A stretch of 64,000 nt of DNA from Thermomicrobiales bacterium (GTDB lineage: Bacteria; Chloroflexota; Chloroflexia; Thermomicrobiales; UBA6265), in contig JAHBVL010000003.1 in assembly GCA_019637585.1 (NCBI GenBank), positions 215,827-279,826 of the forward strand. The letters are read 5' to 3'. The notes beneath the pieces are model-generated. The model was not told where the DNA came from, did no database searches, and worked only from the letters and a program-made list of their open reading frames with translations. Shown piece by piece: positions 1-64,000 of this stretch. The translations under genes were made by a program, and so were the position numbers. Within the stretch, counting starts at the first letter, position 1, and every line of letters begins with the position of its first letter.

Positions 1-830
1 ATCCCATAGCCGATGTTGACCGAGTTGACTGTGGAGAGATCGATCGTGGCCACAGTGCAGAGCGATTTCAAACCTGGACGAGGCTCCCGGCGCATCGCCC
101 GAATGCCTTCCCGGACGATCTGCCGGTTGTATCCCGTCAGTGGCGCTACATCCGCCACCAGGCCAAGCGCCGCCAGATCGAACAGCTGCCCCGAGCCACC
201 CTGTTCGCGAAATCGCGAAAAGGAGGGAAGGTCCTGCAAGGCATGCACGACCAGCAACGTCAAGCCGGCCGCGGCCATCTCATGAAAGTGGCCGCCATCG
301 GGTCTGGCCGGCGACACGGTGATCGCACCCGCCGGACCGGTTGTGGTCATGTGATGGTGGTCGATGATGATCACATCGATCCCGTGTGACCGGGCGATCG
401 TCACGCCCTGTTCGTCGGTCGACGCGCAATCGACCGCGATCAGCAGATCGACACCGGCATCGGCGAACTCCTGCAGCGCGACGCGACTCAGCCCGTACCC
501 CTCATCCCTGGTTGGCAACCGGACAATCAGCCGGGATGGGTCGGGCATCGCCTGCTGGAGGGTCAAGGTCATGATCGCGGCCGAGGTCATGCCATCGACG
601 TCGTAATCGCCAAACACCGCGATCGTTTCGCCATGCCGAACGGCCTGGTCGATGCGCGCGAGCGCCATGTCGAGATCGGGCAACAACCCCGGATCGGGCA
701 ACACAGAAGTGGAGTGATCGAGAAACGCCTCGGCCTCGGCGCGGCGCCGGAACCCCCTGCCCGCCAGCAGGGCGTGCAGGAGCGAGTGCTCGTGGAGCTG
801 TTCGCAATCGAAGCGCGGCGGTTGGGGCAT
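1..830 (-). CDS. recJ: Single-stranded-DNA exonuclease RecJ, C-terminal part cut off by the window edge
   Basis: RecJ degrades single-stranded DNA 5' to 3' in recombination and mismatch repair in the cytoplasm. The 276 visible residues hold the DHH-phosphoesterase signatures in the expected order: GDYDVDG at about residues 74-80, DHHH at 157-160, and a GLVADVAPLTG segment like the LGLVADVVPL region of the family. A full RecJ is usually 550 residues or more, so the DHHA1 and OB parts lie beyond the left edge. The ATG at 830 opens a typical RecJ N-terminus and no better upstream start is evident. It is transcribed divergently from the L,D-transpeptidase gene at 1082. Family assignment is secure; only completeness is unknown. 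Confidence 0.92.
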   Translation of the reverse strand, partial: MPQPPRFDCEQLHEHSLLHALLAGRGFRRRAEAEAFLDHSTSVLPDPGLLPDLDMALARIDQAVRHGETIAVFGDYDVDGMTSAAIMTLTLQQAMPDPSRLIVRLPTRDEGYGLSRVALQEFADAGVDLLIAVDCASTDEQGVTIARSHGIDVIIIDHHHMTTTGPAGAITVSPARPDGGHFHEMAAAGLTLLVVHALQDLPSFSRFREQGGSGQLFDLAALGLVADVAPLTGYNRQIVREGIRAMRREPRPGLKSLCTVATIDLSTVNSVNIGYG

Positions 831-974
831 GAGCCACGTGCGAGGCGCGGCTTTGCTTCTGATGGAACGCGGCGCGGTTGCCGTCATCCTGACTCCGGGA
901 GGTCACACCCGGGGCAGCGGGTGGAATGCGGGTTTTCTCCTGCACGTTCAGCTATGCGCCGGAGCGCATTTTCG

Positions 975-984
975 CTACTATAGT
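975..984 (+). promoter_or_regulatory. Possible -10 element (TATAGT) for the L,D-transpeptidase gene
   Basis: TATAGT at 979-984 lies about 100 bases before the GTG start at 1082, in the 251-base gap between divergent genes. I see no convincing -35 hexamer at the usual spacing, so this is a weak call. Nothing else identifiable lies in 831-1081 apart from the ribosome binding site at about 1070-1078. Confidence 0.3.
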
Positions 985-1081
985 CCACGACGTGGTCATT
1001 CCCGACGGGAAGAGCGAGAAGATCGACGCTGCTCGTTCATGTTCCCGCCACGTTTGCACGGGAAGAAGAAGAGGGGGACCT

Positions 1082-2281
1082 GTGCGTACCCGCACGCTTC
1101 GGGCGTGGACGTCGGCAATTGCAGTTGCTGCCGTCACACTCGTTATTTCGGCCCTGGCGCCCGCCATGGCTCTCGCTCAAGATTGGAGCCCGCCCAGAAC
1201 AGTCTGGGTCGAGGAATCCGGCCACACCGTCGACGGATTTTTCCTCGACGAATGGCGCGACAATCCGGACCTGCTGGGCAACCCGATCACGGAAGAAGCC
1301 GAACGGCCGGTGCTGATCCCGGGGCTGCCGGCGGACAATCGCATCGTCCAATACTTCGAAAACATCGCCATCGCCTACGTACCGGAAGCGGAGAGTCGCG
1401 AGCTGATGGTCCGCGCGTTGCCCCTTGGCGAAGACAGCCTGCAGCGCGACCGAAAGAAATTCAGCCACATCGATCTCCCGGACAAAGCCGGATGCGAGAC
1501 GGTCTCGTCGACCTGTCACGAGTTCGAAGAGTCGGGGTTCAGTGTCGCCGGCGACTTCTATGCGTTCTGGGTCGACCATGATGGCGAACGCCTGATTGGC
1601 GAAGCGATCACCGGCGCGTTCAAAACGCCAGATGGTTACATCACCCAGTACTTCACCAACGCGGTGCTCCACCAGAAAGAGGGCGAAGAGGTCGAGGCGC
1701 GTCCGATCGGCAAAGAAACGACCACCTTCCTTCGCCTGGCCACCGCAGCCATCCCCCAACCAGCATCGATCCCGCTTTACGACGAGACGTTGTTCGTCGA
1801 ACCAGCACCGGTGATCGTTGCGCAGACGATCCAACAGGCGGACAACGGTCTGGGTGGCGTGGTTGGGTCCAATGCCTACTCCGGTCCCGGACCGCAGCAG
1901 GGCGCCAGCAAGGAAATCGTCGTTTCGATCTCCCAACAGTCACTCTGGGCGTACGAAGGTGGCCAGCTGGTCGTCTCGACCCTGGTCAGCACCGGCACCG
2001 CCGAGGTTCCGCAAACGGTGACGCCCATCGGCTACTTCTCCGTGCACCTGAAATACGTGACGCAGACGATGAGCGGCACGATCAGCGATGAAGCGTACGA
2101 GGTGAAGGACGTTCCCTGGGTCATGTATTTCGACTACCAGGGCAACGCGATTCATGGCACCTACTGGCACAACAACTTCGGCACGCCGATGAGCCACGGA
2201 TGCGTCAATCTGCCGCTGGATATCGCTGAATTCCTTTATCAGTGGGCGCCGGAAGGAACCGCGGTCACCGTCATCGCCTAG
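1082..2281 (+). CDS. Secreted L,D-transpeptidase (YkuD domain) with two ETGH-type repeats
   Basis: It probably makes 3-3 peptidoglycan cross-links, or attaches proteins to the wall, outside the membrane. The GTG at 1082 is chosen because a GAGGGGG-type ribosome binding site precedes it and a classical signal peptide follows (positive start, hydrophobic core, AMALAQ cleavage region near residue 33). Residues of about 35-230 hold two copies of a repeat resembling ESGH-x-GFF-W...G.PITE-x-QYF. The YkuD catalytic domain fills the last ~115 residues, with IHGTYWH and the SHGC motif (catalytic Cys at about 374). Length is 399 residues. A paralogue with the same repeat layout is at 24234-25775. The family is firm; the role of the repeats is unknown. 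Confidence 0.88.
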   Translation: MRTRTLRAWTSAIAVAAVTLVISALAPAMALAQDWSPPRTVWVEESGHTVDGFFLDEWRDNPDLLGNPITEEAERPVLIPGLPADNRIVQYFENIAIAYVPEAESRELMVRALPLGEDSLQRDRKKFSHIDLPDKAGCETVSSTCHEFEESGFSVAGDFYAFWVDHDGERLIGEAITGAFKTPDGYITQYFTNAVLHQKEGEEVEARPIGKETTTFLRLATAAIPQPASIPLYDETLFVEPAPVIVAQTIQQADNGLGGVVGSNAYSGPGPQQGASKEIVVSISQQSLWAYEGGQLVVSTLVSTGTAEVPQTVTPIGYFSVHLKYVTQTMSGTISDEAYEVKDVPWVMYFDYQGNAIHGTYWHNNFGTPMSHGCVNLPLDIAEFLYQWAPEGTAVTVIA

Positions 2282-2417
2282 AGCGGTTGCGCAAAGTTAT
2301 GCACCGCGTGGTTGAGGACACCGCTGCGGCGGGAGATTCTTCGCTTGCGCTCAGAATGACGGATCAATTGGTCCAGGGAGCGCGGTGGTCGAGCACAAGT
2401 TTTCGCAACCGCTCTAG
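2278..2417. repeat. 140-bp element bounded by a perfect 14-bp inverted repeat
   Basis: CTAGAGCGGTTGCG at 2278-2291 is the exact reverse complement of the 14 bases at 2404-2417. The left arm contains the stop codon of the L,D-transpeptidase gene. The interior (about 2334-2364) carries a GATTCTTCGC...CAGAATGACG segment related to the ends of the 117-bp repeat at 12 kb. It has no coding capacity. The form is like a miniature mobile element, but I see no clear target-site duplication. Confidence 0.7.
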
Positions 2418-2426
2418 AATGCGCGC

Positions 2427-2936
2427 ATGACGATGCGGGATCTCTTTTCACCAGTCGAGTGGTCGATTCTGGTCAGCTTGCCTGCCCGGGTGATCGCGTC
2501 CGCGGTGCTCGTCGAACCGGCAACCGAAATCGCCTCGCTCGTGGAAGAAGCAGCCGGCCTCACCGAGCTGGCGCGAGGCGCCGGGGAACGTCCGGACTGC
2601 CGGCTCGTTCAGGAGGTGTTCGCCGCTTGCCGCGAAGCAAGCGATGACGAGACTCCGGCGCTCGAGCTCAGTCAGCAGGGTGTGGAGAATCTCATTCCCG
2701 AAACACTGCTTCTGTCTGGTCAGGTCGCCGAACTCCTGGCTCGCACAGTCGAACCGGACGAGGCCGGCGCTTTCTCCTCCTGGCTACTCGATGCCGCGGA
2801 ATCGTCCTGCGCCGCCGCCCGAACCGGCGGCATCCTCGGTATCGGCGGTCCTCGCATCAGCGACGCCGAAGCCCAGTTCCTCGCGGCTCTCGACAGCGCT
2901 CTCCGCGGAACCCCTTCTGACGAACCCGCAAGCTAA
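2427..2936 (+). CDS. Conserved-looking protein of unknown function
   Basis: The product is 169 residues, acidic and alanine/leucine/glutamate-rich, and predicted mostly helical and soluble, with no signal peptide or membrane segment. I do not recognise a family. A Gly-rich patch (GGILGIGG) sits near residue 135. An in-frame ATG at 2433 is an alternative start. It is transcribed in the same direction as the FAD enzyme at 3042, about 105 bases upstream of it, and its start is only 9 bases past the 140-bp inverted-repeat element. Codon usage looks like its neighbours, and long uninterrupted reading supports a real gene, but function cannot be inferred. Confidence 0.6.
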   Translation: MTMRDLFSPVEWSILVSLPARVIASAVLVEPATEIASLVEEAAGLTELARGAGERPDCRLVQEVFAACREASDDETPALELSQQGVENLIPETLLLSGQVAELLARTVEPDEAGAFSSWLLDAAESSCAAARTGGILGIGGPRISDAEAQFLAALDSALRGTPSDEPAS

Positions 2937-3041
2937 CTCCACTCGCCTCGGACTCCGGACTTCGGACCCCAGACCCACTCCCGTTCATTGCATACTGTCG
3001 GCTAGCGACGGAGCACCGCAACCGGCGACGAAGGAGCACGC

Positions 3042-4604
3042 ATGGCCAACGAGTCACCCAGATACGACGCGATCGTCATCGGCGCCGGCCACAACGGCCT
3101 GATCGCCGCAGCCTACCTGGCGAAGGGAGGCAAACGGGTCCTCGTGTTGGAACGCCGCGACATCATCGGCGGCGCCGCCGTCACCGAAGAGGCGTTTCCC
3201 GGCTACAACCTCTCGACCTGCTCCTATGTCTGCAATCTCCTCCTGCCGGAAGTCATCGCCGATCTCGATCTGGTCCGGCATGGCTACGCGATTCGGCCAT
3301 TCGACCCGACCTATTTCTGCCCTTTCCCGGATGGCAGCTATTTCATGGCCCATCTGGACGGGAAGAAAACGCGCCAGCAGATCGCCAAGTTCTCGAAGAA
3401 GGATGTCGCCGCCTACGACGCCTACTGGGCGATGTGGGACCGCATTCTGGCCCGCATGCAACCGCTCCTCCGCCGGGCCGCGCCCTCGCTGAGCGATATC
3501 GAGCGGGCGTTCGACGGTCCGCAGGGGCTCGACGACTGGAAAACCCTGACCCAGCGCTCCATTGCGGAAGTGCTCGACTACTACTTCGAATCGGAGCAGA
3601 TCAAAGCCCCCCTTTGCACCGGCGGGGTGATCGGCGTCAACGCCGGCCCGATGACACCCGGCACCGCCTATGTCAAGTTTCATCACCTGATTGGCAAGGT
3701 CAATGGTGTTCAGGGCGCCTGGGGATTTGTCACCGGCGGGATGGGTTCGGTGTCGAATGCCATTGCCACGTCGGCCAAGGAATCAGGCGTCGAGATTCTC
3801 ACGAACGCCGAAGTGGCGGAAATCGAGATCAGCAACGGACGGGCGTCGTCGGTACGCCTGACCGATGGGCGACGCTTTTCGGCTTCGACGATCCTCTCCA
3901 ACGCCGACCCCCAACGAACCTATCTCCAGATGATCGGCGCGGGTGCATTGCCGGACGACTTTGTCGATGGGGTGCAGCGCATCCGCCACAAAGGTTCGGT
4001 CGTCAAGGTCCTGCTGGGGTTGGGGGAGCTTCCTGACTTCACAGCCCTACCGGGCAAAACCATCGGACCGCAGCACACGGGCGGCATCACGATCAATCCC
4101 TCCGTCGAGTACCTGGAAACAGCCTGGGATGAATGCAAACGGGGTCAACCGTCGAGCAAACCGTTCATGGACTGCTACATCCAGACCGCCACCGAAGACG
4201 GACTCGCGCCTCCCGGCAAGCACACACTGAGTCTGTTCGTCCAATACGCGCCCTACGATCTGGCCGAAGGCAGCTGGGACGACCGCCGCGACCAGATCGG
4301 CCAGACCATCATCAACACCCTTGCCGATTACGCGCCGAATCTTCCGTCAGCGATCGAACACATGCAGGTGCTCGGTCCTCCCGACATCGAACGAATCATC
4401 GGCATCACGGGCGGCAACATCTTCCACGGCGAGATCATGCCCGACCAGATGTTTGGCAATCGCCCGGTTCCGGGCTACAGCGGATACGAGTCACCCGTCG
4501 AAGGGCTCTTTCTTTGTGGAAGCGGCGCCTGGCCGGGAGGAGCCGTTTTCGGGGCTCCCGGACGCAATTGCGCGCTGGCCGTTCTGGGTGAGCTCGACGC
4601 ATGA
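3042..4604 (+). CDS. FAD-dependent phytoene desaturase/PYROXD2-like oxidoreductase
   Basis: This 520-residue flavoprotein belongs to the CrtI/PYROXD2-like amine-oxidase superfamily. The N-terminal Rossmann motif VIGAGHNGLIAAAYLAKGG is at about residues 11-29, followed by the LERRDIIGGAAVTEE segment typical of the family. The C-terminal FAD-contact region reads GLFLCGSGAWPGGAVFGAPG near residues 490-510. Substrate cannot be told from sequence. Members are often annotated as carotenoid desaturases, but no carotenoid genes (crtB or similar) lie nearby and no signal peptide is present. It overlaps pyrD by 4 bases (ATGA), so the two are translationally coupled. The start is the ATG after GAAGGAGCACGC, a good ribosome binding site. 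Confidence 0.8.
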   Translation: MANESPRYDAIVIGAGHNGLIAAAYLAKGGKRVLVLERRDIIGGAAVTEEAFPGYNLSTCSYVCNLLLPEVIADLDLVRHGYAIRPFDPTYFCPFPDGSYFMAHLDGKKTRQQIAKFSKKDVAAYDAYWAMWDRILARMQPLLRRAAPSLSDIERAFDGPQGLDDWKTLTQRSIAEVLDYYFESEQIKAPLCTGGVIGVNAGPMTPGTAYVKFHHLIGKVNGVQGAWGFVTGGMGSVSNAIATSAKESGVEILTNAEVAEIEISNGRASSVRLTDGRRFSASTILSNADPQRTYLQMIGAGALPDDFVDGVQRIRHKGSVVKVLLGLGELPDFTALPGKTIGPQHTGGITINPSVEYLETAWDECKRGQPSSKPFMDCYIQTATEDGLAPPGKHTLSLFVQYAPYDLAEGSWDDRRDQIGQTIINTLADYAPNLPSAIEHMQVLGPPDIERIIGITGGNIFHGEIMPDQMFGNRPVPGYSGYESPVEGLFLCGSGAWPGGAVFGAPGRNCALAVLGELDA

Positions 4605-5671
4605 TGCTCGACCGTCTCTACCAGACCGTCAAACCGGCGCTCTTCCGGCAGGATCCGGAAACCGTCCACGATCGGGTCATGGCGGCGCTCGATCTCCTGA
4701 GCCGCGATCCCGACAAGCTCGATCGCATTGCCGCCGAACCCGATCCCCGACTGACTGTCTCGCTCTTCGGGCTGGACATCCCCCACCCGCTGGGAATCGC
4801 CGCCGGTCTGGACAAGAACGGGGTTGCTTTTCCGGCACTACTGGCATTGGGATTCGGGCACGTCGAAATCGGCACGGTCACACCGCGTCCACAAGAAGGG
4901 AACCCAAAACCACGCGTCTTTCGGCTCGTCGAGGACCGGGCGCTCATCAACCGCATGGGGTTTCCCGGTCGGGGCGTCAGTGAGGTCGTCGCGCAGGCCG
5001 CCCCCCGCAAACAGAGCAAGATGGTTGTCGGCTGCAACATCGGGCCGAACAAAGCGTCGGTCGAATCCGGCACCGCCACGGAAGACCTCGTCACCGGATA
5101 CCGGGCCATGGCCTCGATGGCCACCTGGGTGACGGTGAACGTTTCGTCCCCCAACACGGCGAATCTTCGCTCCCTCCAGCACAAGACCGCTCTGCGAGAG
5201 ATGCTGACTGCCCTAAATGAGGAGCGACGCTCCCTCGTCTGGCGGCCCTTGCTAGTGAAAATCTCACCCGACCTCGAACCCGCCCAGCTGGATGACCTCA
5301 TCGACGTCGCCATCGAGTGCCAGGTCGACGGCCTCATCGCCACCAACACGACGATCAGCCGTCCGGCAAGTCTGAAGTCACATCTTCGGGACCAAACTGG
5401 CGGTCTGAGCGGCCCGCCGGTGGCGGCGCTGGCTGTTGCGACAGTGCGCCGCATCGCCGAACGAACCAACGGCGCCCTCCCGATCATCGCCGCCGGTGGC
5501 ATCGAAACCGGCGCGGATGTCGTCGCCGCTATCGAAGCCGGCGCCAGTCTCTGCCAGACCTACACCGGATTCATCTATCGGGGTCTCGCCATGGCCCGCC
5601 TGGTCGGCGCGGAGATCATCGCGGAGCTCGATCGTCGGGGCGTCTCATCGATCGCGAACCTGAGGAGCTGA
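4601..5671 (+). CDS. pyrD: Dihydroorotate dehydrogenase (quinone), class 2
   Basis: PyrD oxidises dihydroorotate to orotate in de novo pyrimidine synthesis, passing electrons through FMN to quinone at the membrane. The 356 residues match class 2 enzymes in length and order. There is an N-terminal amphipathic extension (YQTVKPALFRQDPETVH), then PLGIAAGLDKNG at about 65-76, GTVTPRPQEGN, NRMGFPG, VNVSSPNT with the catalytic-loop Ser, and GLIATNTTISRP, IAAGGI and YTGFIYRG for FMN phosphate binding. It overlaps the FAD enzyme upstream by 4 bases. Other pyrimidine genes here are pyrG at 30.5 kb and a PyrE-like protein at 28.2 kb, so the pathway is scattered. An alternative ATG is at 4604. Confidence 0.93.
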   Translation: MMLDRLYQTVKPALFRQDPETVHDRVMAALDLLSRDPDKLDRIAAEPDPRLTVSLFGLDIPHPLGIAAGLDKNGVAFPALLALGFGHVEIGTVTPRPQEGNPKPRVFRLVEDRALINRMGFPGRGVSEVVAQAAPRKQSKMVVGCNIGPNKASVESGTATEDLVTGYRAMASMATWVTVNVSSPNTANLRSLQHKTALREMLTALNEERRSLVWRPLLVKISPDLEPAQLDDLIDVAIECQVDGLIATNTTISRPASLKSHLRDQTGGLSGPPVAALAVATVRRIAERTNGALPIIAAGGIETGADVVAAIEAGASLCQTYTGFIYRGLAMARLVGAEIIAELDRRGVSSIANLRS

Positions 5672-5685
5672 CAATAGCCCAGAGA

Positions 5686-5859
5686 CCGATGGCTGAAAGC
5701 CAACGGCTATACGCCTCATTCCCCGCGTTGGAGGCGGTTGTCAGGAATGGCCCTGGCCTGGGATGAATTGGCAACTGTATCCCGCTGGCCCGGTGGAATC
5801 CGGCGGCGAACGCATCGCAACGGACGAGGCGTCTTAGCCACCGGTTTCTAACCGGTGGT
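5686..5859. repeat. Structured intergenic repeat, copy 1 of about 174 bp
   Basis: This is one of two copies, the other being 50772-50944 on the same strand. Shared blocks include the left end CCGATGGCT-(N)-AAGCCAACGGCTA, ACGCCTCATT, the middle CCTGGGATG(A/G)ATTG, and the right end ACGGACGAGGCGT(C/G)TTAGCC. The right end ends in a perfect 9-bp hairpin at 5838-5858 (CCACCGGTT / AACCGGTGG, loop TCT). The sequence also has a long outer inverted repeat, GGCTA...ACGCCTC against GAGGCGT...TAGCC. It lies between the convergent genes pyrD and ubiA-like, filling most of the 214-base gap, and has no coding potential. Confidence 0.8.
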
Positions 5860-5885
5860 CCCAACCACGCACCATGCAAAGTGCG

Positions 5886-6881
5886 CTACGAGACCGTCAG
5901 AATCACCAGACTGGCCAGCACCCACCCCACGACGCTCATCTGCAACGGGCGATCCTTGAGCAGCATGACCTCAGGGCTTCCGCCAGCCCGCCGAATGTAG
6001 ACGAGGTAGAGATACCGAAACACCGCGTACATGACGATCGGCGCCGTCAGCACCATCGCGTGATTGTCCGGCAGAGTGGGAGCCTGGAAGGTGTAGATCG
6101 AATAGCTCAGAATCGTCGCCGCCGCGGAAACGGCGATGCACTGATCGAGCATGGAAACGGAGTAGGTCTCCAGATTCTGGCGGTGCAGCGCGGCATCCTG
6201 GTCCAGGGCCAGCAGCTCGTGCCGCCGCTTGCCGAACCCCACCAGCAACGCCACCACGAAGGTGCAGATATAGAGCCAGGGTGAGATCGGCACGGCGATG
6301 GCCACCGCCCCACCCGCCGCCCGTAGCACAAATCCCGCCGCAATCACCATGACATCCAGAATGACGACCTGCTTGAGTCCGGCGTTGTACGCCATCATCA
6401 TCACCAGATAGATCGCCAGCACAGCAAGAAGCTCGAGACGCACCAACCCGGCCAATCCGAGTCCTGCCGCGGTCAGAACGGCTGCCGTGTTCAACGCCCG
6501 GCGCGGCGAGAGCTCGCCGGCCGCGATCGGCCGCAGGCGCTTGACCGGGTGGAGCAGATCTTGCTCCCTGTCGCGAACATCGTTGATCAGGTAGATGGCG
6601 CTCGACACCATGCAGAACGCGATGAACGCGCCGATGCTGCGCAGCAACGGGTCGAGATGGAAGGTGTCGCGGGCGAAGATCAACGCCGCGAAAACCAGGA
6701 GACTCTTGGTCCACTGCAGCGGTCTCATCGCCCGCAGCAGTGGCGGCAACGTCCGAATCGGCGCGATCTGTTCTTCGTCGAGCGGGGTTGCGCCAACTGG
6801 CAAACGGGAAATCAGCGAGATAACCGGACGGCTCCGCTCGCTCCCTGGCAGTTCTTCCGGTTCCCGATGCTCGAAACTCAC
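5886..6881 (-). CDS. UbiA-family decaprenyl-phosphate phosphoribosyltransferase-like membrane protein
   Basis: Enzymes of this UbiA branch move phosphoribose from PRPP to a polyprenyl phosphate, the first step towards decaprenyl-phosphoryl arabinose in actinobacteria. The diagnostic aspartate-rich motif NDVRDREQD (residues 100-108) is followed by HPVKRLRPIAAG, the arrangement of the DPPR synthases rather than of quinone prenyltransferases. The second cytoplasmic loop reads GFGKRRHELLALDQD. About eight to nine membrane segments follow a soluble tail of ~45 residues. It overlaps the GMC oxidoreductase gene by 4 bases, so it is the last gene of that transcript. No dprE1/dprE2 or arabinosyltransferase is visible nearby, so the acceptor and end product are inference. 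Confidence 0.75.
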   Translation of the reverse strand: MSFEHREPEELPGSERSRPVISLISRLPVGATPLDEEQIAPIRTLPPLLRAMRPLQWTKSLLVFAALIFARDTFHLDPLLRSIGAFIAFCMVSSAIYLINDVRDREQDLLHPVKRLRPIAAGELSPRRALNTAAVLTAAGLGLAGLVRLELLAVLAIYLVMMMAYNAGLKQVVILDVMVIAAGFVLRAAGGAVAIAVPISPWLYICTFVVALLVGFGKRRHELLALDQDAALHRQNLETYSVSMLDQCIAVSAAATILSYSIYTFQAPTLPDNHAMVLTAPIVMYAVFRYLYLVYIRRAGGSPEVMLLKDRPLQMSVVGWVLASLVILTVS

Positions 6882-8419
6882 AAACCCGCGCTCACCGTCG
6901 GCCGCAATGCGGCTCCAGTATGCCGCACCCCGCCGATATGCTCACCAACCCGAATGGCCTGGGCCATGATCGTCAGTGCGGGATTGACTGCCGAGGAAGA
7001 AGGGAAGAACGACGCATCGACGACGTAGAGATTGTCGAAATCATGCGTCCGGCACCAGGGGTCGAGCACTGATGAAGCCGGGTCCTCACCGAATCGCAAC
7101 GTGCCGACCTGGTGAGAGTTCGTGGCGATCCCCATGGTTTTCGTCACGACGAGTGGAAAACCAAGCTCGCGGAAGATCTCCTTCGACGTCTTGATGAAGC
7201 GCTCATGCGCCACCCGATTCGTCGCGTTCCAGTTCACACGGATACCACCAGATGGGGTGACGGTCACCCGGTTCTCCGGATCGGGCAGATCCTCGGACAT
7301 CACCCACCAGTCGGTGCTGCGCGCGGCGATCTGGCCCAGCATCCGCGCCGGAACACGCTTGAGCTCGGTCTGCAGCATGGCGGGTTGCACTTTGCCGACC
7401 GGCTGCAGATTCCCCATCGGCCAGGGAAACCCCGGCCCCCTGAAATAGAAATCGTTGATCGACATCGACTTCTGGACCACCGTGTCGTTGATCTTCTGCG
7501 GATGAACCGCCATCAGCACCGCATTGTTGTGGACCATGTAGTTGCGGCCAACCAGGCCCGAGCTGTTGGCCAAACCGTCATCCCCCGGACGGTCGCCCGA
7601 TTGCAGGAGAAGCGCGGCCGAATTCACCGCGCCGCAGGCGAGAATCACGAACCCCGCATTGACGATCTCCCGCTCACCATGCCGCTCGACCTCGACTCCC
7701 GCAATCTGTCGCCCTTCGCCTCGCACGATCCGGGTCGCCCGCGCTCCAGTCCAGAGTTCCACATTGGGCGACTCGAGGGCCGGAAGGATTCCGCAGACGT
7801 GGGCGTCGGCTTTGGCATCGACCTGGCACGGAAACGCATCACATGTCCGGCACCGGATGCAACGCCCCTCTCGCCGGTAGTCCAACCCGACAGGCAGCGG
7901 ATAGGGAGTCAATCCAAGTCCACGCATCCCCTCGGCAAGATCGGACATATAGGGATCGTGGGGAATCGCCGGCCAGGGGTATGGCGTTGACCGCCATGGC
8001 TCGGTCGGATCGATGCCGCCTTCCCCATGCACCCAATACCACTGCTCGGCAACCCGGTAGTAGGGTTCCAGGTCGGCATAGGTGATCGGCCAGGCCGGGG
8101 AGGTGCCCCCTTCGTGCTCGATGGCATCGAAGTCCTCGGCGCGAAGCCGGTGCAGCACAGCCCCATACATCTTGGTGTTGCCGCCAACCCAGTAGTGAAT
8201 TCCGGGATGGAACGCATTCCCCTTGCCGTCCTCCCAGCATTCGGTCGTCTTGTACCGGTTCTGGACAAAAACCGCTTCCGGACTCCAGTTTTCCGGTTCA
8301 CTCGGGAGGAAGTCGCCCCGCTCCAGGACCAGAATGCGGGCGCCGCTGGGCGCCAGCGCACGGGCGATCGTCCCGCCGCCGGCGCCGGTCCCGATGATCA
8401 CGATATCTGGCGATGTCAC
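6878..8419 (-). CDS. GMC-family FAD oxidoreductase with a four-cysteine insert
   Basis: This 513-residue flavoenzyme oxidises an alcohol or sugar hydroxyl. It has an N-terminal FAD motif IIGTGAGGGTIARALA (about 6-21). A cysteine cluster, CIRCRTCDAFPC, sits near residue 190 with spacing C-x2-C-x2-C-x4-C. The GMC C-terminal signature is DASFFPSSSAVNPALTIMAQA, with the catalytic-type His in TNSHQVGTLRFG. There is no signal peptide, so it should act in the cytoplasm. It sits 3 bases downstream of an inner-membrane sugar permease and overlaps the UbiA-like gene, so it is probably co-transcribed with the ABC transporter and may act on the imported substrate. Substrate is unknown. A second, fused GMC protein lies at 15864-18113. 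Confidence 0.82.
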   Translation of the reverse strand: MTSPDIVIIGTGAGGGTIARALAPSGARILVLERGDFLPSEPENWSPEAVFVQNRYKTTECWEDGKGNAFHPGIHYWVGGNTKMYGAVLHRLRAEDFDAIEHEGGTSPAWPITYADLEPYYRVAEQWYWVHGEGGIDPTEPWRSTPYPWPAIPHDPYMSDLAEGMRGLGLTPYPLPVGLDYRREGRCIRCRTCDAFPCQVDAKADAHVCGILPALESPNVELWTGARATRIVRGEGRQIAGVEVERHGEREIVNAGFVILACGAVNSAALLLQSGDRPGDDGLANSSGLVGRNYMVHNNAVLMAVHPQKINDTVVQKSMSINDFYFRGPGFPWPMGNLQPVGKVQPAMLQTELKRVPARMLGQIAARSTDWWVMSEDLPDPENRVTVTPSGGIRVNWNATNRVAHERFIKTSKEIFRELGFPLVVTKTMGIATNSHQVGTLRFGEDPASSVLDPWCRTHDFDNLYVVDASFFPSSSAVNPALTIMAQAIRVGEHIGGVRHTGAALRPTVSAGL

Positions 8420-8422
8420 AAC

Positions 8423-9286
8423 CTATCCCTTGAGCGAACCAGAGAGGAGTCCTCTGATGAAGTATCGCCCCAGCAGCATATAGACGATCATCGTCGGCAA
8501 CGCCGCCAGCATGGCGCCCCCCATCACCGCCGTCCAGTCGACAGAGGTCGTGCCGGAGAGATTGTTCAGCGCCACGGTGACCGGCTGATCGGCAGGATTG
8601 AACACCACGGTCACGCCAAAGAGGAAATCGTTCCAGATGTTCGTGAACTGGAAAATGCCCACCACCACAAACGCCGGCGCGGAAAGAGGCAGCAGAATCT
8701 GCCAGAAGATACCGATCAGACCAGCGCCGTCGATGCGCGCCGCTTCCACCAGCTCGTTCGGCACATTGGCGAAGTAGTTCCGGAAAATCAGCGAGGTGAT
8801 CGGGATGCCGTAGATGACGTGAACCAGCACCAGCCCTTCCCAGCGACCGTAGAGCCCGAGCTTCTGCAACGTCTGGATCAGCGGCACCAGAATGCTCTGA
8901 TAGGGAATGAACATACCGAACAGAATCAGCGTGAAAACGATGTCCGACCCGCGGAACTTCCATTTCGAGAAGAGATAGCCGTTCATCGCACCGAGCAGCG
9001 ACGACAGAATCGTGGCTGGAATCGCGATCTTGAAGCTGTTGAGCATGTTCGGTTTCAGCGCGTCCCAGGCAATGCGGAATCCCGAAGCGCTGAAGTCCTG
9101 GGGCAATCGCCACATGTCGGTCAGCGTCATGTAGGACTTGTCCTTCATGCCGTTGACGAACATCACATAGAGAGGCATCAGGTAGAACAGAGAGGCCAGA
9201 ATCAGGGCGGCTATCACCAGATAGAATCCCGCTCCCCGGTGTGCGCGGGGAGCTCCGCCTGCATGGGGAGGTGCGCCAACAGCCAT
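8423..9286 (-). CDS. Carbohydrate ABC transporter permease, MalG/UgpE type
   Basis: This is the inner-membrane channel half of an ABC importer (binding-protein-dependent transport family, CUT1 group). It has 287 residues and about six transmembrane segments. The EAA loop EAARIDGAGLIGIFWQILLP near residue 190 docks to the ATPase, and the protein ends in the short tail typical of MalG-type subunits (RYFIRGLLSGSLKG). It is 2 bases from the MalF-type permease upstream and 3 bases from the GMC gene downstream. No ATPase (MalK/MsmX-like) gene is in the window, as is common for CUT1 operons that share one ATPase encoded elsewhere. The sugar is not identifiable. Confidence 0.9.
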   Translation of the reverse strand: MAVGAPPHAGGAPRAHRGAGFYLVIAALILASLFYLMPLYVMFVNGMKDKSYMTLTDMWRLPQDFSASGFRIAWDALKPNMLNSFKIAIPATILSSLLGAMNGYLFSKWKFRGSDIVFTLILFGMFIPYQSILVPLIQTLQKLGLYGRWEGLVLVHVIYGIPITSLIFRNYFANVPNELVEAARIDGAGLIGIFWQILLPLSAPAFVVVGIFQFTNIWNDFLFGVTVVFNPADQPVTVALNNLSGTTSVDWTAVMGGAMLAALPTMIVYMLLGRYFIRGLLSGSLKG

Positions 9287-9288
9287 CG

Positions 9289-10317
9289 CTACAGGTCCTT
9301 CAGCTGGCGCGCCAGGTAGGGCACGATCACGACCGACACCAGGAAGAGCATCACGATCGACGCGGCAGCGCCGAGGTTGTACTGCTGCGCTCCGAACATC
9401 TTGTCGAACACGAAGATGCCCGGCACGTCGGTGGCGAACCCCGGCCCCTTGCCGCTCATGGCGTAGATCAGGTCGAAGATCTTCAGCGAAACATGCCCGA
9501 GAATGATCAGAATACTCACCGTGATCGGTTTGAGCAGCGGGATGATGATGTCCCGGTAGAGCCGCCAGGGAGACGCGCCGTCGAGCGATGCCGCTTCCCG
9601 CACCTCATTCGAAATCATGCCCATACCGGCCAGATACATGGCCATGGCGAATCCGGAGAGCTGCCACGCTGCGGCGATCGTCACCGCCACCATCGCCGCA
9701 GGAATGCCGAGCTGCACTTTCACCCCATCAAGAAAGGGCAGCCAGTTGCGCAAGTCGCCATGCACCGTGGGGTCGGTGATCCATCCGGGGGCGAAGGGAC
9801 CCAATCCGAACCAGCCGAGCACCGAGTTGATGCCGAGCTGATCGACCAGCGTGTTGATGCCGGTGGTCGGATTGAAGAGCCAGCGCCACGCCACACCGGT
9901 GGTGATAAATGAGAGCGCATAGGGAAAGAGAAAAATACTGCGGAAAAATCCGCTGGCGGGCACATGCCGGTCCAGCAGAATCGCCAGCGACAACCCCATG
10001 GCCACCGCCAGCAGGAGAAAGATCATCGTGAAGACAAAGGTGTTGCGCAGATCGATCTGAAACCGCGCCTGATTGAGCAGATCCTGATAGACCCCATAGA
10101 GCGGGTCATGCAGTGAGAGATCCCGTCTGTTGGTTCGCCAGTTGGACATCGACACCCAGAGGGTGAAGCCGATGAACCCGTAGACGAAAACCACGATCGC
10201 CAGAAACGAGGGGGTGAGCAAAGCCGGAGCCAGGAGTCGCGAAAAGGAAAACCTGCCTGCTCGGGGGGCATCCTGCGCAACTGGCGTGTCGCGAACCGTT
10301 GTGGTGAGTGTTGCCAT
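9289..10317 (-). CDS. Carbohydrate ABC transporter permease, MalF/UgpA type
   Basis: This is the partner permease of the CUT1-type importer, with 342 residues. A cytoplasmic N-terminal tail precedes the first membrane segment at about residues 30-52. A large periplasmic stretch follows, containing a segment at 110-200 longer than in UgpA. The EAA loop is EAASLDGASPWRLYRDIIIP. It lies between the binding-protein gene (98 bases upstream) and the MalG-type permease (2 bases downstream). The family call is firm. Substrate can only be guessed from the next cluster, which holds glycoside-processing enzymes. Confidence 0.9.
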   Translation of the reverse strand: MATLTTTVRDTPVAQDAPRAGRFSFSRLLAPALLTPSFLAIVVFVYGFIGFTLWVSMSNWRTNRRDLSLHDPLYGVYQDLLNQARFQIDLRNTFVFTMIFLLLAVAMGLSLAILLDRHVPASGFFRSIFLFPYALSFITTGVAWRWLFNPTTGINTLVDQLGINSVLGWFGLGPFAPGWITDPTVHGDLRNWLPFLDGVKVQLGIPAAMVAVTIAAAWQLSGFAMAMYLAGMGMISNEVREAASLDGASPWRLYRDIIIPLLKPITVSILIILGHVSLKIFDLIYAMSGKGPGFATDVPGIFVFDKMFGAQQYNLGAAASIVMLFLVSVVIVPYLARQLKDL

Positions 10318-10344
10318 CAGCTCTCCAGGCGTGGCGTCTGAGGA

Positions 10345-10405
10345 AAAGGGACGAGCGAACCAGCGTCCGCCCGTCCCATTCGATGTCGCGCGAGTTGGCG
10401 CGATG
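10345..10405 (-). other. Two hairpins in the gap between binding-protein and permease genes
   Basis: The 98-base gap can form TCGCGC-GAGTTG-GCGCGA and GGGACG...CGTCCC stems on the transcript. Such structures behind a binding-protein cistron often protect that part of the mRNA and raise its level over the permeases. That role here is inference, and no T-run follows. Confidence 0.35.
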
Positions 10406-10415
10406 CGACCGAAAC

Positions 10416-11741
10416 CTAGCCCTCGGAGGACTGCGCGTCGACCAGGGTCATGGCGAAGGTATCGACGTCCTTGGACACCAGGAACGCCAGAGCCGCATCG
10501 TAGAGCGCCTGCTTGAACGCGGGCGAAGCTGCCTGCCCGTGCGCTGCTGAGTGCAGAAGCGCGTCAGCGGCAAACGAAGCACCCGACCACTGGTGGTACT
10601 CAGAGAATCCCGAAAGATCGGCATCCAGCCGGGCCGGAATCGAGCCCTTGAGCGGATTGAACGCTTCCTGCGCGGACTTCGAACCAATCACCTTCAGCCA
10701 GTTGGCGGCGTTCTCGGCATTTGGCGCGCCCACCGGCAAAGTGAAGCAGTCCACGACCAGAACGAACGACCCGGCAGTGCCCGGATGGCTGACCCAGCCG
10801 ACCACATCCTGGGCTCCCTTGGCCACGACTTCGCCATAGGCCCAGTCACCCATGGAGTTGAACGCGGCCCGGCCCTCGATCACCATCGCCACGGCATCGC
10901 TCCATGGCAGCGCCGAATGGTCTTCGTTGACATACTCGAGCGCCTTGGCGAAGTTGGCCGCGGCGGCTCTGGCGCCGTCGTCATCCCATGCCAGCTCGCC
11001 GGAGAAGTACTTGGGATAGTTCTCCGGACCGACCGCACTGATCAGCTCGTTCTCGAAATACTGGGCGGCGACGAAGCCGTCCGCGCTGCCCAGCGCAACA
11101 GCGGGCACACCGGTGGCCGCCACGGCATCCGCAGCAGCGACGAACTCATCGAAGGAGAGCGTCTCGCCCACTTCGACGCCGGCATTGGCCAGCACTTCGC
11201 GGTTGTACCAGTAGCCATTGCCGCGGTGCACGCCGACGCCGACCGCATACTGGTTGCCATCGACCGTCACGCCCTCGACCAGCGCCGGCGGGAACGCCTC
11301 CAGCCAGCCTTCGGACTCGTAGAGGTCGTTGATCGCTTCGGTGAATCCGGCATTGACATAGCCATCGAAGAGTTCGCGGCCGATATGGGTCTGCCACGAG
11401 TCGGGCGGGTTGCCGCCCTGAAGCCGGGTCTGCAGAACGGCCTGAGCCGGTCCGCCACCACCGCCGGCGATCGCCGCATTGACGATTTCCACATCTGGAT
11501 AGAGCTCGGCGTAGGAATCGAACAGCGACTGCAACGCCGGAGCTTCACCAGGCGATGTCCACCACGAGAAGATCTCGAGACTGCCGGACTGCGCCGCCGT
11601 CTCGCCAAGCTTCATGGCCATACTCAGTGCAGGGACGGAAAGTCCAAGCGCGGCTCCCCGTTTGAGCGCATCACGCCGGGTGACGCGTCCGGAGCCGATT
11701 CCTGCAATCAGATCACTGAGTTCCCTGTTTTGCGACGTCAT
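10416..11741 (-). CDS. ABC transporter extracellular solute-binding protein (family 1, sugar), Tat-exported
   Basis: This is the substrate-capturing component of the ABC importer encoded downstream. The ATG at 11741 is chosen because GGACGAGGAGG lies just upstream; it gives 441 residues. The N-terminus has a twin-arginine motif (TRRDALKRG, residues 21-29) and a hydrophobic stretch, so export of the folded protein through Tat is likely. The mature part starts with SLEIFSWWTSPGEAPAL, the usual opening of family 1 sugar-binding proteins, and continues with WQTHIGREL, NQYAVGVGVHRGNGYWYN and FNSMGDWAYGE. No lipobox Cys is evident. It is the first gene of an operon running to the UbiA-like gene. 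Confidence 0.9.
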   Translation of the reverse strand: MTSQNRELSDLIAGIGSGRVTRRDALKRGAALGLSVPALSMAMKLGETAAQSGSLEIFSWWTSPGEAPALQSLFDSYAELYPDVEIVNAAIAGGGGGPAQAVLQTRLQGGNPPDSWQTHIGRELFDGYVNAGFTEAINDLYESEGWLEAFPPALVEGVTVDGNQYAVGVGVHRGNGYWYNREVLANAGVEVGETLSFDEFVAAADAVAATGVPAVALGSADGFVAAQYFENELISAVGPENYPKYFSGELAWDDDGARAAAANFAKALEYVNEDHSALPWSDAVAMVIEGRAAFNSMGDWAYGEVVAKGAQDVVGWVSHPGTAGSFVLVVDCFTLPVGAPNAENAANWLKVIGSKSAQEAFNPLKGSIPARLDADLSGFSEYHQWSGASFAADALLHSAAHGQAASPAFKQALYDAALAFLVSKDVDTFAMTLVDAQSSEG

Positions 11742-11871
11742 AGACACCTCCTCGTCCGCAACGTGGAACACAGGCGTTCCACGCCATACCCGCCGTGGAC
11801 CCTCCCTTGGGAGGTGTGCCAGGCGTCGGCAAGGAGTATTCCTGGCAGCAATCAATTGGCGAGCTAGGTCG

Positions 11872-11901
11872 GTTGTACAACGCCCGAAGGGAATTGGTCA
11901 A
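11872..11901 (-). promoter_or_regulatory. Candidate promoter with a palindromic operator for the ABC transporter operon
   Basis: Read on the minus strand, TTGACC (11901-11896) is followed after 18 bases by TACAAC (11877-11872), about 130 bases before the binding-protein start. The -10 is embedded in a perfect palindrome, GTTGTACAAC (11872-11881), like the TTGTACAA cores bound by GntR-family repressors. A second inverted pair, AATTGG...CCAATT, flanks the -35 (11892-11915). Repression by substrate-responsive binding here is inference. The rest of 11742-11990 shows nothing else I can name. Confidence 0.4.
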
Positions 11902-11993
11902 CCTCTGGGCCAATTGCTGGGAGCTTCTTCGATTTTCTTACGGAGAGCGGTCCACTCAGGCAACGAATTGCCTGCGCTGGACGCCGAAAGAAC

Positions 11994-12344
11994 CGTCATC
12001 CTGAGCGCAGCGAAGGATCCCCTGCCTCAGCAGTCTCCAGGGAAACGATCGCCGTGGCAGAAAACGAGGAGTGATTCTTCACTTCGTTCAGCATGACGAC
12101 GAAAGAGAACGGCCATCCCGAGCGCAGCCGAGGGACCTCCTGCCGCAGCAGTCTCCAGGGAGACGATCGCCGTGGCAGAAGGCGAGGAGAGAGCTTCACT
12201 TCGTTCAGAATGACGACGAAAGAGAACCGTCATCCCGAGCGCAGCCGAGGGACCTCCTGCCGCAGCAGTCTCCAGGGAGACGATCGCCGTGGCAGAAGGC
12301 GAGGAAGCTTCACGTCGTTCAGAATGACGAAGGAAGGGATCCTC
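11994..12344. repeat. Tandem repeat, three units of 117 bp
   Basis: Units begin near 11997, 12114 and 12231. Each starts CATCC(T/C)GAGCGCAGC, passes through CAGTCTCCAGGGA(A/G)ACG and ATCGCCGTGGCAGAA, and ends in CTTCA(C)TTCGTTCAGAATGACG. The two ends of a unit are imperfect reverse complements of each other. Units 2 and 3 are nearly identical; unit 1 is the most diverged. The array abuts the stop codon of the ceramidase-like gene at 12345 and has no credible coding content. Related single ends occur at about 2334-2364 and 25971-26000. Confidence 0.9.
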
Positions 12345-13757
12345 CTAGCGACCGGCAAGCTCCTGCAACATCGCATTGCACTCGGCCACGATCTGCCCCG
12401 CCGTCGCCGGATCCCAGGGTGTGATCTCGATCTCGTATCCCCCGAGCGGGTATGCCTCCGCCATGGGAATGTACGACCAGCCGATGTTGGCGTACCCGGA
12501 GAAGAGCGTCGTCCGGTAGGGTGACGCGCCGCGCACATCGAGTCCGATCTGCACAAATGGCTCTCCGGGCACCGCCACGATGACGATGTCGTCGCCGATC
12601 GCGATCGCCTGCGCTTCGACGTCCCGGTGGGTGTGTCCCTGCACCCCTTTGGCCAGCTCGGCGCGCATCGCGGTCCGCTTGCAGCGCATGGTGACCAGCT
12701 TGATCTCTTCCGGATCGCCATTGTTCGCCCGCAGCTCGGTGAGCTCGGCCAGATTCGCGGCGAACGCAGCCTGCATCTCATCCGGAGGAGGCAGCTGGCG
12801 AAGGGGCAGACTCATCGTCCGGTTCGCCACCCTTATCGTCCGGTCCGGTTCGGCCAGGAATTCATCGGTGTAGATGGCCAGAGGCGCTCCCGACTCGAGC
12901 GTTCCCTCATAGCGGTCCTGCTTCGGCCGGGAGCTGGTCTCCAGCCACACGCGCGACGCCTCCAGCCCGAGAATGGCGCCCAGACGCTTGTACTCATTGG
13001 CTCCGTTCCGCGCGACACCCCGCACCGGACCGATATCACCCGCCGCTCCCTGCAGGAAGAGGCAGGTCGCGCCGGTATTCGCTTCCACGGTCTGGCGAAC
13101 CGCGCCCGGATAGTCGGGAGTGATCAGCTCGTTGTCCCACCCGACGGTAATGGGATGACAGGGATAGTTGACGACAGCAACCAGCGGTTCTCCGTCCAGC
13201 GTATCGATGCGCAGCACGTTGACGTCGTGGTCGACCGGACCATCCCAGTTGCGCCCGACGATCACCGCACCATCCTCGGGTCGCTGGAATCGCCGGTTGA
13301 CCGAGATCGAGCACGATCCCACACCGGAGCCGATTCTGGCCGGCTGCAGCCCCTGCACCGCCGCCCAGGCAACGCCGGCGAGGCGATGTGCCAGGCTGTC
13401 GCTATAGGAGTCGACCATCTCGCTCCCCTCACCCGCCCATTCGGGCCGGGACCGCGATGTCGACGGACCAGAATGCGTATGCGTGTACGCCAGCCGGATG
13501 TGCGATTGCGGAATCCCGGTGAGCGCCGTAATCGCTTCCATCGCCTGCACGGCGAGCGAGTCCCAGAGGTAACCTGTGTCGATATCGACGATGACCACCT
13601 GGGTCGAACCATCGCTCAACGCCAGCGCGGTCGCCGTCAACGGGATATCGACCCCGGCGGCGCGCTGATGCGTCTGAGCGCCCCAGTTGGCGTGTGCAAT
13701 ACCGATCGGCGGCGTGATGTCAGTTCTGGCCACACCCGCGAAAAACTGGGAACCCAT
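12345..13757 (-). CDS. Neutral/alkaline ceramidase-like hydrolase
   Basis: The protein resembles the catalytic domain of neutral/alkaline non-lysosomal ceramidases, zinc amidases that split an N-acyl group. It opens with FFAGVARTDITPPIGI, and has the zinc-ligand segment THTHSGPST near residue 92-100, NYPCHPITVG near 205, and FLQGAAGDIGP, the counterpart of the QGNVGDVSPN region with the active-site serine motif. Length is 470 residues, shorter than the ~650-residue enzymes because the C-terminal Ig-like domain is absent. It has no signal peptide. Many bacterial members act on unknown substrates. It is the last gene of the cluster starting near 21.9 kb, 71 bases after the GH88-like gene, and its stop abuts the 117-bp repeats. 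Confidence 0.75.
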   Translation of the reverse strand: MGSQFFAGVARTDITPPIGIAHANWGAQTHQRAAGVDIPLTATALALSDGSTQVVIVDIDTGYLWDSLAVQAMEAITALTGIPQSHIRLAYTHTHSGPSTSRSRPEWAGEGSEMVDSYSDSLAHRLAGVAWAAVQGLQPARIGSGVGSCSISVNRRFQRPEDGAVIVGRNWDGPVDHDVNVLRIDTLDGEPLVAVVNYPCHPITVGWDNELITPDYPGAVRQTVEANTGATCLFLQGAAGDIGPVRGVARNGANEYKRLGAILGLEASRVWLETSSRPKQDRYEGTLESGAPLAIYTDEFLAEPDRTIRVANRTMSLPLRQLPPPDEMQAAFAANLAELTELRANNGDPEEIKLVTMRCKRTAMRAELAKGVQGHTHRDVEAQAIAIGDDIVIVAVPGEPFVQIGLDVRGASPYRTTLFSGYANIGWSYIPMAEAYPLGGYEIEITPWDPATAGQIVAECNAMLQELAGR

Positions 13758-13828
13758 ACCTCACCTCGAATTCCCCGGAGAAACACCGCTCTCCAGGCTC
13801 GACAAACAGTGAGGCATTATCCCCAGAT

Positions 13829-14953
13829 TCAGGGCGCGGCGTGCGGCGCCCCGAGCAGCTTGTCCAGCAGCTCGACGAAGAAGTACTCCCCCCACATCAC
13901 GCTCTCGTCGACCCCGAGGTCGTTGCGTTCGTGGTAGCTCCCATGCTTGAGAATGCCCTGCCAGCCAGGGGTCTCGATTGCCAGGAATTCCGGCGTGATG
14001 AGGGTGGTGGCGATCTGGTGGGCCGCTCCCCGGTAGCGCGTCGCAGCGTCCGCGTCTTCGACGAGCTCGGCCAGCTGGAGGAGGCCGGTCGCCGCGATCG
14101 CCGCTGCTGAGCTCTCCCAGGCAGATTTTGGAGTCGGTTCTTCCCAATCGTTCGGCGGCACCCCATGCCCCGGAGTGCAGTCGATGAAGAAATCGGCGCA
14201 GGCCTGCGCGGTTTCCAGGAATCTGCGGTCTCCGCTCAACCGATACGCCGTGCCGAAGCCGTAGAGCGCCCATGACTGGCCCCGCGCCCAGGATGAGTCG
14301 TTTCGCCACCCCTGATGGGTCGATTGATGGAGGAACTCGCCCGTGTCGAGATCGAAAATCCCCTCATGGGCGGTGCTGCCATCTCCCCGCACCAGGTACC
14401 GGCGCGTCGTCAGGCAATGCTCCGTGACCCGGCGCAGCAGGTCGGCGTCCCCGGTCTGGTTGGCGGCGTAGAAGATGATGCCGACATTCATCATAATGTC
14501 GATGAACGTGCTTTCCGGAGCGACAAACGAGCGCAGGTACCTCCCCTTTTCGTTGAACCGCAAGCCCATGGTTTGGCCGGCGGTGATGACCCGCTCTTCG
14601 ACCGCGGAATCGCCCTCCCAGTCGAACCATCGCTTCCAGGTCGACCAGAAGAGAAAACCGAGGTCGTGGACGTTGCGGTCGTGCTTTCGCTCTTCGACGA
14701 GCTGGGAGTAGTGCTCGGCCCGCTCTCGCCACCAGGAGTCGCCGGTTCGCCGGGCGAAGATCCACATCTGACCAGGCAGAAACCCCTCACACCAGTTGGT
14801 CCAGGCGGCGCGCTGATGACGCCAATTGCCGTTCTCGGTGAACATGGGGAAGAAGTCGGGATCGGTGGTTATCAGGTTGCGGACCTGCGACTGCGCGAAC
14901 TCGAACGCCCGCTCGACATTCACGGTCGCCGGCGCTGCTGCTGGTGTGATCAA
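13829..14953 (-). CDS. GH88-type unsaturated glucuronyl/rhamnogalacturonyl hydrolase
   Basis: GH88/GH105 enzymes remove the unsaturated uronic acid left by polysaccharide lyases. The (alpha/alpha)6 fold signatures are present: VHDLGFLFWSTWKRW with the first catalytic-type Asp, FIDIMMNVGIIFYA with the second, and SSWARGQSWALYGFG. I place the start at the TTG at 14953 because GAGGAG lies 7 bases upstream; a GTG at 14986 in the same frame has no ribosome binding site. The product is then 374 residues, the usual size for the family, and has no signal peptide. It should therefore act on imported oligosaccharides in the cytoplasm. It follows the enoyl-CoA hydratase gene and precedes the ceramidase-like gene. 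Confidence 0.82.
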   Translation of the reverse strand: MITPAAAPATVNVERAFEFAQSQVRNLITTDPDFFPMFTENGNWRHQRAAWTNWCEGFLPGQMWIFARRTGDSWWRERAEHYSQLVEERKHDRNVHDLGFLFWSTWKRWFDWEGDSAVEERVITAGQTMGLRFNEKGRYLRSFVAPESTFIDIMMNVGIIFYAANQTGDADLLRRVTEHCLTTRRYLVRGDGSTAHEGIFDLDTGEFLHQSTHQGWRNDSSWARGQSWALYGFGTAYRLSGDRRFLETAQACADFFIDCTPGHGVPPNDWEEPTPKSAWESSAAAIAATGLLQLAELVEDADAATRYRGAAHQIATTLITPEFLAIETPGWQGILKHGSYHERNDLGVDESVMWGEYFFVELLDKLLGAPHAAP

Positions 14954-15078
14954 CGTCTCGCTCCTCGTTGCTTTTCGGCGGGCCACAGGTGCCCGAACTA
15001 CGATCCATGGATGGCGGGCGCCCGAACGACGTCATCACTGACTGCCGACTGCTGACTGCCGACTGCTCGTCCCGACTG

Positions 15079-15867
15079 CTAGCCGTCACTGAACTCCGCT
15101 GCCCGCTTCTCCCGAAACGATGCAATTCCTTCTCTACCGTCGTCGGTAAACGCCGACAGCGCCCCGGCAATGGCTTCCAGCGCCGGTCCCGGACCGCCGT
15201 CGCTGTCCAGCACCGCTTTGGCCAGCTGGACGGCGATCGGCGCGTTTCGGGCGATAGACTCGGCGATTGCGGCGGCCCGGTTGCCCAACTCATCCGCGGA
15301 CGCAACCTCGTTGACCAGCCCCCAGCTCAACGCCGTTGCGGCGTCGATCTGATCGCCGGTGAACACGAGCTGCTTCGTCCTGGCCAGCCCGATCGTCCGA
15401 ACCAGGCGAGCAGTGCCGCCCCAACCGGGCAACGTCGCGATCCGCACTTCAGGCGAGCCGAAACGCGCACCTTCGCTGGCGATGCGCAGATCGCAGGCGA
15501 GCGCCAGCTCCAGCCCCCCGCCGAGCGCCAGTCCGTCGATCACCGCGATGGTTGGCTGCCGGACAGCGGCGATCGCGTCGATCGCCGCGTTGCCATCACG
15601 CACCCAGCGGCGCCACATGTCGATCGGTTCGAGCGCCGCCCAGGCGGTGATGTCCGCTCCGACGCTGAACGCTCGCTGCCCGGCCGCGTCCAGCAGAATC
15701 ACCCGGACCGCTGGCGTGCGATCGAGATGATCGAATGTCTCACGCAGCGCCGCCAGCATCTCCGGCGCAATGGCGTTCAGCTTTTCCGGGCGGGCAATCG
15801 TCACCCTGGCCACATGATCATCGATGGCGCACGAGATCCGCTCGTCGGCCGGCGTCCAAGCGCTCAT
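15079..15867 (-). CDS. Enoyl-CoA hydratase/isomerase (crotonase family)
   Basis: It likely hydrates a trans-2-enoyl-CoA. The 262-residue length is standard for the family. The oxyanion-hole segment FSVGADITAW (about 68-77) and GGGLELALACD are present. Both catalytic glutamates are kept at E120 and E140, exactly 20 residues apart as in rat mitochondrial hydratase (E144 and E164), which favours hydratase over the variants lacking them. It overlaps the fused GMC gene by 4 bases and shares a transcript with a CoA-transferase. Between its stop and the GH88-like start lies a short direct repeat of TGACTGCCGACTGC (about 15038-15065). Substrate is unknown. Confidence 0.88.
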   Translation of the reverse strand: MSAWTPADERISCAIDDHVARVTIARPEKLNAIAPEMLAALRETFDHLDRTPAVRVILLDAAGQRAFSVGADITAWAALEPIDMWRRWVRDGNAAIDAIAAVRQPTIAVIDGLALGGGLELALACDLRIASEGARFGSPEVRIATLPGWGGTARLVRTIGLARTKQLVFTGDQIDAATALSWGLVNEVASADELGNRAAAIAESIARNAPIAVQLAKAVLDSDGGPGPALEAIAGALSAFTDDGREGIASFREKRAAEFSDG

Positions 15868-18113
15868 GCGGTGACCAGCCTTTCGGCAAGCTGTTCGGCA
15901 GCCCAGAGGGTCAGCGCCCAGATGGTCAGGGTCGGGTTGATGCCCGGACAGGTCGGGAACGCCGCGCCGGAATAGACGTAGAGACCCGGGGTGTCGTGCA
16001 CCTGCAGTTCCCGGTCGACCACTCCCGCGCCCGGATCGTCACTCGATCGGCACCCGCCAAGGTCGTGTGAACTGCAGACACCGGTGAAATTGGGTCCCGC
16101 CCATGTTGTGACCGCACCCATTTCCCGGAGAATCGCCGCACTTTCCGACTCGAACCAGGCGGCCTGCTTCAGCTCGTTCTCCTGCAGACCATAGGTCAGC
16201 CGCACCACCGGCAACCCCAGGCCGGAGCGCTCGCGATGCACCGGATCGAGATCGATCGTGTGAAAGACATAGGGCAACGCGTCCGGCTGAATCCGGACCA
16301 CTCCCAGGCGCTGCCACTCGAGCAGATGGCGCCGGTACTCCAGCCCCCACGACGGCACGTCCGGCGGCAGCGACTCTCGAGCGATCTGCAACGGCAGAAA
16401 CTGATTCTCGGCGCCAAGCGTGCCCCCACCGATAAACGCTCCCGCCGCCAGCGAATCGAAACTCTCGGCGACATAGTCGTCCAGCACCACGGCCTGCGAT
16501 GCCGGTCCGGTGTGCCGGTTGAAGATGCGATCGGGGAAATACCCGTCGACGTGGGCGAATTGCTTGGTCATGTAATGCCGCCCGAGCTGGCCGGTGTTGT
16601 TCCCCAGACCATCAGGGTGCTTTCCGTCGCCGGAGAGGAGCATCAGGCGGATGTTCTCGTAGGTGTACGCCGCCAGAATGACATGCCTGGCTCGTTGCGT
16701 GACGACCCGTCCCGACCGGTCGAGATACTCGACTCCGGCGGCGTGTCCATCGGCATCGATCAGAACGCGAACGACCCGCGCATGGGTGCGCAACGTGAAG
16801 TTGTCCGCGGTCCGGGCCAGACGGGCGATCTCCTTGCCCGGATGCCACTTGTCGCCGTCCCACGCGCCGAACCCATTGTTCCAGGCGCAATAGGACATCT
16901 CCGGTCCGTAGCTGGTCGCTTTCGTCGTCTGCCCAACCGGCGCCGGGTGCGGATGCAACCCCCGCGCTCGTGTGGCGTTCGTGAAGTCATTGCCCAGCCG
17001 AAACGGGCGGGTCGGCGGCAGGGGGAGCGGCGCCGACCGGCTGATGAACGGGTTCGACTCATCCCCGGCCACGCGCGCCATCTGCTCGGCCAGGGTGAAC
17101 CAGGGCTCGAGCTCGTCATACCCGACGGGCCAGTCGGCGACAGAACACCCTTCCGGGATCGCCTCTTCGCCCCACCGTTCCAGAATGTGCGACCGGAACC
17201 GCAGGTGATGCGGATGGAAACGGCGCAGCCAGGCTCCGTAGTGAATCACCGACCCGCCGACCCCATTCATCATGCGGCCCAGCGAATAGGTCGCTTCCCG
17301 GGTTGGGGAATCGGCATCGGCCCGCCAGCGAGGATTCTCCTTGCCGAACTTCTCACCCATCGACGCCCGGCAGTAGTAGGCCACACCAAGCTCATCCGGC
17401 ACAAAATCCTGGTCCCGCCAGACCGGTCCGGCTTCGAGTCCCACAACCCGCAACCCAGCCGCGATCAAACGGGGCGCAACGACCGCCCCGACACCCCCCA
17501 TGCCCACGATCACCACATCGGCGTCGTCAACCGGTTCGTGCAGGGATGCGTCGTACTCGGTCAGGAGGTCGTTCTGCCCATTGGCCGTGCGGGCGGTGAG
17601 TTCGGGCAGGACATCAGCCAGACTCTGCACCACGCCGTTTTTGTCCGCGGGCGATTCCCGCAGATGCTCTTCAGGACTGTTCTCCAGCCAGACGCCCGGA
17701 TGCCCCAGAACCTGCCAGCCAAGCTTCTCCCGATTGCCGCCATAGAGCGGATCGGCAAACAGCCCTTCCAGGCAGTGCATGCGCAACAGCTCGAAAAACG
17801 CGATCTGCGGAACAGGAAAGGAGCCGGGCAGGACGCCGCGCTGCAACGACGAAAGGAGCTCATCCTGTTCGGGGGCTGCGGCTTCGGCGAACGCAACACC
17901 GAATCGATCCCGGGCCGCTCGGTCGAGCGCATCCAGTCCCGATCGGTAGTCGCCGAGATCGTCCCGCAGAGCGCCGGTCAAACCGAGGTCGACATAGCGG
18001 GCCGCGCCGATCTCCCGGGCGCCGGCTGCGTCACCGTCCGCCGGAAAGAGCCGCTCGAACACGGCTTCCAGCGTGGCGTACTCGGTCCCGGTCAGCGAAA
18101 GATGCGCCGTCAC
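15864..18113 (-). CDS. Fusion of gluconate 2-dehydrogenase subunit-3-like domain with a GMC flavoprotein
   Basis: The 749-residue protein joins two parts that are usually separate proteins. Residues ~1-190 resemble the small subunit 3 of gluconate 2-dehydrogenase (LEAVFERLFPADGD opening, FFELLRMHCLEGLFADPLYGG). Residues ~195-749 are the flavin-carrying GMC subunit, with VIVGMGGVGAVVAPRLIAAG, then MMNGVGGSVIHYGAW, and the C-terminal SSHDLGGCRSSDDPGAGVVD and CPGINPTLTIWALTLWAAEQ. Subunit 3 normally carries a Tat signal; here the N-terminus (MTAHLSLTGTEYATLEAVF) has none, so the enzyme is probably cytoplasmic, and no cytochrome c subunit gene is adjacent. It overlaps genes on both sides by 4 bases, which shows tight coupling. 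The natural electron acceptor is unclear. Confidence 0.82.
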   Translation of the reverse strand: MTAHLSLTGTEYATLEAVFERLFPADGDAAGAREIGAARYVDLGLTGALRDDLGDYRSGLDALDRAARDRFGVAFAEAAAPEQDELLSSLQRGVLPGSFPVPQIAFFELLRMHCLEGLFADPLYGGNREKLGWQVLGHPGVWLENSPEEHLRESPADKNGVVQSLADVLPELTARTANGQNDLLTEYDASLHEPVDDADVVIVGMGGVGAVVAPRLIAAGLRVVGLEAGPVWRDQDFVPDELGVAYYCRASMGEKFGKENPRWRADADSPTREATYSLGRMMNGVGGSVIHYGAWLRRFHPHHLRFRSHILERWGEEAIPEGCSVADWPVGYDELEPWFTLAEQMARVAGDESNPFISRSAPLPLPPTRPFRLGNDFTNATRARGLHPHPAPVGQTTKATSYGPEMSYCAWNNGFGAWDGDKWHPGKEIARLARTADNFTLRTHARVVRVLIDADGHAAGVEYLDRSGRVVTQRARHVILAAYTYENIRLMLLSGDGKHPDGLGNNTGQLGRHYMTKQFAHVDGYFPDRIFNRHTGPASQAVVLDDYVAESFDSLAAGAFIGGGTLGAENQFLPLQIARESLPPDVPSWGLEYRRHLLEWQRLGVVRIQPDALPYVFHTIDLDPVHRERSGLGLPVVRLTYGLQENELKQAAWFESESAAILREMGAVTTWAGPNFTGVCSSHDLGGCRSSDDPGAGVVDRELQVHDTPGLYVYSGAAFPTCPGINPTLTIWALTLWAAEQLAERLVTA

Positions 18114-19714
18114 GCGTTTCCCTCCCGGAGCTGCAGCCCCATCGGTTCTGGGCGGAAAATCCGGCTGTCCATCAACGACAGGTCATCCGCCACAGCAAGG
18201 GGTATTGCTACCTGCCCAAGCACGTCTCGCTCCAGATCGATGCCGTCGGCGATCTCGGTCACCACCAGACGTCCCTCCAGCAAACGGATGACGCAACGCT
18301 CAGTGACGAATGTCACCTGCTGTCCCTTTTCGGCGGCATTCCGGCCGGCGAAGGTGTAGTGTTCGAGTTCGGGAACGAATTTCTGGTTTCTGCCTTCTTT
18401 CACGATGGTCAGTCGTCCCCCTTCGGTCGACAGTTCCAGACCACCGGCCGTCAGAAATCCGCTGAACACGATCTGCCTGGCATTCGCCGTGATATCCACG
18501 AATCCGCCGACGCCCGCCGTGACATGGGGGCGAGCGGCCAGGCGGGAGACATTCACGCTCCCATCCGGTCCGACCTGCATGAACGAGAGCATCGTCCGGT
18601 CGAACCCGCCCCCCTGGAAATAGTTGAACTGCTGAGGCGACGGCATGATCGCTTCGGCATTGGCCGCGCAACCGAACTGGAAACCGAGCAGCGGCAGTCC
18701 ACCAACGGCGCCCTGCTCGATGACCCAGGTCACCTCGCCGTGCAATCCCTCTTCCAGCAACACGCGCGGCACCAGCGCCGACACGCCAAACCCGAGATTG
18801 ACCGCTTCACCGCGCCGCAGCTCCATGGCCGCGCGCCGGGCGATGATCTTCTCCGGACCGAATTCGACCGCTTCGACGCCGTCCAGCGGTTCCCGGATTT
18901 CGCCGCTGATGGCTGGACTGTAGCGAGTCTGCGTCGTTTGCAGCTGGTCGGGATCGACCACGACCGCGTCGACCATCACCCCGGGGATCTTCACCTGATG
19001 CGCGGGCAACGAGTCCGCCTCGACCACGCGTTTGACCTGGGCGATGACGATCCCACCCGAGGTGCGCGCCGCAATGGCTTGCTCCAGCGCTCCGAGGAAG
19101 GCGCCCTCGTGCTCCATGGCGATATTGCCGCGGGTGTCGGCGGTCGTGCCGCGCACAATCGCTACATCGATGGGGATCGACTTCAGGTAGAGCCATTCTT
19201 CGCCATCGAAGTCGGTCAGCGTCACGATCTCTTCGGTGGTGACGTCGTTCATCCGCCCGCCGGTCTGGCGAGGATCGAGAAAGGTGTGCATTCCCACTTT
19301 CGTCAGCACACCGGGCCGGCGAGTGGCGATATCGGCATGCCACTGGAAGAGAATGCCGCTGGGGATGTTGTACGCCTCGACCCGGTTCTCGTGGATCATC
19401 TGCCAGATCTTTGGCGAGGGCATCGACGACGGTCCGCTGGGATAGGATCCCGCGATCACCCGCTTCAACAGTCCGGCTTCGGCGATATGGTCGATACCAT
19501 CGATGCCATACATGTCGCCCGCTGCGATCGGGTGAATGGTGGTCAGTCCGCGCGGACCGCCGGTGCTGCGAAAGCGCTCACCGATCGCCCGCAACATGGC
19601 ATCGGGGCACCCCAGCCCACTCGACGAGCTGACCGACACCGTGGCGTTGTCCGGAATCAGCGCCGCCGCGGCTTCGAGCGAGATGACGATGGAGTCGGAG
19701 GTTCGCTGGGCCAT
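18110..19714 (-). CDS. Acyl-CoA:acetate/propionate CoA-transferase family protein
   Basis: Family I CoA-transferases move CoA between carboxylic acids through a glutamyl-CoA intermediate. In this single 534-residue chain, with alpha- and beta-like halves fused as in propionate CoA-transferase, the catalytic Glu is at about 333 in WVIEQGAVGGLP, where Clostridium propionicum enzyme has E324. The glycine-rich segments VSVSSSSGLGCPDAM and NLGFGVSALVPRVLLEEG are also in place. It overlaps the fused GMC gene by 4 bases and follows the Gfo/Idh/MocA gene by 5. Together with the enoyl-CoA hydratase it suggests activation and breakdown of a short organic acid released from the imported compound; that pathway is inference. 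Confidence 0.87.
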   Translation of the reverse strand: MAQRTSDSIVISLEAAAALIPDNATVSVSSSSGLGCPDAMLRAIGERFRSTGGPRGLTTIHPIAAGDMYGIDGIDHIAEAGLLKRVIAGSYPSGPSSMPSPKIWQMIHENRVEAYNIPSGILFQWHADIATRRPGVLTKVGMHTFLDPRQTGGRMNDVTTEEIVTLTDFDGEEWLYLKSIPIDVAIVRGTTADTRGNIAMEHEGAFLGALEQAIAARTSGGIVIAQVKRVVEADSLPAHQVKIPGVMVDAVVVDPDQLQTTQTRYSPAISGEIREPLDGVEAVEFGPEKIIARRAAMELRRGEAVNLGFGVSALVPRVLLEEGLHGEVTWVIEQGAVGGLPLLGFQFGCAANAEAIMPSPQQFNYFQGGGFDRTMLSFMQVGPDGSVNVSRLAARPHVTAGVGGFVDITANARQIVFSGFLTAGGLELSTEGGRLTIVKEGRNQKFVPELEHYTFAGRNAAEKGQQVTFVTERCVIRLLEGRLVVTEIADGIDLERDVLGQVAIPLAVADDLSLMDSRIFRPEPMGLQLREGNA

Positions 19715-19719
19715 CGGCG

Positions 19720-20733
19720 CTACACGCCCGGAATGGTTACGGGAATCGACCGCCCCGATTCCGCCGATTCGATCGCGGCCAGTGCGGTCGCCAGCGACCA
19801 GACGCCGTCCATCCCTGTCGCGGCGGGTTCGCCACGGCCGAGCACCGCATCGTTGAAGAGCCGGACCGACCGGAAATAGAGGTCCTCGTGCTCACCAAAA
19901 TCGACTTCCCGCTCCGATCCGCCTGCGCTCAGATAGAGAACGCCGTCCGGTTCCTGGGTCATCGCTTCGGTGCACCGGAGCGACCCATCCTCGCCATGCA
20001 CTTCGAAACCGGTTCGCGTGTGCTGGACCGTGAATGCATCGTGCGTCTGGGCCAGCAATCCCGAGGAGAACCGCAGGACCGCCATGGCGCTGTCGGCCAT
20101 ACCATCGCCTGCCATCCCGTGGTTGGCGGTGAGCGCGGTGACCTCGACGGGATCGTCGGTCAGATCGAATCGGAGGGTGTCCGCGTCGTGGACATTGATG
20201 TCCAGAACCACACCCCCGCCGGCTCCCTTCCGGGTGATCCGCCACCCCTGCAGGCGTGGCGGCAGATAGACCGCATGAAACACCCGGGCCGCCAATGGCC
20301 GCCCGATGGCGCCACTGGCCACCAGATCGCGGATTTTGCGATGCATCACCGAATTGCGCAGGTGGTGATTGGTTCCGAACGCCACTCCCGCTTCGGCGCA
20401 AGCCCGGTTCATCGCCAGCGCGTCTTCCACGGTCAGCGCCAGCGGTTTCTCGCAGAGCACGTGCTTTCCCGCCGCAGCGGCGGCGATCGTCTGGTCCCGA
20501 TGCTGTTCGTTGGTCGTGCTGATGTAGACCGCATCGATATCGGGATCGGCGAGAAGCTCATCGAGCCCGGCGTAGGCGACCGGAATGTCATTGCGCTGCG
20601 CATAGTCTTGCGCCCGCTCGAAACTGGAGCTGACGACGGCGCGTGGTTCGCAGCCGTCCAAACCATGAAACGCCGGCAGCATCCGCGTCGCCGCGATGTC
20701 GCTTGCGCCGATCAATCCCCAACGAACCGTCAT
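19720..20733 (-). CDS. Gfo/Idh/MocA-family NAD(P)-dependent oxidoreductase
   Basis: This is a sugar, inositol or related polyol dehydrogenase of 337 residues. The N-terminal Rossmann fold reads RWGLIGASDIAATRMLPA, followed by the family motif CEKPLALTVEDA with the catalytic-type Lys near residue 97, and a C-terminal alpha/beta domain with DINVHDADTLRF in the active-site position. No signal sequence is present. The gene lies 26 bases downstream of the unknown anchored protein and 5 bases upstream of the CoA-transferase, and it opens the tightly packed enzyme part of the cluster. Exact substrate cannot be read from sequence. Confidence 0.88.
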   Translation of the reverse strand: MTVRWGLIGASDIAATRMLPAFHGLDGCEPRAVVSSSFERAQDYAQRNDIPVAYAGLDELLADPDIDAVYISTTNEQHRDQTIAAAAAGKHVLCEKPLALTVEDALAMNRACAEAGVAFGTNHHLRNSVMHRKIRDLVASGAIGRPLAARVFHAVYLPPRLQGWRITRKGAGGGVVLDINVHDADTLRFDLTDDPVEVTALTANHGMAGDGMADSAMAVLRFSSGLLAQTHDAFTVQHTRTGFEVHGEDGSLRCTEAMTQEPDGVLYLSAGGSEREVDFGEHEDLYFRSVRLFNDAVLGRGEPAATGMDGVWSLATALAAIESAESGRSIPVTIPGV

Positions 20734-20760
20734 TCCAGATCCTTTCAGGCAGGCAGCGGT

Positions 20761-21915
20761 CTACTGATAGATGATGAGATCGGGAGAAGGCTCGAGATCG
20801 AGCACTTCCGCCGGGGTCATCAATGGATAGTCCTGGTCAGGGTTGTACCAGAGTTTGAACCCGAAGAACTCGGACGGGCTTCCCGCCGTGATGGCAGCGT
20901 ACGTGGCCCGCTTGGCATCCGGACTGCCGTAGCCGTCGATCTCCAGCACGAACTGCACGCCCGGAATCAGCTCGATCTGTTCCCGATTGGTGATCGACTG
21001 TTCGACGAATTGATGAACAATCAGCAGTTTGGGCGGCAGGTTGTTCTCGGCGGACAGCGCAGCCAGTTCTTCCATCGCGTACTGGACATCGGCAGCATCG
21101 ATCTGGCCGATCACCTGCGACGGAACCTCCCCTTCATCGACGGCGAATTCCGGATCGAGCGCCAGGTGGACGTGGGGATAGAGCAGAAACTCACGTACCG
21201 CTTCGAACTCTTCCTGCACCGATTTTCGGCCGAACTGCATATCCAGAATGAGGAGCATGTCGTTGGCTTCGGTGAATTCGACATACTCCATCAGCTTTTC
21301 GCGCGGAATGTAGGCGAGGTAGTCGCCATCATTCCCTTGCCACCCCTGAGCGACCGAGGTGATGACCTCCAGCGCCAGAACGACCGGCCGCGAGGGATCG
21401 ACCGCTTCATACTCGGCGGCCTGGTCGCGCAGGATGTCCAACAACTGGTCCGGAGGGTACTCCCCCAGAATGCCCATCAGTTGTTCGCCGGGGAAGCCGT
21501 AGTAAGAAAGGATCCGGTTGTCCGGGAGAATCGCGCCGGCCATATCGACCGTGGACGTCTGCTGCTCTGCCTCCGGCGTCGCTTCCGACAACGCGCCGGT
21601 TCCCGCTTCTCCCTCGGCCCCGCCCGCCTGATTCGACTCCGGCTCGGGAGTACCGTCTCCGTCGCCGTTCTGGGCGATCGAGGCGATATCTGGTTCATTG
21701 TTGTTCTGGAACAACCCGATCGACTTGGGAAAGAGAAGGGGCACCAGCACCAGCATCAGCACGACCGCAGCCGCAGCCAAACCCTCCCGAGGCAGCGTGG
21801 GAATCTGTCGCGACGGGCTCGCCTGACGCACTTCCTCTGGAGACGCCAGCCACTCCTGCGAGAAGGGCTTCGGTCCGACCGGGTCTGGTCCTTTGGATGT
21901 CACGCGAATCGGCAC
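20761..21915 (-). CDS. Membrane-anchored extracytoplasmic protein of unknown function
   Basis: The product is 384 residues with a GTG start. A ~45-residue cytoplasmic tail, one membrane segment (GLAAAAVVLMLVLVPLLF), an acidic Gly/Glu/Pro linker of ~70 residues and a soluble domain of ~260 residues follow in that order. The domain begins ILSYYGFPGEQLMG and contains LVLALEVITS-like, LLILDMQFGR and VHLALDPEFAVDEG strands, suggesting a TIM-barrel fold like glycoside hydrolases, with acidic residues at strand ends. I do not recognise the family. It is the promoter-proximal gene of the minus-strand cluster and is divergent from the beta-propeller surface protein. Confidence 0.65.
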   Translation of the reverse strand: MPIRVTSKGPDPVGPKPFSQEWLASPEEVRQASPSRQIPTLPREGLAAAAVVLMLVLVPLLFPKSIGLFQNNNEPDIASIAQNGDGDGTPEPESNQAGGAEGEAGTGALSEATPEAEQQTSTVDMAGAILPDNRILSYYGFPGEQLMGILGEYPPDQLLDILRDQAAEYEAVDPSRPVVLALEVITSVAQGWQGNDGDYLAYIPREKLMEYVEFTEANDMLLILDMQFGRKSVQEEFEAVREFLLYPHVHLALDPEFAVDEGEVPSQVIGQIDAADVQYAMEELAALSAENNLPPKLLIVHQFVEQSITNREQIELIPGVQFVLEIDGYGSPDAKRATYAAITAGSPSEFFGFKLWYNPDQDYPLMTPAEVLDLEPSPDLIIYQ

Positions 21916-22086
21916 AGTTACATCGATCCCGGCATCACCACAATCGCGGTGTACCTGAATGAGTCGGAAATGACAGCAACCGGACGCATAGTATCCCCTA
22001 TTCCACAGAATTGACGCCGGATCACCCGCCTTGGCTCTTACTCCAGGGCCTCCGCCCCACGCGGCGGGGAGTACGGCGTCGCGTGC

Positions 22087-22095
22087 TGCTATAGT
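22087..22095 (+). promoter_or_regulatory. Possible extended -10 element for the surface beta-propeller gene
   Basis: TGCTATAGT (22087-22095) matches an extended -10 (TGnTATAAT-like) about 120 bases before the GTG at 22218. No clear -35 is seen. It lies in the 302-base gap 21916-22217 between two divergent genes. That gap holds no gene and no repeat I can identify; GC-rich inverted stretches near 22040-22070 (CCGCCCC...GGCGGGG) may fold into a hairpin. Confidence 0.35.
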
Positions 22096-22217
22096 TTCTG
22101 ACAGAATCTGATTGGCGCACAGACGATTCAGGACACCTCATTGCCGGCAGAGACTGACTTCACCATTCACGCGTCGCCGCGAGGCTCGATTGTGCCGGCC
22201 CGTCTGCTCCATACGGA

Positions 22218-24230
22218 GTGGGGGCAGCCCTGTTGAAGCGACCTGTGCTGCTCCTTGCGCTGGCCACCCTGCTCGCCAGCGTGCTGCTTGGATTGCTCGT
22301 CGGTCAGATGGGAGACGGCAGCAAGGAACCGAACGTCCTCCTCTTTCCTTCCGGCGTCCCCACCACATCCGCGCGTCCCGCACCGGCGACGCCAGGGACC
22401 GTCGCGGGAGGAACCGGCACAGCGCCGCCCTCGCCAGATTCCGGGCCGCAGGGCGCCGTCGAGGCAACGCCCTCACCTGACGACGTAAACGAATCGCCGG
22501 AGGCTCTGGTTCCCCTCACCCCGGAATCCTCAGCAACGCCAATCCCGTCGCAAACTGCAACGCAGGAACCATCCGCCACGCCGGCGCCAACCGAAACGGC
22601 GACAGCGACCCCAACACTGACCTCCACATCGACGTCAACACAGACCGCTACTCCGGAACCATCCGCAACCGCGACGTCCACCCCGACATTGCCTCCCACG
22701 TCGACGCCAACGCAGACCGCCACTCCGGAACCATCCGCAACAGTGACGGCAAGTCCGACGCTGCCCTCCACGTCGACGCCAACACAGACGGCTACTCCGG
22801 AACCTTCGGCAACCTCAACCGCGACCCCGGAACCACCGGCGACGGCAACGCAGACCGCGAGTCCGGAACCGATGGCAACGGCAACGCCATCGCAAACCCC
22901 GACATCCGAACCGACCGCCACGATCCCCCCGACACTCGCCGCAACCGCGACGGCCACAACATCACCGTCACCTGAGCCGACGGCAACGGTCACACCGACC
23001 CAGACGGCCTCAGCCACCGCATCACCCACCGAACCCTTCACCCCCGAGCCGACCGCGACGGCAGAACCAACCCAAACGCCAAGCGCCACGGCAACGGCGA
23101 CGTCCACCCCAACCTCCACCGCAACGCCAACGGAGACGGCGACGGCGACGGCGACGGCGACGCTAGAACCAACCAGCACACCCGAACCCGAGGTGCTGAC
23201 CGGAGACACCCCCGTGCAGTTCCGGGGAGGAGCGCAGCGAACGGGCGTCACCGACGAGATCGGTCCCCTCGGCCCGCCCGAGGTCGCCTGGCAACACACG
23301 CTGGGATCGACGACCTACAGCGCCGCCGTCCGCAGTGGCGAGCTGGTCTTCACCGGCAGCGACACCGGCTCACTGGTGGCGCTCTCGGCGGAGGATGGAT
23401 CGACCGTCTGGGAATTCGCTTCCGGCGGCGATATCTCGTCGACGCCTGCGATCGTCGACGGCGTGGTCTATGTTGGATCGTTCGACGGATATCTCTACGC
23501 CATCAATGGAACGACCGGCGATCTGATCTGGAGTTTCGACGCTGGCGGGATCATCCATGCGTCGCCATTGATCATCGGCGACGGCGCGGTGATCGCCACC
23601 TATGCCGGCGAGTTGATCAGTGTCGACATCGAAACAGCGGAAGCACACTGGCGATACCCCATCGCCGAGCAAACCAACGCCTCCGCCGCATCGGTCGATC
23701 AGATCGTAGTCATTGGCGACAACAGTGGCGTGCTCCACGCCGTCGAGCGCGAAACGGGTTCCGAAATCTGGCAAACGTCCCTGGGCAACGCCGCGTTTGC
23801 CACACCGGCGATTGCGGATGGCGTGATCTACATCGGTGACTTCGGCGGCGCATTCTGGGCAATCGACGTCGAGAGCGGCGCCGTTCTCTGGACGCAACAG
23901 ACTCCCGACTCGATTTTCGCCTCAGCCGCGGTGGGCGAGGACATCGTCATCACCGGGGGTGACGATGGAGTGGTCTACGCCTGGAACCGGGTCTCCGGCG
24001 CGCTCGCCTGGACATTCGAAACCGACGACATGGTCCGCGCTTCTCCCATCATCTCCGGCGAGCTGGTCTATGTGGCCAGCCACGATGGATTTCTGACTGC
24101 CTTGAATGTTTCGGACGGATCGGTGGCTTGGCAGCTCGACATTGGCGGCCAGATGACCTCTCCCTTTGCCGGCACCGGCGTGATCTACATCAACCTCGTC
24201 GCTGGCGAGATGCTGGCGCTCGTCGAGTAG
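22218..24230 (+). CDS. Surface protein: membrane anchor, Thr/Pro-rich stalk, PQQ-type beta-propeller
   Basis: In this 670-residue protein a short basic start and hydrophobic segment (about 8-30) act as signal or anchor. Residues ~38-325 are a low-complexity stalk made of repeats such as [23 protein letters not shown] and EPTATA. Residues ~335-670 form a beta-propeller of PQQ/YncE-like repeats, each with a core like [17 protein letters not shown] or [17 protein letters not shown], about seven in all. No catalytic residues of quinoprotein dehydrogenases are evident, so a binding or scaffold role at the cell surface is more likely than PQQ catalysis. The start is GTG; a TTG at 22233 preceded by GGGGG is a possible alternative. 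Confidence 0.75.
22550..23190 (+). repeat. Low-complexity Thr/Pro/Ala coding repeat (stalk of the surface protein)
   Basis: The DNA is a degenerate tandem of ACNCCNACN- and GAACCNTCNGCAAC-type units. The longest near-repeats (about 66-72 bases) carry TCNACGCCAACNCAGAC and CTCCGGAACCATCCGCAAC and recur near 22640, 22710 and 22780. A short run of GGCGAC units ends it near 23140-23160. Reading frame is kept throughout. Length change by recombination would alter stalk length; that is inference. Confidence 0.75.
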
Positions 24231-24233
24231 CGC

Positions 24234-25775
24234 CTACGTCTTCCGGATCACCACCATCGTATTGATCTCAGCCCAGTCCCAGAAGAAGCGGGCTTCCTCC
24301 AGCAGCGTGTTGAGACAACCATGACTGCCGGGACGCCCGATCGTCTCGGGCGTTCGCCACCACGCGTAGTGAATCGCGTGACCCTCTTCCGAGAAGTACT
24401 GGGTGTAAAGGACGTTCTTCAGCTGGAAAAAGTTCTCCGCGCCGAGTGTGCCGCCGCGCATCGTTTCGTTCGGCACCCGAACGGTAATCCAGAACTGCCC
24501 CTCAGGCGTCTCCCAACCAGACATGCCTGTCGTCGTGACGACCGTCCGGACCGGATTCGATCCCTCGTAGGCCGTCATCAGCTGCTGGGTCAGGTGAACG
24601 TCGATCCACTTGCCACTCGACGCCGGACCATTCTTCAGGGGCGGGGGCTGGACCGGTGCGTTGCGGCCGATGTTCCTGGTGAAGACATAGCCGCCCGTAT
24701 CGAGCTTCGACCACTGGGCGACCTGCGGCAGGACTTCCTCGCCGGCCACCCATTCGGTGACTTTGACGAACTCGCCCGCGGCGAGCACCCGCACGACACC
24801 CGATTGGGTTGTCGGTTTTTCACGCACATTGGTGCCGCTCAGGACCGCCCCCTGCCAGACATCGATCTGCCAGTCAGCGATGGCGATCTGGGGAATCGGC
24901 GGAGGATCTCTCAGATACTCGGACGCCACCCACCCGGAGTAGCCATCGGCGAATCCCGGTATCCACGCCCCATCCTCACCCGGCACACCGATGAACTCCG
25001 CGTTGTCCAGCAGCACGGCCACGACATCGGCGTCGGCACTCGGCGCGGTCCGCAACCGCAATCCATCGGTCGCGGAAACGAGTTTCGTCGTCCCGCCGGT
25101 GGGCGGCGCCGGTTGAAACGCTCGCTTGGTCAGCCATCCGCGCCATTCCGCGACCTCCCGGTTGATCTTGCGGAAGGTGATGCCGTTCTCGCCGTGGTCT
25201 TCGAGAATCGCCTGGTCGAAGACCTGCACCATCCGGCCGGTCTCCTTGTCTTTGAACGGTTCGCTGACCGGCAAGCCGATGATCGGCAGATCGCCGTGCA
25301 ACGACCAGTAGGAAACGAAATTCCCTGAGATCGTATGACCAGTTTCCTCGAAGTACTCGCAGAACACCGAATCAGCCGGGCAACCGGCAACTTTGGCCAG
25401 CGCTTCAGCGGGCGCTGCGGCGGTGATGAACTGCTCGGGCAACTTCTGGCTGCGAACGGTCCACGGATAGGGACGGCCGGGATCGAAGGTCAGGCTCACC
25501 CCTTCGAAATCCTGGGTGATGCCCAGGTCGTCGTCATACCGCTCCTCGGAGATCGGCAACCCGATCCCCTGCTCTCCACCGGTCACCGTCCAGCGGGAGA
25601 GAAAGGGCTCGCCCAGGTTGTGCCCTGTCTCGGCGAAATAGCGAACCCCCGGCAGGGCTTCCTGAGCACGCAGCAGCGGTCCACGCAACCATCCCGGCAC
25701 GACGAGACCGGCCACTGAAGCAGCGGCGCCAGCCAGCAAACGGCGGCGGGAGAGGTCGATCGACGTGCGGGTCAT
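24234..25775 (-). CDS. Tat-exported L,D-transpeptidase with ETGH repeats and SH3-like domain
   Basis: This is an extracytoplasmic peptidoglycan cross-linking enzyme of 513 residues, counted from the ATG at 25775 because a Tat signal starts there (SRRRLLAGAAASVAG, residues 9-23). Two ETGH-type repeats follow (AETGHNLGEPFLSRW near 48, EETGHTISGNFVSYW near 147), each with a G.P(I/V)SE segment. An SH3-like region follows (LRLRTAPSADADVVAVLL...GYSGWVASEYL), then a C-terminal YkuD domain with HAIHYAWW and SHGC (catalytic Cys at about 487). The residue after the motif is L-N-T instead of the common V-R-L. The gene is convergent with the beta-propeller gene, only 3 bases away. Confidence 0.88.
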   Translation of the reverse strand: MTRTSIDLSRRRLLAGAAASVAGLVVPGWLRGPLLRAQEALPGVRYFAETGHNLGEPFLSRWTVTGGEQGIGLPISEERYDDDLGITQDFEGVSLTFDPGRPYPWTVRSQKLPEQFITAAAPAEALAKVAGCPADSVFCEYFEETGHTISGNFVSYWSLHGDLPIIGLPVSEPFKDKETGRMVQVFDQAILEDHGENGITFRKINREVAEWRGWLTKRAFQPAPPTGGTTKLVSATDGLRLRTAPSADADVVAVLLDNAEFIGVPGEDGAWIPGFADGYSGWVASEYLRDPPPIPQIAIADWQIDVWQGAVLSGTNVREKPTTQSGVVRVLAAGEFVKVTEWVAGEEVLPQVAQWSKLDTGGYVFTRNIGRNAPVQPPPLKNGPASSGKWIDVHLTQQLMTAYEGSNPVRTVVTTTGMSGWETPEGQFWITVRVPNETMRGGTLGAENFFQLKNVLYTQYFSEEGHAIHYAWWRTPETIGRPGSHGCLNTLLEEARFFWDWAEINTMVVIRKT

Positions 25776-25970
25776 GGCGCCTGGACGCTCCTGAGCGATA
25801 AGCAGAGCACGACGGGTACTTGACACAGAGGCAACTGCACAAAGAGTCTGCCTCGTTCCGGGCGCGGGGGGTCCGGAGGTGCGCATCTCATCACCGGAAA
25901 ACGGCGTTGCTTCAGTCGCCGTTCACGGCGAGGTCTAGTTTCCACTATTCGTCGACTCTGTGGCAAACCC

Positions 25971-26000
25971 GGCGAAGCCTCCGCTACGCTCGGGATGACC
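25971..26000 (-). repeat. Solo end of the 117-bp-repeat family
   Basis: On the minus strand this reads GGTCATCCCGAGCGTAGCGG followed by AGGCTTCGCC, close to the left end of the 117-bp units at 12 kb. It lies in the divergent gap between the L,D-transpeptidase and asparaginase genes (25776-26086). Apart from this repeat and the two ribosome binding regions I see nothing in that gap. Confidence 0.6.
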
Positions 26001-26086
26001 ACGGCGTGATTCATACTTCACTGAGACCAGTCTCACTGGCGAGGATGGTCGAAGAGCGACCAATAGCGCGGAGAAAGGCCCAGCAG

Positions 26087-27151
26087 ATGCCCGTGGAAAC
26101 CGAACAATTCGCCGGACTGCCGGGCTCGCCTCTGGCCACTGGGCGAGTGCCCCTCGCCGTTGTGCAGCGGGGTGACGAAATCGAGAGCATTCACACCGGC
26201 ACCGTGGTCGTCGCCAACCAGCAGGGGCAGGTCGTGGCCTCGGCCGGCGATCCATCCACATTCGCCTATTTCCGCTCATCGGCCAAGCCATTCCAGGCGG
26301 TGATCGCCATCGAATCGGGCGCCGCCGACGCCTACGGGTTCACGCCGGCGGAGCTCGCGCTCTGCTGCGCTTCTCATCTCGGCGCTCCGATGCATCAGGA
26401 GCAGGTCACCGCTATGCTGGCCAAACTCGGACTGACGCCCGATGCGCTCCGGTGCGGTTGTCCGACTCCTGCCGATGTTCATGAAGCGGCGCTGGTCGAA
26501 GCCGGTCTCCGGGAACATTCGCCCCTGCATTGCGACTGCTCGGGCAAACACACCGGCATGCTGGCGACCTGCGTGCATCGCGGCTATCCAATCGACAGCT
26601 ATCTGCTGCCCGATCACCCGCTCCAGAAAGAGATTCTGACCATCACCACCTCCCTGATGGGAGTCGATGAAGGGGAGATACGCCTGGCGACGGACGGCTG
26701 CAGCGTTCCCACCTTCGGCGGCACGGTCGCCGCATTCGCCACCTCCTACGCGCACCTGGCCCGGCCCGACACGAGCCCCTCTCCCCACGCACCGGCGCTG
26801 CGCAGACTGCGGGACGGCATGATGGCCCACCCGGCCAATGTCTCCGGCTATGGGAACCTCGTCACCTCGCTCATGGAGATCGGCAACGGCCGCATCGTGG
26901 TCAAAACGGGGGCCGAAGGACTGATCTGTCTGGGCATCCCGTCAGAAGGGCTGGGCGTCGCCATTCGCGTCGCCGATGGCACCTTCCGCAGCCAGCCGGT
27001 GATCGTTGCCGGCGTGCTGCGCCAGCTGGGACTGTTCGACGAGACGTTCTATGCCGCGCTCGACGAGCGCCATCCCAGCGCGATCCGCAATCACAACGGG
27101 TGGCAGGTCGGCGAGCATCGTTCCGTGGTCGAGATGGAGTGGCGGGCATAG
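26087..27151 (+). CDS. L-asparaginase, Rhizobium AnsA-type (Asparaginase_II family)
   Basis: It hydrolyses L-asparagine to aspartate and ammonia. It belongs to the family of Rhizobium etli AnsA, unrelated to the E. coli type. Conserved stretches are FRSSAKPFQA with the S-x-x-K pair, CCASHLGAPMHQEQV, CDCSGKHTGMLATC and ATDGCSVPTFGG; the cysteine-rich metal site of this family is kept (C in CGCPTP and CDCSG). The ATG at 26087 follows GGAGAAAGG and gives 354 residues, the usual length. An upstream in-frame ATG at 26045 is less likely. Its stop overlaps the GTG start of the polyprenyl synthase gene (TAGTG), so the two are coupled. Confidence 0.87.
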   Translation: MPVETEQFAGLPGSPLATGRVPLAVVQRGDEIESIHTGTVVVANQQGQVVASAGDPSTFAYFRSSAKPFQAVIAIESGAADAYGFTPAELALCCASHLGAPMHQEQVTAMLAKLGLTPDALRCGCPTPADVHEAALVEAGLREHSPLHCDCSGKHTGMLATCVHRGYPIDSYLLPDHPLQKEILTITTSLMGVDEGEIRLATDGCSVPTFGGTVAAFATSYAHLARPDTSPSPHAPALRRLRDGMMAHPANVSGYGNLVTSLMEIGNGRIVVKTGAEGLICLGIPSEGLGVAIRVADGTFRSQPVIVAGVLRQLGLFDETFYAALDERHPSAIRNHNGWQVGEHRSVVEMEWRA

Positions 27152-28194
27152 TGCAGCAGGGGCTCCAGACCATCGACGTCATGCTCGACGAGATCATGTA
27201 CGCCTCCACCGTCGAGGCAGAACGACAATCGCCAACCCTGGCCGGCATGATCCGGTATCACATGGGTTGGGTCGATGATGATTTCGCGCCGATTCCAGCC
27301 GGCACGATCGATCAGGGAAAGCGCATCCGTCCCCGTCTGGCGCTGCTGACCTGTCGCGCGGTCGCTGGCGACGATCAGCCCGCCCGGCATCTCGCCGCGG
27401 CGATCGAGCTGCTGCACAACTTCACGCTGGTCCACGACGACATTCAGGACGAAAGCCACTACCGGCGACACCGGCAGACCGTCTGGTCGATCTGGGGAAC
27501 GGCTCAGGCGATCAACACCGGCGACGCCATGTACGCCGCCAGCCGGCGCACCCTCCTTGGTATGGCAGCGGCAGGCGTCGCCGCACCGCAGGTGCTGGCG
27601 ATTTCCGACGAGTTCGACCGGGTGGCCATGGAGATCGTGGCCGGCCAGGTGACCGATCTCGAGTTCGAGGGAGGGCGTGAAGCGTCCCACGACGACTATC
27701 TCGGCATGATCGGCATGAAGACAGCGGCGATCGTGGAGTTCGCGGCATGGGCGGGAGCGACGTCGGGCGGGGCGGACAGCGATGTCGCGGATACGTTGGG
27801 GCGGTTCGGCCGGTCGCTGGGACTTGGGTTCCAGATCCGGGATGACATTTTGGGCATCTGGGGCACACAGGCGGAAACCGGCAAACCGGCAGCCGACGAC
27901 ATCCGCCGCCGCAAACAGTCACTCCCCGTCATTCTGTTGCGCGAAGCCGTGGCCGGTGACGACCGGGAGAGCCTCGAATCGATCTTCCGGAAACCGGAAA
28001 TCGACGAAACCGATGTGGAGCGGATGCTCGCGCTTCTCGACGCCTACCAAATACGCCAGACTTCAGAAGCGCACGTCACCCACCATCACGACCGGGCCGC
28101 CCGGCTCCTCGACGACGCGTCGCGACATTGCCGCCCCGAGCCGGTCGCGGAGCTGCGATCGCTCGTCGATGCCCTGGCGCTTCGCACATACTGA
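27151..28194 (+). CDS. Polyprenyl (geranylgeranyl-type) diphosphate synthase
   Basis: A trans-prenyltransferase that condenses isopentenyl diphosphate with allylic diphosphates to give C20 or longer chains for quinones, carotenoids or carrier lipids. It has 347 residues from the GTG at 27151, which overlaps the asparaginase stop by one base. The first aspartate-rich motif is DDIQD (96-100), preceded by GKRIRPRLALLTCRA. The second motif is RDDILGI (about 230-236), so its last acidic residue is Gly (DDxxG rather than DDxxD). The GKPxGxDLREGK region reads GKPAADDIRRRKQSLPVI. These changes are tolerated in some bacterial members. The PRTase gene follows after 35 bases. Confidence 0.85.
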   Translation: MQQGLQTIDVMLDEIMYASTVEAERQSPTLAGMIRYHMGWVDDDFAPIPAGTIDQGKRIRPRLALLTCRAVAGDDQPARHLAAAIELLHNFTLVHDDIQDESHYRRHRQTVWSIWGTAQAINTGDAMYAASRRTLLGMAAAGVAAPQVLAISDEFDRVAMEIVAGQVTDLEFEGGREASHDDYLGMIGMKTAAIVEFAAWAGATSGGADSDVADTLGRFGRSLGLGFQIRDDILGIWGTQAETGKPAADDIRRRKQSLPVILLREAVAGDDRESLESIFRKPEIDETDVERMLALLDAYQIRQTSEAHVTHHHDRAARLLDDASRHCRPEPVAELRSLVDALALRTY

Positions 28195-28229
28195 TCGCCA
28201 ACGCGATTCGCTCACTGGAGGACCCCATC

Positions 28230-28805
28230 ATGGATCTCGAACCAGCCTTGATCAGGCAGCTGGCGGCCACCGACATCCTGCGCTACGGGCATTTCGCGTT
28301 TCGCACCGGCCGGCACAGCGCCGCGTTGATCGATCGCGATCTACTCCTGGCCGATCCCGCCACCGCGAGCCATTTTGCCTACAACATCGCCAAGAACTAC
28401 TTCACCGACCGCGTCGAAACCGTCGTCACGCCGTCGATCTGGGGCGCCGGTCTGGCGCAATGGATCGGCTACTTTCTGGAGCCGAAAGCCAAAGTCGTCG
28501 ATGCGACGCCGCACGATGGGGAAATCACGATCGCTGAGAAACTGTTGCCCCTCATCGAAGGGAAGCGCGTGTTGCTGGCTGACAATCTCATCCTCTCCGG
28601 CCAGACGATGAGCCGTCTTCTCGACCTGACCAAGGAACGGGGCGCGACAGTGGTCGGCGTCGCCACTCTCTGGTGCGCCGCTGGCGATCAGATCGGCGAC
28701 ATGCCGGTCTACGCAGCGCTCAACGGTCACTTCCCTGCCTGGGCGCCCGATGACTGCCCCGGATGCTCCACCGGACTCGGCGATCCGGAGATCGTGCCCT
28801 ACTAA
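28230..28805 (+). CDS. Orotate phosphoribosyltransferase-like protein
   Basis: This 191-residue protein has the type I phosphoribosyltransferase fold and resembles PyrE, which makes OMP from orotate and PRPP. It has YGHFAFRTGRHSAALIDRD (the FxLxSGxxSxxYxD region of OPRTs) at about 17-35 and the PRPP loop at VLLADNLILSGQTM near 114-127. That loop normally reads VVDDVxTTGxS; here the second acidic residue is Asn (DN) and the Thr pair is changed, so activity or substrate may differ. Two Cys near the C-terminus (WCAAGD, DCPGC) are unusual. The start at ATG 28230 has GGAGGA upstream. Its stop overlaps recX (TAATG). Confidence 0.7.
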   Translation: MDLEPALIRQLAATDILRYGHFAFRTGRHSAALIDRDLLLADPATASHFAYNIAKNYFTDRVETVVTPSIWGAGLAQWIGYFLEPKAKVVDATPHDGEITIAEKLLPLIEGKRVLLADNLILSGQTMSRLLDLTKERGATVVGVATLWCAAGDQIGDMPVYAALNGHFPAWAPDDCPGCSTGLGDPEIVPY

Positions 28806-29533
28806 TGAGGGCGCGAGGCGACGCCGACCGCGCGCCAGACGATCAGTGTGCGCTTCCCGGCCGGATTACCAGTATCGCCACCCAGTCCCGGCGCGCCGAC
28901 CGGGTCAATGTCTTCGTCGGGGAGTCGTATTGCTTTTCCTGCCGGGCCGAAGTGGCGGTGCGCCTGCATCTCCAAACCGGCATGGTGCTCACCTCGGAAA
29001 TCCGCGATCGCGCCCTCGAGGAAGACGCTTACCTGACCGCCTACGCCGCCTCGATCGAGCTCCTGGCCCATCGGGGGCGGTCGGAGCGCGAGATTCGGGA
29101 CCGGTTGCGCCGCAAGGGACATGACGGCCCCGTCATCGACCGCGTCATCGCTCGTCTCTACGAGAACCGCTATCTCGATGATGCGGAATTTGCCCGATCC
29201 TGGATCGAGAACCGGGCGACACACCGGCCGAGAGGCGACCGCGCCCTCAGGCAGGAACTGCGGGGCAAAGGGGTCGATGCCCAGGTGATCGACTCGGCGC
29301 TCGCCGGTGCGGAGCTCGATCAGCAAGCGATGGCCAACGACGCTGCACGCAAACGCGCTGCTTCGTTGACCCAGCTCGAGCCCGACGTTCAGAAGCGACG
29401 CCTGATCGGATTCCTGCAACGGCGGGGGTTCAGCTGGGAGGTCATCAAACCGGCGGTCGAAAGCGCTCTGGGACCATCCGATGACGCTGAAAGCGCGGAA
29501 TTCGAGACGCTGGAAGAGCCTGATTCGGGGTGA
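28805..29533 (+). CDS. recX: Recombination regulator RecX
   Basis: RecX binds RecA filaments and limits their activity. The 242-residue protein has an N-terminal beta-rich extension (ITSIATQSRRADRVNVFVGESY) as in many Gram-positive and Chloroflexota RecX proteins. Three-helix repeats follow, with LLAHRGRSEREIRDRLRRKG near 85, YLDDAEFARSWIENR near 123, and RRLIGFLQRRGFSWEVIKPAVE near 205, all hallmark segments. The ATG at 28805 overlaps the stop of the PRTase gene by one base. recA is not in the window. A hairpin with a T-run follows about 35 bases after the stop and probably ends this transcript. Confidence 0.9.
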   Translation: MRARGDADRAPDDQCALPGRITSIATQSRRADRVNVFVGESYCFSCRAEVAVRLHLQTGMVLTSEIRDRALEEDAYLTAYAASIELLAHRGRSEREIRDRLRRKGHDGPVIDRVIARLYENRYLDDAEFARSWIENRATHRPRGDRALRQELRGKGVDAQVIDSALAGAELDQQAMANDAARKRAASLTQLEPDVQKRRLIGFLQRRGFSWEVIKPAVESALGPSDDAESAEFETLEEPDSG

Positions 29534-29538
29534 AACCG

Positions 29539-29547
29539 TGGTATACT
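29539..29547 (+). promoter_or_regulatory. Extended -10 promoter candidate directly before a terminator hairpin
   Basis: TGGTATACT (29539-29547) is a near-consensus extended -10. A start about seven bases downstream would give an RNA that reaches the hairpin at 29568 within ~15 bases. No good -35 is present. It may be chance, or it may yield a short hairpin RNA or an attenuated leader for the downstream gene. Confidence 0.35.
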
Positions 29548-29560
29548 ACGAGAGGCCGCA

Positions 29561-29594
29561 GAAAATGACGCACTCCACTTCGAGAGTGCGTTTT
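29561..29594 (+). terminator. Rho-independent terminator after recX
   Basis: ACGCACTC (29568-29575) pairs perfectly with GAGTGCGT (29584-29591) across an 8-base loop and runs into TTTT (29591-29594). An AAAA run precedes the stem (29562-29565), so it could work in both directions. It lies 35 bases past the recX stop. Confidence 0.75.
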
Positions 29595-29664
29595 CGCATT
29601 GATAGCCCTCCTGATTTCATTTCGTAGACAGTTCGTTCGCCCATCGATCAGGGTGTTCGTTTGG

Positions 29665-29694
29665 TTGCTTCTGGCTGGCAACAATGGTGATAAT
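29665..29694 (+). promoter_or_regulatory. Promoter for the MBL-fold gene, predicting a leaderless mRNA
   Basis: TTGCTT (29665-29670), an 18-base spacer and GATAAT (29689-29694) match a housekeeping promoter. The expected start falls at or next to the ATG at 29700, so the mRNA would be leaderless, which agrees with the lack of a ribosome binding site before that ATG. Confidence 0.5.
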
Positions 29695-29699
29695 GAAAC

Positions 29700-30356
29700 A
29701 TGGCAGAATTTCGCTGGTACGGACATAACTGCTTCCGGATCAAGACCCGGGAAGCGACGATTCTCACTGACCCGGTGGGCAAGAACACCGGCTACGCCAT
29801 GCCTCGCCAGACCGCGGACATCGTCACCCTCTCCCACGATCATGCCGGGCATGCCAATCTCGCTGCCGTCAAACCGGAATTCAAGATCATCGACGGTCCG
29901 GGCGAATACGAGATGCACGATGTCTTCATCACCGGCATCCGCACCTATCACGACACTGCAGCCGGCCGGGAGCTTGGCTACAACACCGTCTATCTGATCG
30001 AAGCCGAAGGCATGATCATCTGTCACCTCGGCGATCTCGGTCACCTGCCCAATGCCGATCAGATCGAGCAGATGGCCCAGTGCGACATCCTCCTGGTGCC
30101 CGTTGGCGGCGGACCGCTGGTCAGCCCTGAGCAGGCTGCGGAAGTGGTTTCCCAGCTCGAACCCAAACTCGTCATTCCCATGCAGTTCCAGACGCCGATC
30201 GGCGACGCTGGCCGGGGTCCGCTCGAGCCGTTCATGACCGCTCTGGGCATGCCTGCGCCGGAACGAACGGAAAAGCTCGTCGTCCGTCTTTCCGAATTGA
30301 CCGACGTGATGCAGATTGCCGTGCTCGAACCGGATAGCGAGGCGGCAAAGCGATGA
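29700..30356 (+). CDS. Metallo-beta-lactamase-fold hydrolase (UlaG/UPF0173-like)
   Basis: A small cytoplasmic MBL-fold protein of 218 residues resembling the L-ascorbate-6-phosphate lactonase/UPF0173 group. It starts FRWYGHNCFRIKTREATILTDP, the typical opening. The metal motif reads SHDHAGHAN near residues 44-52, where the usual Asp of HxHxDH is Gly; HLGDLGH near 103-109 supplies later ligands. One metal site may therefore be weakened. There is no upstream ribosome binding site, but a promoter ending next to the start codon suggests a leaderless transcript. Substrate unknown. A strong hairpin lies after the gene at 30425-30450. Confidence 0.78.
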   Translation: MAEFRWYGHNCFRIKTREATILTDPVGKNTGYAMPRQTADIVTLSHDHAGHANLAAVKPEFKIIDGPGEYEMHDVFITGIRTYHDTAAGRELGYNTVYLIEAEGMIICHLGDLGHLPNADQIEQMAQCDILLVPVGGGPLVSPEQAAEVVSQLEPKLVIPMQFQTPIGDAGRGPLEPFMTALGMPAPERTEKLVVRLSELTDVMQIAVLEPDSEAAKR

Positions 30357-30424
30357 CGGCGACATACCGGCGATCGCTCCCTCCGAATATGAGCCGGTCC
30401 CGGCTCGAGCATATGAACGACTCA

Positions 30425-30450
30425 GAAGGCGACGCAGCCGCGTCGCCTTC
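30425..30450 (+). terminator. Hairpin, probable end of the MBL-fold gene transcript
   Basis: GAAGGCGACGC (30425-30435) and GCGTCGCCTTC (30440-30450) form a perfect 11-bp stem with an AGCC loop. There is no T-run directly after it, so it may act as an mRNA 3'-end stabiliser or a factor-assisted terminator. A smaller stem, GAGCCG-GTCC-CGGCTC, precedes it at 30391-30406. Confidence 0.5.
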
Positions 30451-30551
30451 GCCACGTTTGGTTAGGACATCAACGAATCTGACTGGCTGGTCAGGGTGGT
30501 TTGCGTATCAGTGCCGGGAATCGAAGCGTCCGGCAGAGTAGGCTCAGGGGA

Positions 30552-32222
30552 ATGCCAAAATACATCTTCGTTACTGGCGGGGTGGTGTCGTCGGTCGGGA
30601 AAGGCATTACGACCGCGTCGATCGGCCGTTTGCTGAAAAACCGGGGTTCGAGCGTTTCGATCATGAAGCTCGATCCCTATCTGAACGTCGACCCGGGCAC
30701 CATGTCCCCCTACCAGCATGGCGAGGTCTTCGTCACCGACGATGGCGCCGAAACCGATCTCGACTTGGGCCACTACGAGCGGTTCACCGATGAGAACCTC
30801 TCCAAAGCCTCCAGTCTGACCACCGGACAGGTCTACTCGGCGGTCATCGCCCGGGAGCGGCGCGGCGACTATCTGGGTGGAACGATTCAGGTTATTCCCC
30901 ACATCACCAACGAGATCAAATCCCGCATCCACCAGGCATCCCGCGAACACAACTCGGATGTCGTCATCGTCGAAGTCGGCGGCACCGTGGGCGATATCGA
31001 GGGCCAGGCCTATCTGGAAGCGATTCGCCAGATGCGCCGCGAGGTCGGGCGGTCCAACGTCCTCTACATCCACGTCACGCTGCTTCCCCTCATCGGTTCG
31101 ACTGGCGAACTCAAAACCAAACCAACCCAGCAGAGCGTTCGCGAGCTGCGATCGGTCGGTATCCAGCCAGATGTGATCGTCTGCCGGTCGGACGCCGAAA
31201 TCCCGGACGAGGTGAAGGAAAAGATCGCTCTCTTCTGCGACGTCGATCCCGAAGCCGTCATTCCCATGCCGACGGCCGAGACGATCTATCAGGTCCCCCT
31301 GATGCTGCACGAGTCCAGGCTCGATCAGTACATCGACGATCACCTCTCGCTCAACGGCCACGAACCCGATCTGAGCGAATGGGTCACCATCACCCACCGC
31401 ATCTGCAATCCGCATGAAACGGTCCGGTTGGCGCTCGTGGGCAAATATGTCGAGCTGCACGACGCCTACATGAGCGTCACCGAATCGCTGACCCACGCCG
31501 CGATGGAGCACGACGCCAAACCCGAGATCGTCTGGGTCAACTCGGAAACGGACACGACCGAAGAGATGGAACGCGTGTTCCGGACGGTTTCAGGCGTCGT
31601 GGTGCCAGGTGGCTTCGGACCGCGCGGCACCGAAGGAAAGATGTTTGCCTCGCAGTTTTGCCGGGAAAGCGGCAAACCCTATCTGGGTCTCTGCTATGGC
31701 ATGCACATGGCGGTCATCGATGTGGCCCGCAATCTCCTCGGTCTGGAAGGAGCCAACTCCACCGAGATCGATCCCGATACGCCTCATCCCGTCATCGACA
31801 TCATGCCCGACCAGCGGGGCGTCGACATGGGGGGCACCATGCGGCTCGGTCTCTGGCCGTGCAAGCTGACCTCGGGTTCGATCGTCGGCAATGCCTACGG
31901 CGAGGAGATGATCCAGGAACGCCACCGGCACCGCTTCGAGGTGAACAACGCCTATCGCGAAGCACTGGCCGAGGTCGGGCTCACCGCCACCGGTGTCTCG
32001 CCGGACGGCCGGCTTGTGGAGATCATGGAGATCGACGGACACCCGTTCTTTGTCGGCGTGCAGTTCCATCCGGAGTTCCGCAGCCGCCCCAACCGTCCGC
32101 ATCCCCTGTTCAAGGCGTTCATCGGCGCCGCCATGGCCAATCTGCCGGAAGGCGCCCAGCGGACTCTGCCCTTCATCGCCGAGGATCATCTCGTCGCGGA
32201 AACCGTCAGCGTCTCGTCGTAG
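30552..32222 (+). CDS. pyrG: CTP synthase
   Basis: PyrG converts UTP to CTP using glutamine and ATP. The 556-residue protein starts at the ATG at 30552 (AGGGG upstream), giving the classical [18 protein letters not shown]. The synthetase part has [20 protein letters not shown], the [15 protein letters not shown]-type segment ([14 protein letters not shown]), [10 protein letters not shown] and HVTLLP. The glutamine amidotransferase part has VPGGFGPRG, the nucleophile in GLCYGMHMA, and the His-Glu pair in VQFHPEF. Length and order are canonical. It is convergent with purE; the gap between them holds REP array A. Confidence 0.96.
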
Positions 32223-32286
32223 GAACGCCACCGTCAGTCACCGCCATCACGGCGATAGCCGGGATCCCGGCGACGGTCGCAATCGT

Positions 32287-32526
32287 GTAGCGGCAACGCC
32301 TGCGTTGCCGTCCGCCGCCACAACGACGGTCGGGTTCCGACCACGGCCGCAACGGTGTAGCGGCAACGCCTGCGTTGCCGTCCGCCGCCACAGCGACCGT
32401 CGGGTTCCGGCCACATTCGCAACGGCGTAGCCGCAACGCCTGCGTTGCCGTCCGCCGCCACAACGACGGTCGGGTTCCGACCACGGCCATCTCCCACAGA
32501 AGGGAAACGCAGGCGTTTCCGCTACA
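32287..32526. repeat. REP array A: three 70-bp direct units plus one inverted unit
   Basis: GTAG heads at 32287, 32357 and 32427 are each followed by CGGCAACGCCTGCGTTGCC (unit 3 has CCGC for CGGC), an almost perfect palindrome with a 2-base loop. The rest of each 70-bp unit (GTCCGCCGCCACAACGACGG, GTCGGGTTCCG) is also conserved. A fourth element in the opposite orientation ends in CCGCTAC at 32520-32526, and its GTAG supplies the TAG stop codon of purE. The array fills the gap between the convergent genes pyrG and purE. The form, GTAG followed by a palindrome, is that of REP elements mobilised by RAYT (TnpA-REP) proteins. Confidence 0.85.
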
Positions 32527-33022
32527 GGAGCTCTTGCAGCGTGGCGTCCTTGGCGAAGACCATCTCAGCCGTGGTGGCGCGCAGCGCATCGAGTCTGGCC
32601 ATCAGCGCGGGATCGGCAGTCGCCAGAATTCGCGCGGCCAGCAGGCCGGCATTGCGGGCATTGTCGATAGCCACTGTCGCCACCGGCACGCCGGCTGGCA
32701 TCTGGACGATCGAGAGCAGCGCATCGAGACCCTGCAACGTCGTGATCGAGACCGGCACGCCGATGACGGGAAGAGAGGTCACACTGGCCACCATTCCCGG
32801 CAGGTGTGCCGCGCCGCCCGCGCCGGCGATGATCACCTTGATCCCCCGGCCCGCCGCCTCCGTGCCGAACGCAATCATCGTTTCCGGTGTCCGGTGAGCC
32901 GACACGACCCGCGCCTCGAATGGAATGCCCAGATCGCGCAACGCCTCGATGGCGCCGGTCATCACCGGCAAGTCGGAATCACTCCCCATGATCACCGCAA
33001 CAACCGGTTTGGCCTCAGGCAT
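32522..33022 (-). CDS. purE: N5-carboxyaminoimidazole ribonucleotide mutase
   Basis: PurE rearranges N5-CAIR to CAIR in purine synthesis and works after PurK. The 166-residue product has [14 protein letters not shown] at about 9-22, VVSAHRTPE near 42-50, [16 protein letters not shown] near 68 and [22 protein letters not shown] near 95, all in canonical positions for the class I (bacterial) enzyme. The start at ATG 33022 is preferred, as it lies 7 bases after GGGGAGG; an ATG at 33028 is too close to it. It overlaps the end of purK by 8 bases. Its stop codon is formed by the GTAG of an inverted REP element. Confidence 0.94.
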
Positions 33023-34193
33023 CGACATCCTCCCCTTCCAGCAGCGCCACGGCCCGCCGCGCCGCTTCGATGATCTCATCCCGGTCGTCACCCAGCACCG
33101 TCACGTGACCAAGCTTGCGTCCTGGTCGCGATGCCTTGCCATAGAGGTGAACGTGCGCGCCAGGCACCCGCAGCGCAGCGGCCAGCGTGCACTCAGGTTG
33201 CCTGCCATGCGCTTGTCCGACGACATTCACCGTGGCCACATGAGGCGCCGTCAACGAGGTTTCGCCCAGCGGCAGATCGAGAACCGCCCGAATGTGTTGC
33301 TCGAACTGTGACGTGGCCGCTCCTTCGATCGTGTAGTGCCCGGAATTGTGGGGACGGGTGGCGATTTCATTGACGAGCAGACCCGCTTCGGTGACGAAGA
33401 ACTCGATGGCCAGCACACCGACCACCTGCAGCCGCTCGGCGAGCTCCCTGGCGATCGCAGCCGCCTGGTCGTGCAGCGCCTGCGGCGCCTGAGCGGGAGC
33501 GCGAAGCTCTCGCAACATCCCGTCGACCTGCACCGTTTCGACGAGCGGCCAGATGGCGATTTCGCCACTCCAGCTGCGAGCAACCTGAATCGCCACTTCC
33601 TGATCGAGCGGCATCACCGCTTCCAGTACAGCTGATACCGAGCGCTCGGCCAGCGTGCGGCAGATCTCCACGGCCTCGTCTGCGGTGCGGGCTCGCCATA
33701 CGCCCCGGCCGTCGTACCCGCCTCGATCGGCCTTGACCATCAGCGATTCGCCATGCTCGGCGGCGAACCGCGCCACCAGCGACAGATCATCCTCTGGAGA
33801 GACGACCGCGAATGGCGGCAGCGACAAACCCAGCTCGGTGAACCGCTGTCGCTGCAACACCTTCGACTGCGCCACGGACAAAACGGCCGTTGACGGGGCG
33901 AAGCGGCGGCCCGCTGCTTCGAGACGCGCGGTGATGGTGGTGTCGATCAGCTCGTGATCGAAGGTCGTGACGTCGCAACGACTGGCCACGGCGCCGATCG
34001 CCGATTCACTGTCGGGCGATCCCAGCATCACATCGGACCAGGCCAGCGCCGCCGCTTCATCGAACGACCGGCAAAGCACCGTCAGATCGACGTTCAGCGC
34101 GGTCGCCGGAGCCAGCGACATGCGGGCCAGCTGCCCCCCACCGATGATTCCCAATCGCCCTGTCCCGGTCAAACCGGCTCCGATCTGTTGCAT
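33015..34193 (-). CDS. purK: N5-carboxyaminoimidazole ribonucleotide synthase
   Basis: PurK is an ATP-grasp ligase that carboxylates AIR to N5-CAIR with bicarbonate. The 392-residue protein begins with [12 protein letters not shown] at about 14-25. It has TFDHELID near 77, then [33 protein letters not shown] near 152-165, [16 protein letters not shown] and [25 protein letters not shown] near 272-296, the full set of PurK signatures. It is followed with overlap by purE, the usual operon order. The divergent neighbour is the fused accDA gene, with about 100 bases between start codons. Confidence 0.94.
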
Positions 34194-34294
34194 GCTTCAT
34201 CGCCAGCGGCAGTTTGACGCTGCGTGCCCGGAAGCGTAGCATCGTGATGCCCGGCGATACGGCCATCGCCGCCACCGCACAGGACCAAAACCAC

Positions 34295-36283
34295 ATGCCT
34301 GCATCATCGCTCTTACAACCGGCAAACGAAGACGATCTCTTCTCGTTCGATGACGCCGATTCCGACTTCGAATCAGGGTTGGAGCTGACCTGCCCGGGTT
34401 GCGATACGCGCCTCGACGACGACCCGGCGTTTGCCCGCTACCGAATCTGCCCCGGCTGCGCCAGACACTTCTGGATGCCGGCTCGCGAGCGGCTCGAGCT
34501 GGTGGTCGATGAAGGAACCTTCCACGAAACAAACGCCGAGCTGGTCTCCGTCGATCCTCTTCTCTTTCGAGACGCCACGGAGCGCCCACCGGCGGGTGCG
34601 GACTCGTCGTCCTATCCCTTCAGCGAAGCGCTGATCACCGGTTGGGCGCGCATCGGCGGCAAGGAAGTCCAGATCGCAGTGATCGACCTGGGCATGATCG
34701 GCGAGGACATCGGCGCTGTTGCCGGCGAGAAACTCGTGCTGGCGATCGAAGAAGCGGCGGCACGCCGCCGGCCCCTGGTGGCAGTCTGTTCGGGCGGCGC
34801 GGGTCGCGCCGGCGCCTCGATGCTCTCCCTCGTTCAGGCAGCCCGCCTCGCCAACTCGATCGCCCGACTGCAGCGAGTTGGCCTGCCATTCATTGCCCTG
34901 ATCTCCCACCCGACAGCGGGAACGCTCTACAGCGGCTTCGCTTGCCACGCCAATCTGCTCTTTGCCGAACCGGGGAGCCAGATCGGACTTTCCGGTCCTC
35001 CCGGTCCAACGGGGAACACATCCAGCACTGCCGAGGCCGCGGTTGCCAGCGGGTATCTCGATGGCGTGATCGACCGTCGCGACCTGCGGGAACACCTGGT
35101 CACGCTCCTCGACATCCTCGTCTCACGCACCGTGCCCCGCATGGCGGCTCAGATGGAAGCGGCCAGCGTATCGACGCTCAGCGCGGCGCAGGAGGCGTCG
35201 CTGGCCCTCCATCCCGACCGCCCGACGAGCAGCGACTACATCGCCCGCCTGATGCCCGGATTCGTCGAATTGCACGGCGATCGCGCCGGCTGCGAGTGCT
35301 CTGCCGTACGGATCGGACTGGGACAGTTGGACGGCGTCTCGATCGCGGTCATCGCCATCGATCGATCCAGCGATGTCGACGCGGCCGACACAGCGGCCAG
35401 TTTCCGAAAAGCGACCCGGTTGATGCGTCTGGCCCTGATCCTCGAACTACCGGTGCTGACCCTGATCGACAGTTTCGGTTTGACCGACGGCGGCGGCAGC
35501 GTCAGCGCCGGTGCAGCGGTCGCCCTCTACTACCGCACGGTGACGACCATTCCCGTTCCAACGGTCGCGGTGATCGTCGGAGCCGCCAGCGGCGTTCAGG
35601 CGATGTGCGCGTCGGTTGCCGATCGCACCCTCATGCTCGAGCACGCCGTGTTCATACCGGCAGGACCCGAAACGGGCGCCGGCGGAAGTGCAGCCCACCT
35701 GCGGACCAGCGGAGCAGCCCAGCATCTCTCCTCACGAGAATGCCGCCGCCTCGGCGTGGTCGACTCGATCGTGCCCGAACCGGGCGACGGCGCCCATATC
35801 GATCCTCAGGGCACGGCCCAGCAAATCCGGCTGGCCGCTACCTTCGCGTTCGGGGAACTGGCGGCGCACGGGCCACGACGCCTCCAGGACGAGCGCTCCC
35901 GCAAACTGCGCAATCTCGGACTGGCCGGTCCCGGCGGTCCCGACGAGGTCCGCCAGGAGATCGCTCATCTCCAGGATTTGCAGCGATCGGTGGGTCGCTC
36001 GATCGACGATATCCGGGACAGACTGGAAACCCATCACCTCGGATTGCCGTCGTTGCCCCAACGTCCCCCGATGCCCGCCATGCCTCATCTGCCGCCCGGC
36101 GTTGTCCCGAATCTGCCATCGTTGCGAAAACCGACCCTTCGCCGTCCCGAGATCGGCGACCTCGCCGGGCGTCTGGCCACCACCCGGCGCGAATTCAGCG
36201 AAAAGGTCAGTGATGTCCGCAGCAACTTCTCGGAGTCGATCCTCCATTCGGATGAGGACGATTCCCCCTCGGACATGCCCTGA
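34295..36283 (+). CDS. Fused acetyl-CoA carboxylase carboxyltransferase (beta-alpha), divergent
   Basis: It joins AccD-like and AccA-like carboxyltransferase halves, which normally move carboxyl from biotin to acetyl-CoA, in one 662-residue chain. The AccD zinc ribbon is present (C33, C36, C52, C55). The AccA opening SSDYIARLMPGFVELHGDRAG starts the second half. A Pro-rich, then helical tail of ~80 residues is extra. Key motifs deviate: beta reads SGGAGRAGASMLSLVQ where SGGARMQE is usual, and alpha reads DSFGLTDGGG where DTPGAYPG is usual. Start choice is uncertain: ATG 34295 has AGGA upstream, and ATG 34247 is the alternative. No biotin carboxylase or carrier gene is nearby. Confidence 0.8.
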   Translation: MPASSLLQPANEDDLFSFDDADSDFESGLELTCPGCDTRLDDDPAFARYRICPGCARHFWMPARERLELVVDEGTFHETNAELVSVDPLLFRDATERPPAGADSSSYPFSEALITGWARIGGKEVQIAVIDLGMIGEDIGAVAGEKLVLAIEEAAARRRPLVAVCSGGAGRAGASMLSLVQAARLANSIARLQRVGLPFIALISHPTAGTLYSGFACHANLLFAEPGSQIGLSGPPGPTGNTSSTAEAAVASGYLDGVIDRRDLREHLVTLLDILVSRTVPRMAAQMEAASVSTLSAAQEASLALHPDRPTSSDYIARLMPGFVELHGDRAGCECSAVRIGLGQLDGVSIAVIAIDRSSDVDAADTAASFRKATRLMRLALILELPVLTLIDSFGLTDGGGSVSAGAAVALYYRTVTTIPVPTVAVIVGAASGVQAMCASVADRTLMLEHAVFIPAGPETGAGGSAAHLRTSGAAQHLSSRECRRLGVVDSIVPEPGDGAHIDPQGTAQQIRLAATFAFGELAAHGPRRLQDERSRKLRNLGLAGPGGPDEVRQEIAHLQDLQRSVGRSIDDIRDRLETHHLGLPSLPQRPPMPAMPHLPPGVVPNLPSLRKPTLRRPEIGDLAGRLATTRREFSEKVSDVRSNFSESILHSDEDDSPSDMP

Positions 36284-36348
36284 CTTCGACTTGAAGGGCC
36301 GCTGTCGGGTATCGTCTCTCCAGTGACATGCAGCGGAGCATGAACTGA

Positions 36349-37485
36349 GTGGCGGGCCCTATGAACAAACGCGTCAACCTGATCCACGTTGGCATTGGTC
36401 TGATCGGCGGTACGGCGATCGGCATCCTCCGGACATTGCGCGATTCCTGGGAATCGCAATTCGGGATTCAGATCATCCACAGGGCATTCATTGATACCTC
36501 CGGCGGCGTTGCCTGCGATGAACCAAACGGGTATTCGGCAACGACGATCGACCGGTTGCTCGCCGCCAGAGCCGGGGGGAGCAAGGTGACGGCCGCCGCA
36601 CCCGGCATCGGTCTGACTCCCAGAACCGCCGACGAAGCGCTCGATATCGCTCTCTCCATGGGTCCCTGCATCGTCGTCGATTGCGGCGCATCGAGCGGCA
36701 CCGCCGGACTCAGCGCCAGGGCGGTTGGCGCCGGGCATGGCGCGGTCTTCTCCAACAAAGCGCCTCTGGCACTTCCCTGGAGCGATCCCCACTCCCAGGT
36801 TCTCTGGTCGGAAACCCACTGCGGTGGCAGGGTTCGGTACGAAACGACCTGCGGCGCCGGCTTGCCGGTGATTTCGACCCTGCGCGATCTGCTCGACAGC
36901 GGTGACGCCGTGATCGAGGTCTCGGGATCGCTTTCAGGCACATTCGGGGCGATATTTGCCGATCTGGCTGGCGGGGCTCCCTTCTCCGCTGCGGTTCGCG
37001 GCGCCAAAGAACGCGGTTACACCGAACCCGATCCGCGCGACGACCTGAGCGGTCTCGACGTGGCCCGCAAAGCGCTGATCCTCTCCCGGACGATGGGCAA
37101 CCCCGTCGACCTCGACCAGATCGACGTGGAGTCGCTGGTGCCCGACCATCTGGCCACTGTCGGCGTCGATGACTTCTTGAACGGGTTGACGTCCGAAGAT
37201 GCGGCTGTCGCCGCGCGAGTCGCGACTGCGAACCAGAATGGCAACGCGCTCAAGTATCTGGCGCGTGTTTCCCCGGAAACCGGCGTTAGCGTCGGTATCG
37301 GGGAGGCGGCATCGAGCACGATTCTCGGTTCATTGCAGGGTCCGGAGAATATCATTTCGTTCAGAACATCGCGCTACGACGCCTACCCGCTGACAATCAC
37401 GGGACCGGGCGCCGGAGCAGAAGTAACCGCGGCAGGCGTCGTCGCAGACATCCTGCCACTCATGCGTGAATTGGGAGAAGGGTAA
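36349..37485 (+). CDS. Homoserine dehydrogenase
   Basis: It reduces aspartate semialdehyde to homoserine for threonine and methionine synthesis. The 378-residue protein has an N-terminal Rossmann start (VNLIHVGIGLIGGTAIGIL), VDCGASS near 110, FSNKAPLALPW near 134, YETTCGAGLPVISTLRDLLDSGD near 165-187, and the diagnostic YTEPDPRDDLSGLDVARK near 225-242. It has neither an aspartokinase domain nor the C-terminal ACT domain of the monofunctional bacterial type, so allosteric threonine inhibition of the usual kind is not expected. The start is the GTG at 36349 with GGAG upstream; ATG 36361 is possible. The methyltransferase gene follows after 2 bases. Confidence 0.88.
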   Translation: MAGPMNKRVNLIHVGIGLIGGTAIGILRTLRDSWESQFGIQIIHRAFIDTSGGVACDEPNGYSATTIDRLLAARAGGSKVTAAAPGIGLTPRTADEALDIALSMGPCIVVDCGASSGTAGLSARAVGAGHGAVFSNKAPLALPWSDPHSQVLWSETHCGGRVRYETTCGAGLPVISTLRDLLDSGDAVIEVSGSLSGTFGAIFADLAGGAPFSAAVRGAKERGYTEPDPRDDLSGLDVARKALILSRTMGNPVDLDQIDVESLVPDHLATVGVDDFLNGLTSEDAAVAARVATANQNGNALKYLARVSPETGVSVGIGEAASSTILGSLQGPENIISFRTSRYDAYPLTITGPGAGAEVTAAGVVADILPLMRELGEG

Positions 37486-37487
37486 CC

Positions 37488-38243
37488 ATGGCTGGCTCGA
37501 AAGGGCAGGAACCGGCGTCGCTGGTTCAGATGATCGACAATCTCTCCCCCGAAGCCTGGTATCAGTCGCCGGGCGGGCGGCGTACCCTCCTCGCGCTGGC
37601 AATGGCGGCAGGTGTTCCCAAGGGAGCGCGGGTGCTCGATGTCCAGTGCGGTATCGGCAGCGGTTCGATCGATCTGGCCGAGCTCTACGAGGCGAAGGTC
37701 ACGGCATTCGACGATTATCCGCCCTACCTTGCATTCGGCCGCCAGCAGGCAGCCGCGCGCGGGGTCGGCAAGCGAACCACCTTCCAGGCAGTGGCCGGAA
37801 CCGAAGCAGCATCGGTGATTCCAGCCGATTCCTTCGATGTCGTGCTCGGACTGGGTGGCGGGCTGAGCGACACGCTTCCCGGCGGTCTCGCCGGTGGACT
37901 GGCGGCAGCGGCAACCTGGCTTGCCAATGAGGGCATCCTCATCCTCGGCGACCTCGTCACACCCGGACCAACCTCCGATCTGATGCGGCATGTCTTTGGC
38001 GAATCGCTGATCTCTGAACAGCGCTACTTCTCGGAACTGGAAAGCGCCGGTTTCGACGTCGTTCTGGCCTTCCGGTCATCCTCGAATGACTGGGATCAGA
38101 TGGCCGAGACCATGCAGAAGCTGCGGGAACGCAAACTCGATCTCGGGACAGAGGATGAGCGCGAACGTCAAAAACTGACCACCGCGGCGCGAAATCACCC
38201 GGAGCTCGCCTATCTGAACGTCGCCGCTCGCAAGGCAAAATGA
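37488..38243 (+). CDS. Class I SAM-dependent methyltransferase of unknown substrate
   Basis: The 251-residue protein has a Rossmann-type SAM domain. Motif I is GARVLDVQCGIGSGSIDLAE near residues 46-65 (Gln replaces the usual Gly in DxGCG). An acidic residue ends strand 2 (VTAFDDYPP), motif II is FDVVLGLGGG near 118, and the GGLAAAATWLANEGILILGD segment is typical of strand 5. The C-terminal quarter is charged and helical. No substrate-binding feature is recognisable. It is 2 bases after the homoserine dehydrogenase gene and so part of that operon; it ends about 30 bases before the promoter of the riboswitch unit. Confidence 0.75.
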   Translation: MAGSKGQEPASLVQMIDNLSPEAWYQSPGGRRTLLALAMAAGVPKGARVLDVQCGIGSGSIDLAELYEAKVTAFDDYPPYLAFGRQQAAARGVGKRTTFQAVAGTEAASVIPADSFDVVLGLGGGLSDTLPGGLAGGLAAAATWLANEGILILGDLVTPGPTSDLMRHVFGESLISEQRYFSELESAGFDVVLAFRSSSNDWDQMAETMQKLRERKLDLGTEDERERQKLTTAARNHPELAYLNVAARKAK

Positions 38244-38273
38244 TCCACCTGTGAGCTTCGCGCATCCATAACA

Positions 38274-38300
38274 TTGATACAGACCGTGTTAGTGTATAAT
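38274..38300 (+). promoter_or_regulatory. Strong promoter in front of the riboswitch leader
   Basis: TTGATA (38274-38279) and a perfect TATAAT (38295-38300) are 15 bases apart, slightly short of the optimum; ATTGAT one base upstream would give 16. The start would fall near 38307, exactly where the conserved leader RNA begins. Confidence 0.7.
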
Positions 38301-38306
38301 GCCCGT

Positions 38307-38421
38307 CAACAGGGGGAGTAACCCACGCTCCAGCAATGGAGCGGCCGCAGTGCCGACAACACGTTCCCTGCGGGGAACCGGCCGGCGAGCGAGGCGCCAA
38401 TCTCGCAGGTAAGACCCTGGC
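38307..38421 (+). promoter_or_regulatory. yybP-ykoY (Mn2+-sensing) riboswitch aptamer candidate
   Basis: The leader begins CAGGGGGAGTAAC (38310-38322), close to the invariant GGGGAGUA loop of yybP-ykoY RNAs. It closes with GTAAGACCCTGG (38409-38420), matching the conserved AGACC loop whose 3' strand closes P1. CAGGG (38310-38314) pairs with CCCTG (38415-38419) as P1. Between them lie GC-rich stems (GCTCC-AGCAAT-GGAGC at 38328-38343 and others). Known members sense Mn2+ and turn on exporters or TerC-like genes; here the downstream gene is a YugP-type metallopeptidase. The family call is by eye from motif positions and pairing. Confidence 0.7.
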
Positions 38422-38453
38422 GGCATCCGAACTGTCGGATGAGCCGGGGTTTT
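38415..38453 (+). terminator. Riboswitch expression platform: intrinsic terminator overlapping P1
   Basis: CCCTGGC (38415-38421) pairs with GCCGGGG (38443-38449), continued inward by CATCCGA/TCGGATG (38424-38430, 38435-38441) around an ACTG loop, and followed by TTTT (38450-38453). The bases CCCTG are shared with the aptamer P1 stem, so the two structures exclude each other. This predicts read-through when the aptamer is stabilised. Confidence 0.7.
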
Positions 38454-38570
38454 GGCTATCCGCAACCACCGTCGAACTGGCCGGAGCACTCCGGTCGCTG
38501 TAACGGATGGAAGACCAGCCCAAAACCTCAGTATCAGCGAGCCAGATGGCTCACCAGCACGGAGATGGCG

Positions 38571-39272
38571 ATGATTTTCGACCCGATGTATTTCGTCTTC
38601 ATGATTCCTGGCTTCATTCTGTCGCTTTGGGCGCAGAGTAAGGTCAAGGGCAACTTCACCAAGTATTCGAAAGTGCCTGTTTCGACCGGGCTGACCGGGG
38701 CTGAAGCGGCCCGCCGGGTGCTCGATGACAACGGTCTGCAGAGCGTCGGGATCGAGCACACCAAAGGGATGCTGACCGATCACTACGATCCCCGTAAGCG
38801 CACCCTCTTCTTGTCGGATGGGGTCTATGCCCAGCGATCGATCTCTGCCGTTTCCGTCGCCGCACACGAAGCGGGTCATGCGATTCAGCATGCCAACGCC
38901 TATGCACCGCTCAAATGGCGCACCGCCATCGTTCCGGCGGTCAACATCGGTTCGCAGCTCGGGTTCATCGTGCTGATCGCCGGTGTCATGCTCGGTCTCA
39001 CCGGTCTGGCATGGGCAGGTGTCGCCCTCTTTGCGCTTTCCACCGTCTTCGCGCTGATCACCCTGCCGGTGGAGTTCGATGCATCGAAGCGGGCCAAGGT
39101 CGCGTTGGTGCACGCGGGAATTGTCGATGGCGGCGTTTCAGGGGGCGCGGAAAGCAAGGGTGTGGACGCGGTCCTCGACGCCGCGGCCTGGACCTATATC
39201 GCCGGATTCATCGCCTCTCTGCTGTCGTTGCTGTACTGGGTTTCGCTGATCTCCGGCCAGAGCCGGGATTAG
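38571..39272 (+). CDS. YugP-type membrane zinc metallopeptidase
   Basis: The protein has 233 residues and belongs to the neutral zinc metallopeptidase family of Bacillus YugP (Zn_peptidase_2). An N-terminal membrane segment (MYFVFMIPGFILSLWA), a soluble stretch with LTGAEAARRVLDDNGL, the HEAGH zinc motif at residues 99-103, and two or three further membrane segments (VNIGSQLGFIVLIAGVML, AWAGVALFALSTVFALIT, YIAGFIASLLSLLYWVSL) appear in the family's usual order. The ATG at 38571 lies 6 bases after GGAG. Its substrate is unknown. It is the only gene behind the Mn2+-riboswitch-like leader, so metal-dependent expression is likely. It converges on the deoxyribosyltransferase gene, with REP array B between. 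Confidence 0.87.
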   Translation: MIFDPMYFVFMIPGFILSLWAQSKVKGNFTKYSKVPVSTGLTGAEAARRVLDDNGLQSVGIEHTKGMLTDHYDPRKRTLFLSDGVYAQRSISAVSVAAHEAGHAIQHANAYAPLKWRTAIVPAVNIGSQLGFIVLIAGVMLGLTGLAWAGVALFALSTVFALITLPVEFDASKRAKVALVHAGIVDGGVSGGAESKGVDAVLDAAAWTYIAGFIASLLSLLYWVSLISGQSRD

Positions 39273-39292
39273 TCCACGACACCGGGAAGGGT

Positions 39293-39734
39293 GTAGCGGC
39301 GAGGCCCGCCTCGCTCGTCGGTCGCTGGGGTTGCGGTGGGCAACGCAGGCGTTGCCGCTACACCTGGACCGTCAACATCGCCAGACCCGCCTGTGCTGTA
39401 GCGGCGAGGCCCGCCTCGCCCGTCGGTCGCTGGGGTTGCGGTGGGCAACGCAGGCGTTGCCGCTACACCCGGACCGTTCACGCTGGCAGACCCGCCACAC
39501 GTGGACCGTCAACGCCGGCAAACCCACGATGCTGTAGCGGCGAGGCCTGCCTCGCCCGTCGGTCGCTGGGGTTGCGGTAGGCAACGCAGGCGTTGCCGCT
39601 ACACCTGGACCGTCAACGCCGCCAGACCCGCCATACGTGGACCGTCAACGCCGACAGACCCGACCCGCCTGTGCTGTAGCGGCGAGGCCTGCCTCGCTCG
39701 TCCGTAGTGAGGGCAACGCCTGTGTTGCCCTCAC
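39293..39734. repeat. REP array B: three 69-bp paired REP units (BIME-like) plus two single REPs
   Basis: Units at 39293-39361, 39398-39466 and 39534-39602 each start GTAGCGGCGAGGC(C/T)(C/T)GCCTCGC. They contain CGTCGGTCGCTGGGGTTGCGG and end with an inverted REP, GGCAACGCAGGCGTTGCCGCTAC in sense (written in two pieces: GGCAACGCAGGC and GTTGCCGCTAC). The two heads of a unit are thus different REP types facing each other. Spacers (ACCTGGACCGTCAAC..GCCAGACCCGCC) are also repeated. Single REPs follow at 39676 and 39704-39734; the last palindrome contains the stop codon of the deoxyribosyltransferase gene. It fills the gap between convergent genes. Confidence 0.88.
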
Positions 39735-40219
39735 TGCGTTTCGTGCGCCTTCCTCACCTCCAGAAGGCGGTCGATCGCCGCATCGATATCCAGATAGATA
39801 CCCAACGACTGCTGCATCCCGCCCACGACGAGCGGATTGACGTAGCCAGCCATATTCTCGACTCCCGTGCACGCCGGATTCGGCGGCGTTCGCAGCCGGA
39901 TGTCCGACGCCACCCCGACGATTCCCCAATACCTCGATGGATCGACGTGTTTGGAGAGGCAATCGAAATAACCGGCTTCCCAGTTGGTGCCGGAATCCTC
40001 GCTGACCTGACACAGAAGCACATTAGCCGCTTCCAGCTCGGCGATGTCGAAGTCGTAGATCTTGCGAGCCGTGACATCGGTGCGAGTCTTGTCGTTGATC
40101 GGTTCACTCTCGTTCGGGCAGTAGACCGAAAAGCCCAAAACCCGCAGCCGGACGGCGAGTTGCAGATTGAACGCCACATCGGCCGCGGTGAACATCGGCC
40201 CACCCATGTAAATGCGCAT
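39731..40219 (-). CDS. Nucleoside 2-deoxyribosyltransferase-like protein
   Basis: Members of this fold cleave or exchange the N-glycosidic bond of deoxynucleosides. In this 162-residue protein, RIYMGGPMFTAADVAFN opens the fold with the usual GPxF motif. DFDIAELEAANVLLCQV follows, then the catalytic Glu in GTNWEAGYF near residue 82, preceded by the typical D-S-G-T. The ATG at 40219 is chosen because GGAGG lies 7-8 bases upstream; ATGs at 40225 and 40249 are less well placed. No signal peptide. Its stop codon lies within a REP palindrome. It is divergent from the YtxH gene and convergent with the metallopeptidase gene. Confidence 0.78.
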   Translation of the reverse strand: MRIYMGGPMFTAADVAFNLQLAVRLRVLGFSVYCPNESEPINDKTRTDVTARKIYDFDIAELEAANVLLCQVSEDSGTNWEAGYFDCLSKHVDPSRYWGIVGVASDIRLRTPPNPACTGVENMAGYVNPLVVGGMQQSLGIYLDIDAAIDRLLEVRKAHETQ

Positions 40220-40346
40220 CGGCATCCTCCGCATCTGCGTCGAAATCACGCCCCGGAGTATACGAACCGGACAGCCAACTGAGTCGACTTTGCTACACTC
40301 ACCCTGGTACAGCGATTACTTCCCAAAGCGGGAAAGGCGGCAGACC

Positions 40347-40574
40347 GTGAGCTTTCTGGGCAAGGTGATCTCATTCGCAGTCGGCGCCGCCGCGGGAGCC
40401 GCCGGTGGCGTTGCCGCCGCCCGGCTGCTGGCCCCCCAGAGTGGCGAAGAAACCCAACGGAAAGTGGACGAGTTCCGCCACGAAGTCGAGGACGCCGGTC
40501 TCGCCGCCCGTGCCGAAACCGAAGCCATCATGGTCAAGCGCTACCGCGACACCCTGGAGAGGGTGCAAGCGTAG
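40347..40574 (+). CDS. YtxH-domain small membrane protein
   Basis: The product is 75 residues, starting at the GTG at 40347 with an AAAGGCGG ribosome binding site. A hydrophobic Gly/Ala-rich membrane helix (ISFAVGAAAGAAGGVAAARL, about residues 7-26) is followed by LAPQSGEETQRK, the classical YtxH junction, and a charged helical tail. YtxH proteins are small envelope or stress-related proteins in Gram-positive and related bacteria; their biochemical role is unclear. An extended -10-like TGCTACACT lies about 50 bases upstream (near 40292). It is followed by the heptamer repeat tract. Confidence 0.75.
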   Translation: MSFLGKVISFAVGAAAGAAGGVAAARLLAPQSGEETQRKVDEFRHEVEDAGLAARAETEAIMVKRYRDTLERVQA

Positions 40575-40594
40575 GCGCAAGGCGCCGAGCGCCT

Positions 40595-40792
40595 GGCAAA
40601 GGGCAAAGGGCAAAAGGCAAAAGGCAAAAGGGGCAAGTAAGAATGACCGCGAGTAGGTCATTAGGGAAGCACAAGCCGTCCCCTCCCGTCGCCCCTTTGC
40701 CTATTGCCTATTGCCTTTTGCCTTTTGCCTTTTGCCCTTCTCCCTCCTCCCTTCTCCCTCTTACCTTTGCCCTTTGCCCTTTGCCCTTTGCC
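40595..40792. repeat. Facing heptanucleotide tracts (GGCAAAA)n and (TTTTGCC)n
   Basis: 40595-40637 is a run of GGCAAAG/GGCAAAA heptamers. 40691-40735 is a run of TTTTGCC/CTATTGC heptamers, and 40764-40792 is a run of CCTTTGC. The left tract is the reverse complement of the right ones, so the DNA or RNA can form a long hairpin with a ~55-base loop. No gene is in 40575-40824. The radical SAM gene begins 32 bases after the last tract. Confidence 0.85.
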
Positions 40793-40824
40793 AATAATCA
40801 GTACATTTGTGCTACTCTCTCCTC

Positions 40825-41730
40825 ATGGCCAAAATCTCCTATATCCCCATCACCTGCAAATCGGCAGTCAATCGCGTCAAGGGAATGCCCTTCAACTGGT
40901 CGCTCAATCCCTATCGCGGTTGCGTACATGCCTGCCAGTATTGCTATGCCCGGGAAACCCACGCCTACCTCGGACTGAATGCCGGAACCGATTTCGAGCG
41001 GTCGATCTTCTACAAAGCCAACATCGCCGACGTGCTGCGACGCGAACTGGCCGCTTCATCATGGCCAGGTGAATCGATTGCGATTGGCACCGCCACCGAC
41101 GCCTACCAGCCAGTCGAAGGACGCCTCCGGCTGACCCGGTCCTGTCTGGAAGTGATGGTCAAAGCCCGCAATCCTGTATCGATCGTGACCAAATCGGGTC
41201 TCATTCGGCGCGACATCGATCTTCTCGCCGAACTGCACCAGCTGGCCGGCGCTCGCGTCTATTTCACGATCACCACGCTCGACACCGATCTCTGGCGGTC
41301 GATCGAACCAGGAACACCTCCCCCATCCACCCGCCTCCAAACGATGCGTCTCCTGGCGGAAGCCGGTATCGTGACAGGCGTGCTCATGGCGCCGGTGATG
41401 CCCGGTCTCACCGACCAGCGCGACACGATCCAGCGTGTGGCTGAAGCCGCTGTCCAGCATGGCGCCGGGAGTTTCACCGCCCTCCCTCTCCGCCTTGCGC
41501 CGCTGGTGAAAGACCACTACCTCTCCTATATCGCCAGCGCTTTTCCCGACCGCTACGCCTGGTATGCCAAGAACTACCGTGGGGACAGCGCGCCCGATGC
41601 CTGGAAAGAGGAGATCGAGAGCCTATCCAATGAAATCAGCCAGAGCGTAGGGCTCCAACGCCGCGAGCGCCCTCAGGCGATGCCGCCATTGCGCCTTGCC
41701 GCCCCAGTCGAGCAGCTCTCCTTCTTCTAA
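40825..41730 (+). CDS. Radical SAM protein, SplB (spore photoproduct lyase)-like/Rv2578c type
   Basis: The protein has 301 residues. The cluster-binding motif CVHACQYCYAR (C-x3-C-x2-C) is at about residues 32-42 in the context NPYRGC, typical of the Rv2578c/SplB-related radical SAM group. Segments IAIGTATDAYQPVEGRLRLT and RVYFTITTLDTDLWRSIEPG, and the C-terminal LPLRLAPLVKDHY, are common to this group. No SPASM or second Fe-S cluster cysteines are seen. Substrate is unknown; these proteins are often annotated as DNA-repair photolyase-like without proof. The ATG at 40825 lacks a clear ribosome binding site, and the mRNA may be leaderless or short-leadered. Confidence 0.82.
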   Translation: MAKISYIPITCKSAVNRVKGMPFNWSLNPYRGCVHACQYCYARETHAYLGLNAGTDFERSIFYKANIADVLRRELAASSWPGESIAIGTATDAYQPVEGRLRLTRSCLEVMVKARNPVSIVTKSGLIRRDIDLLAELHQLAGARVYFTITTLDTDLWRSIEPGTPPPSTRLQTMRLLAEAGIVTGVLMAPVMPGLTDQRDTIQRVAEAAVQHGAGSFTALPLRLAPLVKDHYLSYIASAFPDRYAWYAKNYRGDSAPDAWKEEIESLSNEISQSVGLQRRERPQAMPPLRLAAPVEQLSFF

Positions 41731-41798
41731 CCAGCAGTGACGCCGTTCCGGTAAGATGCGCCTCAGAGATGGTTGTCGCAAAGCAGGAGACGCCCGGC

Positions 41799-43505
41799 GT
41801 GTCGAACGAAAGTACCTGGATTGTCGAACGAAGCGAAGCGGTTTCATCTGGCGGGATGGTGGCGGCGAAAACACTGCAGGCGGCCCGGGCGGGGGCTGAG
41901 ATCCTGCGCAATGGCGGCAACGCCATCGACGCGGCGGTCGCCACGGCACTGGTAGCGGGCGTCGTCGAACAATGGATGAACGGCGTAGGTGGCGGCGGCT
42001 ATCTCGTCCGGCACGATCCTCGCACCGGCGAAACCGACGTCGCCGCCTTTCCCATGGTGTCGCCGAAGAGCGCCCGGCCAGATATGTTCACGCTGATCGG
42101 AACGGGGAGGGACACCGGTCTCTTCGGCTGGCCCTCCGTCGTCGACAGCGCCAACATCGTCGGCCACCGGTCTGTCGCCGTGCCTGGCACAGTCGACGGT
42201 CTCTCCAAAGCGCTCGAGCGGTGGGGATCGATCAGCTGGTCTGCTGCTCTCGATCCCGCCATTCATTGGGCGGACGAGGGGTTCCCCATCACCTGGCATA
42301 CGACGACGAAGATCGCCGCAGATCTGGCCAATCTCCGGAAATTTCCGGCCACCGCCGAGCTTCTCTGTCCAAACGGCGTACCTCCCTGGTCGATTCAGGG
42401 CGAGCCGCTCAAGCGCCTTCGCCAGCCTGATCTCGCTCGGACATTGCGACGGCTCGCCGACCGCGGCCCGCGCGATCTCTACGAAGGTGAGCTGGCCGCC
42501 ACGATCATCGCGCACCTCAACGAAGGAGGCGCCGATTTCGTTGCCGCTGATTTCTCGGATTATCGGACGACCTTCGAGCCGCCCGCCTCAGCGAGCTATC
42601 ACGGCGCAACCCTGCATACCATCGGATTGGGAACTGGCGGCACCACACTGGCCGAATCGATGGAGCTCCTCGATCGCTCCGGCTTCGATGGCAGCGGTCC
42701 CGATTCGGCGTCCGGGATTCACCTGCTGGCGCAGGCGTTTGCCACGGCATTCGCCGACCGGTTCGCCTACCTGGCCGATCCAGACTTCGTCGAAGTGCCA
42801 ATGGAGGCGTTGCTGAGCGATGCCTATCTCGATGCGCGAGCTTCGGCCTTCACATCCGGAGCAGTCGGGCTACCCACCGCAGGCACTCGCTCGGCGCTCG
42901 GCGTGTCGCATGCACTCGCGACGTCGATTCCCGATTTCACCTCGGGAGGCTCGACCACCCATCTGAGCGTCATCGATAAGGATGGCGTCGCTGTTTCCCT
43001 GACCCAGACCTTGCTCAGTGGTTGGGGGAGCCGGGTGACGGTGCCAGGCACCGGCATCATCATGAACAACGGCATGATGTGGTTCGACCCCGAACCAGGA
43101 CGCCCCAACTCCATCGACGGGGGCAAACGTCCCCTCTGCAATATGTCGCCGGCCGTTCTGACCACACCCGACGGCCTGATTGCCGCGCTTGGCGCCAGCG
43201 GCGGCAGGCGGATTCTGAATTGCGTCGCCCAGATGGCCATCAATCTGGTCGACCGGAAACTGGGGATGCAGGCTGCGGTTGCCGCACCACGAATCGACCG
43301 GTCGACGCCCCATCTGATTGTCAGCAACCGGCTCGATGGCGCCATCGTTGACGAGTTGGAAGCGCTAGGACATGCGGTTGCCGTCAAGGACGAGACCCTT
43401 TTGCTTGGCGAGTTCTCCTCACCGGCATGCGTCCGGTTCGATGGGAACACATTCACGGGCGGCGTCGATCCGTGGTATTACCCGGCTACGGCCACCGGCG
43501 TCTAG
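41799..43505 (+). CDS. Gamma-glutamyltransferase family protein (Ntn hydrolase)
   Basis: It cleaves or transfers gamma-glutamyl groups and is made as a proenzyme that cuts itself before a Thr. The 568-residue protein has AAEILRNGGNAIDAAVA-like (AGAEILRNGGNAIDAAVA) near 32-49. The autoprocessing site is GGSTTHLSVIDKDG with nucleophile Thr at about 386, followed by VSLTQTLLSGWGSRV, NNGMMWFDPEPG and NMSPAVL. There is no signal peptide, whereas many GGTs are exported. The start is the GTG at 41799 because AGGAG lies 9 bases upstream; the ATG at 41769 lacks one. True GGT versus glutaryl-7-ACA acylase or hydrolase activity cannot be separated by eye. Confidence 0.83.
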   Translation: MSNESTWIVERSEAVSSGGMVAAKTLQAARAGAEILRNGGNAIDAAVATALVAGVVEQWMNGVGGGGYLVRHDPRTGETDVAAFPMVSPKSARPDMFTLIGTGRDTGLFGWPSVVDSANIVGHRSVAVPGTVDGLSKALERWGSISWSAALDPAIHWADEGFPITWHTTTKIAADLANLRKFPATAELLCPNGVPPWSIQGEPLKRLRQPDLARTLRRLADRGPRDLYEGELAATIIAHLNEGGADFVAADFSDYRTTFEPPASASYHGATLHTIGLGTGGTTLAESMELLDRSGFDGSGPDSASGIHLLAQAFATAFADRFAYLADPDFVEVPMEALLSDAYLDARASAFTSGAVGLPTAGTRSALGVSHALATSIPDFTSGGSTTHLSVIDKDGVAVSLTQTLLSGWGSRVTVPGTGIIMNNGMMWFDPEPGRPNSIDGGKRPLCNMSPAVLTTPDGLIAALGASGGRRILNCVAQMAINLVDRKLGMQAAVAAPRIDRSTPHLIVSNRLDGAIVDELEALGHAVAVKDETLLLGEFSSPACVRFDGNTFTGGVDPWYYPATATGV

Positions 43506-43546
43506 CCGGCGGCAACGAGCCAACCGTCAGGGGATCGTCACACTGA

Positions 43547-44686
43547 ATGTCTGATACCGATACGCCACAGGATTCTGCCGGAACGCAGGAGCCCGCCGAC
43601 CAGAACGAACGGGCTTCGTCCCGCATTCTCCTGATCGCAGCCGCGCTGTTCGGCCTGGCCGCGGTCGCGGTGGTCGGATTTCTGATCAGCAGCCGCGATG
43701 ATGACGCCGAGTCTCCACTGCCGGGCGTACCGGATCAGATCGATCTGGCGGCGCCGCTGCTCCCCGACGGCAGTACCGCGAATCTGATTCACCTGATCGC
43801 CAAACCGGTGCACGAAGGCGAGAACACCTTCGAGGTCCACTTCACCAGCGGGGGCGAAGTGGTCGAACCAGCCGATCCCGGCATCGACGGCGTCGATCTG
43901 ACGCTGGCGCCCTTGGCCAATGCCGATGCCGGCCGGAAGGTGACGCTCGGCCACGACGGCAGCGGCATCTACAGCACGGACGAGCCGCTCGAGCTGACCG
44001 GCGGCTGGTGGGAGATCACCGCCACGATCTTCCCGGAAACCGGCGATCCTCGCTCGACGATCTACTACCTGCTCTTGCCCGATCCCAACATCAACACCAA
44101 TTCGGGCGACACGGCGGCGGGTGATTCCGGGGTCAGATCATTTTTCGAAGCTGGACTGGCGCGCATCGCCGCCACCCACTCGATCAAGTACATCGAGCGT
44201 CTGACCTCCGGCGATGGAGCCGTGTCGATCGTGCAGCGGGAAATCACCTCGGGCGTCGATGGCGCTCCGGCGGCATCCCACTCGATCAACGCTCAGTTCG
44301 AGCTGCTGACCATCGGCGATCAGACATTTCAGCGCGTGCCGGGCGGCAGCTGGTTCGAACGGGAGTTCCTGCCGGTCTATCCGGTCAGCGAGTGGGTGAC
44401 CCTCTATGACGGCGCAACCGGATTCGAGCTTGCCGAGTCGGTGATGGTGAACGGCCGGACCACCCAGATCATCACCTTTTATGTCCCGCAATCCGATACG
44501 TTGCTGCCCGCCTGGTACGCGTGGTGGGTCGATGCCGAAACGGGGTATGTGATCCGGGAAGCGATGATCTCGACCTGGCACTACATGATCTACGAGTTCG
44601 GGGAGTTCAATCAGCCCCTCTCGTTCGACCTGCCGCTTGCCGGCGCATCACCTGTGGCGTCGCCTCTCGCTTCCCCGGCCGGTTGA
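43547..44686 (+). CDS. Membrane-anchored extracytoplasmic protein with YtkA/FixH-like and lipoprotein-like domains
   Basis: The 379-residue protein has an acidic cytoplasmic tail (1-24), one membrane helix (about 25-47, ILLIAAALFGLAAVAVVGFL) and two outer domains. The first (~60-170) has FEVHFTSGG and GIYSTDEPLELTGGWWEIT, resembling the YtkA/CopC-like beta-sandwich found at the end of copper-related proteins, but without obvious Met/His metal ligands. The second (~200-360) resembles LolA/LppX-type lipoprotein folds (FEAGLARIAATHSIKYIERL..YVIREAMISTWHYMIYEFGEF). The tail is Ala/Ser/Pro-rich. Function unknown. It is convergent with uppP, 3 bases away. Confidence 0.65.
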   Translation: MSDTDTPQDSAGTQEPADQNERASSRILLIAAALFGLAAVAVVGFLISSRDDDAESPLPGVPDQIDLAAPLLPDGSTANLIHLIAKPVHEGENTFEVHFTSGGEVVEPADPGIDGVDLTLAPLANADAGRKVTLGHDGSGIYSTDEPLELTGGWWEITATIFPETGDPRSTIYYLLLPDPNINTNSGDTAAGDSGVRSFFEAGLARIAATHSIKYIERLTSGDGAVSIVQREITSGVDGAPAASHSINAQFELLTIGDQTFQRVPGGSWFEREFLPVYPVSEWVTLYDGATGFELAESVMVNGRTTQIITFYVPQSDTLLPAWYAWWVDAETGYVIREAMISTWHYMIYEFGEFNQPLSFDLPLAGASPVASPLASPAG

Positions 44687-44689
44687 CGA

Positions 44690-45571
44690 TCAGCGCAGAC
44701 CGGAGACGAGAATCAGCAACACCAGCAGACCGGCCACGACGCGGTAGATCACGAACACGCGGGTGCTGGAGTGCTGCAGGAAGCGCAGCAACGCGGAAAT
44801 CGCCAGCCACCCCGAAAGTGCGGCGCTGATCATCCCGGCCACCATGCGCACGATCTCTTCCGACGACGGAGCGTCCCGCACGATATCGACCACTCCGCTC
44901 AATCCCGCGACCGCCACCAGCGGGATGCCGAGCAGAAACGAAAACCGGGCCGCATCGGCGCGGGTGATGCCGCGAAAAAGACCCGCCGACAGTGTGATGC
45001 CCGATCGCGAGACGCCCGGGACCAGCGCCAGGCACTGCGCCAGCCCGACAACGGCCGCGTCCTTCCAACCCATCGCCGCCAGACGCCTGCTGCGCGCACC
45101 GGTTTTGTCTGCCCACCACAGGACGAAGGCAAAGAGAATCAGGAGAACCGCCACCGCCGCAACAGCTCGGTCGACGTGGTCCGCATCGTGGAAGAAATCG
45201 TCGATCGCGCCCTGAGAGAGCAGTCCCACGATCCCGCCCGGGATCGACCCGAGCACGATCAGTAGTCCGATCTTTCCTGAGACGGTGCGGTCGTGAAGCG
45301 CGGGATCGTCGCTCGTGCCAGCGTAGTGCAGCGTTCGCAGCGGGTGCCGGAGCGCCAGCGGGATGGCCACGATCATGTTCAGAATGTCTTTGCGGAAGTA
45401 ACCGAATACCGCTATCAGGGTGCCCAGGTGAAGCGCCGCATCGAAGGAAAGCTCGTTCGATTCCCAACCGAAAAGCCACGGCACCAGGATCAGGTGTCCT
45501 GACGAGGAAATCGGCAGGAACTCCGTCAATCCCTGCACGATGCCGAGAACGATCGCTTCGATCACATTCAC
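44690..45571 (-). CDS. uppP: Undecaprenyl-diphosphatase (BacA type)
   Basis: UppP recycles undecaprenyl diphosphate to the monophosphate carrier for peptidoglycan and other envelope polymers. The 293-residue membrane protein has GLTEFLPISSSGHLIL at about 15-30 and PGVSRSGITLSAGLFRG near 193-210, the two signature repeats with the catalytic Glu, Ser and Arg. Eight membrane segments are expected. It overlaps the UPF0104-type gene upstream by 4 bases, which places carrier-lipid recycling together with a lipid-transport or synthase-like membrane protein. The family call is secure. Confidence 0.93.
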   Translation of the reverse strand: MNVIEAIVLGIVQGLTEFLPISSSGHLILVPWLFGWESNELSFDAALHLGTLIAVFGYFRKDILNMIVAIPLALRHPLRTLHYAGTSDDPALHDRTVSGKIGLLIVLGSIPGGIVGLLSQGAIDDFFHDADHVDRAVAAVAVLLILFAFVLWWADKTGARSRRLAAMGWKDAAVVGLAQCLALVPGVSRSGITLSAGLFRGITRADAARFSFLLGIPLVAVAGLSGVVDIVRDAPSSEEIVRMVAGMISAALSGWLAISALLRFLQHSSTRVFVIYRVVAGLLVLLILVSGLR

Positions 45572-46593
45572 TGGCGCGCTCCTGCGGTGGCGACTGTCTG
45601 CTCGGGCCCGTCATGCGCTTCGACCTGCCGCAGCGACAGGTGCAGCCGGCTCCACTCGATAGCGCCCCAGATCGTCACCGGGAAATAGAGCAATGCATGC
45701 ACCAGAATCCCGTAGGAAAGGGCCATCTCGCGCGTCAAACCGAGGGCGCCATTCAGCACGAGGATCACGGCCGCTTCGAACGGTCCAACATAGCCCGGAG
45801 ACGATGGCACGAGCGTCGCCAGATTGGCGATACCGGTCGTCAGCACCGTTTCCGCGACACCCATGACATCGGCGATCTCGCCGCCGAATGCGCGAGCGGT
45901 TACCCAGTAGACCGAGGCCTCGAACGACCAGGCGAGAATCGACGTCCCGCCCACCAGCAGCAGGCTCCGCCAGTTGGTGAACACGCCCAACCCGGCGATG
46001 AACGAATCGGCCATTCGCCCGGCTCGTTCGCTGACCGATCCCGGCAGAAATCCGAGCGCCACCTGCAGAAAACGGTCCCGGACGCTTCCACCATGCGCGA
46101 GCAACATGACCAACGCCAATGCGATCGAAAAGAGCACAGCCGCCAGAACGGCGACATGCCGCAGATCGCTGGTCAGCGACACGAAGACCATCGACACCGA
46201 GATGAAGAGCAGCATGGTGATGCCGTCGAAGATGCGCTCGACGGCAATCGTTCCCAACGCCGCCGATTTCGTCACCGGCGCTCGCTTCGACAGCGCATAG
46301 GCGCGAACGACTTCGCCGGTGCGCAACGGCAGCACATTGTTGGCCATCAGTCCGACTGCATTGATCGAGAGGAGACTCCTCACCGGCACATCGGCAACGG
46401 GCACGAGAAGCAACCGCCAGCGCACCGCCCGAACGCATAGCCCGAGGAAATACAGGACTACCGCTGGGACCAGATACCAGAGGGTCACCTGCCGAAACGC
46501 ATCGCGAACGGCATTGAAATCCTGTCCTCGCAGGGAGAAATAGAGGAACCCCGCGCTGATCAGGAGTCCGATGAGAATACGCACTTTTCGCAT
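45568..46593 (-). CDS. Flippase-like membrane protein (LPG_synthase_TM/UPF0104 family)
   Basis: The polytopic protein has 341 residues and about eight membrane helices, from the ATG at 46593 (MRKVRILIGLLISAGFLYFS). Family marks are LLSINAVGLMANNVLPLRTGEVVRA near 85-110 and LATLVPSSPGYVGPFEAAVI near 262-281. These match the N-terminal half of lysylphosphatidylglycerol synthases and the UPF0104/AglD group, but no aminoacyl-transferase domain is present. A role in moving or modifying a lipid-linked compound is suggested by the family and by the 4-base overlap with uppP; this is inference. The divergent neighbour is aconitase, 262 bases between starts. Confidence 0.8.
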   Translation of the reverse strand: MRKVRILIGLLISAGFLYFSLRGQDFNAVRDAFRQVTLWYLVPAVVLYFLGLCVRAVRWRLLLVPVADVPVRSLLSINAVGLMANNVLPLRTGEVVRAYALSKRAPVTKSAALGTIAVERIFDGITMLLFISVSMVFVSLTSDLRHVAVLAAVLFSIALALVMLLAHGGSVRDRFLQVALGFLPGSVSERAGRMADSFIAGLGVFTNWRSLLLVGGTSILAWSFEASVYWVTARAFGGEIADVMGVAETVLTTGIANLATLVPSSPGYVGPFEAAVILVLNGALGLTREMALSYGILVHALLYFPVTIWGAIEWSRLHLSLRQVEAHDGPEQTVATAGARQ

Positions 46594-46855
46594 AAACGCT
46601 GAGCTGTGTTCTGTCCGCCACGCAGCAGGTGGGATGGGCGAAAAAACTGCGCTCCATGTCGCCACGAGCGCTGTCCAAGTATACGTCCGCCCTCCTCGGT
46701 CCTGGCTGGTTCCCGCTGAAATGAACGCGGAATTCCGACTGTTCTTCCGGGAATTACGCTTGCGGCAATCGTCTAAAATGGAGACATGTGACCGGATTCT
46801 GAACGTCGGTCCATCGAAGCCCACAGACCGGCGATCAACCAGGGAGACCTCGAAC

Positions 46856-49591
<2,736 letters not shown>

Positions 49592-49606
49592 CGGTCGGAA
49601 CCATCA

Positions 49607-49636
49607 GGGAAGGCAGGCACTGGTGCCTGCCTTCCC
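49607..49636 (+). terminator. Perfect 14-bp hairpin after aconitase
   Basis: GGGAAGGCAGGCAC (49607-49620) and its exact reverse complement at 49623-49636 are separated by only TG. It begins 15 bases after the acnA stop. No T-run follows, so it is either a factor-assisted terminator or a 3' stabiliser of the message. Confidence 0.6.
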
Positions 49637-49674
49637 ACAAGAAACCACTCCACAAAAGCCCGATCTCCATCCCT

Positions 49675-50065
49675 GTAGCTGCAGACCCCCGTGTCTGCTC
49701 TTTCCATGGGAAACGATGGCGTTCGTCGCCCGCCTGCCACTATCCCTGTAGCCGCAGACCCCCGTTGTCTCCTCTTTCCATGGGAAACGCTGACACTCAT
49801 CGCCCGCCTGCCAATCACCCTGTAGCTGCAGACCCCCGTGTCTGCTTTTCTCATGGGAAACAATGGCACTCGTCGCCCGCCTGCCAATCCCCCTGTAGCT
49901 GCAGACCCCCGTGTCTGCCTTTCCAGGGGAGATGCCGGCAATACCTCGCCCCGGTTTCCCATGGGAAAAGCAGACACGGGGGTCTGCGACTACTAGGGAG
50001 TAACGGCGACGGTAAGGGATTCACGCCATTCCGCGAGAGAGGAGACAACGGGGGTCTGCGGCTAC
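49675..50065. repeat. REP array C: four ~73-bp direct units and two inverted REPs
   Basis: GTAG heads at 49675, 49748, 49822 and 49895 are followed by C(T/C)GCAGACCCCCGT and GTCTGC, a palindrome around CCCC. Each unit continues with TTTCCATGGGAAACNNTGGC and CGTCGCCCGCCTGCCA. Two inverted heads end in CTAC at 49990-49993 and 50062-50065, the first with GCAGACACGGGGGTCTGCG. Unit spacing is 73, 74 and 73. It lies in the 557-base gap between acnA and the FMN reductase gene (49592-50148); apart from this and the hairpin at 49607 I see no gene there. Confidence 0.88.
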
Positions 50066-50148
50066 AAGGCGAGATGAGCGTGGGAAGATCCGTGTGATAC
50101 ACTTACCTTTGGTTAGTCTGTAATCAAACCGACGTTCCATAGCGCAAC

Positions 50149-50745
50149 ATGGGAGTACCTGAACTGAATACCGAACCCACCTCGATCGGCGTCATAATTG
50201 GCAGCCTTCGGAACAACTCGATCAATCGCCGCATCTTCAACGAGCTCTGCGATCTGACGCCGGACAATGTGAACCTCTACGAAATCGGAATCGGCGACCT
50301 GCCTCACTACAACGAGGATCTCGAGCGCGATCCTCCCCAGCTCGTCACGATGTTCCGCGAGCAGATCGCAGCATCCGACGGCATCCTCTTCATTACCCCC
50401 GAGTACAACCACTCGATCCCCGGGGTGCTGAAAAACGCCATCGACTGGGCGTCCCGTCCCCATAACCCCAGACCGCCGATCTACGGCAAACCGGGCGCGA
50501 TTCTCGGCGGTTCGACCGGTCGCTCCGGAACGATGCGCGCCCAACTGGCCCTCCGGCAAATCCTGCCGGTTTCGAATGTGCTCGTGATGAACAAACCGGA
50601 CGTCTACGTCACCTTCGCCGAAGAGAAATTCGACACTGATGGTCGCCTCGCCGACGAACAGACCATCGACCAGCTACGCGATCTCCTGCAGGGGTTCGTG
50701 GAGTGGATTCACCTGGTGAAACAGGGAAGCGCGCTGGCGGTTTAG
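50149..50745 (+). CDS. NADPH-dependent FMN reductase family protein (flavodoxin fold)
   Basis: A 198-residue reductase of the SsuE/ChrR/azoreductase-like group. The FMN phosphate loop reads IGSLRNNSINRRI near residues 18-30, and the hallmark TPEYNHSIPGVLKNAIDW is near 84-101. GKPGAILGGSTGRSG near 114-128 completes the flavin site. Such enzymes reduce quinones, chromate, nitro or azo compounds; the natural substrate is not clear. The ATG at 50149 lacks a strong ribosome binding site. Just upstream, GTGTGATACAC (about 50092-50102) and GGTTAGTCTGTAATCAAACC (50111-50130) are imperfect palindromes that could be regulator sites. It is convergent with the Nudix gene. Confidence 0.83.
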   Translation: MGVPELNTEPTSIGVIIGSLRNNSINRRIFNELCDLTPDNVNLYEIGIGDLPHYNEDLERDPPQLVTMFREQIAASDGILFITPEYNHSIPGVLKNAIDWASRPHNPRPPIYGKPGAILGGSTGRSGTMRAQLALRQILPVSNVLVMNKPDVYVTFAEEKFDTDGRLADEQTIDQLRDLLQGFVEWIHLVKQGSALAV

Positions 50746-50771
50746 GGGATTGGCTGGCGCCGTCTCGGTTT

Positions 50772-50944
50772 CCGATGGCTCAAGCCAACGGCTAAGACGC
50801 CTCATTGCCTGAAGTGGAAGCAGCTGCCAGGAATGATCGTCGCCTGGGATGGATTGACGGCTCTGTCCTGCGGACAACGAGAATCAGACAGCGATCTCAT
50901 CGCGACGGACGAGGCGTGTTAGCCGCCGGTTTCCAACCGGCGGC
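50772..50944. repeat. Structured intergenic repeat, copy 2 of about 173 bp
   Basis: This is the second copy of the element at 5686-5859, on the same strand and again between convergent genes (FMN reductase and Nudix). Its 3' hairpin reads CCGCCGGTT-TCC-AACCGGCGG. Relative to copy 1, an A-T pair became G-C, with both partners changed, so pairing is kept. The outer arms GGCTAAGACGCCTC (about 50790-50803) and GAGGCGTGTTAGCC (50910-50923) also pair with one mismatch. Confidence 0.8.
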
Positions 50945-50956
50945 TTCATCCAGTTC

Positions 50957-51637
50957 CTAGACCGCGATCCACTCGTCGCCGCGTAGCGCCGCCAGAACGG
51001 CAACCGCCACCCGGTACGGATAGCGATCGATCGACGGATAGATCTCCGATGCGTCCAGCTCGACGGCTGATACCTTCCCTGTTTCGGCATCGATGACAGC
51101 AGCCGCAAACGGCTCCAATGATCCGGAGTAGATGGCCAGGACGTTCTCCACTGGAATCTCCACCAATCCCGCCAGCTCGGCCGGATTTGGCGCATAGCTC
51201 TCCAGCGGATCGTCACGGCGCCAGAGATAGATATCCTGGATCTCCCGGTCGATGATGCCCGGCTCGCTCTCACCCGACCGCACCCGCACACCGGCGAACC
51301 GCATCTCGTCGACAACCGCCTCGACGCCGATCTCTTCGTAGACCTCTCGCCAGACATCCTCGATCGTCTCGCCATGGCCATAGTGACCGCCTACCGTGGG
51401 ATCGAGACGGCCCGGAGCCGTGTCTTTCATCATGCTGCGCCGCTGGAAGAGCACAAAGGGTTGCTGCCCGCGCAGACCGTAGATCCAGACATGGACCGAT
51501 CGGTGCCAGTCGCCGTCGCGATGCACGTCGCCACGCGCTTTGGCGTAGCCGAGCGGCGTGCCATCCGCATCGAGCACATCGAACAGCTCGCTGAGATTCT
51601 GTGGAAAATCGGGAACGGACCGCCGGCTGGTCATCAC
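50957..51637 (-). CDS. Nudix hydrolase
   Basis: The 226-residue Nudix protein hydrolyses a nucleoside diphosphate linked to another group. The N-terminal ~30 residues (DVLDADGTPLGYAKARGDVHRDGDWHRSVHVWIY) resemble the IDI/YfcD-like subgroup that begins LFDVLDxxG. The Nudix box reads GGHYGHGETIEDVWREVYEEIGV near residues 81-103; it has six residues between the first Glu and the Arg where the consensus has seven, while the REVYEE metal ligands are kept. Substrate is unknown. The gene is transcribed towards the 173-bp repeat and lies just downstream of nuoN in the same direction (34 bases), so it may be read through from the nuo operon. Confidence 0.83.
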   Translation of the reverse strand: MMTSRRSVPDFPQNLSELFDVLDADGTPLGYAKARGDVHRDGDWHRSVHVWIYGLRGQQPFVLFQRRSMMKDTAPGRLDPTVGGHYGHGETIEDVWREVYEEIGVEAVVDEMRFAGVRVRSGESEPGIIDREIQDIYLWRRDDPLESYAPNPAELAGLVEIPVENVLAIYSGSLEPFAAAVIDAETGKVSAVELDASEIYPSIDRYPYRVAVAVLAALRGDEWIAV

Positions 51638-51671
51638 ATGATCCCTCCAGCCGGCGAGAACGCGATCGGCG

Positions 51672-53219
51672 TCAGTTGACGCCGGGAATATTGGAGGCGA
51701 GCGTCAGCGCCGTGTTCCATTCCTCGCCCAGGTCGATGATCCCCTGGGAGAAAAGACCCAACGCCAGGTTGCCAACCACCATGATCACGAGCGCTGCGTT
51801 GAGGAGCGGAGTCGCCACCGTTCTGGCCGGCGCACTCGTCGATGCATCCGGCGCCTGACCGAAGTACATGACGAAAACCACCCGGAGATAGAAGTAGGCG
51901 CTCAATGCCGACATCAGCACGATGGCGATCGCCAGCCAGAGCATATCGGCTTCGATCGCCGCGACGATCACGTAATACTTGGCGTAGAAGCCGATCAACG
52001 GCGGAATGCCCATCAACGAAATCATGAAGACAGCCATCGAGACGGCGGCCAGCGGATGCGTACCGGCCAGTCCGGACAAATCGTCCAGCATCACGCCTTT
52101 GCCCCGTTCCTGCAGCCAGGCGAGTACCGCAAACGCGCCGATGTTCATGAACGCATAGGCCAGCATGTAGTACATCAGCGCGGTGACGCCGTCAGCGCCG
52201 AGCTGACTCCCCAGCACCGAACCATCCTGGTAGGCCGCCAGCCCGACCATCATGTATCCCGTATGAGCAATCGAGGAATAGGCCAGCATTCGCTTGACGT
52301 TGCGCTGCGACAGCGCCACGAAGTTGCCCAGCGCCATCGTGATCAGCGCCAGTCCGGCAATGAGCCATGTCCAGTCATCGGAAAGGGGACCCAGCGCCTG
52401 AACCAGAATCCGGATCAGCGCTGCAAAACCAGCTGCCTTGGGGATAACGGACATATAGGCCGAAACCGGCGTCGGCGCGCCTTCATAGGCGTCGGGTGTC
52501 CACATATGGAAGGGCACAGCGGCGATCTTGAACCCGAGACCGACCACCAGCAGAAGGAGCGCCAGCAGAACCGACGCTTCCATGTAGTCGCTGCCGGCCA
52601 CGGCCTCGCTGATACCGGCCCGAATGCCATCCAGATCGGTCGAACCGGAGAGACCATACGCCCAGGCCATGCCGTAGAGGAGGATGGCGCTGGCAAAGAT
52701 GCCCAGCAGGAAGTACTTGAGCGCGCCTTCCACCGACTCGACCCGCCGGCGAGCGTAGGCGGTGAGCACGTAGGTGGCCAGCGACGACAGCTCCAGACCG
52801 ATGAAGATCATGATCATGTCGCCGGCGCCGGCCACCAGCAGCGCACCGACCACCGAGAACGCCAGCAGGATGTAGTACTCACCGAGCGGCACCCGGTCCT
52901 CGAAATACTCGATGTAGTTGGCCGACACCAGAACCGAGAGGATCGCGGCGATCAGGATGATCAGCGAGAGGAAGACGGTCAGACCATCGGCCCGGAACGA
53001 GCCCTGGAAGGTCATGTCGTCTTTGCCCCGCTGCCAGTAGAGACTGGCCAAGGCGGCGCCATATCCAACCAGTGAGATACCGGTCAGCGCATTGAACTTG
53101 CTGCGCTCGGGCAGAAACGCATCTCCCAGCACCAGGGCAATCGCCGTCAGAAACACGATCAACTGGGGCAGAATCAATGCCCAGTCTGGATGCTCAAAAT
53201 TGAGATTGAACAGGTCCAC
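51672..53219 (-). CDS. nuoN: NADH-quinone oxidoreductase subunit N
   Basis: One of the three antiporter-like proton-pumping subunits of respiratory complex I, in the membrane arm. It has 515 residues and about 14 membrane helices. MIFIGLELSSLATYVLTAY near 137-155 carries the helix-5 Glu, and the helix-7 to helix-8 region has VGLGFKIAAVPFHMWTPDAYEGAPTP near 226-251 with the channel Lys. VKRMLAYSSIAHTGYMMVGL near 309-328 is typical of NuoN. It is the last nuo gene; 88 bases separate it from nuoM, the largest gap in the distal half of the operon. Confidence 0.94.
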   Translation of the reverse strand: MDLFNLNFEHPDWALILPQLIVFLTAIALVLGDAFLPERSKFNALTGISLVGYGAALASLYWQRGKDDMTFQGSFRADGLTVFLSLIILIAAILSVLVSANYIEYFEDRVPLGEYYILLAFSVVGALLVAGAGDMIMIFIGLELSSLATYVLTAYARRRVESVEGALKYFLLGIFASAILLYGMAWAYGLSGSTDLDGIRAGISEAVAGSDYMEASVLLALLLLVVGLGFKIAAVPFHMWTPDAYEGAPTPVSAYMSVIPKAAGFAALIRILVQALGPLSDDWTWLIAGLALITMALGNFVALSQRNVKRMLAYSSIAHTGYMMVGLAAYQDGSVLGSQLGADGVTALMYYMLAYAFMNIGAFAVLAWLQERGKGVMLDDLSGLAGTHPLAAVSMAVFMISLMGIPPLIGFYAKYYVIVAAIEADMLWLAIAIVLMSALSAYFYLRVVFVMYFGQAPDASTSAPARTVATPLLNAALVIMVVGNLALGLFSQGIIDLGEEWNTALTLASNIPGVN

Positions 53220-53307
53220 TCGTGTGCTCCCTCAGATCAGTTGCGGTTCTGAGTCGAATCCGCCAGTGCCGGTTTACCCCCGGCGAGTATGGTCACACCT
53301 GACCTCG

Positions 53308-54978
53308 TCAATTCAACGGTCCCCGCAGGAACGGATCCATGATCCGCTCGAACGACGGCTCGACGATATTGAAAATCAAGTCCGGATACACGCCAAGAAT
53401 GATCGTCAACGCGGCCAGCGGCACGAGCGCGAGAAGCTCGCGGCGGTTCAGGTCGGGCCAGATGGACGAGTCGAGCTGGCCGTCCTCCGGGTGATCGTGT
53501 GCGCCACCGGAGACCGGAGCGTGCAACAGCTCACCATGATGTCCATGCCCATCCCCTGCTGCGGCGATCTCCGCTTGCTCGGCGGGCGTCAGGCTGCCGT
53601 CATGCGCATCCGGCAACACGCCATACGGGCGCCCCTTGATCACCTGCTGGTACATCCAGAGCATGTACCAGGCAGAGAGGATGGCGACAGTGAAAGCGAT
53701 GGCGGCAACCCATTTCTTGAACTGGAATGCGCCCAGAATAGCCAGGAACTCACCGACGAATCCGGATGTTCCCGGCAGCGCGATACTGGCGAAGGTGAAG
53801 AGACCAAGGAAGAAGGCATAGAGCGGCATCCGCCCGGCCAATCCGCCAAACGCGCTCAGTCGCCGGGTGTGCGCCCGCTCATAGAGCATACCGACCAGCA
53901 GGAAGAGAGCGCCGGTATTGAAACCGTGCGCGATCATCACCATCATCGAGCCGTTGAAGCCATTCAGATCCGACCGGCTGACCAGGAAGATGTTGGTGAA
54001 GATACCCAGGGTCACGAAACCCATGTGGCTGACGGATGAATAGGCAATCAGCTTCTTGAAGTCAGGCTGGACCAGCGCCACCAGCGCTCCATAGATGATG
54101 GCGATCAGCGACAGCGCCATCACGATCCAGGCCCAGTCTTCCGCGCCTTCCGGGAAAAGGGGCAGATTGAACCGCAACAGACCGTAACCACCCATCTTCA
54201 GCATCACCGCGGCCAGCACCACCGACGCCGCCGTCGGCGCCTGCACGTGAGCGTCCGGCAGCCAGGTGTGGAACGGCCACATCGGGATCTTGATGGCAAA
54301 CGCGATCAGGAAAGCGGCAAACGCCACTCCCTGGAATTCCGCGCTATAGGCGCCCAGATCCCAGCCATTCTGCAGATCGAGGATGTTCAGGGTGCGGACA
54401 CCGGTTGTCTCGTAGTACTGCTGATAGGTGGCCACGATGCCGATCAGCATCAGCAACGAACCAACCAGCGTATAGAGGAAGAACTTGGTCGCGGCAAAAA
54501 CGCGATTCTCGCTTCCCCAGATACCGATCAGCAACGCCATCGGGATGAGCACCAGCTCCCAGAAGATGTAGAAGATGAAGAGGTCGAGCGCCATGAACAC
54601 GCCGAGCATGCCCGTCTGCAGGATGAGCAGCGTGATGTAGTACTCGCGTCCCCGGTAGGTAATGGCATTCCACGACCAGATCACGCACAGCAGACCGATC
54701 AGCGTCGTGAGCAGAATCAGCACCGCCGCAATGCCGTCGACGCCCATCCGGTACGCGACACCCAGATCGGTGAGCCACTCCACATTCTCCTGGAACTGGA
54801 ACTCCGCGTTCTTTTCCAGATCCAGAATCATCAGCACCGAGAGCACGAAACTGACAACAACCGCGGCCATTGCCACCGCGCGCGCCTGTTGCTGGCCGAT
54901 GCCGCGCATGAAGAAGATCACGGCAGCACCAATCAGTGGTGCGAATGCGATCAAACTCAGAATGGGAATGCTGTCCAC
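53308..54978 (-). CDS. nuoM: NADH-quinone oxidoreductase subunit M
   Basis: Antiporter-like subunit of complex I. It starts at the GTG at 54978, 7 bases after GGGGAG, giving 556 residues. FYIFWELVLIPMALLIGIWG near 127-146 has the conserved Glu, and FAIKIPMWPFHTWLPDAHVQAPTAASV near 235-261 has the channel Lys and the family signature. LIAYSSVSHMGFVTLGIF near 318-335 follows. A hydrophilic His/Asp-rich loop near residues 480-520 (DGHGHHGELLHAPVSGGAHDHPEDG region) is an insertion before the last helix and accounts for the extra length over the usual ~500 residues. It follows nuoL by 16 bases. Confidence 0.94.
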   Translation of the reverse strand: MDSIPILSLIAFAPLIGAAVIFFMRGIGQQQARAVAMAAVVVSFVLSVLMILDLEKNAEFQFQENVEWLTDLGVAYRMGVDGIAAVLILLTTLIGLLCVIWSWNAITYRGREYYITLLILQTGMLGVFMALDLFIFYIFWELVLIPMALLIGIWGSENRVFAATKFFLYTLVGSLLMLIGIVATYQQYYETTGVRTLNILDLQNGWDLGAYSAEFQGVAFAAFLIAFAIKIPMWPFHTWLPDAHVQAPTAASVVLAAVMLKMGGYGLLRFNLPLFPEGAEDWAWIVMALSLIAIIYGALVALVQPDFKKLIAYSSVSHMGFVTLGIFTNIFLVSRSDLNGFNGSMMVMIAHGFNTGALFLLVGMLYERAHTRRLSAFGGLAGRMPLYAFFLGLFTFASIALPGTSGFVGEFLAILGAFQFKKWVAAIAFTVAILSAWYMLWMYQQVIKGRPYGVLPDAHDGSLTPAEQAEIAAAGDGHGHHGELLHAPVSGGAHDHPEDGQLDSSIWPDLNRRELLALVPLAALTIILGVYPDLIFNIVEPSFERIMDPFLRGPLN

Positions 54979-54994
54979 GCCTGACTCCCCGCCC

Positions 54995-57025
54995 CTATCG
55001 GAAGAGGTCGCTGAACGCCGCGAAATAGAATCCGACGAGCACGACCATCCCCAGCGCAATCGCCAGGGCGTAATTCGACACCAAACCCGTTTGGAGCCGG
55101 CGCAACTGTCCGCTTATCCAGGTGAGCGCGCCAACGATCCACAAAAGCAGTCCATCGATCCCACCGACATCGACCTTCTGCCAGAGCCAGGCTGAAAGCC
55201 GCCGCAGCGGGAACACGATGTACCGGTCGTAGACGTCGTCGAAGTACCACTTGTTGTACAGGAAGTTGTAGAACCCCTCATGCTCGCTGGCAAAGCGAAC
55301 CACATCGACGCGCTTCTTCTGATAGATGAGGAAGGCGATCAGAATGCCGCTCAACGCCACCACCGTCGACACAATGCCCATGTTGAGCTTCAGCTCGTCG
55401 GTGATCGTCGGGTGGCCATGAATTCCATGACCCGCCTCACCCTCTTCGGCGGCTGTGGAGAAGAGAACGGCGCTGCCATCACTGGCCACACCGGCGACTT
55501 CGGTCGCTTCCTCGTCATGATGCGACTCGCCATAGAAGACCGGGTTGAGGAAGTCGTGGAACCGCCCCTCATCCGGCGGGAACCCGAGGGCTCCGAATCC
55601 GATCGCGAACGCGGCCAGGATGACCAGCGGCAGCGTCATCACCTTCGGCGATTCGTGCGGATGGACGTGATGATGATCGAATCGTTCCTCGCCGAAGAAG
55701 GTCAGGAAGATCAGCCGGAACATGTAGTAGGCCGTGATCAATGCCGTGATCAGGGCGAAGATCGCCAGATAGTTGCCGAGGCCGGGCAGGTAGTTGCTGG
55801 CCCAGGCGCCGGTGATGATCTCGTCTTTCGACCAGAACCCGGCCAGCGGCACCACGCCCGCGTTGGCCAGTGACGCGATCAGGAAGGTCCAGAAGGTGAT
55901 CGGCATGTACTTGCGCAGACCACCCATCTTCTGGATGTTCTGCTCCTCATGCATACCGTGGATGACGCTGCCACTGCCGAGGAAGAGGCAGGCTTTGAAG
56001 AACGCGTGCGCCACCAGGTGGAAGATGGCCGACACCCATGCGCCGACACCGATCGCCAGCGCCATGTAACCCAGCTGGCTCACCGTGGAGTAGGCGACGA
56101 CACGCTTGATGTCGTTCTGCACGGTGGCGATCGACGCTCCCAGGAATGCGGTGAACGCGCCCACGATGGCGATAACCATCATGGCGTCCCCTGCTTCTCG
56201 CAGAATCGGGCTCGATCTGGCCAGGAGGTAGATACCGGCCGTGACCATGGTCGCGGCGTGAATGAGCGCGGAAACGGGGGTTGGGCCCTCCATGGCGTCC
56301 GGCAACCAGACATGCAGCGGGAACTGCGCGCTCTTGCCAATGGCGCCGGTGAAGAGGAGCAACGCGATCCAGGTCAGCGTTCGCTCGGAGACGCCCAGTT
56401 CGGTGACCTGATGGAAAACGCCCTGGTCTCCGGCGAAGGAAAGGGTGCCGAAGGTCGTGAAGATCAACATGATCCCCAGACCGAACCCGAAGTCGCCGAT
56501 GCGGTTGACGATGAACGCCTTCTTGGCCGCATTGCCCGCCGACCGCCTCCGGTGATAGAAGCCGATCAGCAGGTACGAGCAGAGCCCCACGCCCTCCCAG
56601 CCGAAGAAGATCAGCAGGTAGTTGTCCGCCATGACCAAAACGAGCATGGCAAACACGAAGAGGGGCAGCCAGGAGAAGAATCGGTAGAACGATGGGTCAC
56701 CCTTCATATACCCCGACGCATAGATATGGACGAGGGTGCTGACGAAGGTGACCATCAGCAACATGACCGCTGTCAGCTGGTCGGCATAGAGACCGATCGA
56801 CGTCGAAAACGAACCAGACTCGATCCAGGTCGAAATCGTCTGATGCAGCGCGTGTTCGTCGTTGTAGATCTCCCTGAACACGAGCACGGACAACAGGAAC
56901 GACCCGAATACCGCCAACGTCGCGACCACGTTCGCTCGATCGGGGAACGCCGTTCTGGCCACGAGCAGATTGAACGCGCTCGCCAGGAGCGGCAGGAGTG
57001 GGATCAGAAAGAGATACTCAGCCAT
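54995..57025 (-). CDS. nuoL: NADH-quinone oxidoreductase subunit L
   Basis: The largest antiporter-like subunit, with the lateral helix at the far end of the complex I membrane arm. It has 676 residues. Signatures include FFGWEGVGLCSYLLIGFY near 138-155, IGKSAQFPLHVWLPDAMEGPTPVSALIHAATMV near 227-259 and RVVAYSTVSQLGYMALAIGV near 303-322. A His-rich loop (FDHHHVHPHESPK) and an acidic stretch near 500-535 mark the linker before the C-terminal lateral helix and final membrane segments. nuoK lies 86 bases upstream. Confidence 0.95.
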   Translation of the reverse strand: MAEYLFLIPLLPLLASAFNLLVARTAFPDRANVVATLAVFGSFLLSVLVFREIYNDEHALHQTISTWIESGSFSTSIGLYADQLTAVMLLMVTFVSTLVHIYASGYMKGDPSFYRFFSWLPLFVFAMLVLVMADNYLLIFFGWEGVGLCSYLLIGFYHRRRSAGNAAKKAFIVNRIGDFGFGLGIMLIFTTFGTLSFAGDQGVFHQVTELGVSERTLTWIALLLFTGAIGKSAQFPLHVWLPDAMEGPTPVSALIHAATMVTAGIYLLARSSPILREAGDAMMVIAIVGAFTAFLGASIATVQNDIKRVVAYSTVSQLGYMALAIGVGAWVSAIFHLVAHAFFKACLFLGSGSVIHGMHEEQNIQKMGGLRKYMPITFWTFLIASLANAGVVPLAGFWSKDEIITGAWASNYLPGLGNYLAIFALITALITAYYMFRLIFLTFFGEERFDHHHVHPHESPKVMTLPLVILAAFAIGFGALGFPPDEGRFHDFLNPVFYGESHHDEEATEVAGVASDGSAVLFSTAAEEGEAGHGIHGHPTITDELKLNMGIVSTVVALSGILIAFLIYQKKRVDVVRFASEHEGFYNFLYNKWYFDDVYDRYIVFPLRRLSAWLWQKVDVGGIDGLLLWIVGALTWISGQLRRLQTGLVSNYALAIALGMVVLVGFYFAAFSDLFR

Positions 57026-57111
57026 GGGCCCTTCGATCCACGTGTGTTCTTCGACTGGTCAGCAGCATCGATCTCACTGGTGATCCGTATTTCCTCACAG
57101 CCACGCGACAC

Positions 57112-57417
57112 CTAGTCCCGCAGCGTCCGGTACTCGTCGACGTCGACCGAGCGCACCCGCCGGCTCAACGCCAGAATCAGCGCCAGCCCAACCGCCGCTT
57201 CCGCCGCGGCCACCGCAATGGCGAAGAGGGCAAAGGTCTGGCCATCGAGCGTATTCGTCTCCCGCGCAAAGGCGGCGAACGTGATGGCCACCGCTGCGAC
57301 CATCAACTCGACACACAGGAAGATGATCAGGACATTGCGGCGCATCAGCACGCCCATCAGTCCGATGATGAAGAGCGCGGCGCTCAATCCAAGAAAGTGA
57401 TCGACGGTCAGTTCCAT
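57112..57417 (-). CDS. nuoK: NADH-quinone oxidoreductase subunit K
   Basis: Small membrane subunit of complex I, 101 residues with three helices, the canonical size. ALFIIGLMGVLMRRNVLIIFLCVELMVAAV contains the conserved Glu in the second helix (CVELM), and AAAEAAVGLALILAL contains the Glu of the third, both part of the proton path. The ATG at 57417 with GGGG about nine bases upstream is preferred over an earlier in-frame ATG that would add 13 residues. It sits 16 bases downstream of nuoJ and 86 bases upstream of nuoL. Confidence 0.93.
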   Translation of the reverse strand: MELTVDHFLGLSAALFIIGLMGVLMRRNVLIIFLCVELMVAAVAITFAAFARETNTLDGQTFALFAIAVAAAEAAVGLALILALSRRVRSVDVDEYRTLRD

Positions 57418-57433
57418 CAGCCAATCCCCGCCA

Positions 57434-58150
57434 TTACCGCCGGCCGCCGCCGACAACTGGCTGCTCGTCCGGATCGCCCGCCATCACCAGGGTGCGTCCG
57501 ATACCGGCCGGTTCTGGTTTCGATCCCGCCGTCGCTCGAATGGGCGCTCCGGCTGTTGCCGGCAGAGCCAGATCGGTGCCGCGTGGATGTCCAAGCGAGA
57601 TCGTGTCGCGCCGGCGATACCCACTGACGCCTAGCCGCTCCGGCATCGCCAGGACGATGGCGCCAAGAATACCGATGGTCAGCACCATCGAAACGATCTC
57701 GAACGCCAGGAGGTGTTCGGTGTATATCTGCCGTCCAAGCGCTTCGGTGTTGCCGCCAACAGCTTCGATGTTCTCCAGCGTGGCGCTCCCCTGCCGGCCC
57801 GTGATCGTCCGGGTGACGACGGCTGCCGCCACTTCGAGCAGGAGAATCAACCCCAGCAGAGCGCCGATCGCTCGCTGCACCGGTCTGCCCGTATGGAATT
57901 CCGGCAAATCCTCCGGATCGACGAGCATCAGCACGAAGAGCAGAAGCACGAGAATCGCGCCGGTGTAGACGATGATCTGAATGACCGCCAGGAATTCAGC
58001 GCCGAGCATGACAAAGACCGCCGCGATCTGGATGAAACAGACCATCAGCAGCACGGCCGAGTGAACCGGATTGCGCGCCGCGACGACGCCTCCGGCAGAC
58101 AAGATCGCCACGCCCGCGATGAGATAGAAGATGATTACTTCCCAGGGCAT
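57434..58150 (-). CDS. nuoJ: NADH-quinone oxidoreductase subunit J
   Basis: Membrane subunit of complex I with five helices. VIFYLIAGVAILSAGGVVAARNPVHSAVLLMVCFI near 5-39 and VIQIIVYTGAILVLLLFVLMLVDPED near 55-80 include the pi-bulge helix region typical of NuoJ. The 238-residue protein has a hydrophilic C-terminal tail of ~65 residues (from GVSGYRRRDT) beyond the usual fold, rich in Gly, Ala, Pro and Arg, of unknown role. It starts 49 bases after the nuoH stop, so no nuoI gene fits between nuoH and nuoJ as in the standard order. Confidence 0.93.
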   Translation of the reverse strand: MPWEVIIFYLIAGVAILSAGGVVAARNPVHSAVLLMVCFIQIAAVFVMLGAEFLAVIQIIVYTGAILVLLLFVLMLVDPEDLPEFHTGRPVQRAIGALLGLILLLEVAAAVVTRTITGRQGSATLENIEAVGGNTEALGRQIYTEHLLAFEIVSMVLTIGILGAIVLAMPERLGVSGYRRRDTISLGHPRGTDLALPATAGAPIRATAGSKPEPAGIGRTLVMAGDPDEQPVVGGGRR

Positions 58151-58199
58151 CCCGAGGCTCCCTGCAACGGTCGATCGAATCCGCGAATCGTCATGCCCA

Positions 58200-59243
58200 T
58201 CAGAACAACAACCCGTCGCTGGCCAGCCGGATGGCGGCCGTGACCACGATGTTGAGAATGACCAACGGCAACAGCACCTTCCAGGCGAGACCCATCAACT
58301 GGTCGTACCGGAATCGGGGCAGCGTCGCTCGCAACCAGATATAGAAGAAGAGGAAGACGATCGCCTTGATCAGGATGTAGAGGATTCCCAGATACCAGTG
58401 ATCGCTCGATCCCGGTCCGCTCGGGCCACCCAGAAAGAGGGTCGCCGCGAACAGCGACACGACGATCATGGAGATGTATTCGCCCAGGAAGTAGAAGGAA
58501 AAGCGGAACGCCGAATACTCGGTATGGAATCCGGACACCAGCTCCGACTCCGCCTCGGGAAGATCGAAGGGGGCGCGATTGGTTTCCGCCACGGCCGCAA
58601 TCATGAACAGGATGAATGCCAGCGGCTGGGAGAGGATGAACCAGTTCTTCACCGTGAGCGGACCCAGCTCAAGGTTCGTCTGCTGCTCCAGCATGATGTC
58701 CCGCAGGCTGAGCGATCCGGCCAGCATGAACACGCCGACCAGCGACAACCCCAGAATGATCTCGTAGGAGACCACCTGAGCCGCCGCTCGCAAGCCGCCC
58801 AGGAGCGAGTAGCGGTTGGATGACGCCCACGCGCCCAGGATGATGCCGTAAACGCCGATCGAGCTGAATGCCAGGACGAAAAGCGCGCCGACATTCAGGT
58901 CAGTGATATAGAGGTTGAGATCCCTGCCAAACGCATTGATGGTGCCGCCGAAGGGGATAACCGCCGCACCCACGATCGCCGTCACAAAGACGATCAGTGG
59001 CGCGAAAAAGAAGACCCATTTGTCAGCAGCTCGGGGAATCAGGTCTTCTTTGCCCAGCAGCTTGATGCCGTCGGCGATCGGCTGCAGCAGACCTTTCGGA
59101 CCAGTCCGCGTCGGACCCATCCTGTCCTGCATGGCGCCGAGCATCTTGCGCTCGAAATAGGTCATGTAGGCCATGCCAATCAGCAACACGTTCATGATCA
59201 GGAACGCGAAGATGAATGTGAGCCACAATGGCTGGTCGTTCAT
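58200..59243 (-). CDS. nuoH: NADH-quinone oxidoreductase subunit H
   Basis: NuoH forms the quinone chamber wall with NuoB and NuoD and links the peripheral and membrane arms. It has 347 residues from the ATG at 59243, which follows GGGAG. MTYFERKMLGAMQDRMGPTR near 27-46 and GLLQPIADGIKLLGKEDLIP near 51-70 are diagnostic, as is AETNRAPFDLPEAESELVSGFHTEYS near 218-243. About eight helices. It lies 165 bases after nuoD; in the standard operon nuoE, F and G occupy this place. That 165-base gap holds no reading frame I would call. Confidence 0.95.
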   Translation of the reverse strand: MNDQPLWLTFIFAFLIMNVLLIGMAYMTYFERKMLGAMQDRMGPTRTGPKGLLQPIADGIKLLGKEDLIPRAADKWVFFFAPLIVFVTAIVGAAVIPFGGTINAFGRDLNLYITDLNVGALFVLAFSSIGVYGIILGAWASSNRYSLLGGLRAAAQVVSYEIILGLSLVGVFMLAGSLSLRDIMLEQQTNLELGPLTVKNWFILSQPLAFILFMIAAVAETNRAPFDLPEAESELVSGFHTEYSAFRFSFYFLGEYISMIVVSLFAATLFLGGPSGPGSSDHWYLGILYILIKAIVFLFFYIWLRATLPRFRYDQLMGLAWKVLLPLVILNIVVTAAIRLASDGLLF

Positions 59244-59408
59244 GCCTGCTCCCGGCCCCCTGGCCGATCCCTCAATCCCCTGCCCGCGCCAGAATCGACA
59301 TTCTGTCACACAAGCAAATGGCGCGATCAACGCACATTGTCGCGCCGCGTGCCATTCTACCGCGTGCACCCTTTTCGGGCGACTCCCCGCGTAGCGACCG
59401 CGCTTTGT

Positions 59409-60689
59409 CTAACGGTCGACCGACCCGAGAACGATATCGATCGTCCCGATCAGCGCCACCACGTCTGCCAGCATGGCGCCTTTGGCCAGATGCGACAGAA
59501 CTCCGAGATTCACGAAGTCTGGAGAGCGAACCCGGAATCGATAGGGAATGGACGATCCGTCCGAAACGACGTAGTAGCCGTTCTCTCCCTTCGGGTGCTC
59601 GACGGCGGCATACGCTTCACCGACTGGCGGGCTGATGCCCTTGATTACCCAGACGAAGTGGCGCTGCATATCTTCGGCGGTGGTCATCGTCCCCTTGTGG
59701 GGCGGAATGACGTACTCGGATTCATAGGCCATCAATGGCGTGTCCATGCGCTCGACGGCGTCGACGCATTGGGTGATGATGCGAATCGCCTGGCGCATCT
59801 CTTCCATGCGGACCAGGTAGCGGTCGTAGACATCTCCCTTGGTGCCCAGCGGCACGTCGAATTCGAGTCTGTCGTACACCAGATACGGCATCGCTTTTCG
59901 AATGTCGTAGTTCACGCCAGACCCGCGCAGACATGCGCCGGTGAGGGAGTAGTCGATCGCGGTTTCGGCCGGGATGACGCCCACATCCTTGGTGCGCGCC
60001 AGCCAGATCGGATTCGCGGTCAGCAGATCGTCGTACTCTTTTTGCCGGTCCGGGAAGACTCTCAGGAACTCGCGAATCTGCGGGATCAGACCATCCGGAA
60101 TCGGCCGGGAGAATCCGCCGATTTCCATCATATTGGTCGTCAGGCGAGCACCGCAGAAGGCTTCGAACACATCCAGGATCAGCTCGCGCTCGCGGAAGCA
60201 ATAAAGCGACATCGACAGTGCGCCGATATCGAGCGCGTGCGTGCCCAGCCAGACGAGATGCGAGGCAATCCGGGAGAGCTCCGACATGATCACGCGCCAG
60301 TACTGAGCCCGTTCCGGCGATTCCACGCCACACAGCTTCTCGAACGCCATCACGCAGCCGAGATTGTTCATCGGCGCGGCGACATAGTCGGTCCGGTCGG
60401 TCCAGGGAACGACCTGCGCGTAGCGATGCGACTCACCCAGCTTTTCCACACCCCGGTGGAGGTACCCGATGATCGGGTCGCAATCGAGGATTACTTCCCC
60501 TTCGAGCTTGAGCACGACCCGCAGCACGCCGTGGGTGCTCGGGTGCTGGGGACCCATGTTCAGGGTCAGCAGTCGCTCGCTCTCGTTGATCGCAACCTCA
60601 TCGGAGATCGTGTATGTGCCCGTTGGAGGCATATCCTCGGCGAAAACGGGCATACCATCAGTGCCGGGTTGTGCCACAGTGCTGCTCAT
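59409..60689 (-). CDS. nuoD: NADH-quinone oxidoreductase subunit D
   Basis: The 49-kDa-type subunit binds quinone with NuoB. It has 426 residues from the ATG at 60689. LLTLNMGPQHPSTHGVLRVVLKLEGE near 41-66 contains the quinone-site His and the GPQHP motif. DYVAAPMNNLGCVMAFEKLCGVE, RGSGVNYDIRKAMPYLVYDRLEFDVPLG and IPYRFRVRSPDFVNL with the C-terminal DxxxGxxDR (GTIDIVLGSVDR) complete the family pattern. NuoC and NuoD are separate here, not fused as in E. coli. The gene starts 5 bases after nuoC ends. Confidence 0.96.
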   Translation of the reverse strand: MSSTVAQPGTDGMPVFAEDMPPTGTYTISDEVAINESERLLTLNMGPQHPSTHGVLRVVLKLEGEVILDCDPIIGYLHRGVEKLGESHRYAQVVPWTDRTDYVAAPMNNLGCVMAFEKLCGVESPERAQYWRVIMSELSRIASHLVWLGTHALDIGALSMSLYCFRERELILDVFEAFCGARLTTNMMEIGGFSRPIPDGLIPQIREFLRVFPDRQKEYDDLLTANPIWLARTKDVGVIPAETAIDYSLTGACLRGSGVNYDIRKAMPYLVYDRLEFDVPLGTKGDVYDRYLVRMEEMRQAIRIITQCVDAVERMDTPLMAYESEYVIPPHKGTMTTAEDMQRHFVWVIKGISPPVGEAYAAVEHPKGENGYYVVSDGSSIPYRFRVRSPDFVNLGVLSHLAKGAMLADVVALIGTIDIVLGSVDR

Positions 60690-60694
60690 GGCCC

Positions 60695-61318
60695 TTATGC
60701 TCCTCTCCCCGTCCACCGAGTACGTGTCCGGGAAACGGTGCGTTCCGTGTTGTAGCTTGGGTACTCTTTCCAACCCCGCAACGGATAGTCCTTGCGTAGC
60801 GGGAATCCCTCATCCCAGTCATCCGGGAGGAGCATGCGCCGCAGGTTCGGGTGGCCCTCGAAGACGATGCCGAACATGTCGTACGCCTCCCGCTCCAGCC
60901 AGTTGGCGCCATTCCAGACCGGGACGACGGAGGGAACGGACTGGCCGTCGTCGACGCCCGCCTTCAACCGCAAGCGCACCCGGTTCTTGATCGAATAGAG
61001 CTGCAACACCACATCGAAACGCGGCGCGGTGCGCAGTCGCAACATGTCCAGCGCGGTCAGATCGATCAGCATCTTGAACGAAAGCTGCTCGTGCGTCCGC
61101 AGATAGTCGCTCACCTGTCGCAGGTATTCAGGACGGACGTGAATCGTGGTTTCGTCCCGGAAACGGACGACATCCACCACCACTTCGCCGAACTGCTCGC
61201 GCAGCTCGCGAACCGCGGGATGCTGCTCGACGTCGTCGGCAAAAAAGAGTTCACGTGCCCAGGGATCGCGAGGAGTCTCCTCCTGCACAGGGCTCTCAGT
61301 CGTCAAATCGTCGGTCAC
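60695..61318 (-). CDS. nuoC: NADH-quinone oxidoreductase subunit C
   Basis: The 30-kDa-type peripheral subunit of complex I. It has 207 residues. The signature [27 protein letters not shown] is near 150-176, and the tail [15 protein letters not shown] matches the family end. The first ~25 residues ([21 protein letters not shown]) are an acidic extension of no known role. It lies 29 bases after nuoB and 5 bases before nuoD. Confidence 0.95.
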
Positions 61319-61347
61319 ACTATCTCTCCGGCACAGAGCCGACTACA

Positions 61348-61899
61348 TCAGGCGCGAATCGCAGCCATTGCTTCAGCGCGGTCGCGCATTCGCTGCTCTT
61401 CAGCCGCCACAGCGCCCTGCTTCTTCGCCATCGTCTCGTACTTGATGACCTTGTTCTGCAGCTCCAGGATGCCGAAGTAGAGCGCCTCAGGCGTCGGAGG
61501 GCAGCCGGGGACGTAGATATCGACCGGCACCACCTGATCGACCCCCTGCACGACGGCATAGGTATCGAACGGGCCGCCAACATTGGCGCACGAACCCATC
61601 GACACCACCCATTTGGGTTCCGGCATCTGGTCGTACAACGTGCGGACAACCGGGGCCATCTTCTTCGTCACCGTGCCAGCCACGATCATCAGGTCCGCCT
61701 GGCGTGGCGACGCCCGGAAGAGCATGCCGAACCGTTCCGCCAGATCGAACCGGCTCATCGACGCGGCGATCATCTCGATCGCGCAGCAAGCCAGACCGAA
61801 CTGCAGCCACCAGAGCGACGAACGCCGCGCCCAGTTGAAAACGAAGTCGAGCGACGTGACGAAAACATTCTTATCGAAGCGATCGTCGATCAGACCCAT
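61348..61899 (-). CDS. nuoB: NADH-quinone oxidoreductase subunit B
   Basis: NuoB carries cluster N2, which reduces quinone. In this 183-residue protein all four ligand cysteines are present: C38 and C39 in [11 protein letters not shown]104 in MGSCANVGG and C133 in [32 protein letters not shown] near 63-83 is the conserved helix-strand region. The first gene (nuoA) overlaps it by 10 bases, indicating coupled translation. A C-terminal charged helix (~25 residues) extends past the core. With all N2 ligands in place, the quinone-reducing end of the complex looks intact. Confidence 0.96.
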
Positions 61900-62255
61900 T
61901 CGAGGGCTCCCTTCTTCCAGGCATACACATATCCCTCGAGCAGCAGCAGGATGAAGACGAGCATGGCAATGAATCCGTAGCGACCGAGCGCATCGAAGGA
62001 CACTGCCCAGGGAAAGATGAAAACTGCCTCGATATCAAAAACAACGAAGAGCATCGCCACCATATAGAAGCGGGGCGTAAAGCGCGCCTGCACCGGCGAA
62101 ACGTCGGGAACACCACTCTCGTAGGGATCGGATTTCGTCTTGGAGGGCTTGGACGGTCCGACGATGAGGTTGAGGATAAGCAGCGTCATCGCCATGGCAA
62201 TCGCTGCGGTCGTCATCAGGCCAACGATGAGCCAGTTCTCGCCGGATATTTCCAC
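61890..62255 (-). CDS. nuoA: NADH-quinone oxidoreductase subunit A
   Basis: Small membrane subunit with three helices at the arm junction of complex I. It has 121 residues from the GTG at 62255, about ten bases after GGAGGAG; an upstream ATG at 62321 would add a basic stretch not seen in Nuo[45 protein letters not shown] near 44-87 holds the YESG and [12 protein letters not shown] hallmarks. It opens the nuo operon. The 151-base gap up to trkH contains a TATGAT (about 62358-62363, minus strand) that may be the operon's -10; no clear -35 is seen. Confidence 0.94.
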
Positions 62256-62406
62256 GTTCCGTGAACTCCTCCACCGGTGTTCGCGCATCGATCGCGAGGT
62301 CTGCGCAACCCAGAACGGCATAGCCGTTGCGAGGTCGCACCGAACGGCTGAATCCTATCATACGCCGCAAGTTCGACCGTGGCGCCTCGGCGGGGATCGC
62401 GCTCCA

Positions 62407-63864
62407 TTATCCGATGCGAACGTCGCCCACAGGGAAGCGATATCGGCGGGGTTGCGAGCGCATCTGCAGGGCGTATCCGAGGGTCAGTGGTCCGAGCCGC
62501 CCGACAAACATCAACACGCACATCAGCACCTTGCCGAAATCGCTGAGACTCTGGGTAATCCCCGTGGAGAGCCCCACCGTGGCCAGACCACTCATCGTCT
62601 CGAACAGCATGTCGTGGAATTCAGCATCGGTTTCGCTCAGGCTGAACTCGGTGAATGCCAGCAGAATCGTGCCCGCGAAGTGGAAGAGAATGAATGCCGC
62701 GATGATGCTCATCGACCGCATCAGCAGTCCCGGCGAAATCCGCCGCTCGAACACGGCCGACTCGCTGTCGCCCCGAAATGTCGAGATCACCGCGACAAAG
62801 ACAACGGCCACTGTGGCGATCTTGACGCCGCCAGCGGTCGACCCACTCGCCCCGCCGACCATCATCGTGGCCAGCCAGACGAACTCGGTGATCGAATTGG
62901 CCGATGACCAGTCGACGGTGGCAAACCCAGACGTCCGGCCCGCCAGCGCCTGAAACGCAGCGCCAAGCACCCGGTCCTCGCCCGGCTGGCCACCGAGCAT
63001 GCCGTTCCACTCCAGCACCAGCATGGCCACAAAGCCGATGAGGAAGATGACGAGATTGCCGCTGAGCACGAGTTTGGCATCGAGGCTTAGCGTCGGCCGC
63101 CGCAAACGCAGTCGCATACTCCGGATGATTTCCAGCGCTTCCCGTACGACCAGAAACGACAGCGCACCCGCCAGAACGAGGAAAGCCATTGTGATGTTGA
63201 TGGCGTAGGACGACCGGTAGCCGACCAGCGACGCGAAATTCCCCTGCAGATCGAAGCCCGCATTGCAGAACGCGGACACGGAATAGAAGAGTCCATGCCA
63301 GATCGCCTGATCCCAGGCCATTTGCCGGGAAAACGCGATCGAAAGCACCAGCCATCCGGCTCCTTCGACGACAAAGGTGAACAGCGCGATACGCCGGGAG
63401 AGCGCCGTCGCTTCACTGAGTGAAATCGACGGCGAACCATCCTGCAGGAAGAGCGACTGCCCGATGGTTGTGCGCCCGCCTCGCCCGAGCTGAAAGAGAA
63501 TACCGGCGCCCACCATGAAACCCAGGCCGCCAATCTGGATGAGCGCCAGCAGAATGACCTGTCCACCGGTATTCCAGTGGTTCTGCGTGTCTACCGTGAC
63601 CAGCCCGGTCACCGCCACCGCCGAGACAGAGGTGAACACCGCGTCGACGACCGGGGTACGGTCGCCACTCTTGGTCGTCAACGGCGTGGCCAGCAACGCC
63701 GCGCCGGCGATCATGATGAGAAAGAGGATCAGAATGAAGCGCTTGGCCCTGTCGCGCGCGCCGGCCGGTTTCGGCGGCGCTTCCGCCTCCGGCAGCTCGA
63801 TGTACTGCGATTCCCGAACGCGGCGGCGCAGCACCACGTCGTACTTGCGCGGTGGCTCGCTCAC
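62407..63864 (-). CDS. TrkH/KtrB-type potassium uptake channel subunit
   Basis: The membrane subunit of a K+ (or Na+-coupled K+) uptake system. It has 485 residues and a GTG start overlapping the stop of the upstream trkA-like gene by 4 bases (GTGA). Four pore-loop repeats with selectivity-filter glycines are visible: SAVAVTGLVTV near 85, SAFCNAGFD near 200, AGRTSGFATV near 315 and SGLATVGLSTG near 430. The intramembrane gate region (MMVGGASGSTAGGVKIAT near 338-355) is typical. The 45-residue N-terminal tail is long and charged. It is probably gated by the TrkA-like RCK protein encoded just upstream. Confidence 0.9.
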   Translation of the reverse strand: MSEPPRKYDVVLRRRVRESQYIELPEAEAPPKPAGARDRAKRFILILFLIMIAGAALLATPLTTKSGDRTPVVDAVFTSVSAVAVTGLVTVDTQNHWNTGGQVILLALIQIGGLGFMVGAGILFQLGRGGRTTIGQSLFLQDGSPSISLSEATALSRRIALFTFVVEGAGWLVLSIAFSRQMAWDQAIWHGLFYSVSAFCNAGFDLQGNFASLVGYRSSYAINITMAFLVLAGALSFLVVREALEIIRSMRLRLRRPTLSLDAKLVLSGNLVIFLIGFVAMLVLEWNGMLGGQPGEDRVLGAAFQALAGRTSGFATVDWSSANSITEFVWLATMMVGGASGSTAGGVKIATVAVVFVAVISTFRGDSESAVFERRISPGLLMRSMSIIAAFILFHFAGTILLAFTEFSLSETDAEFHDMLFETMSGLATVGLSTGITQSLSDFGKVLMCVLMFVGRLGPLTLGYALQMRSQPRRYRFPVGDVRIG

Positions 63865-64000
63865 CCTGCGCGCTCGTCTGGCGGCTCCATCATCCGCTCG
63901 ACTTCCACATCGGGACCAGCCACGATCAGATCATCCCCGGATTCGATTCGCTCGTTGAACGACGGCGTGCTGATCATGAAGCGGCCCCGCACGATCAGCA
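63861..64000 (-). CDS. TrkA/KtrA-like K+ uptake regulator, C-terminal end only
   Basis: Only the last 46 residues are in the window, cut by the right edge. They read through RGRFMISTPSFNERIESGD and DDLIVAGPDVEVERMMEPP, the end of a TrkA-C (RCK-C) domain, which usually closes with a GD.L.V.G....v..... strand. The stop TGA overlaps the GTG of trkH (GTGA), so the pair is translationally coupled. Position directly before trkH supports the call; completeness cannot be judged. Confidence 0.72.
   Translation of the reverse strand, partial: LIVRGRFMISTPSFNERIESGDDLIVAGPDVEVERMMEPPDERAG

Follow-up and report, generated by a model that had tools for sequence, protein, structure and literature searches.

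A probable Mn2+ riboswitch of the yybP-ykoY class in front of a YugP-type membrane metallopeptidase gene in Thermomicrobiales

Introduction

RNAs of the yybP-ykoY class are known for a regulon of exporters and TerC proteins. The Mn2+-dependent mechanism has been established for the L. lactis and X. oryzae homologues (PMC6754395, PMC11087558), and the leaders of mntP and alx from E. coli are reported Mn2+-sensing riboswitches (PMC9603457). In L. lactis, overlap of the switch helix P1.1 with a terminator lets Mn2+ turn transcription on (PMC11087558). Mn2+ has also been linked to membrane proteolysis by YqgP-FtsH of B. subtilis (PMC7231995), and TerC proteins co-purify with FtsH and HtpX (PMC10550928). 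Of the B. subtilis member of the YugP family (PF04298), one study says no more than that it is a putative membrane metalloprotease located in the inner spore membrane, and reports no link to Mn2+ (PMC13393411).

Here, we describe a leader in a 64,000-nucleotide stretch of a Thermomicrobiales genome (the window; contig JAHBVL010000003.1) that, judged from its sequence and that of its relatives, can with considerable confidence be regarded as a riboswitch of the yybP-ykoY class that uses Mn2+ to switch on transcription of a gene for a YugP-type membrane gluzincin.

Layout of the Locus

The leader is flanked by a methyltransferase gene that ends at 38243 on its 5' side and by the YugP coding sequence on its 3' side, and comprises the following features:

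38274..38300, + strand: sigma-70-like promoter with TTGATA (38274-38279), a 15-nt spacer and TATAAT (38295-38300), read from the sequence
38310..38419, + strand: predicted yybP-ykoY-type Mn2+ riboswitch aptamer with a four-way junction (R3 model, fold, family covariation)
38310..38314, + strand: 5' strand CAGGG of the switch helix P1.1, pairing with 38415-38419
38315..38322, + strand: L1 loop GGAGTAAC (alignment of nine leaders and literature)
38326..38343, + strand: P2 hairpin (fold; 7/7 family pairs with changes on both sides)
38344..38386, + strand: P3 hairpin with the internal L3 loop ACAACAC at 38356-38362 (fold, alignment to the model)
38389..38406, + strand: P4 hairpin (fold, covariation)
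38410..38454, + strand: terminator-like hairpin sharing 38415-38419 with P1.1, T run at 38450-38453
38571..39272, + strand: YugP-type membrane zinc metallopeptidase of 233 aa (PF04298, E 2.8e-83)

The promoter had been called strong in the initial annotation; it combines a perfect TATAAT with a TTGATA whose short distance to the -10 element places the promoter below a standard consensus scan. A -10-like element about 10 nt 5' of P1.1 recurs in many related leaders. Translation of yugP most likely starts at 38571, preceded by an SD-like GGAG at 38561-38564, and not at 38439, where the longest open reading frame begins. The yugP frame is open back to this ATG inside the terminator (38439-38571), which is likely due to chance, since the homologues begin with MxFDPxY. 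On the 3' side of the gene, 39290-39600 harbors intergenic repeats of about 70-120 bases each (TGTAGCGGCGAGGCC..GCGTTGCCGCTACAC).

Architecture of the Aptamer

Both motifs on which the riboswitch proposal had been built, CAGGGGGAGTAAC at 38310-38322 and GTAAGACCCTGG at 38409-38420, were found, and the suggested CAGGG/CCCTG pairing corresponds to the predicted P1.1. The 161-nt leader folds better than 200 of 200 shuffled sequences (z -4.4). When 38310-38419 is folded alone, four helices result, i. e. P1.1 (CAGGG/CCCUG), P2, P3 with an internal loop, and P4, a layout that returns in the predicted folds of eight related leaders either identically or with small variations. Across 31 leaders, P1.1 is 98% paired, with covariation. 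Among nine aligned leaders, L1 (GGAGUAAC) is invariant save for one A/G position, and its residue 38317 is the counterpart of A10, which is extruded in the solved structures and whose role has been described (PMC6754395). Residue 38358 in L3 aligns with an invariant A of the related leaders and, by comparison with the L3 loops of the same study, is the equivalent of the metal-site adenosine A48 (Xory) or A41 (Llac). The lower part of P3 is irregular in the window, with a CAGU bulge.

The leader thus shares with the L. lactis yoaB, X. oryzae, and E. coli mntP and alx members the four-way junction, the class signature of an L1 reading GGGGAGUA and an AGACC 3' strand, as well as the invariant adenosine of L3 within P3; the ACA form of its L3 resembles that of the X. 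oryzae aptamer (PMC6754395), and the overlap of P1.1 with a terminator that of L. lactis. Unlike the known members, this clade uses CAGGG/CCCUG as P1.1, the window's leader stays below detection by RF00080, and the target is a YugP peptidase instead of a transporter or TerC protein.

Assignment to the yybP-ykoY Class

A scan with RF00080, proposed in the initial annotation with the proviso that a missing hit would speak against the assignment, indeed gave no match on the leader at the gathering (45 bits in Rfam 15) or a low threshold. This absence says little, because at gathering the same model also leaves the E. coli mntP (L270:7467-7571) and alx (L271:5377-5499) riboswitches without a match; the cut-off is a database threshold rather than a defining feature of the RNA. 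One relative receives 31.1 bits (E 4e-5) from RF00080. Over the window's own genome, the model detects one real sibling (L001, E 0.026), a second leader in front of a gene of the Na+/Ca2+-exchanger family (CaCA), while the remaining matches are weaker and mostly short. The second full-length match in this genome (L003) sits in an apparent coding sequence. No leader was found in front of the two TerC genes of the genome.

With the leader as query, blastn is insensitive, and related leaders were gathered by blastn combined with a motif search. From these, covariance models were built from 9 (R1) and 32 sequences (R2), and the window was kept out of the alignment of a third model, R3. The latter scores the window at 67.9 bits (E 4.4e-15, search space 107 kb), with a slight leak: R1, which had the window among its seeds, served to make the R3 alignment, and one YugP leader (G005) is still part of that alignment. 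R3 also recovers the E. coli mntP (46.9 bits) and alx leaders (30.9 bits). In an alignment of 31 distinct leaders, 92.5% of cells are paired and both partners vary in 28 of 32 pairs, a pattern equalled by 0 of 500 shuffles. This alignment was fitted to the structure and is thus biased in its favour; the result is nevertheless clear, because a slide by one column lets the pairing collapse to about 43%. Taken together, the R3 match with mntP and alx also found, the family covariation and the conserved L1 and L3 bear out the assignment, and membership in the yybP-ykoY class is nearly certain.

Terminator Overlap and Proposed Switching

The CCCTG bases had also been assigned to a terminator ending in TTTT. 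They do sit in the 5' arm of a strong hairpin, but the run counts only four T, which leaves the structure below a standard terminator scan. P1.1 and the terminator are mutually exclusive. In nearest-neighbour energies, calculated without Mn2+ or tertiary docking, the terminator, once complete, is favoured over the P1.1 state by about 13 kcal/mol, with both comparable up to about 38446. A hairpin that carries the P1.1 3' strand in its 5' arm ahead of a U-rich stretch is present in 31 of 34 related leaders; the leader of G002 lacks the T run.

We infer both Mn2+ binding by the window's copy and the direction of switching. At low cytosolic Mn2+, the nascent CCCUG strand would quit P1.1 and build the terminator, with little transcription of yugP. 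At high Mn2+, the ion could bind between L1 and L3, in contact with adenosine 38358, and dock the two legs, which would stabilise P1.1 and allow read-through into yugP, such that YugP would then be produced within the Mn2+-excess response. Control of yugP by Mn2+ is very likely, in view of the homology, the retained metal-site adenosine and the genes that the relatives' leaders precede.

Targets of Related Leaders

With R2, the leader is detected in 95 of the 158 genomes that represent the class, and also across the phylum. For 79 sampled leaders, the targets were classed by blastp comparison with references together with reading, and ten of the proteins were checked against Pfam. They include TerC proteins (28) and apparently P-type ATPases (19), followed by CaCA exchangers (8), DedA/VTT (5) and GDT1/UPF0016 proteins (4), one CDF transporter and a few others. 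The TerC, P-type ATPase, CaCA and GDT1/UPF0016 targets constitute the classic Mn2+ regulon.

Leader-like RNAs were also noticed before a glgC-type nucleotidyltransferase gene (L246 and L248, in G222 and G501), with L248 among the weakest matches. In addition, small ORFs of 79-105 aa occur directly after the leader and ahead of TerC or YugP, on the + strand at L051:1483-1800 and L190:273-560 and on the - strand at L043, L048 and L068. They are rich in D, R and often H, and begin like (M/V)(L/F/I)D(D/E/R)L(L/F). Three of them were searched against Pfam and matched no family; their products are possibly small Mn2+-binding proteins.

Linkage of the Leader to yugP

Among 118 genomes of the class with PF04298 matches, five carry the leader directly upstream of yugP on the same strand (G000, i. 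e. the window, G002, G005, G022 and G053), and 113 have no leader in this position. The expected conservation in relatives was hence recovered in four other Thermomicrobiales genomes, which belong to three further genera and two families. Elsewhere in the phylum, the arrangement recurs in two genomes of a single genus that belongs to another family (L197, L199), and in a groundwater member of the Chloroflexota (L136), where promoter, aptamer, an AGACC-sharing terminator with a T7 run, GGAGG and ATG follow each other within about 210 bases. Random placement predicts about 0.013 such cases in the class searched, so that the five seen lie far above chance. On the YugP tree, the leader must have been gained or lost six times or more. 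The link is therefore sporadic yet repeated. A general bacterial link was considered and rejected, as just one of 80 named YugP loci from many phyla shows the leader, again L136 from the Chloroflexota.

The literature searched contains no report of a yybP-ykoY riboswitch with a YugP peptidase; priority is not proven by this, because the main 2015 surveys of the class lie beyond that literature.

YugP and Membrane Proteolysis

The PF04298 match confirms the YugP-type identity that had been assigned to the product. HEAGH at residues 99-103 and Glu168 in PVEFDAS are invariant in 36 homologues, and Glu168 is likely the third zinc ligand. The structure, which is predicted with confidence (pLDDT 94.9), consists of long helices. 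A fold search of this model against the PDB gave no match at E<=0.001 and just a local one to the minigluzincin abylysin (4jiu), and a sequence profile search revealed no solved homologue.

The job of YugP would most likely be membrane-protein quality control or the turnover of a mismetallated or otherwise unwanted membrane transporter under Mn2+ excess, as the analogy with the YqgP rhomboid-FtsH system suggests, in which Mn2+ excess is likewise tied to proteolysis of a membrane protein, namely MgtE. The co-purification of TerC proteins with FtsH and HtpX (PMC10550928) also favours such a role. Unlike in the arrangement proposed here, Mn2+ acts in the YqgP system on the protease itself via its N-terminal domain and without a riboswitch, and the protease family is unrelated.

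In G005 and G022 (L017, L019), a 112-aa ORF and an M50 protease gene come after yugP, and the same M50 gene is also found near yugP in L014 and L020. At another locus (L255, G089:C586), a Mn2+ riboswitch-like leader precedes a site-2-type M50 protease with CBS domains.

Alternative Explanations

That promoter, GC-rich hairpins and terminator merely resemble a riboswitch by chance might be proposed for a GC-rich genome and a leader without RF00080 match. This explanation is refuted by the covariation and by an R3 E-value of about 4e-15 with the window left out, and the regulon context of the relatives likewise argues against it; its probability is negligible. A different objection accepts the RNA and questions the gene: a rearrangement could have left the leader of a lost exporter in front of yugP by accident. 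The patchy distribution, with its repeated gains or losses on the tree, would fit such a history, as would G005, in which the riboswitch-yugP unit comes immediately after a riboswitch-TerC unit. Yet, the linkage recurs independently in distant lineages, five times against about 0.01 expected within the class and also in G341/G400 and L136, with tight spacing between leader, terminator and the start of yugP, which makes an accident unlikely.

The fold might also be tuned to another divalent ion such as Ca2+, or act as a broad divalent sensor, in which case yugP would answer a different metal state. The sibling before the CaCA-type exchanger gene could be read in this way, and so could the L3 sequence ACAACAC, which departs from the common UCA type; moreover, the S. 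pneumoniae member also binds Ca2+ according to a review (PMC9495176). However, the metal-site adenosine is retained, the Mn2+-bound X. oryzae aptamer has an ACA-type L3 as well (PMC6754395), and the relatives' regulon is a Mn2+ exporter set. We thus consider another cognate metal quite improbable, and an ordinary Mn2+ ON-switch with an unusual target is the best reading.

Conclusions

The leader truly belongs to a known class of riboswitches, and the literature searched gives no description of its YugP target, which would add a peptidase to the exporters and TerC proteins for which the regulon is known. For YugP, the riboswitch link provides a concrete hint to function. Many Mn2+ riboswitches of the Chloroflexota escape the public RNA model, so that the Mn2+ regulons of this phylum are under-annotated. 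The arrangement suggests that membrane proteolysis may belong to the Mn2+-excess response in some Chloroflexota. Going further, it is a tentative idea, a little short of probable, that in several lineages of the phylum membrane proteolysis by YugP, and in some genomes by a leader-linked or YugP-downstream site-2-type M50 protease, would form a regular, repeatedly recruited riboswitch-controlled arm of this response, alongside TerC metalation and Mn2+ export.
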